This document shows positions 1 to 41,908 of a stretch of 41,908 bases of DNA, one piece after another; positions within the stretch are counted from its first letter, which is position 1, and each line of letters starts with the position of its first letter. The translations under genes and the position numbers were made by a program. Location of the stretch: NCBI GenBank assembly GCA_902785065.1, contig CACZXH010000024.1, forward strand, positions 1-41,908. Reading direction: 5' to 3'. The stretch comes from an uncultured Bacteroidia bacterium (GTDB taxonomy: Bacteria; Bacteroidota; Bacteroidia; Bacteroidales; UBA932). The notes under the pieces were generated by a model, which saw nothing but the letters and a program-made list of their open reading frames with translations, was not told the origin of the DNA and ran no database searches.

Positions 1-1
1 C

Positions 2-931
2 GCCCCGCGCTCCCTCCCGGCCATCATCGCCACCTCCCTCCCGAACATGAACCTCGGCGAGGTGGACAACCAGGGCTATGAGATCGAGCTCGGCTGGAAA
101 GACAACATCGGCCAGTTCACCTACGACCTGAACGCCAACGTCACCTTCGCCCGGAACACCATCAAGTTCGAGGATGAGGTGGAACCCGAATTCGAGTACC
201 AGCGCGAGACCGGCGGTTCGACCGGCCGGTACATGCTGTACCAGTTCGAGCGCCTGTACCAGAAGAGCGACTTCTACACGGACGAGAACGGCGTGCAGCG
301 CCTGAATCCGGACCTGCCCCAGCCGTCCAACACGGTGTATCCCGGCGACTGCATGTATAAGGATCTCAGCGGCGACGGCGTCATCGACGGCCGCGACCGT
401 ATGTACGACGGATATCCGAACCGGCCGGAATACGTGTTCGGTTCCAACTGGAAATTCGGATACAAGGGCTTCAACCTGAACCTGAACTGGGTCGCCGCGA
501 CGAACGTGAGCCGTGTGTGGAACGACGACTACCGCATCCCGTTCACGAACTCCGGCCACCGCGGCCTGCTGAAGATCTTCGCGGAGAACTCCTGGATCGA
601 CAACGACAATCCCTGGGCGCCCGGCCGCGAGGACGGCACCCTGCCGCGCTTCACCAAGACCAACTATCCCTGGAACTCCATGGACTCCACCCTGTGGACC
701 GTGGACGCCTCCTACCTGCGACTCAAGAGCGCCAGTTTCGGCTACACCTTCTCCCGCAACAAGGTGTTCGACAAGCTGGGAATCAGCTCCGTGGGCCTGA
801 TGTTCACGGGCTACAACCTGTGGACGCTTTCGAAGATGACCCTGCAGGACCCGGAAGCGAAGTCCAGCTCCTCCAACGGCCAGTATCCGCTGGTCAAGAC
901 CTACAACCTGTCCCTGAACATCACTTTCTAA
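2..931 (+). CDS. SusC/RagA-family TonB-dependent outer-membrane transporter, 3' part only
   Basis: This is the C-terminal part of a SusC-type outer-membrane channel, which imports glycan oligomers with energy from TonB. The frame is already open at the left edge and the first Met at 47 is internal, so the N-terminal plug and most of the barrel lie outside the window. Visible family features are the stretch LPNMNLGEVDNQGYEIEL, the DLSGDGVIDGRDR loop that is typical just before the last strands, GSNWKFGYKGFNL, and a C-terminal strand ending in Phe (SLNITF) as expected for Bam-dependent insertion. A SusD-family gene starts 12 bases after the stop, giving the usual SusC-SusD order. Family membership is near certain; the substrate cannot be read from the sequence. 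Confidence 0.95.
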   Translation, partial: APRSLPAIIATSLPNMNLGEVDNQGYEIELGWKDNIGQFTYDLNANVTFARNTIKFEDEVEPEFEYQRETGGSTGRYMLYQFERLYQKSDFYTDENGVQRLNPDLPQPSNTVYPGDCMYKDLSGDGVIDGRDRMYDGYPNRPEYVFGSNWKFGYKGFNLNLNWVAATNVSRVWNDDYRIPFTNSGHRGLLKIFAENSWIDNDNPWAPGREDGTLPRFTKTNYPWNSMDSTLWTVDASYLRLKSASFGYTFSRNKVFDKLGISSVGLMFTGYNLWTLSKMTLQDPEAKSSSSNGQYPLVKTYNLSLNITF

Positions 932-943
932 ACCGAGCGGACC

Positions 944-2785
944 ATGAAAAAGACATTCCAATACATCGCCATCGCTCTCCTGGGGGCGGGCCTGGTCGCT
1001 TGTGAGAGCATGAAACTGGGAGACGCCGGCCTGTCCAAGGCCCCGGAAACCTCCGGCGCCACCATCGACACCCTGTTCGCTTCCATCAAGGATGCCGACA
1101 AGGTGCTGGCTTCGGCCTACTACTATCTTCCGTACGGCCTGGTCTCCGACTTCGACTCCAAGATGGGAGGCGATTTCCTGGAGTCCATCACCGACCACTA
1201 CGTCAGCAACAAGCATTCGGACAGCGACGGTCCGAACAACCTCTACTATTCCGGCGGTCTTTCCGCCAACCTCACGGGCTCTTACGCCGGCGGCGAGAAC
1301 TACCGCTTCGGCAGCGAGAAGGACTACACGGCCATCCGCTACGCCTGGCTGTTCCTGGAGAATGCCGACCGCATCCCGGACGCCGACCCGGCGGAACTCG
1401 CGAAGAAGAAGGCCGAGGCCAAGCTCTGCATGGCCATCGCCTATTCGAACATGCTCCGCTATCTGGGCGGCGTGCCCATCCTGGACCACGCCGTGGATCC
1501 CGCCGAGGAGATGCATTATCCGCGCAACACCTTCGCGGAGACCGTGGACTTTATCGTGAAGCTCTGCGACGAGGCCGCTCCGGACCTTCCCTGGGCCGTG
1601 AGCGCCGCGGAGGACGGCCGCATGACGCGCGCCGGCGCCCTGGGTCTCAAGCTCCGGGTCCTGTGCTTCGCCGCCTCGCCGACCTTCAACTCCAACACCA
1701 AGTGGCACCCGCAGGCCGATGAGTACACCTGCTACGGCAACTACGACCCCGCCCGCTGGCAGGCCGCCAAGGCCGCCGCGGACGAGTTCATGCGCCAGCA
1801 GCTCGCGAACGGCCGGTACGCGCTGTGCGAAGCGCAGCCGGATCCCGTGACGGGCCTGATCTCCCCGCGCGCCTATCGCCTCGCTTACCGCAAGGGCTAC
1901 TTCGAGCGCGGCAGCTCCGAGAGCATCATCTCCATCCGCAAGTCCAACAGCACCAGCTACCACGACAAGCACTTCGAGGTGCAGGGCTCCTACGGCAGCG
2001 GCGCCACCCTCAAGTTCTCCTGGGCGGACGGCGAGCCGTTCCCGGAGGACTTCCCTTGGGAGGACAAGTCCGCCTGGCCCGAGTATCCGTTCTTCAAGCC
2101 GGATCCGATGGGCACGCTCAAGGTCGGCGGCTCCTCCTTCACCGAGACCCGTGACCCCCGTCTGTACGAGAACATCGGCGTGCCCGGCGACATCTGGCGT
2201 GACGGTTCCGTGGGACGCGGCTATGACAACCACAAGTACCACCAGGACGGCTGCACCGGCTTCCTGATGATGAAGTTCGTCCTGCAGCAGAACACCGACC
2301 GTTCCCAGCCGCAGCACTGGCCCTTCATGCGTTTCGCGGAAGTGCTCCTGAACTGCGCCGAGGCCTACAACGAGGCCGACGGCGGTCCGTCCGACAAGGC
2401 GTATGCCTGGGTGAACGCCGTGCGCGCCCGCGTCGGCCTGCCCGGCCTGCCTGAGGACATGACCCAGGAGGAGTTCCGCAAGGCCCTCATCCTGGAGCGC
2501 GAGCTCGAGTTCGGCTTCGAGGAGGTCCGCTGGTTCGACATGGTCCGCTGGGGCCTCGTCGAGGCGTTCACCACGCCGCTGAAGGGCCTGACGTCCTTCG
2601 GTGACAACAACAACGCCGCGACCGTCTTCACGTACGGAAAACCCTCCGAGAACATTCCCGCCGTCAAGGACGTCTATCCGCCGCGGAGCTGGTACACCAG
2701 CTGGGACACGAAGTGGTATCTCGCCCCCATCCCCGCCCTGGAGATCAACAAGGCTTACGGGATGACACAGAATCCGGGTTGGTAA
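944..2785 (+). CDS. SusD/RagB-family glycan-binding lipoprotein (first pair)
   Basis: This is the surface lipoprotein partner of the SusC just upstream; such proteins cap the channel and bind oligosaccharide through a TPR-like helical fold. It has 613 residues, with a lipoprotein signal ending in the lipobox LVAC near residue 20. Family signatures are YAWLFLENADRIPDADP in the N-terminal half, the helix pair around MAIAYSNMLRYLGGVPIL, AGALGLKLRVLCFAASPTFN, and the C-terminal RFAEVLLNCAEAYNEA followed by ALILERELEFGFEEVRWFDM. It ends with the usual YLAPIPALEINKAYGMTQNPGW. The start at 944 gives a complete signal peptide and lies 12 bases after the preceding stop. It probably belongs to the same long operon. 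Confidence 0.95.
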   Translation: MKKTFQYIAIALLGAGLVACESMKLGDAGLSKAPETSGATIDTLFASIKDADKVLASAYYYLPYGLVSDFDSKMGGDFLESITDHYVSNKHSDSDGPNNLYYSGGLSANLTGSYAGGENYRFGSEKDYTAIRYAWLFLENADRIPDADPAELAKKKAEAKLCMAIAYSNMLRYLGGVPILDHAVDPAEEMHYPRNTFAETVDFIVKLCDEAAPDLPWAVSAAEDGRMTRAGALGLKLRVLCFAASPTFNSNTKWHPQADEYTCYGNYDPARWQAAKAAADEFMRQQLANGRYALCEAQPDPVTGLISPRAYRLAYRKGYFERGSSESIISIRKSNSTSYHDKHFEVQGSYGSGATLKFSWADGEPFPEDFPWEDKSAWPEYPFFKPDPMGTLKVGGSSFTETRDPRLYENIGVPGDIWRDGSVGRGYDNHKYHQDGCTGFLMMKFVLQQNTDRSQPQHWPFMRFAEVLLNCAEAYNEADGGPSDKAYAWVNAVRARVGLPGLPEDMTQEEFRKALILERELEFGFEEVRWFDMVRWGLVEAFTTPLKGLTSFGDNNNAATVFTYGKPSENIPAVKDVYPPRSWYTSWDTKWYLAPIPALEINKAYGMTQNPGW

Positions 2786-2803
2786 TCTAAAATGTGCCCG
2801 AAT

Positions 2804-5554
2804 ATGAAAAGATTGTTTGCATATATAACGCTTCCGCTTCTGCTCGTCGCCGCGGCGGCCTCCGCTCAGGAGACCGAAACCGTGTCGCCGCTGGATTCCA
2901 TCCAGCTGGGCAACCTGTTCTAGCTGAAGGCGGGCGGCGCCCTCTCCGCGGGCGGCAGCCTCTTCGAGAAGAGCCCTGAAGTGGACATTGCCAACGCCCT
3001 GTACGGGCAGTTCTCCGGCCTGCTGGTGAAGAACAGCTCCAGCACCTATGACTCCAACCGGTCCCGGCTGAAGCTTTCCCTCCGCCTGCACGGCCACAGT
3101 CCGCTGCTGCTGGTGGACGGCTTCCCCCGTGACCTGGACGACCTGGAGGGCGTGGAGATCGACAAGATCGAGGTCCTCAAGGACGCCTCCGCCGCGGCGC
3201 TGTACGGCGTCAAGGGCGGCAACGGCGTCATCTCCATCACGACCAAGCGCGGCAAGGACGCCCCGCTCAAGGTGACGGCCCAGTATCAGTACGGCCTGCA
3301 GACCATGTTCCGCGCGCCCGAGTTCGCCGACGCCTACACCTACGGCTTCCTGGTGAACGAAGCCCGTTCGCTGGACGGCCTGCCCGCCAAGTACAACGAT
3401 GCGGAGCTCCTCGCCCTCTACAGCGGCCAGTATCCGTACGCCTATCCGAATGTCAACTGGTGGAACGAGGTGTTCCGCGACCATGGTGATAACCACCAGG
3501 CCGAGTTCACCTTCCAGGGCGGCAACCGCAACTTCCGGTATTTCGCCGCGGTCGATTACCTGAAGGAGGACTTCCTGTACAAGAAGGCTTCCGCCGATGA
3601 CCGCTACAACGCGAACCACTATGACAACCGCCTGGGCATCCGCGCGAACGTGGACGTGAACATCACGCCTTCCACGCTGATGAAGATCGGCGTGAAGGCC
3701 CGCCTCGCGGAATTCAACCAGGGTTACTATTCCGGCCGCATCGAGAGCACGCTCTACACCCTGCCCGCCGCCGCCTTCCCTGTGATGCAGGCGGACGGCG
3801 TGTACGGCGGAACCTCCCTGTACGGCAACGTCAACCCGGTGGCCGTGATGCAGGAGAACGGTCAGCGCCAGTGGTCCCAGACCAAGGTGCTGGCGGACAT
3901 CCTGCTCCGGCAGGACCTCGGGATGATCGTCCCAGGCCTTTCCGCCGACGCGAACGTGGCCTTCGACTACATCGGCCTCCTGTACGAGCGCGCCTCCAAG
4001 GACTGGCAGTACTCGGAGCTCGTGAGCACCGTGGCCGCCCAGGGCAATCAGAATTATATCCTGAGCGAGCAGAAGTACTACGGCGTGAGTTCCAAGACGG
4101 TGGATTACGACCACTATTTCTACGGCCTGCAGATGAAGATGGAACTCCAGGCCCGCCTGAACTGGGAGCGCAACTTCGACGCGCACCACGTGGAGGCGCA
4201 CGCGGCCTACCGCCAGCGTTCCTGGATCCTCAGCGGCCAGAACAATTCCTCCAAGACCCAGGAGATTCTGGGCACGGTGAGCTATAACTGGAAAAAGCGT
4301 GTCTTTGCCGATGTGGTGGTGAACCGCTCGGGTTCCGCCTACATGCCCAAGGGCAAGCGCTTCCACTGGTATCCGGCCGTGAGCCTCGGCGCCATCGTCC
4401 TGGACGGCGAGCCTTACCTGAAGGCGTACGGCTCCGTCGGTCTCAGCGGTTCCGATGGCGACCTGGAGCACGAACTCTGGCGCCAGAACTACGTAAGCGG
4501 CAACAGCTACTATTTCGGCGCCAACGGCGGTACCGGCTTCAGCGGCCGCACCGAGGGCCCGATGGCGGCTGTCACCCTGGCTCCGGAACTATCGAAGAGA
4601 GCGACCGCCGGCATCGACCTCGGCTTCTTCGGCAAGCGTCTCATGATCAATGCGGAAGGCTTCCTGGAAGACCGCCGCAACATCCTCATTGACCCGTCCA
4701 ACATTTCGGGCGTGATCGGTGTGGACGTGAGCGAGCAGAGCATCGGCGAGGAGAAGTTCAAGGGCTTCGACCTCAACGTCGCCTGGAACAACCGCCACGG
4801 CGACTTCGAGTATGGCCTGTACGCCAACGGCGGCTGGCTGTTCTCCAAGGTCGTCGATGACGGTCAGGCCTACCAGATGTACGACTACCTCTACCACAAG
4901 GGCAATCCCGTGGGCCAGCGCTACGGCCTCGAGGTGATCGGCATCTTCCAGAACCAGATGGAAATTAACAACAGCCCCCGGCAGACCTTCGGCGCCGTCA
5001 AGCCCGGCGACCTGAAGTACCTCGACCAGAACGGCGACGGCGTCATCGACAAGCAGGACCGCGTGAAGATGTTCGGCAGCTCGACGCCGCTCCTCACCTT
5101 CGGCTTCGGCCTGCACGCCGGCTGGAAGGGACTCAAGGTCTTTGCGGACTTCCAGGGCGTGACCGGTGTCACCATCGACCTCCTGGATTCCCCGCTGTAC
5201 CAGCCGCTGGTGTCCAACACGACCATCTCCCAGACCTTCCTGAACCGGGAAGTCACCTGGGCCCCGGGCCGCGAGATGTACGCCACGATGCCGCGTCTTA
5301 CCACGCAGGAGAACCCGAACAACTACCAGGCGAACTCGCTGTGGTACCGGGACGGCTCCTTCATCAAGCTGCGCAACGCCGGCATCTCCTACACGATCCC
5401 GAAGAGCGCGATGAAGCTGTGCGACGTCACGATTTCCCTGACGGGCACGAACCTGTTCTCGACGGATAACATCCGGTTCGCGGATCCCGAGCAGCTGGGC
5501 GCGTATTATCCTTCCCTCCGCACCTTCTGGGGCGGCGTTAAGTTCACCTTCTAA
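2804..5554 (+). pseudogene. Second SusC/RagA-family TonB-dependent transporter, interrupted by an amber codon
   Basis: The frame opens at ATG 2804 with a clear Sec signal (MKRLFAYITLPLLLVAAAA) and runs to 5554, but codon 40 at 2921-2923 is TAG. It is followed in the same frame by a complete plug (SPLLLVDGFPRDLDDLEGVE, IEVLKDASAAALYGVKGGNG), the barrel, the DLKYLDQNGDGVIDKQDR loop and a terminal FTF strand. A CAG-to-TAG change (Gln) would explain it. TAG ends other genes here, so recoding is unlikely. A GTG at 2981 could restart translation, but the product would lack a signal peptide. After the signal, the plug follows almost directly, so the N-terminal CarboxypepD_reg-like extension common in SusC proteins is absent. 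It is the partner of the SusD at 5568. It may be a true null allele or a base error. Confidence 0.85.
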
Positions 5555-5567
5555 ACCGGGAAACGCC

Positions 5568-7271
5568 ATGAAAAAGATATTCTGCTTACTTTCTGCTGCG
5601 CTTCTTCTCTCGGGCTGCAACTTCCTGGACTTCGACGAGTCGTCCAGCGACTACTCCCGGGAGGACATGTACTTGACGTACAGCAACATCCAGAAGATGC
5701 TCACGAACATCTACGGCTTCATGCCCAACAAGGACATCGCCGACGTGGGCAGCGCCCTGCGCGACTGCGGTTCCGACGACGCCGAATACGCCGACCCGGA
5801 CGCCAGCGTGCAGCGCTTCACCAACGGAAACTGGAGCGCCCTGAACACCGTGGACGACAAGTGGAGCCTCTACAACGGCATCCGCTCGGCGAACGAGTTC
5901 CTCGAGTCCATCGAGACCGTGGACTTGTCCATGTACAAATATGACAACAAGTACCAGCGTTGGCTGGAGCACCTCGCGTACTATCCGTACCAGGCGAGGG
6001 TCCTCCGTGCGTACTACTTCTTCGAGCTGGCCCGCCGCTACGGCGACATCCCCATGCCGCTGACGATGCTCACGGCAGAGGAGGCCAACGAGATTGCAAA
6101 GACTCCTTTCGACGAGGTCATCAACTTCATCGTGACCGAGTGCTCCGAATCCGCCGCCAAGCTGCCCGACACCTACGTGGGCCTGCTGGACGACGAGATC
6201 GGCCGCGTCACCCGGGGCTTCGCCCTGGCGGTGAAGGCGAAGGCGCTCCTGTATGCCGCATCCCCGCTCCACAACCCTTCGGGCGACAAGTCCAAGTGGC
6301 AGAAGGCGGCGGCCGCGGCGAAGGAACTCATGGACCTCGGCATCTACAAGCTGGATCCCGCCGAGAAGGCGAACAACTACCTTTCCCAGGAGGTGGTCTT
6401 CGCCATCATGCGTTCCGAAAGCCAGAGTTTCGAGCGCTACAACTTCCCGGTGCGGTTCACCGAGGGCCAGCGCACGTCCCTCGGCGGAACCTATCCCACC
6501 CAGAACCTGGTGGACGCGTTCCAGACGGCCGGCGGCTATGACATCATCCTCGAGGCCGACGGCTGGAAGACCAGCGATCCCGCGTTCGACATCACGAAGC
6601 CGTACGAGGGCCGCGACCCGCGCTTCGCCCGCGCGATCCTCGCCAACGGTATGGCATTCAAGGGCACCACGATCGAGACCTTCGTGGGCGGCCGCGACTA
6701 TTCCGCGACCCGCAGCGACCTGGGTTCCCCGACCGGGTACTACCTGCGCCGCTACATCCAGGAAAGCACCAGCTTCACCCCGGAAAACACGGTGACGAAC
6801 AAGCACCAGTGGATCGTGTACCGCTATGCGGAGACCCTTCTCACCTACGCCGAGGCCCTGAACGAGTATCAGGGCAGCCCGACGGCGACGGACGGTTCCT
6901 TCAGCATCAGTGCGCTTGACGCCCTGAACCAGGTGCGCGCGAACGCCGGCATGCCGGCGGTGAGCGCCACCTCCGCGGATGCCTTCCGCGAGGCTGTGCG
7001 CCGCGAGTGGCGCGTGGAGTTCGCCTTCGAAGACCACCGCTTCTGGGATGTGCGCCGCTGGGACATCGGCCAGGCCACCCAGGGCCGCATCGACGGTGTG
7101 GAAATCACCCGGAACGGCGGTCAGTTCAGCTATAAGCGGACGGTCGTGGAGAACCGTACCTGGTCCTCCCGCCAGAACCTCTACCCGATCCCGCAGGCCG
7201 AACTGTTCTGCAACCCCAACCTCAATCCCCAGAATCCCGGATGGAGCCAAACCACGGAAACCACGGAATAA
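5568..7271 (+). CDS. SusD/RagB-family glycan-binding lipoprotein (second pair)
   Basis: A 567-residue SusD-type surface lipoprotein that starts 13 bases after the second SusC. The signal MKKIFCLLSAALLLSGC gives the lipobox LLSGC. Typical features are YNGIRSANEFLESIETVDL, VLRAYYFFELARRYGDIPMP, GFALAVKAKALLYAASPLHN and the C-terminal block YRYAETLLTYAEALNEYQG. REWRVEFAFEDHRFWDVRRW and LYPIPQAELFCNPNLNPQNPGW complete the fold. It is closer to the common SusD length than the 613-residue first copy. The two SusD proteins look diverged rather than recently duplicated, which suggests the two SusCD pairs take different oligomers or sizes. Its function would be compromised if the adjacent SusC really is truncated. 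Confidence 0.95.
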   Translation: MKKIFCLLSAALLLSGCNFLDFDESSSDYSREDMYLTYSNIQKMLTNIYGFMPNKDIADVGSALRDCGSDDAEYADPDASVQRFTNGNWSALNTVDDKWSLYNGIRSANEFLESIETVDLSMYKYDNKYQRWLEHLAYYPYQARVLRAYYFFELARRYGDIPMPLTMLTAEEANEIAKTPFDEVINFIVTECSESAAKLPDTYVGLLDDEIGRVTRGFALAVKAKALLYAASPLHNPSGDKSKWQKAAAAAKELMDLGIYKLDPAEKANNYLSQEVVFAIMRSESQSFERYNFPVRFTEGQRTSLGGTYPTQNLVDAFQTAGGYDIILEADGWKTSDPAFDITKPYEGRDPRFARAILANGMAFKGTTIETFVGGRDYSATRSDLGSPTGYYLRRYIQESTSFTPENTVTNKHQWIVYRYAETLLTYAEALNEYQGSPTATDGSFSISALDALNQVRANAGMPAVSATSADAFREAVRREWRVEFAFEDHRFWDVRRWDIGQATQGRIDGVEITRNGGQFSYKRTVVENRTWSSRQNLYPIPQAELFCNPNLNPQNPGWSQTTETTE

Positions 7272-7285
7272 AAAACAATCGAGAT

Positions 7286-8995
7286 ATGAAAACGATAACC
7301 AGAATCTTTGCAACCCTCTGCGTCCTCGGCGCTGCGGCCGCGTGCCAGCAGTTCGAGATCGACACGCAGATGACTCCCGAAAAGGAGTATGCGAATCTCC
7401 GGCTGGTCTGTGACGCGCTGACGACCTATTCGGTGCCGGCTTCCCGTCCGGACAATATCACCTTCAACGTCAGTTCCAACTCGCCCTGGACGGTCACCCG
7501 TTCCGGCGGTGCGGACTGGGTTACCGTCACCCCGGCGTCCAGCTCGGCGTCCAGCCTGGTTTCCGACGTCGTCGTGAGCTTCGCCGACAATGACAGCGGC
7601 GAGGACCGCACCGCGACCCTGACCGTCGCGGCCGAGCGGATCAGCAAATACTATACGGTCACCATCACCCAGGTCAAGAAGGGCCGGCTGTACGTGACCC
7701 CGGTCGCCCAAGACTACTCCGCGGCAGGCGGCCCGCTCACCTTCACCATCAACACGAACGTTCCCTGGGAGGTCCGCACCGACGTCTCCTGGCTGCACTT
7801 CTCCCCGGAGAAGGGCAATCCCGACCCGGACGGCCGCACGATGACCATCACTGCCACGGCGGATCCTTCCGACGTACTGGAGCGCGTGGCCACGGTGACC
7901 GTGGTCGCCGGTGACGACGAGGAGTCCTTCGACATCACCCAGACCGGCTCCTGCGAGATTACCGAAATCTCCGGGGAATTCCCGGGCGCCGGCGGCACCC
8001 AGGCCCTCAAGATCCGCACCGACCTCCCCTGGACGGTGAGTGCCGACAAGGACTGGATCTCCTTCGACAAGGAAGAGGGCGTCGGTGACGGCAAGCAGAC
8101 CGTCATCAACGTCACGGCCGCCCCGAATGACGATGCGGCCCGCAAGGCGGTCATCACCATCCGCGTCGCGGGCGAGGACTACACCTTCGAGGTCCGTCAG
8201 TCCGGTTCCGCATTCAACATCGTTCCGCCGGCCGATCCCACCCTGCCGGTCGCGGGCGGCGAGCTCGTGCTCGAGGTCAACGCCACCAAGTCCTGGGAGC
8301 CCCAGACCGACGTCCCGGGCTTCACCGTGGAGAAGGTCGATGACAGCCACTTCAAGGTCATCGCCGCGATGAACAACCTCTTCGCCCCGCGCACGGGCGC
8401 CGTCTCCATCGTCGCAGCCTCCGGGGCCACCGACAGCGTCGAGCTCACCCAGGACACCGCTTTCGATGTCCAGAACGGCGAGGTGCTCGAGGACGGTTCC
8501 GTGAAGCTGAGCGGCGACAAGGGCTCCCGTGTCTATCTGAAGGAAGGCGTCCGCTGCATGACCATCACCCTGACCATGGGGGATAAGGGCTTCGGCGACG
8601 CCGGCCAGCTCTGGGTCCAGGGCGCCATCGGCAGCGTGAACATCTACAACCAGCTGTCCCTGGGCGGCAACATCCGCATCCGCACCGACGGCAACATGGC
8701 CGACGAGGCGGCGACGAGCGCCTACAAGAGCACCTACTACTCCGTCTCCAAGGCCGAGCTGAATGCGATGGGAACCTTCGAGTACGGCTTCAAGCCCAAC
8801 GCCGAGGATCCGACCAAGCTGGACATGTGGGTCAAGGTGGACGGCACCGAGAAGATCTCCCACACCGGCAACAATCCGTTCTACTACAACCCGGATGTGG
8901 TGAACTACTACTTCGGATTCTACAGCGCGACGTCCGACGGCAGCTGGTATGTCGTCAAGAGCGCCGACATCACAGTCAATGCAGAGGCTTATTAA
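7286..8995 (+). CDS. BACON-repeat surface lipoprotein with C-terminal beta-sandwich
   Basis: A 569-residue predicted surface glycan-binding lipoprotein. The frame is open from 7241, but the signal starts at ATG 7286 (MKTITRIFATLCVLGAAAAC, lipobox Cys 20), so 7286 is preferred. After the lipid anchor there are about four BACON-type beta-sandwich repeats of roughly 80 residues each. Each carries the pattern F.I.TN.PW.V..D..W..., visible as NSPWTVTRSGGADWVTV, NVPWEVRTDVSWLHF, DLPWTVSADKDWISF and a weaker TKSWEPQTD, and the first three close with an (I/V).Q or RQSG strand. The last 190 residues are a different, lectin-like beta-rich domain. BACON domains are known as spacers or mucin/glycan-associated modules in Bacteroidota. 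Its place after SusD fits the usual surface glycan-binding protein slot. Confidence 0.85.
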   Translation: MKTITRIFATLCVLGAAAACQQFEIDTQMTPEKEYANLRLVCDALTTYSVPASRPDNITFNVSSNSPWTVTRSGGADWVTVTPASSSASSLVSDVVVSFADNDSGEDRTATLTVAAERISKYYTVTITQVKKGRLYVTPVAQDYSAAGGPLTFTINTNVPWEVRTDVSWLHFSPEKGNPDPDGRTMTITATADPSDVLERVATVTVVAGDDEESFDITQTGSCEITEISGEFPGAGGTQALKIRTDLPWTVSADKDWISFDKEEGVGDGKQTVINVTAAPNDDAARKAVITIRVAGEDYTFEVRQSGSAFNIVPPADPTLPVAGGELVLEVNATKSWEPQTDVPGFTVEKVDDSHFKVIAAMNNLFAPRTGAVSIVAASGATDSVELTQDTAFDVQNGEVLEDGSVKLSGDKGSRVYLKEGVRCMTITLTMGDKGFGDAGQLWVQGAIGSVNIYNQLSLGGNIRIRTDGNMADEAATSAYKSTYYSVSKAELNAMGTFEYGFKPNAEDPTKLDMWVKVDGTEKISHTGNNPFYYNPDVVNYYFGFYSATSDGSWYVVKSADITVNAEAY

Positions 8996-9007
8996 TCCGT
9001 CCGAGCC

Positions 9008-10546
9008 ATGAAAAAGATATTCCTACTCTTCTGCTGCGCCGCAGCCCTCGTCACGGGGCTGACCACCGGCTGCAAGCCGAAGGAAGAGCAGCCCGAGAAG
9101 ATCGTGGACCTGCGCTACCGCGCGCAGGACGCCTACGACCTGCCGGCGACCGGGGCGCAGGCGTTCACCATCCTGGTGGCGTCCACCGACCCCTGGACCG
9201 TCACGAGCGAGCACCCGGACTGGTGCATCATCAGCGAGGAGGAGGGTGACGCCTCCGACCCGGACGACGTGCACGTGGGCAAGGCGGAAGCCACGGTCAT
9301 CCGCGTGCAGTATTACGACAATACCTTCCTGGACGACCGGGAGGACAAGATCACGATCAAGAGCGACTACTGGACGGGCAAGGTGATCACCGTGCGCCAG
9401 AAGGGAAGCGCCTTCCTGACCGTCACCGAGGAAGACCTCGACCAGGAGGTCACCAAGGCCGGCGGCGACCACTTCATCCACATCAAGTCCAATCAGGACT
9501 GGAGCGCCAAGGTCACCGACGGTGACTGGGTGTCCGTCACGGAAGGCGCGACCGGCAAGGGCACGGGCACCGTCACGGTGAATGCCGCCGAGAACTCCTC
9601 CGAGCTCCGGTACGCCGAGGTCACCGTGTACGACCGTCACGGCGTCGCCGCGGCCCTCATCAAGTTCACCCAGGACGGCGTCCAGCTGGTGCCGCTCTCC
9701 GAGGAAATCCGCGCCGGCTACGACCAGGCCGCCGGTGAGGTGGAGGTCCTGTCCAACACCCGGTGGACGGTGACCAAGGAATCCGAGGCCGACGACTGGT
9801 TCGAGATCCTTACCCCGACGGGCGATGGCAACGGCAAGATCCAGCTCTCCTTCACCCAGAACGATGGGGAAGGCCTCCGCAGCGCCGTCATCATCCTGAA
9901 GAACGTGGTGGCCCACGAGGACGACTACGCCGCCAAGAAGGAAATCGTGGTGAAGCAGGCCTACAAGATCGACCCCGTCCGCGTCCCGTTCAATGCCGAC
10001 GAGCTCGGCTCCTGGACCTCCGACTGGACCAACGCCCCGACCTTCTCCAAGGACCTGAACGGCACCCTGTTCCCGGCGAAGGCCCGTCTGCACAACAGCA
10101 GCAAGCCGTTCGGCACCTACACCTTCCGCTGGAGCAACATCACGCAGAATCCGGGCTCCGAAGCGACGGTCCGCGTCCGCCACTGGTTCTGCTTCGACGA
10201 AGGCTGCGAGCTCAAGGCCGACATCCGGCCGGGCGACGGCAAACTCAGCTTCGACTTCAACACCGCGAACGACGGCAACAAGCCTTCGATCGATGGATAC
10301 ACGGCCGTGGATTTCACCCAGCCCATCGAATTCACCTTCAAATTCGATCCCAGCGGCCCGAACCACTGCCACGTCACCTACCTGGTGAACGGCGAGGTGG
10401 CCGGCAGCTTCGATACCTCCGACGAGATGCTGCGCACCGTCACTTGGGGCCGGAACATCAACATGTACATAGGCGTGGACAACGAGAACTCCGGTTCCGC
10501 CGTCCTCGAGTGGTACGAGTACACACCGCCGATGAACTGGGAATAG
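9008..10546 (+). CDS. BACON-repeat lipoprotein with lectin-like C-terminal domain
   Basis: A 512-residue lipoprotein that starts 12 bases after the previous gene; the signal ends in LTTGC near residue 22. Three BACON-like repeats follow: the first has TDPWTVTSEHPDWCII, the second NQDWSAKVTDGDWVSV and the third NTRWTVTKESEADDWFEI. Residues from about 330 to the end form a separate beta-rich domain (from RVPFNADELGSWTSDW to LEWYEYTPPMNWE) resembling a concanavalin/laminin-G-like jelly roll. This domain assignment is from pattern only. The gene ends in TAG, which matters for judging the amber codon at 2921. It shares the architecture of its upstream neighbour but not obvious close identity. The likely role is glycan binding at the cell surface for the same locus. 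Confidence 0.8.
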   Translation: MKKIFLLFCCAAALVTGLTTGCKPKEEQPEKIVDLRYRAQDAYDLPATGAQAFTILVASTDPWTVTSEHPDWCIISEEEGDASDPDDVHVGKAEATVIRVQYYDNTFLDDREDKITIKSDYWTGKVITVRQKGSAFLTVTEEDLDQEVTKAGGDHFIHIKSNQDWSAKVTDGDWVSVTEGATGKGTGTVTVNAAENSSELRYAEVTVYDRHGVAAALIKFTQDGVQLVPLSEEIRAGYDQAAGEVEVLSNTRWTVTKESEADDWFEILTPTGDGNGKIQLSFTQNDGEGLRSAVIILKNVVAHEDDYAAKKEIVVKQAYKIDPVRVPFNADELGSWTSDWTNAPTFSKDLNGTLFPAKARLHNSSKPFGTYTFRWSNITQNPGSEATVRVRHWFCFDEGCELKADIRPGDGKLSFDFNTANDGNKPSIDGYTAVDFTQPIEFTFKFDPSGPNHCHVTYLVNGEVAGSFDTSDEMLRTVTWGRNINMYIGVDNENSGSAVLEWYEYTPPMNWE

Positions 10547-10573
10547 TCAAAGGACCATTAAATGAGAGAAATC

Positions 10574-12400
10574 ATGAAAACGATGGAAAGAATAGCGATC
10601 CTTTGCGCAGTCCTGCTTCCGCTCTTCTCCTGCCATGAGAAGCCGGTTCCGGTTCCGCCCGAACCCGAAGGACCCCAGCCCGAGACCCGCACGCTCACTT
10701 TCGTCCTTCCCGACTTCACCGTCGGGGAGGGCGGGGAGATGCCCGCGGCCGTCAAGACCGCCTGGAAGGCCGGCGACCAGATCGTCGTCCACGGCGAGTA
10801 CGCCAAGGACCAGGTGGTCGTGACCCTCGCCGCCGGCGACATTTCTGGCGACGGCAAGTCGGCCACCGTTACGGTGGACGGCCTGTATCCCTACCTGCGG
10901 GAGGACTGCTCCAGCACCCTGTACGCCTCCTATCCGGCGTCGGTCGCAGACAATCTCAAGCACTGCTTCTTCTACAGCAAGTTCTCCACGACGAACCAGC
11001 AGATCATGGCCGCCTGCAACAGCGGCGATACCTTCCAGTTCCAGAACATCTGCGGCATCCTGTCGATGTCCGTGGAGGGAAACCTGTCCGGATATACCAT
11101 CTCCACCCCCAAGAAGGACGCCCTCGGGTATGAGTTCCTCCAGGTGAAGATCACCGACCAGGAGCAGCTCTACAAGCAGTATGTCGGCAATCCGCTCCTC
11201 CAGATGGACGGAACGGTGAATGGCGGCGAAATCCTCGTGTTCCTGCCGGAAGGCACGTCCTTCCCGGGCGGCTTCGTCATCAAGTTCAAGGAAGGCGACG
11301 ACTACACCAAGATCTACAAGTACACCGAACCCGTCGAGATCGCCCGCGGCGCCATCGTGGACCTCGGGGACATCACGGGCGGGATCCAGCACTACGACAA
11401 CCCCTTCAGCGCCGATATCCGGGACCTGGATGCCAACGGCAACGCCAACTGCTACATCGTCACCGAACCCGGCGGCTACAAGTTCAAGGCGGTCAAGGGC
11501 AACAACCCCATCCTCTTCCTGGAGGAACCGGACAACGCGGAAGTGATCTGGGAAACCTGGAACGACGTCTCCGAGGTGGTGGCCGGCAGCGTGGTCGCAT
11601 CGGCCTCCTATGCCGAGGACTACATCATCATCCACACGCCCGACGTGCTCCGTCCCGGCAACGCCATCGTCGCCGCGAAGAATGCCGACGGCAAGATCCT
11701 GTGGAGCTGGCACATCTGGGTTCCCAAGACCCCCATCACCAGCGGCAGCTACAGCGGCATCATGGGTGAAAACCTCATGGACCGCAACCTGGGCGCCCTG
11801 GTGGTCACCGAGGCCAGCGACACGGGTATCGACCCGCTTTCCTACGGCCTGATGTACCAGTGGGGCCGCAAGGACCCGTTCACCGGATCGGGCGTGCTCA
11901 ACGCCAACACCCTGGCCACCTGGGTGGGCATGGACGACGTGGAAGCGCCCGGCCTGATCTCGCTGGAAGACGCCATCGCGAACCCGCGCCTGCTGGGTCA
12001 CTCCAACAGCGGCGACTGGCTCGACATCGAGAACAGCAGCCTGTGGAGCGAAACCGAAAAGACCATCTACGACCCGTGTCCTCCCGGATACCGCGTTCCG
12101 AAACCTGTGAGCGCGCCGTTCTGGAGCGGAGACCTCACGGCCGAGGCCGGATGGGGCGTGAACGTGGCCGCCGGCTGGCTCAAGCTGGGATCGCCGGATG
12201 CCGCCGTGTTCCCCATCGCCGGCTACCGCGACGACTACACCGTGGCGAGCGTCGCCAAGGTGGGCACCCGTACCCTGTACTGGACCTCCCGCGGATCCGG
12301 CATCACCGCCAGCAACGCCAACCTCCGTACCGACAGCGGCTACAAGTTCGGTTCGGCCGGCAAATCCCGTCTCGGCTCCGTCCGTTGCACCGTCGAATAA
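10574..12400 (+). CDS. Lipoprotein with fimbrillin-like N-terminus and one Fib_succ_major-type module
   Basis: A 608-residue lipoprotein (MKTMERIAILCAVLLPLFSC, lipobox LFSC). ATG 10562 is in frame 4 codons earlier, but 10574 gives a better signal peptide. Residues 30-270 resemble fimbrillin-like proteins (TAWKAGDQIVVHGEY, YLREDCSSTLYASYPAS). From about residue 290 comes a module also found twice in the next gene: NCYIVTEPGGYKFKAVKGN, ILWSWHIWVPKTPI, MDRNLGALVV, YQWGRKDPF, YDPCPPGYRVP, and a final GSVRCTVE. The MDRNLGA/WGRKDPF/PCPPGYRVP pattern matches the Fibrobacter succinogenes major paralogous domain family. The molecular function of that family is not settled; in this context surface binding or adhesion is inferred. 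Confidence 0.75.
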   Translation: MKTMERIAILCAVLLPLFSCHEKPVPVPPEPEGPQPETRTLTFVLPDFTVGEGGEMPAAVKTAWKAGDQIVVHGEYAKDQVVVTLAAGDISGDGKSATVTVDGLYPYLREDCSSTLYASYPASVADNLKHCFFYSKFSTTNQQIMAACNSGDTFQFQNICGILSMSVEGNLSGYTISTPKKDALGYEFLQVKITDQEQLYKQYVGNPLLQMDGTVNGGEILVFLPEGTSFPGGFVIKFKEGDDYTKIYKYTEPVEIARGAIVDLGDITGGIQHYDNPFSADIRDLDANGNANCYIVTEPGGYKFKAVKGNNPILFLEEPDNAEVIWETWNDVSEVVAGSVVASASYAEDYIIIHTPDVLRPGNAIVAAKNADGKILWSWHIWVPKTPITSGSYSGIMGENLMDRNLGALVVTEASDTGIDPLSYGLMYQWGRKDPFTGSGVLNANTLATWVGMDDVEAPGLISLEDAIANPRLLGHSNSGDWLDIENSSLWSETEKTIYDPCPPGYRVPKPVSAPFWSGDLTAEAGWGVNVAAGWLKLGSPDAAVFPIAGYRDDYTVASVAKVGTRTLYWTSRGSGITASNANLRTDSGYKFGSAGKSRLGSVRCTVE

Positions 12401-12429
12401 CTGGAAACTAATAATAAATACAAAACCAT

Positions 12430-15400
12430 ATGAAAAAGTTTTTTACGCTCGTTGTGCTGGCGCTCCTGGCTGTGGGCTGCGCCAAGGAATATGACGACTC
12501 GGGTCTGCGGGAGCTCATCGCCGGCCTGGACCTCCGGGTCAGCGAGCTGGAGGCGAACGTCTCGGCCCTCCAGTCCGCCCTCGGCGACGGCAAGTTCGTC
12601 CGCAAGGTGGAAGAGTACAAGGACCCGGATACGGGCCGCACTACCGGTGTCACCGTCACTTACACCGACGGTAACATCGTGCATTTCAGCATTGTTCCTA
12701 CGAATCCCGCCCAGGCACCTGTGTTCTCCGTGATCCGCAACGGCGCGGGCGAACTGGTCTGGGCCGTGGACGGCCAGGCCATCAAGGTGGATGGCGCGGA
12801 AGTTCCCGTGTACCAGACGCCCACCTTCTCCATTGACGAGGAAGGCAACCTGTGGGTGGAGGTCGACGGCCAGCGCACCAACCTCGGCCCGGTGAAGAGC
12901 GAAGGCGCCACCCTCCAGGACGGCATCTTCACGAACCTCGCCGTCACCGACAGCGCGGTCGTCCTCACTCTCTCCGACGGCTCCACGGTGAACATCCCGT
13001 TCGCCGAGGCCTTCCAGCTGAACATCGAGACGACCGAGTTCGTTTTCAACGAGCCGGCCCCGATCGAGATTCCCTACACCGTGTCCGCGAAGACCGAGGG
13101 CACCGTGGTGGGTGTCGCGGGGTACAGCCCCAAGGATTTCAACGTGGCCGTGGAGGCCGACAAGATCATCGTCACGCCGAACCACATGAACGCCGCGGCC
13201 GTGATGATGGCCTATGCCGATTCCAAGGTGGGCCTCGTCTCCGTGGTGAACCTCACGGTCGAGGCCGAAGGCTTCGAGATCACCGACGCCCCGTACAGTG
13301 AGACCGTGGATTACATCGCTCCCGGCGAGGATGCCGTGGTCGAGGCGAACGCCGTCTCCAACATCGCGTTCGAGGTGAAGCCGCAGGTGGACTGGATCCA
13401 TGTCGCCAGCGTCCGCAGCCAGTCCTATGTCATTACCTTCGCGCTCGACGACAACAAGACCGGCGAGATCCGCGAAGGTACCGTGAACATCGTCAAGGCC
13501 GGCACCGAGGAGGTCATCCAGACCATCGTCATCGCCCAGCTGCCCTCCGAGAACGAGGACGGCCCGGTGAACCTCAGCAAGAAGGAATCCGCCAACTGTT
13601 ACGTGGTGACCGCCCCCGGCGACTACAAGTTCGCCACGGTCAAGGGCAACTCCGCCGAGAGCGTGGGTGCCGTGGCCACGGCCGAAGTCCTCTGGGAGAC
13701 CGTCAATACGCCCGAGGCCCCTGCCGTGGGCGGCGTCATCGCCTCTGTGGGCGTGGACGGTGATTTCATCACCTTCACGACGGCTCCGGGCCTGAAGCCC
13801 GGCAACGCCCTCATCGCCGCGAAGGATGCGGCCGGCACTATCCTCTGGAGCTGGCACATCTGGATCCCGGCCACGCAGATCGCCACCAGCACCTACGGCG
13901 GCATCGTCGCCTATCCGATGATGGACCGCAACCTGGGCGCCCTGGTGGCCCCCGCCGCCGGCGAGGCTCCGGACGGACGCGCGATCGGCTTCCTCTATCA
14001 GTGGGGCCGCAAGGACCCGTTCCCGGGCATCGCCGACCTGTCCTCCAACACGCCTTTCGCCATGACCGGCACGATTACCTATGCCAGCGACAAGCAGAAC
14101 TTCACCATCGCCGAGTCCGTCCAGAATCCGACCGTCTATGTGAAGACCGGTGGCGACAGCAACAAGACCTGGATGACCGCCGAGGAAATGGGCACCGAGA
14201 CCTGGGCCGCCACCAAGGCGATCTACGACCCGTGCCCTCCGGGCTACATCGTTCCCGCCCGTGAGGCGTCCGGCCCGCTCTGGGGCGGTTCCGCCACCTA
14301 CTCCGTGGATGATGCCACCAAGCTGGTCAAGGCTTCCGCCGGCGCCGACGCTTCCGAAGTCGCCCTCTTCCCTGTGGGCGGTTACCTGGACCAGGGCTCG
14401 ATCACCAAGGTCGGCTCCCGCTCCTACCACTGGACTTCCACGCAGAGCAGCGACAAGAACATCGCCTATATGCTCTATGCCAACGGCTCGAACGTCTCGG
14501 TCGAACTGCAGCGCATGTCCCGCGGCGGCGGTGTCCGCTGCGTCGCCATCGACGAGAACACGAAGCCCTTCCCCGAGCCTGAGTTTGTCGATCCGACCGT
14601 GGACCTGGGCAAGGACGGCACGGCTAACAGCTACATCGTGAACGCGGCCGGCGACTACAAGTTCGCCGCGGTCAAGGGCAACACGGAGGAGTCCGTGGGC
14701 GAGGTCGCCTCGGTGGCCGTCCTCTGGGAGACCTGGAACAACCAGGAGGAGGTCACGGCCGGCAGCGTCATCGCTTCCGCTTCCTTTGCCGACGGTTTCG
14801 TCAAGTTCTCCACCCCGGGAACCCTGAAGCCGGGCAACGCCCTCATCGCCGCCAAGGATGCCGCCGGCACCGTCCTCTGGAGCTGGCACATCTGGATTCC
14901 CCGGACGGAAATCGGTGTCGTGGCGGAGGCCAACTTCTCCGAGAAGAAGGCCATGAGCCGCAACCTGGGCGCCTTGGTCGACGCGACGACCGACGCGCCG
15001 TCCGCCGTCGAGTCCTTCGGCCTGCTGTATGAGTGGGGCCGCAAGGATCCGTTCCCGGGCCTGGGCGTGACCTCCGGCGCCGGCGCCATCACCGTGGCGG
15101 GCGAGGTCTCCTATCAGGAAGGCCCCATGTCCGTCGAGGATGCGATCAAGAACCCGACCGTTTACGTGTTTAAGTCCAAGGCCGACTGGGCCGCGGAAGG
15201 CACCGACACCGCCTCCCTGTGGGGCGAGACCACCAAGACCGTCTACGACCCCTGCCCGGCCGGCTACATGCTGCCGCAGCGCAACAAGTCCTGCGCTTTC
15301 TGGAGCGGAACCAAGTGGACGGAAAACACCGATCCGTTCGCGCTCTACGAAGCGAACGGCAGCTTCTCCGTCGGCGCGCTGGTGTTCCCGATCGCCGGTT

Positions 15401-15588
15401 ATATCGATGACGGCGGCGAAGGCCAGAAGAAGGCCGGCACCCGCACCATCGTCTGGAGCGGCCGTTGGGACAGCGGTACCGTCAACGGCTACGGCTTTTA
15501 CGGCTACACCGACGACGGTGTCGCTTTCCGCAACCAGGGTAATGTCCGCGCCCGTGGCGGTTCCGTCCGTTGCGTCGCCGAAGAGTAA
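12430..15588 (+). CDS. Large lipoprotein with coiled coil, BACON-like domain and two Fib_succ_major-type modules
   Basis: A 1052-residue lipoprotein with signal MKKFFTLVVLALLAVGC. A short coiled coil (GLRELIAGLDLRVSELEANV) is followed by a DUF4988-like segment (TGVTVTYTDGNIVHFSIV). Next come Ig/BACON-like strands to about residue 375 (VDWIHVASVRSQSYVITF), then two tandem modules of about 335 residues each. Module 1 runs from SANCYVVTAPGDYKFATVKG to GGGVRCVAI. Module 2 runs from TANSYIVNAAGDYKFAAVKG to GGSVRCVAEE. Both contain LKPGNALIAAKDAAGT.LWSWHIWIP, RNLGALV, EWGRKDPFPG or QWGRKDPFPG, and YDPCP.GY. The modules are paralogous to the one in the preceding gene, so three related copies sit head to tail. 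The role is unknown; a surface glycan-binding or adhesive structural protein is the best guess. Confidence 0.78.
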   Translation: MKKFFTLVVLALLAVGCAKEYDDSGLRELIAGLDLRVSELEANVSALQSALGDGKFVRKVEEYKDPDTGRTTGVTVTYTDGNIVHFSIVPTNPAQAPVFSVIRNGAGELVWAVDGQAIKVDGAEVPVYQTPTFSIDEEGNLWVEVDGQRTNLGPVKSEGATLQDGIFTNLAVTDSAVVLTLSDGSTVNIPFAEAFQLNIETTEFVFNEPAPIEIPYTVSAKTEGTVVGVAGYSPKDFNVAVEADKIIVTPNHMNAAAVMMAYADSKVGLVSVVNLTVEAEGFEITDAPYSETVDYIAPGEDAVVEANAVSNIAFEVKPQVDWIHVASVRSQSYVITFALDDNKTGEIREGTVNIVKAGTEEVIQTIVIAQLPSENEDGPVNLSKKESANCYVVTAPGDYKFATVKGNSAESVGAVATAEVLWETVNTPEAPAVGGVIASVGVDGDFITFTTAPGLKPGNALIAAKDAAGTILWSWHIWIPATQIATSTYGGIVAYPMMDRNLGALVAPAAGEAPDGRAIGFLYQWGRKDPFPGIADLSSNTPFAMTGTITYASDKQNFTIAESVQNPTVYVKTGGDSNKTWMTAEEMGTETWAATKAIYDPCPPGYIVPAREASGPLWGGSATYSVDDATKLVKASAGADASEVALFPVGGYLDQGSITKVGSRSYHWTSTQSSDKNIAYMLYANGSNVSVELQRMSRGGGVRCVAIDENTKPFPEPEFVDPTVDLGKDGTANSYIVNAAGDYKFAAVKGNTEESVGEVASVAVLWETWNNQEEVTAGSVIASASFADGFVKFSTPGTLKPGNALIAAKDAAGTVLWSWHIWIPRTEIGVVAEANFSEKKAMSRNLGALVDATTDAPSAVESFGLLYEWGRKDPFPGLGVTSGAGAITVAGEVSYQEGPMSVEDAIKNPTVYVFKSKADWAAEGTDTASLWGETTKTVYDPCPAGYMLPQRNKSCAFWSGTKWTENTDPFALYEANGSFSVGALVFPIAGYIDDGGEGQKKAGTRTIVWSGRWDSGTVNGYGFYGYTDDGVAFRNQGNVRARGGSVRCVAEE

Positions 15589-15600
15589 TCCTTTGGAACC

Positions 15601-17507
15601 ATGAGAAAGACATCTCGCATATTGTTCCTGTCCGTGCTCCTGGGCCTGTTTGCGGCCCAGGGGTGCACGGACGACCGTATGGGGATGGCCGTACCGAATC
15701 CCGACACGAAGCCCAACGCGGGCGAGATCCCTTCCGGGGATCCCTTCAACCCCGACGCACCGCCCCCCGGGCCGGTCGATCCCACGGATCCGACCGACCA
15801 GTGGGTGAACAACCCCGAGCGCCTCGCCCGCCTCGGCCAGACCCCGATCATCGAGATCTACTACACCGAGTACACCCGGGCCGACCTGTTCCCGTCCCTG
15901 GAGGAAGTGCGCAACTTAAGGACAACGGCGTAGGCATCGAGATCGATTCGAAGACCGTCCCGCTGGTGCAGAAGTTCGTCGCTTACAAGGCGCAGTACCC
16001 GGAGCTGAAGGTGAAGCTTCAAATGGGCGGCTGGGGCAAGAATGCCGACGGCTGGTCCCAGATGGCCCGCGACACGCAGAAGCGCAAGGCCTTTGTGGAC
16101 GAATGCGTGGCGATCTGCCAGCAGTACGGGATTGACGGCTTCGACATCGACTGGGAGTATCCCACCTATGCGGCCAAAGATGGGGACCATGTCAACGGGG
16201 CCAGCCCCGCGGACTGGGAGAACTTCGTGACGCTCTTCAAGGAGATGCGCGAAGCGATGCCCGACAAGATCCTCTCCTATGCGGCTTCCGACAGCGGCAA
16301 GTATACCGACAACTACGGCGTGCTTCCGTATGTCGACTACATCAACGTGATGACCTACGACGAGGGCAACCCGCCGTACCACAATGCGCCGCTGTACCGG
16401 AGCTCCATCGCGGGCTCCCGCTGCTGCGCGGAGGCCATCGACGACATCTTCCACGGGCAGCAGAAGATCCCGTACCAGATGATGAACTTCGGCCTGGCGT
16501 TCTACGGCCACGGCGACGGCTACAAGCTCAAGACGGGCAACCGCTATCCCCTGGGCAAGATGTACGCGTCCTATGAGGACATCGAATCCATCAATGCGAA
16601 GGTCGAGTTCCTGAAGGCCCGCAACATGCTCGGCGCGATGATCTGGGAGTACCGGCACGACAACGACGAGGGCACCCTCCGCCACGCGGTCAAGCATGCC
16701 ATGGACGGCAATCCCGACGCGCCCGGCAAGTACGAGCGTCCGGAAGAGTACCAGCCCAAGGACCTCCCGGTCATGGGCAGCCATGTCACTTACAAGCTCC
16801 AGGCGGGCGGCAAGATGGTGGAAGAGCTCTCCGGCCTGTGCCTGAGCAAGGACGAGGACTTCCTCTGGGGCGTGCACGACAAGGGCACCCTGTACAAGAT
16901 CCACTTCGACGGCTCCTTCGAGCAGCAGTGGTACCATGAGGCCGATATGGAAGGCATTACGATGGATCCGTCCAACGGCGACCTGTACATCGGCCTGGAG
17001 AGCAGCTCCAAGTCGGCCTACAAGGTGCCGGCGCCCGGCTACAACTCCTATTCCTCGCTGTTCGCGGTGGAAGGCGTGGAGTCGATGGGCAATTCCGGCA
17101 TCGAAGGCATCACCTGGCACAAGGGGAACCTGTACTTCGGTTCGCAGACGGGCGCCCGGCTGTTCGAGTACAGCCTGGACGGCACCCAGCTCTCGAAGAA
17201 GAGCCTCCGCGATGTGACGTCGACCATCTCCGAGGTGGGCGACCTGTATTACGACCCGGTGAGCGACTACCTCTGGGTGCTGGATTCCAACTCCAACAAG
17301 GACCGTCCGGAGTACCTGCCCTTCACGCTGTACCTGTTCAACGGGAACGCGACCAAACTCCTGGCCACTTACTCCATCGGCGATTTCGCCCACTGGAACC
17401 CGGAGGCCGTGTGCGTGGACCACAAGAACGGCTGCGTCTGGGTCGGCGAAGACTGCGACAGCGGCAATCCGTCCCTCCTGCACAAGATCTCGTTCACGAA
17501 CCTCTGA
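15601..17507 (+). pseudogene. GH18 chitinase-type glycosidase with SdiA-regulated-like propeller, broken by a deletion/frameshift
   Basis: The gene starts at 15601 with a lipoprotein signal (LLGLFAAQGC) and a Pro/Asp-rich linker, then PIIEIYYTEYTRADLFPSL, the first GH18 strand. At about 15915 the frame changes and coding continues in another frame as KDNGVGIEIDSKTVPLVQKF. The conserved second strand (the usual THINYA-like stretch) is missing, so about 25-35 bases appear deleted, leaving a frame shift. The rest is a full GH18 barrel: KLQMGGWG, the catalytic DGFDIDWEYP (acid Glu codon 16155-16157), YVDYINVMTYDE and MIWEYRHD. From about 16830 a second domain resembles SdiA-regulated/esterase-like phytase propellers (LSGLCLSKDEDFLWGVHDKG to PEAVCVDHKNGCVWVGED). 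The DWEYP form favours chitinase-like hydrolysis of beta-GlcNAc glycans. As read, no active enzyme would be made. Confidence 0.82.
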
Positions 17508-17527
17508 TGATCCTTTGACGTGAGACT

Positions 17528-17565
17528 TCCTCCCTGCAATCGCTTGCGGGGAGGATTTCTTTTTG
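17528..17565 (+). terminator. Rho-independent terminator closing the SusCD operon
   Basis: Arms TCCTCCC (17528-17534) and GGGAGGA (17549-17555) are extended inward by GCAA/TTGC with a TCGC loop and a T-G wobble, giving a stem of about 12 pairs. It is followed by TTTCTTTTTG. It lies 20 bases after the GH18 stop and before the GH97 gene, so it separates GH97 transcription from the SusCD operon. Confidence 0.88.
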
Positions 17566-17594
17566 TAACTTTACACGGCTATTAACCAACCGAT

Positions 17595-19868
17595 ATGAAA
17601 AGAATCCTTCTCGTGGCGGCCCTTTCCGCTCTGGCCGCCTGCGGGCCCAAGGCCCCGAAAATGCCGGCCGACGCCATCGTCCTCCGCAGCCCGGACGGGC
17701 AGCTGGAACTCAAGTTCGCCGTCGTGAACGGCGTCCCCGAATATACGCTGGACCGCGCGGGAAAGGCGGTCGTCCTGCCTTCCCGTCTGGGTTATACGCT
17801 CCTGGACCGGGAGAGCCTGGACGGCGGTTTCACCCTCACCGACTCGGCTTTCAACTCCTTCGACGAGACCTGGGAGCCGGTCTGGGGCGAGGAAGCGTCC
17901 ATCCGGAACCACTATAACGAGCTTTTGGTGACGCTGGAGCAGAAGCCCGAAGCCGCGCGCGAAGCGCAGCGGGGCGTGAGCGTCACGGACCCGGACTACA
18001 CCGGCGACCTGGGCAACCCGTACGGCAAGGGCGCCGTGATGCAGGTGCGTTTCCGCCTGTATGACGACGGCCTCGGTTTCCGCTACGAGTTCCCGCTGGA
18101 GAACGCATTGACCTACTTCAAGGTCAAGGAAGAGCTCACCGAGTTTGCAATGACGGGCGACCACACGGCCTGGTGGATCCCGGGCGACTACTCCACACAG
18201 GAGTTCGTGCCCACGGAATCCAAACTGTCGCAGGTGCGCGAGTTGCAGGACGTGCCGCGTCCCGCCGGCGGTTCGCCGCAGACGAAGTTCTCGCAGACCG
18301 GCGTGCAGACGGCCCTGCAGATGAAGACCGCCGACGGCCTGTATATCAATATCCACGAGGCCGAGGTGCTGGATTATCCCACTACGAACCTGGACCTGGA
18401 CGACAAGAACTTTGTGTTCACGACGCACCTGACCCCGGACGCCGAGGGCGTCAAGGGGCGGCTGCAGGCGCCCTGCAAGAGCCCGTGGCGCACCGTGATG
18501 GTGTGCGAGAAGGCCACCGACGTGCTGGCTTCCCGCCTCATCCTGAACCTGAACGAACCCTGCGCCATCGAGGATGTCTCCTGGATCCATCCGACCAAGT
18601 ATATGGGCGTGTGGTGGGAGATGATCACCGGCAAGAGCGAGTGGTCCTACACGTATGACTATCCTTCCGTGCAGCTGGGCGTGACGGATTACGCCGCCTC
18701 CAAGCCGCACGGCCGGCACGGTGCGAACAACGAGAACGTCCGCCGCTACATCGACTTCGCGGCGGAGAACGGTTTCGACGCCATCCTCGTAGAAGGCTGG
18801 AACGAAGGTTGGGAAGACTGGTACGGCCACCAGAAAGACTTCGTCTTCGACTTCATCACCCCGTATCCGGACTTCGACCTGCCGGCGCTGAACGAGTATG
18901 CGCACAGCAAGGGCATCCGCATCATCATGCACCACGAAAGCTCTTCGTCCACCGTCAATTACGAGCGCTGGATGGAGCAAGCCTATGACCTGATGAACCA
19001 GTACGGCTACGACGCCGTGAAGAGCGGCTACGTGGGCAAGATCATCCCGTACGGCGAGTATCACTACAGCCAGGCCCTCATCAACCACTACCACCACGCC
19101 ATCGTGGAAGCCGCGAAGCACCACATCATGGTCAACGCCCACGAAGCCGTGCGTCCGACGGGCCTGTGCCGCACCTGGCCGAACATGATCGGCAACGAGA
19201 GTGCGATGGGCACCGAGTTCCGCGGCACCATCAAGCCCGGCCACACCACCATCTTCCCGTTCACCCGCCTGCAGGGCGGCCCGATGGACTACACCCCCGG
19301 CATCTTCGAGACGGACATGTCCGTGAACAATCCGAACGACAAGCAGCACATGCACCACACCATCTGCAACCAGTTGGGCTTGTACGTGACATTCTACTCC
19401 CCGCTGCAGATGGCGGCGGATCTGCCGGAGAACTACGCCAACTTCATGGACGCGTTCCAGTTCATCAAGGACGTGGCCGTGGACTGGGACAAGAGCGTGT
19501 ACATCGACGCGGAGCCGGGCGCGTACATCATCACCGCGCGTCATCCAAAGATGTCCTCGCTGAACTCCGGCCGCCTCGCCGGCAAGTCCGGCGCCTGGGA
19601 GTTCGCGAACCCCGACGGCCAGGAGCATGACATCTGGTTCCTGGGCGGCGTGACGGACGAGAACGCCCGCACGTTCGACGTGAAGCTGGACTTCCTCACC
19701 CCGGGCGTCCAGTATGAGGCCACGATCTATGCCGACGCTCCCGACGCCGACTTCGAAACGAACCCGAAGGCATACACGATCACGCGCCAGACGGTGACCA
19801 GCGAAACGGTGCTCAATCTCCGAATGGCGCGTGCGGGTGGATTTGCCGTATCGTTACGGTCTAAATGA
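17595..19868 (+). CDS. GH97 glycoside hydrolase lipoprotein (SusB-like, inverting type)
   Basis: A 757-residue family GH97 enzyme, predicted to release alpha-linked sugars (alpha-glucosidase type). The signal MKRILLVAALSALAAC marks it as a lipoprotein. The N-terminal beta-sandwich begins IVLRSPDGQLELKFAV. The barrel carries AILVEGWNEGWEDW (Glu 400 and Glu 404), DAVKSGYVGKIIPYGEYHYS, VNAHEAVRPTGLCRTWPN (Glu 517) and GNESAMGTEF (Glu 535). The Glu-rich set and Ser-Gly-Tyr in place of an Asp nucleophile after AVK match inverting SusB-type members rather than the retaining alpha-galactosidase branch; this rests on remembered family patterns. It follows a terminator, so it has its own promoter or is a separate unit; TAACTTTA at 17566-17573 is a weak -7 candidate. 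Its last 15 bases overlap the convergent esterase. Confidence 0.92.
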   Translation: MKRILLVAALSALAACGPKAPKMPADAIVLRSPDGQLELKFAVVNGVPEYTLDRAGKAVVLPSRLGYTLLDRESLDGGFTLTDSAFNSFDETWEPVWGEEASIRNHYNELLVTLEQKPEAAREAQRGVSVTDPDYTGDLGNPYGKGAVMQVRFRLYDDGLGFRYEFPLENALTYFKVKEELTEFAMTGDHTAWWIPGDYSTQEFVPTESKLSQVRELQDVPRPAGGSPQTKFSQTGVQTALQMKTADGLYINIHEAEVLDYPTTNLDLDDKNFVFTTHLTPDAEGVKGRLQAPCKSPWRTVMVCEKATDVLASRLILNLNEPCAIEDVSWIHPTKYMGVWWEMITGKSEWSYTYDYPSVQLGVTDYAASKPHGRHGANNENVRRYIDFAAENGFDAILVEGWNEGWEDWYGHQKDFVFDFITPYPDFDLPALNEYAHSKGIRIIMHHESSSSTVNYERWMEQAYDLMNQYGYDAVKSGYVGKIIPYGEYHYSQALINHYHHAIVEAAKHHIMVNAHEAVRPTGLCRTWPNMIGNESAMGTEFRGTIKPGHTTIFPFTRLQGGPMDYTPGIFETDMSVNNPNDKQHMHHTICNQLGLYVTFYSPLQMAADLPENYANFMDAFQFIKDVAVDWDKSVYIDAEPGAYIITARHPKMSSLNSGRLAGKSGAWEFANPDGQEHDIWFLGGVTDENARTFDVKLDFLTPGVQYEATIYADAPDADFETNPKAYTITRQTVTSETVLNLRMARAGGFAVSLRSK

Positions 19869-21345
19869 CGGACGGGGAGCCTTCTTGGGTTCGCCTAAGA
19901 AGGAGGCCTCCTGATCGTTCTCGTCCAGGCAGAACACCATAAAGTCCTTTTGGGCGGCGGTGACGGGTTTCCAGTCGCCGCCGTCTTTGCCGTTGGGATC
20001 GCTGTACTTGGCGAAGTTGGACCAGGCGGTGAGCATCTTCTCGGAGAGGTCCCAGTCGCCCTGCGTCCAGGGGCGCCAGCAGTTCGTTCTTCAGGGACTT
20101 GAACACGAACCACAGGTCGGAGGAGTGGAATGCGCCCTGGAGGACGTTCGGCCGGCCGTCCGTGGGCAGCGGGCGGGCGAACTGGTAGGCCCAGGCCTTG
20201 CCGCCGTTCTCTTCGCGGTTCAGGCAGAAGTCCGTGATGACCGGTTGCATGTTGCCGGCGTCGTTGAGGGTATAGCCGATCATGTAGGGAACATCGGCCA
20301 GGGAACCGTCGACACAGGCCTCATCGAAGCCTTCCGTGAGGACATAGCCGTCGATGTACGGGGAGATGGGGGAGGCGGTGAGGACACTGCGCTTGCCGGT
20401 GGCGCTGTTGTAGAGGGTGCCCATCGCGAAGATGGTTTCGGTCGAGGCGCGGCGGAGCTTCTGCAGGTCGGTGAGACCGGCCCAGTCGGCGACCTCCTTG
20501 GTGGAGGCCTCCGCGTCGGCGAGGGTGAGCTGCTGCTGCGGCGGCATCGCGCGCATACCCGGGAACGGCGGTTCGACGGGCTTCCGCGGGTCTACGAAGC
20601 CGCTGGCGCTCATGATGACGGCCTTGTTGAAGAGGCCTTTGGTGAGCGGGGAGGCCGACAGGAACTTCGTGCTGCGGCCGCCGGCGCTCTGGCCGAACAG
20701 CATCACGTTGTCCGGGTCGCCGCCGAACTGGGCGATATTGGCCTTCACCCACTTCAGGGCCTGGATCTGGTCCAGGGTGCCCCAGTTGCCGGTCGGATGC
20801 TCCGGGTTCTCCGCGGAGAGCTCGGGATGGGCGAAGAAGCCGAACGGGCCCACGCGGTAGTTGAAGGAAACGAGGACGACGTCCTTCGCCGCCCACTCCT
20901 GGCCGTCGAACTCCGGCTCGGAACTCCAGCCTTCGCGCATGCCGCCGCCGAACACCCACACGGCCACCGGAAGCTTCTTCTCCGGCTGGCCGGGCGCCTT
21001 GGTCCATACGTTCAGGTACAGGCAGTCCTCGCTGTAGGGCGCCTCCGCGCCGTAACCCCACTCGGTGGTGTAGCCGCCGGGGTAGTGCGCGGCCTGGAAC
21101 GGCGGATGGCCGAAGGTGTCGCAGACTTTCACGCCCTCCCACGGCACAACAGGCTGCGGCGCCTTCCAGCGGTTCTCGCCGATGGGCGGCGCGGCGAACG
21201 GGATGCCGCGGAACACGGTGACGCCGGCGATGTCGGCCGCCACGCCTTGGACCTGCCCGCCCTCGACCGTCAGGACGGGGCTCTGGGCTTTTTGCGCGCA
21301 CGCGGCCATTGCCAGGGCGCACGCAAGGATCAGGATTCGTTTCAT
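19854..21345 (-). pseudogene. Type B carboxylesterase lipoprotein, C-terminus frameshifted
   Basis: A secreted alpha/beta-hydrolase esterase of the carboxylesterase type B family. The start at 21345 gives the lipoprotein signal MKRILILACALAMAAC. Visible features are FRGIPFAAPPIGENRWKAPQ, the family signature SEDCLYLNVW (105-114), the oxyanion region VWVFGGG, the nucleophile elbow GQSAGG (Ser 220) and the catalytic His region GAFHSSDLWFVF. At about 20076 one base appears to be inserted (CTG-CTG-G-CGC). In the next frame the expected tail continues as RPWTQGDWDLSEKMLTAW and NFAKYSDPNG, ending at 19854. Unrepaired, the product has an abnormal basic tail ending at 19861. All catalytic residues lie before the shift, so activity is conceivable. 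It sits 10 bases after the AlkZ-like gene and may deacylate glycans for the neighbouring locus. Confidence 0.82.
19880..19903 (+). terminator. UUCG-capped hairpin just after GH97
   Basis: CCTTCTTGGG (19880-19889), loop TTCG, then CCTAAGAAGG (19894-19903) form a 10-pair stem (one G-T) with a very stable tetraloop on the + strand, starting 11 bases after the GH97 stop. No T-run follows, so it is more likely a 3' end stabiliser or weak terminator than a classic one. It lies inside the codons of the convergent esterase, so it could also be chance. Confidence 0.45.
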
Positions 21346-21355
21346 ATCGAAAAGA

Positions 21356-22405
21356 TTAGACTTTGGACTTGATCGTGGATCGGTAAGTGGAGAGAGCCGC
21401 ATGGAAGGGCTCGGTAGGAAGGGTGGTTTCGTCGTCGAAGAGCGTGAGACCGCCGTCATGGGCGGAGGGGGACCAGTTGCCCACGATATAGCCGTCCAGG
21501 GCGACGATGGGGTAGAAGATGCCGGAGTTGTTATGGGCGTGGTGCGAGTGGTCGGGGTGGAGGACGATATCGCGGCTCTTGTAGCCGATGAGGTATTCGT
21601 CGAAGGCGGGGAGGAGGAGAACGCCGCCGCGGCGGAAGCCGCGGGTGCGGGTGTCCGCGTGGACGTAAAAGTCGCGGCCTTTCCAGCGCTCGGCGCGGAG
21701 TTCGCCGCCGAGGGCGGCGATGCCGCGCCGGCAGTCGTTGACATTCAGCCCGGACCACCAGACGTAGTCGTCCAACGTGGCAGGACTGTGGCTGCGGAAG
21801 TATTTGCGGGTGAGGAGGGCAAGGGCTTCTTCGTGGCTCAGAACCAAAGGATTACGCACCTTTTCCGCCGCGAGCGCCAGCGTTCGTTTGGTCGGATGGA
21901 GGTCCCCCGAGCATAGCAGGCCCGAGAGTTCCGCCAGACGGAGATGGTAGGAGAACCGCTGCTCGGTCATGAGAATGTCCCGCTCGCGGAGCGCTTCCGC
22001 GAGGAACGCCTTCTGGACGCTGCCGCGCCCCGCGATCGCCTCGCCGAAGATGCCGCTGATGCGCTTCTCCTCCTCCGCGGGGATGTCCACGCCGTTGGCG
22101 TGCATCCAGCCGCGGAGGCCGGCGAGGGCCTTGCGGCGGCAGAGTTTCAGCATCCAGCCCAGGTCCTCGCCGGCGAGGAGCTGCCAGGTGGTGCGCAGCA
22201 GATGGGTCCGGATGATCCGCCCGTCGTTGTAGGCCTGCTCGAAGGCCTTGCCGGAAGGCCTGCGGGTCCGCATGGACACGGCCCAGCGCATGGACTTGTA
22301 GTCCTGGGCCTGCATGGCCCCGAACCAGGATACGACCTCCGCCGGATCCTTGAACTGCGGGGCCGCGAGCTGCTGGCTCAGAAGGCGCTGAGAGACGGGA
22401 TTCAT
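21356..22405 (-). CDS. Winged-helix DNA-binding protein of the AlkZ/YcaQ (HTH_42) family
   Basis: A 349-residue protein of the HTH_42 (PF06224) family, whose characterised members are AlkZ/YcaQ DNA glycosylases acting on alkylated bases and interstrand cross-links. It carries the N-terminal WFGAMQAQDYKSMRWAV, with Gln-Ala-Gln (32-34) at the position of the QxQ/QxD active motif, plus RTHLLRTTWQLLAGEDLGWML. The later part has SPATLDDYVWWSGLN and LLPAFDEYLIGYKSR, both common in the family. No signal peptide is seen, so it should be cytoplasmic. It starts 13 bases after the DUF2807 gene and ends 10 bases before the esterase, so the three are probably co-transcribed although their roles look unrelated. 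A glycosylase role is inferred from the family only. Confidence 0.82.
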   Translation of the reverse strand: MNPVSQRLLSQQLAAPQFKDPAEVVSWFGAMQAQDYKSMRWAVSMRTRRPSGKAFEQAYNDGRIIRTHLLRTTWQLLAGEDLGWMLKLCRRKALAGLRGWMHANGVDIPAEEEKRISGIFGEAIAGRGSVQKAFLAEALRERDILMTEQRFSYHLRLAELSGLLCSGDLHPTKRTLALAAEKVRNPLVLSHEEALALLTRKYFRSHSPATLDDYVWWSGLNVNDCRRGIAALGGELRAERWKGRDFYVHADTRTRGFRRGGVLLLPAFDEYLIGYKSRDIVLHPDHSHHAHNNSGIFYPIVALDGYIVGNWSPSAHDGGLTLFDDETTLPTEPFHAALSTYRSTIKSKV

Positions 22406-22418
22406 CGGGGGTATCAGC

Positions 22419-23297
22419 CTACAGGCTTACGTTTCCGGAACCGGAGGTATGCGTGCTGATGCTGTTGTACTTGAGATTGCCGGAAATGTTGCCGGAACCG
22501 GTGGTGGTGGCGGTAACGTCGTGGCAGGAACCATTGATGGAGATGTCGCCCGAACCGCCGGTTTTCAGGTCCATGTTTCCGTCAACAGACGCATCCTTGA
22601 GGAGGACGTCGCCGCTGCCGGAAACCCGCACCGAAGCGCCGCCTGTCGAAGTGAGCTTGTTGACATAGAAGCCGCCGGACCCGCTGACGCCCGCTTCGAA
22701 GTCGTCGCAGGCAATACTGCCGAAGTGCGTGGTCCCGGACCCGCTGACCTTGCCGCCGAAGTCATCGCAGGCCAGTTCGCCGACGCGGATGCTCCCGCTG
22801 CCGCTGCACTGGGCCGTGAAATCCCGGCTGTCGATTTCGCCCGTGACGATATCGCCGCTTCCCGACACCTTCAAGGCCAGGGATCCGGAGGCGTGCAGGA
22901 CACCCTCGTGGATCAGATTGCCACTGCCGCTGACCGAAAGCTTTTCGATGTCGGGAGAAGAGACGACCACGCGGAGGATCAGCTTGGGGTACCGGCCGGG
23001 CTCAAGCTTGAGGGTCAGGACCTCGTTCTCGACCGTCGTCAGCACCTTGGGCGCCAGTTCTTCGGTGGATTCCACGCGCACCTCCTGCTTGTCGGCCTGG
23101 ACGTAATACACATTGCACGGGAGGCTGGAAGACAGCGCCCGGAAAGGTCCGACCTCGCGGATTTCCGTGTGGTCGATTCCTTCCTCGGTGCAATCGCCCA
23201 CCCACGTGGATCCGCTCCCATTGATGTTAATGATGCAGGAAACAGATACGGCCGCCGTCATCACGACGGCCGCCAGGGAAATCAGAATCTTTTTCAT
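22419..23297 (-). CDS. GIN-domain (DUF2807) lipoprotein
   Basis: A 292-residue protein made almost entirely of repeated SGSG turns (VSGSGNLIHEG, CSGSGSIRVGE, VSGSGTTHFGS, VSGSGGFYVNK, VSGSGDVLLKD and others), the hallmark of the GIN/DUF2807 beta-helix family, often called putative auto-transporter adhesin head-like. Function is unknown. The frame is open from 23357, but the promoter TATCTTTG lies at 23321-23328. ATG 23297 gives a signal MKKILISLAAVVMTAAVSVSC with a lipobox-like end; ATG 23309 is an alternative. It is the first gene of a likely three-gene transcript with the AlkZ-like and esterase genes. Confidence 0.85.
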   Translation of the reverse strand: MKKILISLAAVVMTAAVSVSCIININGSGSTWVGDCTEEGIDHTEIREVGPFRALSSSLPCNVYYVQADKQEVRVESTEELAPKVLTTVENEVLTLKLEPGRYPKLILRVVVSSPDIEKLSVSGSGNLIHEGVLHASGSLALKVSGSGDIVTGEIDSRDFTAQCSGSGSIRVGELACDDFGGKVSGSGTTHFGSIACDDFEAGVSGSGGFYVNKLTSTGGASVRVSGSGDVLLKDASVDGNMDLKTGGSGDISINGSCHDVTATTTGSGNISGNLKYNSISTHTSGSGNVSL

Positions 23298-23320
23298 CGT
23301 TCGTTTCATTTTACCGATCC

Positions 23321-23328
23321 CAAAGATA
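23321..23328 (-). promoter_or_regulatory. Bacteroidota -7 box for the GIN-domain gene
   Basis: On the - strand this reads TATCTTTG, a perfect match to TAnnTTTG. Transcription would begin about 7 bases downstream, near 23314, leaving a short leader before ATG 23297. No clear TTTG -33 box is visible. Confidence 0.6.
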
Positions 23329-23477
23329 CGATTTTTTGAGGAGAATCGTGTACGCATTTGATGCGTGCAGCATGACCGGTCTTACAGGGTGCGCCGGTCT
23401 CGCAGGGTGTCCGGAGCTCGGCCGAGGGAACGAATAGCGGCGATAATGTGCCCTCGCGCGTGCTGGAGCACGGCTGA

Positions 23478-23505
23478 GGGAACGTTTTGAACCCAAAACG
23501 TTCCC
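23478..23505. repeat. Perfect 11-base inverted repeat in the 23298-23556 intergenic region
   Basis: GGGAACGTTTT and AAAACGTTCCC flank a 6-base loop. It lies about 50 bases beyond the stop of the DUF1593 gene and may end its transcript, though no T-run follows on either strand. The 14-base near-direct repeats ATGCATGCTGAACG (23508-23521) and ATGCATGCTGAGCG (23524-23537) sit between it and the stop. No gene is seen in this roughly 260-base gap. Confidence 0.55.
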
Positions 23506-23556
23506 TGATGCATGCTGAACGTCATGCATGCTGAGCGTAAAAAGGATAGGGGCGGC

Positions 23557-24993
23557 CTATTCCACGGTGATGATAATGCGGCGATAGGCGGGGAGGGTGA
23601 AGGAGCTGGTGTCGTGGACCTCACAAACCAGGTGATAGGTGCCGGGTTTGTCGGGGAAGGTGACCTGCACCTTGGCGCCTTGGGGCTGGTCGATGGCGGG
23701 GTAGACCGTCTGGCCGGGGAATTCCTGGAACCACCATTCGAATCGTAGGGCGTCGCCGTCCGGGTCGGAGGAGGCGGAGGCGTCGAAACACAGCGCGATG
23801 CCGGGACGGGCGGTTACAGGTATGGGCGCGAGACCATCGCCGTTCTCGAGGCGGAGGCGCTTGTGCCCTTGCTTCCCGTCGATGACCACGACCGGGTTGC
23901 GGTTGCCGCGGCCCTCGGCGGCCCATTGCATGCGGGCGGCGAAGTCGTTGAATTCGTCGGGGTAGAACTTGTGTTCGTAGGCGGAGGAGATGCCCTTGAG
24001 GGGCTCCTGCCAATTGGTCCAGGCCGATGTCTCGCGGTCGGGGGAGAGGCCGAACTGGTGGCAGCCGCCCCAGCCGACCTGCTCCGGGTGCTCGGGATCG
24101 TTGAGGCCGTTGGGCATGACGTTCAGGAAGCTGGGGGTGTCGCCTTCGACGCCCCAGAGGTAGTGGGGATAGACCTTGCCCATTTCGCCGTGGCCCTGGA
24201 TGAGGGAGGCGTACTTGTCCCAGTTCTGCACGCCGAGGGCGTTCTGGTTGAGCCAGGCGCTTTCGTCCCAGACGAGCAGAAGGTCATCGGCAAATTCCCG
24301 GCGGAGCCATTGGTGGGAGCTGTAGGCGCGGTTCATGCGCATCGCCCAGACCATGTCCTGGTCGGTGATGGTGTACAGGCGGAACTTCCGGAGGAAGGCT
24401 TTCAGCTCCTCCGCCGAGCGGGTCTGCTGCACTTTCCAGATGGCCTGGGAGAGGGTGTTGGCCCCGCCCCAGGAGCACACCCAGATGGGCCGGGGATCGT
24501 CCTCGTCGGCGAGGCGGATCAGGAGCTCGCTGCCGGGGGAGTCGTTCCCTTCGCCGATGACGCCGATGCCGGCGCGGGTGCTGCCCATCACCGCGCGGCT
24601 CCGCAGGTAGCCGGCGCTGGGCCAGTACCCGAGCGCCTGGGCGCCCTGCTCCTCCTCCGGGCTCCGGAACCCGGTCTGCCCGGACCGTTTCATGAGATTG
24701 TTGACATCGACCTCATATCCGTCGATGACGCGGTGCAGGTATTCCGCCCATTCCTCCGGGTACGGGTCGCAGTTCCAGCCGATGGTGGTGATGAGGGCTT
24801 CGATCTCGAAGCGGTCGGCATAGGCGAGCAGGCGGACGGCCGACTCGTTGTCGTCCGGCTCCACCTCGGCCGGGCCGATGTCGGTGAGCACGACGAGGCG
24901 GGGCTTGAGCGGGGCGGGGGCCGGAGATTGGCAAGCGGCCGCAAGGGTCGCCGCGGCCGCCAGGAAAAGGCAGAGACGGGAAAACTTATCCAC
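23557..24993 (-). CDS. DUF1593/Sde182-like lipoprotein (nucleoside hydrolase-like domain)
   Basis: A 478-residue secreted protein with a GTG start at 24993 and a lipoprotein signal (LFLAAAATLAAAC). The N-terminal domain carries RLVVLTDIGPAEVEPDDNES and the stretch FEIEALITTIGWNCDP, the Asp-rich pattern of nucleoside-hydrolase-like folds, as in the cellulose-associated protein Sde182. The C-terminal part (PGIALCFDASASSDPDGDAL, then GTYHLVCEVHDTSSF) is a PKD-like beta domain. Proteins of this family occur in polysaccharide-degrading bacteria; binding or cleavage of a sugar-linked substrate is inferred. It begins 5 bases after the upstream small gene, so the two are likely co-translated. The GTG start is supported by the signal peptide and spacing. 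Confidence 0.82.
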   Translation of the reverse strand: MDKFSRLCLFLAAAATLAAACQSPAPAPLKPRLVVLTDIGPAEVEPDDNESAVRLLAYADRFEIEALITTIGWNCDPYPEEWAEYLHRVIDGYEVDVNNLMKRSGQTGFRSPEEEQGAQALGYWPSAGYLRSRAVMGSTRAGIGVIGEGNDSPGSELLIRLADEDDPRPIWVCSWGGANTLSQAIWKVQQTRSAEELKAFLRKFRLYTITDQDMVWAMRMNRAYSSHQWLRREFADDLLLVWDESAWLNQNALGVQNWDKYASLIQGHGEMGKVYPHYLWGVEGDTPSFLNVMPNGLNDPEHPEQVGWGGCHQFGLSPDRETSAWTNWQEPLKGISSAYEHKFYPDEFNDFAARMQWAAEGRGNRNPVVVIDGKQGHKRLRLENGDGLAPIPVTARPGIALCFDASASSDPDGDALRFEWWFQEFPGQTVYPAIDQPQGAKVQVTFPDKPGTYHLVCEVHDTSSFTLPAYRRIIITVE

Positions 24994-24998
24994 GGGGA

Positions 24999-25547
24999 TT
25001 AGTCGTTAAGCCCGAGCTTCTTGCCCAGGTTGAGGTTCCAGCGAAGGGCCTTGAGGGTGGAGCGGGTCAGGTCGACATCGGCGGTACGCCCGCCGCTGAC
25101 GAACTGGAAGTTGAGGCGTTTGCCTTGCAGGAAACGCTTGACGACGACGCAGTTCGCCTGGTCCGGCACGGACAGGCGTTCGCCGCCCGAGGCGCGGCGG
25201 CACTGGAACGCCGCCGTCGTGCCGGGCGCCTCCTCGAGAAGCGCCAGCATCGACTCGATCGTGGCTAGGGCCTCCTCCTTCGTCGCGCCCAGGCACAGGC
25301 AGGTCTCGTCGATATGGCTGAGGGAAGTCTGGCCGCCGAAAATCTCGGCTTCCAGGATCGGGAATACGCGGCCGAGGCTCAGGTAGTACCCGAAGGCGCC
25401 GTCCTCGTCCTTATAGGTGAAGAGGGAATACTCGTCCTCGTTCTGTTCGATTTCGACGATTTCGTTCCGCATTCCAGCGGGGAAATCCTGGGCCCAGGCG
25501 GACGTAAGGACGCACGCAAGGACAATGGTGGTAAGGATTCTTTTCAT
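24999..25547 (-). CDS. Hypothetical secreted protein of 182 residues
   Basis: I do not recognise this family. ATG 25547 gives a signal peptide MKRILTTIVLACVLTSAWAQ; the longer frame from 25643 crosses the promoter and is not credible. The mature part is about 160 residues, acidic at first (EIVEIEQNEDEYSLFTYKDE) and mixed alpha/beta afterwards. The C-terminal stretch NFQFVSGGRTADVDLTRS looks like a strand-rich end. It is the first gene of a pair with the DUF1593 lipoprotein, 5 bases apart, and is preceded by a good -7 box. It is probably periplasmic. Confidence 0.75.
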   Translation of the reverse strand: MKRILTTIVLACVLTSAWAQDFPAGMRNEIVEIEQNEDEYSLFTYKDEDGAFGYYLSLGRVFPILEAEIFGGQTSLSHIDETCLCLGATKEEALATIESMLALLEEAPGTTAAFQCRRASGGERLSVPDQANCVVVKRFLQGKRLNFQFVSGGRTADVDLTRSTLKALRWNLNLGKKLGLND

Positions 25548-25581
25548 ATGCTTAAGTAGTCGTTTCGGTGTCATTAACAAG

Positions 25582-25589
25582 CAAATATA
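25582..25589 (-). promoter_or_regulatory. Bacteroidota -7 box for the 182-residue gene
   Basis: Reads TATATTTG on the - strand, 35 bases before ATG 25547. It lies back to back with the opposing box at 25614, so one short region serves two divergent units. The -33 element is not clear. Confidence 0.55.
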
Positions 25590-25613
25590 AGGAATAATAC
25601 CGGAAAGAATGCG

Positions 25614-25621
25614 TATCTTTG
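25614..25621 (+). promoter_or_regulatory. Bacteroidota -7 box for the deoxyribosyltransferase-like gene
   Basis: TATCTTTG, an exact consensus, 33 bases before ATG 25655. The start of transcription is expected near 25628. The -33 TTTG is not evident. Confidence 0.6.
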
Positions 25622-25654
25622 AAACAAACAAAGTAACAACCAACGAATCGCGCT

Positions 25655-26077
25655 ATGGCCAGGATCTACGTCGCCTCCAGTTGGAGGAATCCATACTTCC
25701 CCGATGTGGTAAAGCGCCTGCGGGAAGCGGGGCACGAAGTCTACGACTTCCGCAACCCGCCCCACGGCGGCGCCGGCTTCCATTGGACCGACATCGACCC
25801 CGACGCTCCGAACTGGACCTACGCCCAGTACGCCGAAGGCCTCCGCCATCCCCTCGCCGAGCGCCAGTTCCAGGCCGACATCGACGCCCTCACTTGGGCC
25901 GACACCTGCGTCCTCGTCCTTCCCTGCGGCCGCAGCGCCCACACCGAAGCCGGCTGGATGGCCGGCGCCGGCAAACGTGTCATCGCCTACATCCCCGAAA
26001 TGGTCGAGCCCGAGCTCATGTACAAGCTCTTCGCCGGGGTGGCTGGCAGTCTGGATGAGTTGGTGGAGAAGATCTAA
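25655..26077 (+). CDS. Nucleoside 2-deoxyribosyltransferase-like protein
   Basis: A compact 140-residue cytoplasmic protein. It begins MARIYVASSWRN, a strand and nucleotide-loop pattern of the nucleoside 2-deoxyribosyltransferase/DUF4406 superfamily. Later it has QADIDALTWADTCVLVLPCG and SAHTEAGWMAGAGKRVIAYI. Glu 98 in HTEAG is at the place of the catalytic nucleophile of deoxyribosyltransferases, and the length fits. Members exchange or hydrolyse N-glycosidic bonds of (deoxy)nucleosides or nucleotides; the exact substrate here is unknown. It stands alone between a consensus promoter and a hairpin. A role in nucleotide salvage or clean-up is inferred. Confidence 0.75.
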   Translation: MARIYVASSWRNPYFPDVVKRLREAGHEVYDFRNPPHGGAGFHWTDIDPDAPNWTYAQYAEGLRHPLAERQFQADIDALTWADTCVLVLPCGRSAHTEAGWMAGAGKRVIAYIPEMVEPELMYKLFAGVAGSLDELVEKI

Positions 26078-26082
26078 AAAAC

Positions 26083-26104
26083 GAGAGCGGCGAAACCCGC
26101 TCTC
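26083..26104. terminator. 8-pair hairpin after the deoxyribosyltransferase-like gene
   Basis: GAGAGCGG (26083-26090) and CCGCTCTC (26097-26104) with a CGAAAC loop. On the + strand no T-run follows, but on the - strand the hairpin is followed by GTTTTTT, so it would terminate best for leftward transcription and may act in both directions. Confidence 0.6.
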
Positions 26105-26161
26105 ATAAACTAAAAAGTAATAGCATTTACAGCGACGCCTCCCCCTTTTTCTCGGTTTATT

Positions 26162-26192
26162 CTTGCGGGAATCAATTTAATTCGTAACTTTG
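26162..26192 (+). promoter_or_regulatory. Promoter upstream of a gene-free, structured region
   Basis: CTTG (26162-26165), 19 bases, then TAACTTTG (26185-26192): a near-perfect Bacteroidota promoter. No protein gene follows for 550 bases, so the likely product is RNA, starting near 26199. Confidence 0.6.
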
Positions 26193-26195
26193 TTG

Positions 26196-26262
26196 TGTCA
26201 TGTGAAATGACATTACTAATACGCCTCAAAGGCATCTCAACCCAAGCGAGATGCCTTTTCTT
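26196..26262 (+). ncRNA. Candidate small RNA with two hairpins and a terminator
   Basis: Just after the promoter come TGTCAT/ATGACA (26196-26212, loop GTGAA) and an 11-pair stem AAAGGCATCTC (26228-26238)/GAGATGCCTTT (26248-26258) followed by TTCTT. The second hairpin has the form of an intrinsic terminator, so a transcript of only about 65 bases could be made, or the hairpin could attenuate a longer RNA reaching 26575. No known RNA family is recognised. Confidence 0.4.
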
Positions 26263-26264
26263 AT

Positions 26265-26575
26265 TTGAAAGAGGAAGAGAGCCAGAGGGGATGTAGTCTT
26301 CAAGCCGCCAGATTGCGTTTCACAAGTATTAGTATTTTTCACATGAAAGGAAACTGCAGATCTAAAGCCGGCATGCAACTTCAAGCAGAAGTCAGAGTGC
26401 CCGTCCTTGTTCGGGTGAAATCGCATACGCGAAATCAATCGGGCAAGATCGTGAAAGTCCGTCCGTACCTCAGGCGAGCTTGGGATACGCCTGGGATAAC
26501 GATAAGGATCAGTACCCGATAGGGTAGTCTTCTTCCGTCCTTTTGGCTTCAGGGAGCGTTCCGGCGCTCCCTTTT
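26265..26575 (+). ncRNA. Candidate structured RNA ending in an intrinsic terminator
   Basis: About 300 bases without a credible gene (an 85-codon frame is open but has no protein-like character). Several compact hairpins are visible: TCGC/GCGA near 26421-26432, CAGGCG/CGCCTG around 26471-26493, and TACCC/GGGTA (26512-26525, loop GATA). The stretch ends in AGGGAGCG (26551-26558), loop TTCCGG, CGCTCCCT (26565-26572) and TTTT, a good terminator. The dense local pairing plus terminator suggests a functional RNA. It does not match tmRNA, RNase P, SRP or a riboswitch that I can recognise, and no start is certain. Confidence 0.4.
26551..26575 (+). terminator. Intrinsic terminator of the candidate structured RNA
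   Basis: An 8-pair GC-rich stem AGGGAGCG/CGCTCCCT with a 6-base TTCCGG loop, followed by TTTT and a pyrimidine-rich tail. No gene ends nearby on this strand, which is why an RNA product is suspected. Confidence 0.65.
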
Positions 26576-26598
26576 CCGTATATGTTTTGATACGAGAG

Positions 26599-26619
26599 AT
26601 GCCCGATCAGGTCGGGCAT
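26599..26619. repeat. Short REP-like palindrome
   Basis: ATGCCCGA (26599-26606), loop TCAGG, TCGGGCAT (26612-26619). The form GATGCCCGATC-n-GTCGGGCATGAC is reminiscent of dispersed intergenic repeats in Bacteroidota genomes; only one copy is in this window, so dispersal cannot be shown. Confidence 0.45.
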
Positions 26620-26718
26620 GACGTGTGTATTATTATGTGGCTCTAATACTAATTTAACATTTTCTTGTACTTACCTGCTTCCACTTTATGGAGGATGTCG
26701 GATTTACAAATATTTGAT

Positions 26719-26726
26719 TATCTTTG
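26719..26726 (+). promoter_or_regulatory. Bacteroidota -7 box for the 195-residue barrel gene
   Basis: TATCTTTG, exact consensus, 22 bases before ATG 26749. The -33 region is poor (TGTC about 19 bases upstream). Confidence 0.6.
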
Positions 26727-26748
26727 TCCTCAATGACTTGAAACCACC

Positions 26749-27336
26749 ATGAAAAAACAGATAACGCTATTCCTGTGCCTGATTGTCGTGTGTCCCGTCT
26801 TTGCCAAGAATGACAAGGACCGGAACGAGTTTTCCATTGTGTATGGGCAGGCCACGGTTCCGCAGTTTGCCTATGTGATGGGCGAAGTATTCGGAGCGAT
26901 GTTCTCCCTGGGGCATGCCTCTTTCGAGAATCCGCATATGTTCGGCGCCGCGGGCGTGGAGTATGTGCATTATACCAATGACTGGTTCGGCTTCGGAGGG
27001 ACGGTCCTGTGCGATTATATGACGGCGAAGACCGTCAGTGTGGACAAGGACGGCAACAAGACGCCCAACGGCGATTTCAAACTGGGTTGTCTCAGCGCAA
27101 TGCCGCTGGTGAAGTTCGCGTGGCTGAACCGGGCGCACGTGGGACTGTATTCCAAGCTGGCTGCGGGCGCGGGCTATTTCTTCGCGAACGGCGGCGATTC
27201 GAAGGACAACTTCTCGGTCGCCTTCCAGGCTACGCCCGTCGGCGTGGACTTCGGCGGCGAGCAGTTCCGCGGCTTCCTGGAGGTCGGCGTCGGCTGGCAG
27301 GGCATCGTGAGCGGCGGTGTCCGCTGGCTGTTCTAG
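26749..27336 (+). CDS. Small outer-membrane beta-barrel protein
   Basis: 195 residues with a Sec signal (MKKQITLFLCLIVVCPVFA). The mature protein has alternating hydrophobic/aromatic strands (AGVEYVHYTNDWFGFGGTV, HVGLYSKLAAGAGYFFA, FRGFLEVGVGWQGIVSGG) and ends VRWLF, with the terminal Phe of a barrel recognised by the Bam machinery. This fits an eight-stranded outer-membrane barrel, but no defined family is recognised. It has its own promoter and a strong terminator, so it is a single-gene unit. It ends with TAG. Confidence 0.75.
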   Translation: MKKQITLFLCLIVVCPVFAKNDKDRNEFSIVYGQATVPQFAYVMGEVFGAMFSLGHASFENPHMFGAAGVEYVHYTNDWFGFGGTVLCDYMTAKTVSVDKDGNKTPNGDFKLGCLSAMPLVKFAWLNRAHVGLYSKLAAGAGYFFANGGDSKDNFSVAFQATPVGVDFGGEQFRGFLEVGVGWQGIVSGGVRWLF

Positions 27337-27363
27337 TGACGTGTGACCCAATCGTGGATTAGT

Positions 27364-27405
27364 GGGCCGGCCCTTCAACAAGCGCGGGGGCCGGCCTTCT
27401 TTTTA
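27364..27405 (+). terminator. Rho-independent terminator after the barrel gene
   Basis: GGCCGGCCC (27365-27373) pairs with GGGCCGGCC (27388-27396) across a 14-base loop, followed by TTCTTTTTATT. The stem is very GC-rich and the T-run clear. Confidence 0.88.
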
Positions 27406-27436
27406 TTGCTTATGATAGAAGTATTTATTATCTTTA
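27405..27436 (+). promoter_or_regulatory. Promoter of the GH9 operon
   Basis: ATTG (27405-27408), 20 bases, TATCTTTA (27429-27436), one mismatch in each box from TTTG and TAnnTTTG. The start is about 27443, leaving a 33-base leader before ATG 27476. Confidence 0.55.
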
Positions 27437-27475
27437 CACCACTTTGGGTAGATAATACAAAAACCAATCCTTGAT

Positions 27476-30082
27476 ATGCGTAAACTCCTGACCCTCTGTG
27501 CGGCCGCCGTGGCGGCCCTCCTGCTGGCAAAGCCGGCCCCGGCCCAGACCTTGACCATGAACGACCTCGGCTATTTCGAGGCGCGGGGAACGAACGTGCT
27601 CGTGTACAACAACCTGTACAACGGCGGGTTCTATGACGAGAAGTTCGCGGGCCTGGAGATCATCCAGCGCGGCGAGCGCCTCGCCACCGGCGGCGGCATC
27701 CGCCTGATGAACACCCCGGAACAGTGGGATATCTTCGGCACGGTGTCCGACCGGATCGTGGACCGCGAAGGCAACTTCGTCCAGGTCACGCTCACCCATA
27801 CGGACTACGACTTCGCGGCCAAGTTCCGGGTGACGCCCAAGGACGGCGGCTGCCTGATCCAGGTGATCCTGGACAAGCCCGTGCCGGAAAACCTCGTGGG
27901 CAAGGCGGGCCTGAACCTGGAGTTCTTCCCGGCCTCGTACTTCGGCAAGAACTACCTCGTGGACGGCCTTGCGCGCATCCTTCCGAAGTATCCGATGCAC
28001 GACACGGAGGTCCATCCGGTGTCGGAGAAGATCACGCAGTACTTCGGCGAGAGCACCTTCGACGACCGCGGCCGCGGCGACTTCCTCGTGGCGAAGCCCA
28101 TGTCCGTCGGCCACCAGATCGTGCTGGCCCCGGAGGACGAGGCGCTCCGCGTGGGCGTGAAGTCCGAGACGGAAATCGGCATCTATGACGGCCGTCATCT
28201 CGCGCAGAACGGCATGTTCGTGCTGCGCTCGCTCCTGCCCGGCGGCAAGACCGGCACGGTCGTGGAGTGGTACCTGGAACCCAGCGTTTCCAAGGATTGG
28301 ATCCGACCTGCGAACATCGGTTTCTCGCAGGTGGGCTATTCTCCGGCGCAGAAGAAGGTGGCCGTGGTCGAGCTCGACCGCAACGACACGCCCGCGCCCG
28401 AGGCCCGCATCCTGCGGGTGAACCCGGATGGCACCAAGACCACCGCAAAGACGGTTCCCGCCAAAGTCTGGGGCGTCTTCCACCACCGCTACAACTACGT
28501 GCAGATCGACTTTTCCGACGTCCGCGAGCCCGGCCTGTACTGCATCGATTACCAGGGCGTGGAAACGAACGCATTCCCGATTGACAAGGACATTTACAGC
28601 GACAAGTGGCATCCGACGATGGACGTTTCCCTGGTCGTGAACATGGACCACATGGAGGTGAACGAGGCGTACCGGATCTGGCACGGGCGCGCGAACATGG
28701 ACGACGCCCTGCAGGCGCCGGCCAATGTCCGCCTGCACGACGGCTATTTCCAGGGGGACGAGACGAACGACAAATACCAGCCCCTGGAGCACATTCCGGG
28801 GCTCGCCGTGGGCGGCTGGTATGACGCCGGCGACTTCGATATCCAGGCGAATTCCGTGCTGAACACCACGCAGGACCTGGCCTACATATGGCGCGAGTTC
28901 AAGCCCCTGCGGGACCAGACCCTCATCGACCAGAAGACGCAGTATGCCGACATCCACGTCCCGGACGGTGTTCCGGACAATGTGGAGCTGATCATGCACG
29001 GCACCCTGAACATCAACGCGCAGGTGGAGAACATCGGCTTCGTGGCGCAGGTTATCGGCCAGCCCGACATGCACCACTACCACCACCTCGGCGACGCGTT
29101 GACGCTCACCGACGGCAAGATCTACGACCCGACGCTCAAGCCGTACGAGGTGCGCGGCGACCGCTCCGGCACCCTCGACGACCGGTTCGTGTTCACGAGC
29201 CGCTTCAGCGCCGCGGGCGTGATGCAGGACATCGTCTCGCTGGCGGCGGCCTATCCGGCTCTCAAGGACTACTATCCGGAGGAGGCCGAGCGCTCCCTGA
29301 AGAATGCGAAGATGCTGTGGGAGAAGCACTTTGATGCGGCCGATCCGGCGAAGAACCCGGTCCAGGGCCGCTGGGGCGGCTTCGGCGGAGATCCGCGTAT
29401 CAACGCGGCCATCGAGCTCTGGATCGCCACTGGCGACAAGCAGTACAAGGACTTCTTCCTCCCGCTTGTCGAGAAGCAGCTGGACGCCAAGCCCACGGGT
29501 CCGCGCGATGGCGGAAATGTGCAGAACGGCATGTTCTCCACGCAGTTCACCGGCGGTCCGAACCTCACTGCGGCGCTCAAGATCTACCCGTACATGGACA
29601 AGAAGTTCCAGGCCAAGGTCCGGTCCCTGATTCCGGCCTATGTGGAGGTCATCACCCGCGGCGGCAAGGACAACCCGTACGGCGTGTCCATCGGCGGTTC
29701 CGGCTGGGCCGGCAACGCCTCCATCATCAACGGCGCCTACAACTGCTACCGCGTCTGGAAGTACTTCCCGGACCAGATCGATCCGGAATATGTCCTCGCC
29801 GGGCTGAACTTCATCTTCGGCTGCCATCCCTACAGCAACGTCTCCTTCGTGACCTCCGTGGGTGTGAACACGAAGAAGGTCGCCTATAGCAACAACCGTG
29901 CGGACTACAGCGTTATCCCCGGCGGCATTGTCCCGGGCCTGCTGGTGAAGGACGATTTCTTCGAGAACAAGGACGACTATCCGTTCCATTGGGGCGAGAA
30001 CGAGTGCTGCATCAACACCGCGCCTCAGTACATCCTGCTTTGTCTCGCCGCCCAGGAGGTGGTGGAGGCCATGAACAAGTAG
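27476..30082 (+). CDS. GH9 endoglucanase/cellulase
   Basis: An 868-residue secreted family GH9 enzyme, expected to hydrolyse beta-1,4-glucans or their oligomers with inversion. The signal peptide MRKLLTLCAAAVAALLLAKPAPAQ has no lipobox, so the protein is periplasmic or exported. Residues 25-275 form an extra N-terminal beta-rich domain. An Ig-like CelD_N domain follows (IGFSQVGYSPAQKKVAVVE), then the alpha-toroid barrel. Key residues are GGWYDAGDFDIQ with Asp 450 and Asp 453 (catalytic base region), FGCHPYSNVSFVTSVG, and NECCINTAP with Glu 843 as the likely acid. The domain order is complete. It heads an operon with a phospholipase-D-like lipoprotein 7 bases downstream. It ends with TAG. Confidence 0.92.
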   Translation: MRKLLTLCAAAVAALLLAKPAPAQTLTMNDLGYFEARGTNVLVYNNLYNGGFYDEKFAGLEIIQRGERLATGGGIRLMNTPEQWDIFGTVSDRIVDREGNFVQVTLTHTDYDFAAKFRVTPKDGGCLIQVILDKPVPENLVGKAGLNLEFFPASYFGKNYLVDGLARILPKYPMHDTEVHPVSEKITQYFGESTFDDRGRGDFLVAKPMSVGHQIVLAPEDEALRVGVKSETEIGIYDGRHLAQNGMFVLRSLLPGGKTGTVVEWYLEPSVSKDWIRPANIGFSQVGYSPAQKKVAVVELDRNDTPAPEARILRVNPDGTKTTAKTVPAKVWGVFHHRYNYVQIDFSDVREPGLYCIDYQGVETNAFPIDKDIYSDKWHPTMDVSLVVNMDHMEVNEAYRIWHGRANMDDALQAPANVRLHDGYFQGDETNDKYQPLEHIPGLAVGGWYDAGDFDIQANSVLNTTQDLAYIWREFKPLRDQTLIDQKTQYADIHVPDGVPDNVELIMHGTLNINAQVENIGFVAQVIGQPDMHHYHHLGDALTLTDGKIYDPTLKPYEVRGDRSGTLDDRFVFTSRFSAAGVMQDIVSLAAAYPALKDYYPEEAERSLKNAKMLWEKHFDAADPAKNPVQGRWGGFGGDPRINAAIELWIATGDKQYKDFFLPLVEKQLDAKPTGPRDGGNVQNGMFSTQFTGGPNLTAALKIYPYMDKKFQAKVRSLIPAYVEVITRGGKDNPYGVSIGGSGWAGNASIINGAYNCYRVWKYFPDQIDPEYVLAGLNFIFGCHPYSNVSFVTSVGVNTKKVAYSNNRADYSVIPGGIVPGLLVKDDFFENKDDYPFHWGENECCINTAPQYILLCLAAQEVVEAMNK

Positions 30083-30089
30083 GGGAGCG

Positions 30090-31406
30090 ATGCTTCGCCG
30101 GACGTCCGCGATCCTGATCCTGCTGTGCAGCGGCCTGTTCCTGGCCGGCTGCGGCTACCGTGCGCCGATGCACGCGTCGTATGTGCCCGAGGTGATGGAT
30201 TCGTCCCGCTACGCGGGCGTACGGCCCGAATATCAGGAGCTGGCCGCCCTGATGGAAAAGGACGTGGACATGCGGCCTACGCAGGGCAATACCGTGACCC
30301 TCATCGCCGATGGACAGGAGAACTGGGAACTGCTCAAGGACGAGTTCCGGAAGGCCAAAAAGTCCATCTACGTGGAGCCCTACCGTTTCCGGCTGGATAC
30401 CTGCGGCACCTTGCTCGCAGGCATCCTGGCCGCACGGGCGGCCGAGGGAATCGATGTCCGGATTATCCTGGACAAGTCGGCCAATACGAACGAGGACCGG
30501 GCGGCGCTGAAGGGGCTCCGGTCCGTGGGTGCGCGGGTGAATACCTTCCATCAGCCGGCGTTCTTCCTGGACTACAACTTTCCCAGCCTGGCCACCCACC
30601 GGGACCATCGGAAGCTCACGCTCCTGGACGGAAAGACCGCCCTGGTGGGCAGCCGCAACATCCAGGACAAGTACTTCTTCGACTGGCACGACGTGGACTT
30701 CCGGGTCACCGGCCCCGTCGTGGCCGACCTGACCCGGGCCTACCGCCGCCAGCAGCGGCTCGTGGCGCCCCGGGCCGAGGACCCGTACGTGGACCCGGAC
30801 CTCGCCGCGGCCGCCCGGGCGGACACCGTCCCGGGGAAACCGCAGTACTTCGACGTGACCATGCAGGTCGTCCCGGATACGCCGGCGGACCGCAAGCTTC
30901 CCATCCGGAACGGCTTCGAATGGGCCATCCGGCACGCCAAGAAGTATTTCTGGTTCTACAATCCCTATACGCCGCCGCCGGAGACCACCATCCAGGCCCT
31001 GCAGGAGGCGGCCCGCCGCGGCGTGGACGTCCGCTGGATCGTGCCGGGCATCAACGACGTGGGCCCGGAAAAGGGCATGGCGGAGTCCATGTACGACGGC
31101 CTCCTGGCGGCCGGCGTCCGCATCTACGAGTGGCAGGAACACACGATGCACGCGAAGCTGTACCTGAGCGACGACTATCTCGTAATCCTCGGATCGGCCA
31201 ATATGGACAACCTGAGCCTGTTCCTGAACTATGAGATGGTCACGATCCTGTACGACGAACGGATCTGCCGGAAATACGCGGAAATCTTCCTCTCCGACCT
31301 CCAGGAACACTGCTTGGAGGTCAAGCCCGCGGAGGTCCAGAAATGGTCCATCTTCCGGCGGATTCGCAACTGGTTCATCCGCCTCCTGGGCGGAGCGATG
31401 GGGTGA
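30090..31406 (+). CDS. Phospholipase D-like (cardiolipin synthase-type) lipoprotein
   Basis: 438 residues with two HKD motifs: HRKLTLLD (His 173, Lys 175, Asp 180, followed by GSRN) and HAKLYLSD (His 354, Lys 356, Asp 361, followed by GSAN). This is the paired active site of the phospholipase D/cardiolipin synthase superfamily. The signal ends LFLAGC at Cys 21, so unlike the usual membrane-embedded cardiolipin synthase this is a lipid-anchored exported protein. It could exchange phosphatidyl groups or cleave phosphodiesters in the envelope. It lies 7 bases after GH9 and 47 bases before the next gene. Coupling with a cellulase is unexpected; operon membership is inferred from spacing. Confidence 0.88.
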   Translation: MLRRTSAILILLCSGLFLAGCGYRAPMHASYVPEVMDSSRYAGVRPEYQELAALMEKDVDMRPTQGNTVTLIADGQENWELLKDEFRKAKKSIYVEPYRFRLDTCGTLLAGILAARAAEGIDVRIILDKSANTNEDRAALKGLRSVGARVNTFHQPAFFLDYNFPSLATHRDHRKLTLLDGKTALVGSRNIQDKYFFDWHDVDFRVTGPVVADLTRAYRRQQRLVAPRAEDPYVDPDLAAAARADTVPGKPQYFDVTMQVVPDTPADRKLPIRNGFEWAIRHAKKYFWFYNPYTPPPETTIQALQEAARRGVDVRWIVPGINDVGPEKGMAESMYDGLLAAGVRIYEWQEHTMHAKLYLSDDYLVILGSANMDNLSLFLNYEMVTILYDERICRKYAEIFLSDLQEHCLEVKPAEVQKWSIFRRIRNWFIRLLGGAMG

Positions 31407-31453
31407 TTCTTCTGCGTCTTCCTGGCGCGTTTCTTGCTGGAAGAGGGGCACTT

Positions 31454-32185
31454 ATGAAAGCAAAATGGATTGTTGTTTGCGCGCTGGTCGCCTTGAGCGG
31501 CGGCGCATGGGCCCAGACGCGGGATATCGGCCTGCAGGTCGGGCTCAATGTCCCGATGTCCGACAAGAGTATGATCGGAAGCGACATGATGCTCGGCGTC
31601 AGTTATGGACAGTTCCATTACAACGGCCTCGGCTTCCGGGCCGGGTTCCAGTATGCCGCCAGTACGGCGAATATCAATGACGTCTTCGGCGTTCCGGTCG
31701 CCTTCGCGTACCGGACCAAGTCAAAGTCGGCCCAGGAGCGTTTCGAGTCCGGCGTCATCGGGGCCCGGGATGCGATGGTTTACCGGCATCCCTATGGCAG
31801 CGGGGATGCGGGGGGCTTTCTCGGCGGTTTCCTGGTCAATCTGTTCAGCGATATGGAGTTCTTTGCCGGGATGACGCCCGGATACATCGCCGGCGCCTCA
31901 GAGCGGCCCGGAAGGACTTCCTGGGGCGGCTCAGGGCAGTATTGGGAAGATACCTGGGTGGAGAAGAAAAACGCCTTCTCGTTGACCCTGGACGCCGGAA
32001 TGACCCTCAATTACAGCATCTGGCGCTTCGACCTCAAATTGACCCCGGCCTTCCACTACAACCTGACGGGCAACTACCTTTATCATGTGGACTCCGGCGA
32101 AAACGGTCCCGACGTGCTGAAATCGACGACGACCCCGCTCCGCTGGTTCTTCACCCTGAACGGCGGGCTGGCGTTCCGGTTCTGA
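31454..32185 (+). CDS. Outer-membrane beta-barrel-like protein
   Basis: 243 residues from ATG 31454, chosen because it gives a clean signal peptide (MKAKWIVVCALVALSGGAWAQ); the frame is open further upstream but overlaps the PLD gene. Strand-like segments (IGLQVGLNVPMSD, GLGFRAGFQYAAS, FSLTLDAGMTLNYSIWRFDL) and the final GGLAFRF fit a small barrel ending in Phe. I do not recognise the family. It probably belongs to the GH9-PLD transcript. Confidence 0.7.
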   Translation: MKAKWIVVCALVALSGGAWAQTRDIGLQVGLNVPMSDKSMIGSDMMLGVSYGQFHYNGLGFRAGFQYAASTANINDVFGVPVAFAYRTKSKSAQERFESGVIGARDAMVYRHPYGSGDAGGFLGGFLVNLFSDMEFFAGMTPGYIAGASERPGRTSWGGSGQYWEDTWVEKKNAFSLTLDAGMTLNYSIWRFDLKLTPAFHYNLTGNYLYHVDSGENGPDVLKSTTTPLRWFFTLNGGLAFRF

Positions 32186-32230
32186 GACTTTCCTCTAAAT
32201 GACTTCAAGATTTGATAAACACAGTTTTAC

Positions 32231-32731
32231 ATGATGCATAAGTTCAGCAACTTTTTCCGCGACGGATCCGGTCGCCAGGTGTTTTTCATCCTCTTAGGAC
32301 TCGTTCTCATGTCGGGGATATTCGCTTCCTGTGCACAGCATATCAAGCCGACGATGTATCAAATCGATTTCAACATCGAGGAATTCACACCGCCCCAAAG
32401 CATATCGGACCCCGAGGTCCGGAAGGCCTTTGACGAGATCATCTCCGTGTTCGAAAAAGCGAATCTGGGGATGCAATCCTGGACGGTCGATATCGTCAAT
32501 GACAGGTTTGATGCCGAAGACAAAAACGCCGAGAACCGATACGATAATACCCTGACCAAGGTGAAAGCCTGTGAAGAGGAGTGCAAAAGAATCATCAATG
32601 CGCTTGATGCGCAAAGTGAGTCCTCCCTCTACCTGAAGGTCGTCTGCAAACTGTCCCGCTGGGTGGCCGCAGACAGTCAATCTTCCGTGATGAAAGAATA
32701 CCGTTTCGAATTGGAATACAATCGACTGTAA
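32231..32731 (+). CDS. Hypothetical lipoprotein of 166 residues
   Basis: I do not recognise this family. It has a lipoprotein-type signal (FILLGLVLMSGIFASC, Cys at about residue 34) preceded by an unusually long, charged N-terminal segment; starts at 32231 or 32234 are equally possible. The mature part has a helical middle (VRKAFDEIISVFEKANLG) and a C-terminal strand-like end (MKEYRFELEYNRL). Base composition is lower in G+C than the enzymes upstream, and it lies next to the island that begins after it. It stands 45 bases after the barrel gene. Confidence 0.65.
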   Translation: MMHKFSNFFRDGSGRQVFFILLGLVLMSGIFASCAQHIKPTMYQIDFNIEEFTPPQSISDPEVRKAFDEIISVFEKANLGMQSWTVDIVNDRFDAEDKNAENRYDNTLTKVKACEEECKRIINALDAQSESSLYLKVVCKLSRWVAADSQSSVMKEYRFELEYNRL

Positions 32732-32944
32732 TCGGCCGATTCAGGGATTTCGTCTCTTAATCTGAGATTTCTTTCTTTCTGGATTCGGATTTACGATTTA
32801 TTGAATTCGAAACAATCTGAGGTAACGGTAGAAATTGTTTTCCGGGAACACGGATTTCTTTTGAAAATGTGTTTTTAAAACACGAACGCTCGCGGTCCGA
32901 CTTGAGGTTAACCCCCTGAAATAGGGTACCTTGAAATTGTCGCT

Positions 32945-33070
32945 ATGACCGAGGAAGAAGTTATGCTGCTTCCTCATGAGTGGAGGACTCCTTTCGAGTT
33001 TGAGAATGAATGGAATGTCGATACTCAAGGACTATTCGACAGTACGAAACAGTTTATGAGGGCGTTCTGA
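32945..33070 (+). CDS. Possible 41-codon small ORF or gene remnant
   Basis: ATG 32945 opens a 41-codon frame (MTEEEVMLLPHEWRTPFEFE...) ending at 33070, 27 bases before the stop of the convergent helicase. The composition is protein-like (acidic, aromatic), and no good promoter is seen. It could be the remnant of a gene cut at the island edge. The rest of the 32732-33097 gap holds a palindrome AATCGGCCGATT (32730-32741) and T-rich sequence, and nothing else is recognised. Confidence 0.25.
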   Translation: MTEEEVMLLPHEWRTPFEFENEWNVDTQGLFDSTKQFMRAF

Positions 33071-33097
33071 GCGCGTTAATAATTGGAGATTCCAGTA

Positions 33098-36000
33098 TTA
33101 GGCAATCTCTTTGATTCGCGCAAAGTGCATTACGCTACCAGGAATAGGTTCCACCATATTCCATTTAATCTGCATTTGAGAGCGGATGCCGAGGTTTTTG
33201 TATTCCCAGTCTTTTAGTGTTACTCGCCCTAAATAGACATATCCCATTGTACGAGACTTATCTTCTACGAAGTTCTTTTGTTCACGCACAAAGAGAAGCA
33301 TGGTCTGCGTTTGTTTGATATAAGCCTGCCCTTCATTTGATTCCGGTCTTACACGATTCTGAGTGTCCCACTGGAACAGATCAGGAGAGAGAGCCTTGTC
33401 GTCATAATCAGTTGTAGATCCTTCTTCTCGATTCTTAATAATATCGACAAACATCGCCTCAATGTTCATTTGCCGATTGCGCTCCACTCCTTCTCTAGCG
33501 GAGGATTTCCTCTTTAGAGTTGACGTTCCAATTGCAACCTGGATTTGAGCCTTTGTATAGATTCCGTGGAGTTTTAACGGGAAATCGGGAATGAGAGAAT
33601 TATCTTCTTTTTCATAGGCATTGTTGCTTTGCAGAATCAAATTCATTACTTCTCCCAACTCTTTACAGAAAATGGCGTCTTTGCCCAATGCATTAACCAT
33701 CTCTTGAAGAGTGTTGAACCGTCCAGCGTCCTCAAATAGATCATAGTAAAGCATTAATAGCCATTTTTGTTCGATAGAACTCATTTTATCGACATTGACC
33801 TTGAACGACATTTCCGCGAGTTGCTTGATGAAGTTCAGGTATGAATATGAATCAGTCGCCAGCCATTTACGGAATACCGCTCGGCTTAATTCAACATTAA
33901 ATGAGGAGCAGTCTTGAGCTACTCCAGCTTCATATAATGTTTGGTTCCACGTTCTTCCCCTATAGATTTTTTCCAGAGGGGCTTGATAAATCCGAACAAA
34001 AGAGGATAAAGAAAGAGGTACTGAATGATTCTTCTCAAAGTTCTGCACAAGTGCATTAATCCGTCGCGCTGTGAAACGTTGAATAGCACCTCGAATGTTG
34101 TTCATGATATACTCTTTCGCTTTAGGCTCGAGCATTATCTGACATCCTAAAGGTAAGTGCGGACAGTCTCTTTCCATTTCTTCGGCCACGCTCATCGATG
34201 TACGTCCCAGCATCACTCGCATCCGATCAGTATAGTTAAACTCTGCGCGGCTATTACCGACATAGTCTAGAATGTTGACATGTGTTTTCCCTTCTGCTTT
34301 ACGGAGACCACGACCGAATTGTTGAATAAAAACAGTGAGGCTATTTGTCGGGCGAAGGAAAAGAATGGTATCGACTTCTGGGATATCCACACCCTCGTTG
34401 AACATATCTACGACGAACAAGTAATTAATTTCCTTATTCTTTAATCGCCGGTAAAGAGGAGCTCGCATTGGTTCATTTTCACTCGTGAGAAAAGCAGCTT
34501 TAAGTCCGCATAGTATAAACTTGGATGCCATGTATTTGGCATGCTCTTGACTCACACAGAAACATAGGGCGCGAACGTTTCGTATGTCAGTCAAATAACG
34601 CTGTAGAGATTGCAGAATAACGGCAGTTCGAGAATCATTGGCGGTGTAGATTCGAGATAACTCTGAAGCGACATATTGACCTTTCTCCCAAGCCACTTCT
34701 GAATAATCCACTGAATCTGTGATCCCGTAATAGTGGAATGGCGCAAGTAAACCTTTATTCAAGGCATCATCAAGTCTTATTTCTGCTGAGATGATTCCGT
34801 CAAAATCTTGTGTAATATCTTCTCCATCCATTCTCTCCGGGGTAGCGGTTAGTCCCAACAAAATCTTCGGCGTGAAATAATTGATGATTTTGCGATAAGA
34901 TGAGGCTGCTACATGATGGACTTCATCTATTATTATGTAGTCGTAGTAATCCGCGGGCAAATGTAATTCTTCCAGGTGATTGTTTAATGTATCCTTAGAG
35001 GCAAAGACGTGTTCGTAATTGGCTGGCTCTTCTCCAGCATACCATTTTTCGCCAAAATTGTAGTCGCAAAGGACATTTCGAAAAGTTTGGAGGCTTTGTT
35101 TAAGAATTTCTTCCCGATGGGCAACAAACAGAAGACGAGCACGATCGTGCTGCTCGGTAAACGACTTATAATCACTTGCTGCCATTACCGTTTTTCCTGT
35201 TCCTGTTGCAGCAACTACGAGATTCCTCCAATGGTTTCGTACCTCGCGTTCAACCTGCAGGCGCTCCAATATTTCTTGTTGATAGTCGAATGGTCGAATT
35301 AGCCCTTTGAGCGTATTAAAGTCAATATCGTTGTTCACTTCGCCATTAAGGGCTTCTTTTAAACGGTCATTATCCTCTCCAGCCACAAATGCTTCATATC
35401 CCTCTGCCCACCATGCAGCTTCGAAAGCACCAACGATTGTTTTCATCATCTTCGGCTGCTCAAGTTGCGTGACCTTCACATTCCACTCAGCACCCGTGTC
35501 AAGAGCCTGCTCGGAGAGATTAGAAGATCCGACATAAGCCGTATTAAAGCCTGTTTCGCGTAAAAAGATGTACGCTTTGGCATGAAGCCGTTCTTCCGTT
35601 ATGTCGTATGTGATTTTAATCTCTGTGTTCTTTAGCGAAGAGAGTTGCAAAACAGCCTCGTAGTCTGTAGCCTGCATATAAGTCGTAGTAATCACTTTTA
35701 ATTGTCCACCTCTATTGGTAAAGTCTTTTAGCTGAGGCAATATAAGTGCGAGGCCGCGTTTCTTAATGAAGGAAACCATCAAACGGATTTCGTCCGAAGA
35801 CGCAATCTCTTTCTGAAGTTCTGTATACAGCTTTATTCCTTTTCCAGTGAATAGAGCGCCATTAACAAGACCATTTATAGGCATTATTTCCGAAAGGCGT
35901 TTAGCTAAATCCGGATAATCAAATTGTGTCTTATCAATAACTGCAGTTAGGATTCTCGCCTGGGCGGAAACAAGATTACCGGAGTCAAGATGAAAGTCTG

Positions 36001-36262
36001 AGACAAGCTTGCGAATAATCGAATTTGCCAGATTTAGCCCGTTCTGGATAGAAGAATCATTACTCTCTTCCTCCTCATCAGAGGAATCAACAACTTCTGT
36101 GAGAACTTGTTCAAATATATTTGTCAAATACATCGAAAGAAGTTTTGCCACCTCATTTTTGGCGATGGGGCGTTCTCCTATGTAAAACCGAGTCCGATCT
36201 AGAGAGGATATCTTCTCTTCAAAGAGATCATTAATAATTTGCTCGTAGACTCCAAGTTTCAT
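33098..36262 (-). CDS. PLD nuclease-SF2 helicase-DUF3427 protein
   Basis: A 1054-residue cytoplasmic protein. The frame opens at 36412, but ATG 36262 (MKLGVYEQIINDLFEEK) is the family-like start and follows a -7 box. Domain order: residues 140-290 PLD-like nuclease with LHAKAY (His 227, Lys 229) and GSSNLSEQAL; residues 320-670 superfamily 2 helicase with Walker A AATGTGKT (351-358), DEVH box (446-449), LTATPER (471-477) and QFGRGLR (648-654); residues 680-1054 DUF3427-like tail (LSPDLFQWDTQNRVRPESNE, FVREQKNF). A single HKD motif suggests dimerisation to form one nuclease site. Such proteins occur in mobile islands and are thought to process DNA; a defence role is inferred. It is AT-rich against its surroundings and divergent from the XRE-EVE gene. 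Confidence 0.88.
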   Translation of the reverse strand: MKLGVYEQIINDLFEEKISSLDRTRFYIGERPIAKNEVAKLLSMYLTNIFEQVLTEVVDSSDEEEESNDSSIQNGLNLANSIIRKLVSDFHLDSGNLVSAQARILTAVIDKTQFDYPDLAKRLSEIMPINGLVNGALFTGKGIKLYTELQKEIASSDEIRLMVSFIKKRGLALILPQLKDFTNRGGQLKVITTTYMQATDYEAVLQLSSLKNTEIKITYDITEERLHAKAYIFLRETGFNTAYVGSSNLSEQALDTGAEWNVKVTQLEQPKMMKTIVGAFEAAWWAEGYEAFVAGEDNDRLKEALNGEVNNDIDFNTLKGLIRPFDYQQEILERLQVEREVRNHWRNLVVAATGTGKTVMAASDYKSFTEQHDRARLLFVAHREEILKQSLQTFRNVLCDYNFGEKWYAGEEPANYEHVFASKDTLNNHLEELHLPADYYDYIIIDEVHHVAASSYRKIINYFTPKILLGLTATPERMDGEDITQDFDGIISAEIRLDDALNKGLLAPFHYYGITDSVDYSEVAWEKGQYVASELSRIYTANDSRTAVILQSLQRYLTDIRNVRALCFCVSQEHAKYMASKFILCGLKAAFLTSENEPMRAPLYRRLKNKEINYLFVVDMFNEGVDIPEVDTILFLRPTNSLTVFIQQFGRGLRKAEGKTHVNILDYVGNSRAEFNYTDRMRVMLGRTSMSVAEEMERDCPHLPLGCQIMLEPKAKEYIMNNIRGAIQRFTARRINALVQNFEKNHSVPLSLSSFVRIYQAPLEKIYRGRTWNQTLYEAGVAQDCSSFNVELSRAVFRKWLATDSYSYLNFIKQLAEMSFKVNVDKMSSIEQKWLLMLYYDLFEDAGRFNTLQEMVNALGKDAIFCKELGEVMNLILQSNNAYEKEDNSLIPDFPLKLHGIYTKAQIQVAIGTSTLKRKSSAREGVERNRQMNIEAMFVDIIKNREEGSTTDYDDKALSPDLFQWDTQNRVRPESNEGQAYIKQTQTMLLFVREQKNFVEDKSRTMGYVYLGRVTLKDWEYKNLGIRSQMQIKWNMVEPIPGSVMHFARIKEIA

Positions 36263-36307
36263 GTTCTCTGTATTCGAAAAGGGTATTCTGTATCTGCCTG
36301 CTTTAGG

Positions 36308-36315
36308 CAAAGTTA
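36308..36315 (-). promoter_or_regulatory. -7 box for the helicase gene
   Basis: Reads TAACTTTG on the - strand, 45 bases before ATG 36262. It supports that start over the longer frame, whose first codons lie upstream of this box. The -33 box is poor. Confidence 0.55.
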
Positions 36316-36405
36316 GGAATATAATTCGAACAGGGTAGCAGAAACGGCTAACAATCGACAGTTGATACTTTAACGAAACACACCGAGTATAATTCAATTG
36401 TATAA

Positions 36406-36436
36406 TTTGCAAATCGAATTATTCTTTCTATATTTG
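36406..36436 (+). promoter_or_regulatory. Consensus promoter of the XRE-EVE/CoiA operon
   Basis: TTTG (36406-36409), exactly 19 bases, TATATTTG (36429-36436): a perfect Bacteroidota promoter. The TTTG box is inside the palindrome ATTTGCAAAT (36405-36414), a possible repressor site. Confidence 0.8.
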
Positions 36437-36456
36437 CTTCCGTAATACAGATTTTA

Positions 36457-36468
36457 GGGGAATTCCCC
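36457..36468. promoter_or_regulatory. Palindromic candidate operator GGGGAATTCCCC
   Basis: A perfect 12-base palindrome lies between the expected transcription start (about 36443) and ATG 36485. Its position suits autorepression by the XRE-type protein encoded next, but binding is inferred only. Confidence 0.4.
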
Positions 36469-36484
36469 GTAGCTATTAAGTATT

Positions 36485-37399
36485 ATGGAAGTACAAACTA
36501 AAGTCAAATTCGTCAGCCTGAATAAGGTGACGGTTGAAACGCCACTAGGTGACCGTTTCACAGTGGGACTGAATCGAGTGGTCCCTATGCCACTTCAAGA
36601 GCAAGACGCTCGTGTCATTGCTTATCTCTTCGACAAATATTACAAAGGAGACCCGTCCGTCATCATGGGACCGATTTATCGGGAAATGATGGTGAATGGG
36701 TGTTGGGCGGCACCGTATTGGTATGGCCCGGATCGTGACAATGAAAGGGAGCGCATCGGTGCTCAGATTCGCGCCCTGCGTGAAGAGCGCCGTCTGGAAG
36801 CTAAAGAGTTGGCTGAGTATGCCGATATAGATGCCTCCAACCTCTCTCGCATTGAGAAGGGAAAGTTCTCTCCTGGGCTTGATGTCCTTTGTAAGATTGC
36901 TGCAGCTATGGATTGTTCTGTAGAGATTGTGCCGATTGGTGCCGCCAGCAATCATTACGAGGTCCACCGCGCCGCACGTGAAATCCCTGAGGACCATCGC
37001 AGCCTAATGATTACAGCCAAGAATTCTACCTTCCGTCTGGCTGATTGCTTAGCGAAATATGGTGAATACCATTGGCAGCAGACACGGTACAATATCAACA
37101 TTGGGGATATTGTATATGTCTACGTGTCTGAAGACCGAGCAATTAAGTATAAGATGACGGTAGAGCAGGTCGATGAACCTTATGACCGCTGGATGGCAAA
37201 AGAGGAGGAGTTCTGGGTAGATAAGGAACGCATCCAGGATGAATCCCAAACCAAATACGCTCTTCTTCGCTTGGTCAAAGAATCACGATCTGGTAAGCTC
37301 ACCGAAGAGAATCTATTGAAGCACGGATTCCTCCGTGCTCCTCAGGGCATCAAGTACTTGGAAGGCGATCTTCTGAAGTTCATCGAAAGGAAGTTCTAG
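36485..37399 (+). CDS. XRE-type HTH protein fused to an EVE-like domain
   Basis: A 304-residue cytoplasmic protein in three parts. Residues 1-85 are an unrecognised N-terminal domain (VSLNKVTVETPLGDRF). Residues 90-150 are a helix-turn-helix of the XRE/Cro type (IGAQIRALREERRLEAKELA, then DASNLSRIEKGKFSPGLDVL). Residues 173-304 resemble EVE/PUA-like nucleic-acid binders: MITAKNSTFRLADCLAKYGE, WQQTRYNINIGDIVYVYVS, AIKYKMTVEQVD, and LRAPQGIKYLEGDLLKFIER. EVE domains in other proteins recognise modified bases such as 5-methylcytosine. The EVE call is from motif pattern and is the least certain. The gene has a consensus promoter with two palindromes, and the next gene begins 2 bases after its TAG stop, so the two are coupled. 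Confidence 0.7.
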   Translation: MEVQTKVKFVSLNKVTVETPLGDRFTVGLNRVVPMPLQEQDARVIAYLFDKYYKGDPSVIMGPIYREMMVNGCWAAPYWYGPDRDNERERIGAQIRALREERRLEAKELAEYADIDASNLSRIEKGKFSPGLDVLCKIAAAMDCSVEIVPIGAASNHYEVHRAAREIPEDHRSLMITAKNSTFRLADCLAKYGEYHWQQTRYNINIGDIVYVYVSEDRAIKYKMTVEQVDEPYDRWMAKEEEFWVDKERIQDESQTKYALLRLVKESRSGKLTEENLLKHGFLRAPQGIKYLEGDLLKFIERKF

Positions 37400-37401
37400 C
37401 C

Positions 37402-38411
37402 ATGGGTGCATTTCTGACCTATGCGTTGGATGAAGGCGGAGCCCTCGTCCACGTCGATGATGTCGCCAAAGGTGCCAAGTGTGCTTGCCGCTGCCCCCAC
37501 TGTAATGCCCCACTTTATGCCAAGAATGGCGGGAGATGGCCTGAACCAGGGACACGTATACACCATTTTGCTCATGCGCAAGGGCATGAATGTGAAGGAG
37601 CCTACGAATCTTCTCTACACCTTTTGGCGAAGGTAATCCTTCAAGAAACCGGGCGAATAATGTTACCTAAGTCCAACGGCTCTTTCTTTCCCTCCGGCTC
37701 TGTTCGTATCCGAAATGTTGAGATTGAGAATGGGATGACCGCTACGGAATCAGACCAGATGCTGAAGGTATTATGGACAATGGCGAACGTCTTCTCATTG
37801 AGTTCTATGTCAGCCATAAAGTCGATAGCAAAAAGCGCCAAATTATTGTTGATAACCATCTCAAATGCATCGAGATAGACATAAACTACCAAGCCCTGGA
37901 TAAAGCAGAGTTGAAAGAGTTTCTGACAGGTACGGACGAAGATCGCAAATGGATCGTATCAATACCTTCACCGCCACAATCGAAGGGAGAATCCTTCAGC
38001 TACGGAAGAAATCCCATGTACGAGAAGACCAGGGACATCCTCAAGGAAATCTTCGATAAAGGCACCATTACCATCCATCCATTTGCTTCGTCATTCTCTC
38101 AAGTGAACAAGTCATTCGACCTCCGCAAGGTTGGCTATGACGTATGTGAAGTCAATACGAGGTGGAGAGGCTTCAAATCTGATTTGCTCCTATACCGAAG
38201 CCAGAAAAAAGACAAGGGCCACATTTCTATCAATATACGCGGTCGACGACGTAGTGAAGGCTTCCGTTACCCTAAAGGCCTTCGAATAATCGACATTGTA
38301 TTCAAAGCCATTGACTCAGAAGAGAGTACAAAAAAAAGACTAAATGATGAGAATCTGGTTGGTGACTTAGGAATGACCGTGGAATACTATGGATTTAGGA
38401 CAGAGAAGTAA
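37402..38411 (+). pseudogene. CoiA-like nuclease, one-base frameshift
   Basis: The first frame (37402 to about 37740) encodes a CoiA-like N-terminus: VDDVAKGAKCACRCPHCNAP (zinc Cys 31 and Cys 34), HHFAHAQGHEC, and ESSLHLLAKVILQETG. Near 37741 one base seems to be missing. In the next frame the nuclease core continues as GIRPDAEGIMDNGERLLIEF and YVSHKVDSKKRQII, that is, Asp then IEF with Lys, the pattern of a PD-(D/E)XK-type fold. The C-terminal half (RWRGFKSDLLLYRSQKKDKG, INIRGRRRSEGFRYPKG) is less familiar. CoiA proteins act on DNA in competence; here the gene is coupled to the XRE-EVE gene, which suggests a nuclease effector. No slippery heptamer is seen at the break, so a mutation or base error is more likely than programmed frameshifting. 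Confidence 0.65.
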
Positions 38412-38430
38412 GACCGCTATATAATACGGA

Positions 38431-38455
38431 GGGCTGACGTAGCAATCGTCAGCCC
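38431..38455. terminator. 9-pair hairpin after the CoiA-like gene
   Basis: GGGCTGACG (38431-38439) and CGTCAGCCC (38447-38455), loop TAGCAAT, 19 bases after the stop. No T-run follows on the + strand, so it may be a weak terminator or a 3' stabiliser; it would also be part of any leftward RNA from the promoter at 38487-38517. Confidence 0.55.
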
Positions 38456-38486
38456 AGAGATTAGCGAATCCGTAGAATCGCTGATG

Positions 38487-38517
38487 CAAAGGTAATACAT
38501 TTTCCCGATTCTGCAAA
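38487..38517 (-). promoter_or_regulatory. Consensus promoter pointing left, toward the CoiA-like gene
   Basis: On the - strand: TTTG (38517-38514), exactly 19 bases, TACCTTTG (38494-38487). Transcription would start near 38480 and run through AGCGA...TCGCT and the 38431-38455 hairpin into the CoiA-like gene, antisense. No leftward coding gene is near, so an antisense or small RNA is suggested. Confidence 0.6.
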
Positions 38518-38584
38518 CAATTAGCGACACGGATTCCCGGTTGGGGCCAGGAATGATGGGGTGGCTTATCTAATCAATTTCAAG

Positions 38585-38603
38585 TGCTTACAACTTGTAA
38601 GCA
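38585..38603. repeat. Perfect 19-base palindrome TGCTTACAA-C-TTGTAAGCA
   Basis: Nine-base arms around a single C, in the gap between the island and the next gene. It could be a core/attachment site for a recombinase or an operator. Apart from this, the stretch 38640-38840 of the 38412-38916 gap holds nothing that I recognise. Confidence 0.5.
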
Positions 38604-38848
38604 GTTTACCAGCCCTTCCTTTTTGAGAAATTTGCCCCTGGTCATTTAGAGCCGTTATGGTGCATTTTAATCAGGCGCCGGGGGTGTTGTCTCAGAAGGC
38701 TTCCCGTGTCATGACGCCGGTGAACTGAGGGACGTTGAAACGCTGTATGAACGCTTCGCACTTGCATAAGAGCTCGAAAGTACCCTATCGTGACGGCCGG
38801 GTCACTTTGCGCAGGAATCTCCAGAATGTTTACCAAGATCGGAGTAAT

Positions 38849-38879
38849 TTTGAATCGAGGCCAGAAATAATTACCTTTA
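38849..38879 (+). promoter_or_regulatory. Promoter of the proline-iminopeptidase-like gene
   Basis: TTTG (38849-38852), exactly 19 bases, TACCTTTA (38872-38879), with a single mismatch at the last base of the -7 box. The start is near 38886, 31 bases before ATG 38917. Confidence 0.7.
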
Positions 38880-38916
38880 TTTCCGCTATTTATCTTGACA
38901 CTCATAAACAACTGAT

Positions 38917-39816
38917 ATGAAAATCGAAGAGGGATACATGCCCTTTCTGGGCTACAAGACGTACTACCGGATTGTAGGAACGGCTTCCAAGGACAAGATG
39001 CCACTGCTGCTTTTACACGGTGGGCCTGGCAGCACCCACAATTATTTTGAAGTACTCGACCGCGTGGCGGAGGAAACGGGGCGCCAGGTGATCTCCTACG
39101 ACCAGATCGGATGCGGCAATTCCTTCGTGGACGGGCATCCGGAACTGTGGACACAGGATACGTGGATGAACGAACTCATCGCCCTGCGGGAGTACCTGCA
39201 TCTCGACCGGCTCCACATCCTGGGGCAGTCCTGGGGCGGCATGCTCATCATTGCCTACCTCATCGAGAAGAAGCCCCAAGGCATCTGCTCGGCCATCATT
39301 TCCAGCGGCCACGCCTCCTCCAGCCTCTGGGCCAGCGAACAGCACCGGATGATCGGCCTGATGCCTGAAGAGGACCAGGAGGCCATCCGCCATGCCGAGC
39401 AGACGGGCAAATTTGACGATCCCGCCTACCTCCGCGCGAATGACCGGTTCATGGCCCTGCACTGCGCCAGCACGGACGAAAACAGCCCCGAATGCCTGAC
39501 CCGCCCCAAGCGTTTCGGCTATGAAGCGTATCTTTACGGCTGGGGGCCGAACGAATATGTACCCACCGGCAGCCTCGGAGATTTTGAATACATCGACCGT
39601 CTGGGCGAGATTCACTGCCCTTGTCTGCTCTTCAGCGGCTCAGAGGACCTGTGCACACCTGCTGTCGCCCGCTCCATGTACGAGGGAATCCCCGGCAGCC
39701 GCTGGGAACTGATGGAAGGCGCCCGCCATATGTGCTTCGTGGACCGCCACGAAGACTACTGCCGCATCCTGGAATCCTGGCTGGAAGAACACGATCCTAC
39801 AGATTCTTTCCAGTGA
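38917..39816 (+). CDS. Proline iminopeptidase-like alpha/beta hydrolase (S33 family)
   Basis: A 299-residue cytoplasmic hydrolase of the prolyl/tricorn-interacting aminopeptidase type, which removes N-terminal residues from small peptides or amides. Features are the oxyanion loop LLLHGGPGSTHNY, VISYDQIGCGNS, the nucleophile GQSWGG (Ser 105), Asp 244 in SGSEDLCTP and His 271 in GARHMCF. The length is normal and no signal peptide is seen. It has its own consensus promoter. It lies between the AT-rich island and the repeat protein and, being GC-rich, belongs to the host rather than the island. The family call is firm; the substrate is not. Confidence 0.9.
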   Translation: MKIEEGYMPFLGYKTYYRIVGTASKDKMPLLLLHGGPGSTHNYFEVLDRVAEETGRQVISYDQIGCGNSFVDGHPELWTQDTWMNELIALREYLHLDRLHILGQSWGGMLIIAYLIEKKPQGICSAIISSGHASSSLWASEQHRMIGLMPEEDQEAIRHAEQTGKFDDPAYLRANDRFMALHCASTDENSPECLTRPKRFGYEAYLYGWGPNEYVPTGSLGDFEYIDRLGEIHCPCLLFSGSEDLCTPAVARSMYEGIPGSRWELMEGARHMCFVDRHEDYCRILESWLEEHDPTDSFQ

Positions 39817-39915
39817 TACTCTCCCTTTTGTCACACATTGGTGCAGCTTTGGTGCATTTTTACTTCGGACAGACATCAATTCCGCGCCTGGCGAAATGCT
39901 TTGATAAATAGGTAT

Positions 39916-40632
39916 TTACTTACGTCTGTAGTAATATACAGGCGTATCCCGTTTCGCATAATCGTGAAGCCCATAGCCTGCAACTGTTGCAGAGGCCCTT
40001 TGGGCGCCTTCATCATCCAGCATATTGCCGATGTGCTCCAATTCAAAACCCACGAACTCTATCTGTTCGACAGGGATTCTCTTGAGCCTTTTGATCACCT
40101 TCTTCATTTGTTTTTCCGGGATAGTAAGGGCCGTCGAATCTTGAAAGCGGATGACATAAGGACACAGATAAGGGCCTTCTCCATAAACAGCCTTCTCCAC
40201 GGCCGATTTAGGTTTCCTATATTGCGTATAAACGGTGATATACTCGACTTGCTGCGGGATATCCCTGATGATGTTTGCGGGTTCGGCACAAATGGCGCTG
40301 ACCACAACCCTGTCGAGGGAGTCCTTGTTCCGGGCGGTTGTATTATCGTTGCCGGTCTCTATGAAGGTAGTGTGAGTACCGTTAGGATTGACTATCGTTG
40401 TGCTGCTACCGGTCAGTAAGCCAGTAGAATGAGTTCCGTCAGGATTGACTACCGTTATGATGTTACCGGTCTGTATGCCAGTAGAGTGAGAACCGTCAGG
40501 ATTGACTACCGTTATGTTGCTGCCCGTCTGTAGGGCGACAGAATGAGTCCCGTCAGGATTGACGATAACAGTATGCTGTGCATATGCGGATAGACTCATA
40601 AAACACAGAAGACATAGAAGGATGCGTTTCAT
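39916..40632 (-). CDS. Secreted protein with four 19-residue NPDGTHS repeats
   Basis: 238 residues with a Sec signal (MKRILLCLLCFMSLSAYAQ). Four tandem repeats follow at once: IVNPDGTHSVALQTGSNIT, VVNPDGSHSTGIQTGNIIT, VVNPDGTHSTGLLTGSSTT and IVNPNGTHTTFIETGNDNT. The C-terminal 120 residues form a separate domain (VVVSAICAEPANIIRDIPQQ, then MKKVIKRLKRIPVEQIEFVG, ending YYYRRK). I do not recognise the family. The repeats resemble short beta-hairpin units that could bind a ligand or act as a stalk. It stands alone, convergent with the hydrolase. Confidence 0.72.
   Translation of the reverse strand: MKRILLCLLCFMSLSAYAQHTVIVNPDGTHSVALQTGSNITVVNPDGSHSTGIQTGNIITVVNPDGTHSTGLLTGSSTTIVNPNGTHTTFIETGNDNTTARNKDSLDRVVVSAICAEPANIIRDIPQQVEYITVYTQYRKPKSAVEKAVYGEGPYLCPYVIRFQDSTALTIPEKQMKKVIKRLKRIPVEQIEFVGFELEHIGNMLDDEGAQRASATVAGYGLHDYAKRDTPVYYYRRK
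40337..40567 (-). repeat. Four 57-base tandem repeats inside the secreted-protein gene
   Basis: The marker AGGATTGAC on the + strand recurs at 40384, 40441, 40498 and 40555, exactly 57 bases (19 codons) apart. The two middle units are the most alike. The length is a multiple of three, so unit gain or loss keeps the frame. Confidence 0.85.
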
Positions 40633-40750
40633 CGTAGAAGTTCGAAATCAAACAATTTACGTCTATCAATGCAAAAAAAGTGCCCCCTCGACCTCTCAAG
40701 ATGACCTTGAAAGAAGTCCACGATAACGCTCTTCGTCAAACAGCCGCACT

Positions 40751-40930
40751 GGGATGCCGCTTCCGTGCGCTGTGCGGGTGGTTGCGGTGCGCCATTGCCC
40801 GATCTCGGCCCTTGGCGCACGAGGTGGGGCGTTTTGTATGTCCATAGGGGGGGGGCCGATGTGCGGCTGGTTGGCGAAAGGACGATGCGAGGGTGGACGA
40901 GATTCCGCGGCGCTGCGCTTGCGGCATCTC
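40751..40930. repeat. Imperfect long inverted repeat in GC-rich non-coding DNA
   Basis: GGGATGCCGC (40751-40760) pairs with GCGGCATCTC (40921-40930), one G-T wobble. Inside are GTGCGCC/GGCGCAC (40787-40793/40814-40820) and a run of nine G (40847-40855). No protein-like frame is present. It adjoins the larger cloverleaf element on its right. Confidence 0.4.
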
Positions 40931-40952
40931 GGGGCCGCCCGCGGGGGTCCGG

Positions 40953-41101
40953 GCAACCTTTTGGGATCATGCAGCCGCCGGTCCTTCGGACCTCTTGTCT
41001 GTTTTCGTTATCCGTCGTCCGGGGAGCGAGCTCCCCGTTCGCCGGACAACAAAAACAGCCAGCTGCTTGCGCAGCCGGCTGCATGGTCCCAAAAGGGTTG
41101 C
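40953..41101. repeat. Cloverleaf-shaped 149-base inverted-repeat element
   Basis: The outer stem pairs 40953-40977 with 41076-41101 (24 of 26 positions). Inside are three arms in order: GGTCC/GGACC (40980-40992, loop TTC), a 28-position imperfect arm (40999-41026 with 41031-41058, 23 matches, loop CGAG), and GCTGC/GCAGC (41062-41075, loop TTGC). Almost every base is paired. It could be a structured RNA, a single-strand recombination site or a non-autonomous mobile element. No coding frame in it looks real. Confidence 0.65.
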
Positions 41102-41207
41102 GGAGAGGACGAGAATCGTAAATCTAGTCCAGTCCCCTCTAGAAGGCTCTGGAAAGCGTTTATAATCAATGCTATTTTTTAGACGCATGTGTTGGAATAT
41201 TCAGAAA

Positions 41208-41231
41208 TTTGTCACACTTTTGTCACACTTT
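41208..41231 (+). repeat. Direct repeats TTTGTCACACTTT before the recombinase gene
   Basis: Two copies 11 bases apart (41208-41220 and 41219-41231), ending 24 bases before ATG 41255. The core TTTGTCACAC also occurs at 39827-39836. Spacing of one helical turn suggests protein binding, for example recombinase arm sites or an operator. Confidence 0.45.
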
Positions 41232-41254
41232 GTGATTACGAATGTGAACGAATT

Positions 41255-41908
41255 ATGAACCTCAAGTACCGAATCGCCTTCAAACTCCGCCCCTACGGGA
41301 AGACTAAAACTGCCTATCAGATCCAGCAGCACGTTACGTTCAACAGCCTCCGTCTGATTACCTCTACCGGTTGTCAGATAGAAGACCTTTCTGCCTGGGA
41401 CGAAGAGAACCAACTTGTCAAATCGAACTATAAGGGCCAGAGAGGAGAGACCGCACTTAAGATCAACACCACGCTCCGGAATTGTCGTGAGCAGATGGAA
41501 TCGACCTTCAAGTTTTTCGAGGGTAACGATATCATTCCGACCAAGCAACAGGTTCAGGAAAGGTACGAGGCCCGTTTGCACGGTACTGTCCCTCAGCGAC
41601 CGGCTCCGGAGCCGAAGAAGGAGCGCAAGCCAAAAGAGCCGGATTTCTTCAAGACCTATGATATGTTCCTGAAAGAATGCGGCGAAAAGAACGCCTGGAC
41701 GGAAGCTACCTTCGAGAAGATGGAGGCGATGCGTGTCGATCTGACCACTTTCAAGAAGAACATCAAGTTCTCCGACCTGACGGAAGCCACCTTGACGGAA
41801 TTCGTCGCGTATATGCGCGACAGCAAGAAGCTTCGCACTCCCCGGAAAAAGAAGGGAGAAAGAGATGATTATGATCAGGAGGATCTGGTGGGCCTGAAGA
41901 ACTCCACC
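41255..41908 (+). CDS. Tyrosine recombinase/integrase, N-terminal part only
   Basis: The frame runs open from ATG 41255 to the right edge (218 codons). The N-terminus MNLKYRIAFKLRPYGKTKTA and LRLITSTGCQIEDLSAWDEE resemble the arm-binding domain of Bacteroidota integrases. A basic linker (KKERKPKEPDFFKTYDMFLK) leads into a SAM-like core-binding domain (FEKMEAMRVDLTTFKKNIKF, TEATLTEFVAYMRDSKKL). The catalytic Arg-His-Arg-Tyr domain would lie beyond the window. ATG 41255 follows stops in the same frame. It suggests that a mobile element extends to the right, with its attachment site probably in 40633-41254. Confidence 0.8.
   Translation, partial: MNLKYRIAFKLRPYGKTKTAYQIQQHVTFNSLRLITSTGCQIEDLSAWDEENQLVKSNYKGQRGETALKINTTLRNCREQMESTFKFFEGNDIIPTKQQVQERYEARLHGTVPQRPAPEPKKERKPKEPDFFKTYDMFLKECGEKNAWTEATFEKMEAMRVDLTTFKKNIKFSDLTEATLTEFVAYMRDSKKLRTPRKKKGERDDYDQEDLVGLKNST

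Follow-up and report, generated by a model that had tools for sequence, protein, structure and literature searches.

Gene Organization of the Low-GC Block

The window, i.e., the whole stretch of 41,908 nucleotides that was analyzed, was found to have a GC content of 41-47% at 33-39 kb compared to 60-67% across most of the remaining sequence, in agreement with the AT-rich block described in the initial annotation. The low-GC block is probably an acquired island. The gene positions given earlier were confirmed from the open reading frames, with a SauUSI-like gene divergent from a gene pair encoding an XRE-EVE protein and a CoiA-like protein. The features are:

33098..36262, minus strand: predicted SauUSI-family gene, 1054 aa, with PLD nuclease, SF2 helicase and DUF3427 target-recognition region (Pfam, PADLOC, PDB 7clg, motifs)
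36404..36436, plus strand: candidate XRE-EVE promoter, which we take to be of the Bacteroidetes type: TTTG, 19 bases, TATATTTG
36457..36468, no strand: perfect palindrome of 12 bases, candidate operator or 5'-UTR hairpin (comparison of XRE-EVE upstream regions)
36485..37399, plus strand: XRE-EVE, 304 aa, with N-terminal region (1-85), XRE HTH (95-147) and EVE/ASCH-like domain (about 170-304)
37402..37878, plus strand: CoiA-like gene, N-terminal piece (zinc domain), ending out of frame (CoiA_N, alignment to relatives)
37773..38411, plus strand: CoiA-like gene, C-terminal piece (predicted nuclease core and tail; alignment to relatives)
38416..38502, no strand: hairpin-bearing stretch 3' of the cassette (DNA match to locus L059)

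In a search for an empty site, the right-hand flanking gene was present in one of 30 other genomes of the same genus and had a different context there; insertion is therefore not proved. The hairpin-bearing stretch was found to be 78.7% identical over 89 bases to a stretch in L059, where it is inverted and located upstream of the XRE-EVE gene. That it represents a dispersed repeat was rejected, the genome itself containing one match.

A Predicted SauUSI-Family Enzyme

The open reading frame 33098-36412 on the minus strand encodes 1104 aa from a TTG start, and the 1054-residue helicase annotated previously corresponds to 33098-36262, starting from the ATG at residue 51. Pfam matches were ResIII (9.2e-41), Helicase_C (2e-10), PLDc_2 (5.6e-11) and DUF3427 (1.9e-23), all above the Pfam cut-offs; the DUF3427 match scored 83.5 bits against a cut-off of 27.7 and covered profile positions 79-274 of 280. 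The gene matched PADLOC mREase_IV at 2.1e-200 and the protein matched PDB 7clg at 9.7e-80. The motifs HAK (227), GSSN (245), GTGKT (354), DEVH (446) and QQFGRGLR (647) were all identified. The predicted protein has the attributes of the SauUSI type: a PLD domain with HxK and GSxN, an SF2 motor in one chain and a C-terminal DUF3427 (putatively SRA-like) recognition domain. Judged by its sequence, 33098-36262 encodes a type IV restriction enzyme of the SauUSI family. It had been put forward as part of a candidate new system; novelty of this gene was rejected on the mREase_IV and 7clg matches, the kind being already known.

SauUSI from Staphylococcus aureus has the same PLD nuclease, SF2 helicase and C-terminal DUF3427/TRD within a single chain. 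The window protein differs in having about 105 extra residues ahead of the aligned part and a recognition domain that aligns weakly to 7clg (6.3 bits), and the recognized base and sequence may therefore differ from those of SauUSI. The homology is apparent from these matches, and from it we infer the activity. Following the mechanism described for SauUSI in parts of PMC7913695, the C-terminal domain would bind methylated or hydroxymethylated cytosine, after which the SF2 motor would translocate and the dimeric PLD domains would cut.

The XRE-EVE Protein and Its Promoter Region

The XRE-EVE protein matched Pfam HTH_3 (1.5e-11), with the HTH at residues 95-147. Its best PADLOC match was HTH_VI (1.9e-12), while Control_protein matched weakly (1.1e-4). 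The N-terminal region had no match among the Pfam models, and for the C-terminal domain no Pfam model, EVE included, was found within E 0.1. A PDB profile search returned mostly HTH regulators, and EVE and ASCH were absent from its matches. In the AlphaFold model the C-terminal domain had pLDDT block means of 67-92, whereas pLDDT fell below 50 in the N-terminal region and for most of the HTH, so that no structural claim is made for these parts. Foldseek matched the modeled C-terminal domain to ZmASCH (1e-5, top), THYN1 with 5mC DNA (4.5e-4) and 2eve (1.5e-3, probability 1.00), which shows a predicted PUA-superfamily fold like that of ASCH/EVE readers. The Zymomonas ASCH protein is reportedly a ribonuclease. 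The EVE-like domain of the initial annotation thus holds with respect to the modeled fold, but ASCH outranked EVE; we call the domain EVE-like from its fold and relatives only and do not file it as an EVE member.

Including the window, four loci carry XRE-EVE (window, L059, L060, and L061), and the protein was 94.7-95.7% identical in the three other genomes. Between the window and L061 we counted 118 synonymous and 16 nonsynonymous codon changes, the numbers for the HTH part being 34 and 0. The promoter block was kept, with changes, upstream of all four genes, the TTTG being lost in L060. The palindrome was perfect in the window and in L060, had one added central base in L059, and retained only its GGGG/CCCC arms in L061. 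A tree of the group had support values of 59 and 49, and only the raw distances place L060 closest to L059.

The CoiA-Like Gene Is Split Into Two Frames

The CoiA-like gene consists of two overlapping frames, 37402-37878 and 37773-38411. The N-terminal piece was 84% identical to residues 1-105 of an intact 329-aa relative, and the C-terminal match (37728-38399) was 78% identical to residues 105-328, a pattern expected from a single frameshift near 37,730. The frameshift is either a mutation or an assembly error. If it is real, the cassette is probably inactive in the source genome.

Pfam CoiA_N matched the N-terminal piece at 0.003 and two intact close relatives at 0.00079 and 0.0036, all three under the Pfam cut-off; it was found in all 11 aligned relatives at E <=0.01, with a best value of 7.6e-12. 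The protein model contains a helix, three strands, a helix and a strand at 66-155, with pLDDT block means of 73-84 over 71-180. In the alignment, E64, E104, D115, E129, and K140 were invariant, while position E129+2 was Tyr, Ala, Phe or Arg compared to the usual Lys/Gln. The best Foldseek match was a weak one (4ic1, E 0.088), and a PDB profile search with the protein gave no match. The previous description as a CoiA-like zinc/nuclease protein was upheld for the CoiA_N family and the conserved residues; the nuclease fold was not confirmed. The protein shares an N-terminal Cys/His domain and a conserved acidic core with the CoiA family (COG4469/PF06054), and differs in being paired with XRE-EVE and in having a C-terminal tail absent from the other aligned relatives. 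Defence systems discovered and validated in E. coli include a CoiA-domain protein, according to parts of PMC9519451.

The XRE-EVE and Nuclease Genes Are Linked

In all four XRE-EVE loci the nuclease gene begins 2 bases past the XRE-EVE stop codon. XRE-EVE and the nuclease form a real two-gene unit. The nuclease was CoiA-like in three loci and HNH (HNH_3) in L060. The window DNA matched L061 only at 36391-38395 (79%), and matched L059 at 36388-38395 (81%) in addition to the 89-base hairpin stretch. The match to L060 (88%) was confined to 36389-37405 and stops at the nuclease start codon. In this alignment a CoiA-like and an HNH nuclease are seen to be swapped at the gene junction. L060 is the single locus within the XRE-EVE group in which a partner exchange was observed.

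Among the XRE-family loci, eight of nine had a nuclease gene next downstream: three CoiA-like (the window copy broken), four of HNH_3 type and one HNH_2, with none in L099. Viral contigs accounted for two of these loci, and a plasmid for one. The L060 HNH protein was 48% identical over 188 aa to the HNH partner in L026, 33% over 480 columns to that in L101, and 35% over 324 to that in L102. The XRE genes in L026, L101, and L102 lack EVE, and the reader is therefore not essential for the XRE-nuclease partnership.

The pair was next to a Schlafen-group-3 helicase gene in L059 and L061 and to an SRP54 (ffh) gene in L060. Genes for a YhcG nuclease, the Schlafen helicase and a PDC-M12B-like protein were found near the L061 cassette. 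The Schlafen helicase of L061 was 73% identical to that of L059, which matches PDC-S41 at 2.1e-246. For EVE-domain relatives without XRE, GmrSD_N was encoded by the next gene in 11 of 24 cases, and one of the 24, from Treponema (L069), was fused to HNH. No methyltransferase was found in the 15 window ORFs scanned; the neighbors in L059-L061 were read by eye.

Distribution of the Three Genes

Close copies of the cassette were found in two of 295 genomes of the order, the source genome and G178, and only the source genome was matched by all three gene searches. The initial annotation had named neighborhood in other genomes as a test of its three-gene system. None of the seven SauUSI relatives opened had an XRE-EVE or CoiA relative nearby in the fetched stretches, and the 12 further genomes matched by the SauUSI-like search at 1e-40 were all absent from the CoiA and EVE lists. 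The three-gene combination does not stand up to this test: the linkage of XRE-EVE and nuclease persists, whereas the SauUSI relatives opened had neither partner in the stretches fetched.

A search of the phylum with full XRE-EVE gave two of 395 genomes at 1e-9, one being the source genome and the other (G444) having no EVE; an XRE profile search of the order around G444 gave two of 298. No XRE-EVE relatives were found in phages or, by single-sequence search, in viral contigs, and the one found in plasmids lacks EVE.

Interpretation of the Locus

The genes appear to form two separate things and not one system. Our preferred reading, to which we give a probability of roughly 0.5, is that the locus consists of two independent defence units in head-to-head arrangement, a SauUSI-type enzyme and an XRE-EVE/nuclease cassette (36485-38411). 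The XRE-EVE/nuclease pair appears to be a rare mobile pair and is probably another anti-phage module, and we read it as a new form of modification-sensing restriction with a predicted activity. The XRE-EVE HTH would bind its own promoter and hold the operon low, the EVE domain may bind modified bases in incoming DNA, or modified nucleotides, and this binding would license or target the co-made nuclease. More tentatively, the pair could be a modular immune cassette, in which the sensor-regulator (XRE and modified-base reader) is retained and the nuclease exchanged at the gene junction by recombination. The same detection and control part would then drive CoiA-like or HNH effectors. Relatives that lack EVE and have HNH partners are carried by viral contigs and by a plasmid.

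The EVE-HNH modification-dependent endonucleases (VcaM4I) have the same link of a PUA-superfamily reader to a nuclease, also seen in L069, whereas in the window the reader forms one protein with an XRE regulator and a gene of its own encodes the nuclease. In EVE-associated restriction systems an EVE specificity domain is found beside PD-(D/E)XK, HNH, PLD, and GmrSD nucleases (Bell et al., 2020; PMC7641849). In the main text of that work "CoiA" is absent, and the XRE fusion mentioned is to ASCH in PIN-GNAT-EVE operons.

It is possible, but rather unlikely, that XRE-EVE is chiefly a controller similar to C proteins, delaying and tuning expression of the downstream nuclease, with EVE sensing a modified nucleotide as inducer and not for targeting. 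Restriction-modification systems under C-protein control have the same gene order and tight spacing, and the largely kept promoter block and palindrome, the weak Control_protein match, and the EVE-less XRE members that also precede nucleases agree with such a role. C proteins regulate their own gene together with that of the REase downstream, and fusions of C protein and REase have been described (parts of PMC3850674); EVE domains are also described in a cluster with ligand-activated regulation contexts (parts of PMC7641849). However, the type II systems guarded by C proteins include a methyltransferase, and none was found in the window ORFs scanned; the regulator here also carries a fused domain with a reader fold. 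The N-terminal region and the length of XRE-EVE are likewise unlike those of C proteins.

We consider it improbable that the genes constitute a toxin-antitoxin-like pair, in which XRE-EVE is the antitoxin/repressor and the nuclease a toxin freed on infection (abortive infection). A small operon with XRE first, exchanged partners, mobile contexts and an HTH matching HipB/HigA-type regulators are compatible with this, but at 314-482 aa the nucleases exceed the usual size of toxins in such pairs.

Selfish or housekeeping DNA processing, where the HNH partners are free-standing phage homing-type nucleases and the CoiA-like protein serves uptake or recombination and not defence, is very improbable. 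In PADLOC the HNH partner was matched best by HEase, a homing endonuclease (1.1e-9), HNH pairs and CoiA relatives are found in viral contigs, and CoiA is described for DNA uptake in parts of PMC1189080. However, relatives of the EVE domain are found clustered with genes of type IV enzymes, and the L061 cassette lies close to candidate defence genes. To our knowledge, homing nucleases need no fused reader.

A three-part system in which the SauUSI-like enzyme, XRE-EVE, and the CoiA nuclease act jointly on modified DNA is hardly tenable and was rejected on the neighbors in other loci and the genome searches: the genes adjoin divergently in the window and each has a link to modified or foreign DNA, but the DNA match between the cassette and the other three loci starts at 36388-36391, short of the SauUSI-like ATG at 36262.

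If the reading of two independent units with a modification-sensing cassette is true, a single protein combines transcriptional regulation with the reading of modified bases and serves exchangeable nucleases, and CoiA-like proteins, mainly known from competence, would gain a testable job in restriction. Should the cassette also be modular, it would represent a defence logic where sensing also sets transcription, and CoiA-like proteins would count as modification-dependent nucleases. The XRE-EVE/nuclease pair is small and transferable to E. coli for assay. A separate EVE-like gene was paired with GmrSD in many of the Bacteroidales loci examined.

Gene layout and surroundings

The stretch is one entire contig (C24, 41,908 bases) of the 2.74-Mb genome G000. 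Its GC content is 41–47% at 33–39 kb vs. about 60–67% for most of the window. The ORFs and the GC profile bear out the description and coordinates that the initial annotation gave for this low-GC block and its divergent genes:

33098–36412, minus strand: helicase ORF, inside the low-GC block
36406–36436: candidate promoter TTTG-N19-TATATTTG, upstream of XRE-EVE
36457–36468: palindrome GGGGAATTCCCC, upstream of XRE-EVE
36485–37399, plus strand: XRE-EVE gene, in the low-GC block and divergent from the helicase ORF
37402–37878 and 37773–38411, plus strand: CoiA-like gene in two overlapping frames, in the low-GC block
41189–41908: tyrosine-recombinase-like ORF, truncated where the contig stops (Phage_int_SAM_5, 22.2 bits vs. 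a cut-off of 22.3)

The terminal recombinase-like ORF is compatible with an acquired origin of the region, without proving it. The island adjoins a polysaccharide-utilisation region (2981–30082) containing TonB-dependent receptor plug (below cut-off), SusD, GH97, and GH9 genes.

The helicase gene is SauUSI-like

The helicase gene had been counted as part of a candidate new system; judged by sequence, this part of the locus is of an already known, SauUSI-like kind. The 1054-aa product contains the Pfam domains PLDc_2, ResIII, Helicase_C, and DUF3427 (named in PMC3874153). Its best PADLOC model is mREase_IV, a type IV methyl-directed restriction enzyme (2.1e-200), and among solved structures the best match is 7clg (9.7e-80), a protein of 953 residues titled "putative helicase". 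The numbering of SauUSI ends at residue 953 (PMC7913695), and 7clg is presumably SauUSI. For SauUSI, PMC7913695 describes a PLD dimer positioned for cutting, an ATPase that translocates and a C-terminal domain of SRA fold that recognises 5mC. The PLD HxK and GSxN motifs and the helicase motifs were all intact in the window enzyme, whereas its recognition domain matched 7clg weakly (6.3 bits), and its specificity may therefore differ.

A SauUSI-like match at 1e-40 was found in 13 of the 295 genomes of the order, own genome included. Stretches of 5.3–13 kb were fetched from seven of the 12 others, the remaining five, with weaker or partial matches, being left out. None of the seven stretches had a relative of XRE-EVE or CoiA near the SauUSI relative. 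The EVE part matched seven and the CoiA-like protein ten of the 295 genomes (own genome counted in both), and only the own genome was common to all three lists; genome G221 had both the EVE and the CoiA-like families, on separate contigs. The proposed association of the three genes thus fails in the genomes and stretches compared, while the adjacency of the XRE-EVE and CoiA-like genes recurs in loci L059 and L061. Two of these seven genomes had a NUDIX gene that overlaps the SauUSI-like gene (L052:7789–8193 and L053:1539–1982).

XRE-EVE and its nuclease gene form a cassette

A pattern-based scan of 84,980 genomes, one per species, identified 27 EVE-family loci. The entire XRE-EVE protein was present in three of them, L059, L060, and L061, with 94.7–95.7% identity. 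In L061, a contig of genome G178, the XRE-EVE and CoiA-like genes are adjacent, and DNA homology to the window covers 36391–38395 with nothing else of the window within the 20-kb stretch. L059 has both cassette genes, with 81% DNA identity across 36388–38395. In L060 the nuclease is HNH_3 in place of CoiA, and homology (36389–37405) stops at the nuclease start codon. The gap between the XRE-EVE gene and the nuclease gene is two bases in all four loci, the window included. The divergent gene of L061 is a Schlafen-group-3 helicase, not SauUSI, and is 73% identical to the Schlafen helicase found upstream in the same orientation in L059 (PADLOC PDC-S41, 2.1e-246); the upstream neighbor in L060 is an SRP54 (ffh) gene. 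From these neighbors and homology limits it follows that the left neighbor is variable and that the nuclease is exchangeable at the junction.

About 95 bases 5' of XRE-EVE are common to the four loci, and homology ends beyond them. L060 does not share the TTTG of the candidate promoter, and the center of the palindrome is altered in L061. Autoregulation of XRE-EVE is a reasonable inference from these upstream sequences.

A hairpin-bearing stretch (window 38416–38502) is also found at L059:7302–7390, inverted and at the opposite cassette end, possibly as a trace of cassette movement.

The C-terminal domain of XRE-EVE

In the AlphaFold model the C-terminal domain had block means of pLDDT of 67–92, and little of the remainder was modelled. 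Foldseek ranked ASCH first for this domain (1e-5), followed by human THYN1 with 5mC DNA (4.5e-4), 2eve (1.5e-3, probability 1.00), and then YTH readers. This ranking supports a predicted PUA-superfamily reader fold. The EVE-like domain initially annotated therefore stands as a reader fold, and may belong to either the EVE or the ASCH kind. PMC7641849 describes EVE as a domain predicted to give type IV systems their specificity, and the EVE domain of VcaM4I flips 5mC/5hmC (PMC7897488).

A separate reader combined with GmrSD is a recurrent arrangement. With neighbors picked by an ORF heuristic, GmrSD_N was the next gene in 11 of the 24 EVE-family loci without XRE. These 11, in which the EVE-like gene is separate and immediately precedes the GmrSD-type gene, are L062, L063, L065, L070, L073, L074, L075, L076, L077, L080, and L084. 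Upstream neighbors were scanned for 20 of the 24 loci, the other four having yielded none or been omitted, and were AAA_21 in six and AAA_15 in six. A Treponema genome encodes an EVE-HNH fusion (L069:6823–7599), the HNH of which matches McrA (6ghc, 7.6e-5).

The CoiA-like protein

CoiA_N was found in all 11 aligned relatives, below Pfam's cut-off in the close ones. Residues invariant in the 11 include Cys27/31/34, His50/53, Cys59, E64, H68, K72, E104, D115, E129, H134, K140, and E153 (L059 numbering). CoiA was predicted in 2005 to be a PD-(D/E)XK nuclease with a PD-EXQ site (PMC1189080), and the predicted core of the CoiA-like protein (residues 66–155: helix, three strands, helix, strand) has the topology expected of that fold. 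Two positions beyond E129, the aligned proteins have Tyr, Ala, Phe, or Arg in place of the usual Lys/Gln, and K140 would therefore need to act as a migrated lysine. The model had no significant match to solved structures, the best being 4ic1 (E 0.088). Of the zinc/nuclease protein initially described, membership of the CoiA family is thus upheld, while the nuclease fold is not significantly matched.

The N piece of the broken window gene has 44 synonymous and 16 other differences to L061 (41 and 25 to L059), and the C piece 81 and 48 (70 and 39 to L059); the intact L059/L061 pair has 120 and 66. Given the synonymous excess in both pieces, the frame was either broken recently or misassembled.

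Proposed function

Modified incoming DNA would encounter two readers that are not related to each other. One is the recognition domain in the SauUSI-like enzyme; the other is the EVE domain in XRE-EVE, whose nuclease partner would cut, or be released. The cassette half of this proposal rests on association, fold, and conservation. The cassette is classed as a putative new form of modification-dependent restriction, which may work by targeting, by control, or as a toxin-antitoxin pair. No description of XRE-EVE with CoiA was found among the best matches in the openly licensed literature, and "CoiA" is absent from the main text of the EVE census (PMC7641849). The anti-phage systems found in PMC9519451 include a protein with a CoiA domain.

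EVE-less relatives

The N-terminal region and XRE HTH (about 150 aa) were found without EVE in five loci, with 36–45% identity:

L026, Chryseobacterium oryzae plasmid: HNH directly downstream
L101 and L102, viral contigs: HNH directly downstream
L100, genome G444: HNH_2 protein downstream (scanned as L058)
L099, genome G822: next downstream gene without Pfam match

The HNH nucleases of L026, L101, and L102 are related to that of L060. A nuclease is the next downstream gene in eight of the nine XRE-family loci, counting L059–L061 and the broken gene of the window; the exception is L099, with no nuclease as the next downstream gene. The EVE-less XRE-HNH pair may have come first, followed by the EVE fusion and CoiA; the tree does not settle this order.

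In L099 the XRE gene has two notable upstream neighbors (7479–8999), one encoding a caspase domain and the other HSDR_N-like (below cut-off). Similar small exported proteins, read by eye, are encoded at L060:12003–12587 (next gene downstream) and L100:10347–10937 (third). The domain that ends the HNH protein of L060 is encoded by a gene of its own, close to DUF262 (GmrSD-like) genes, in L103 and L104, which are Agrobacterium and Rhizobium plasmids (two of six such plasmids opened).
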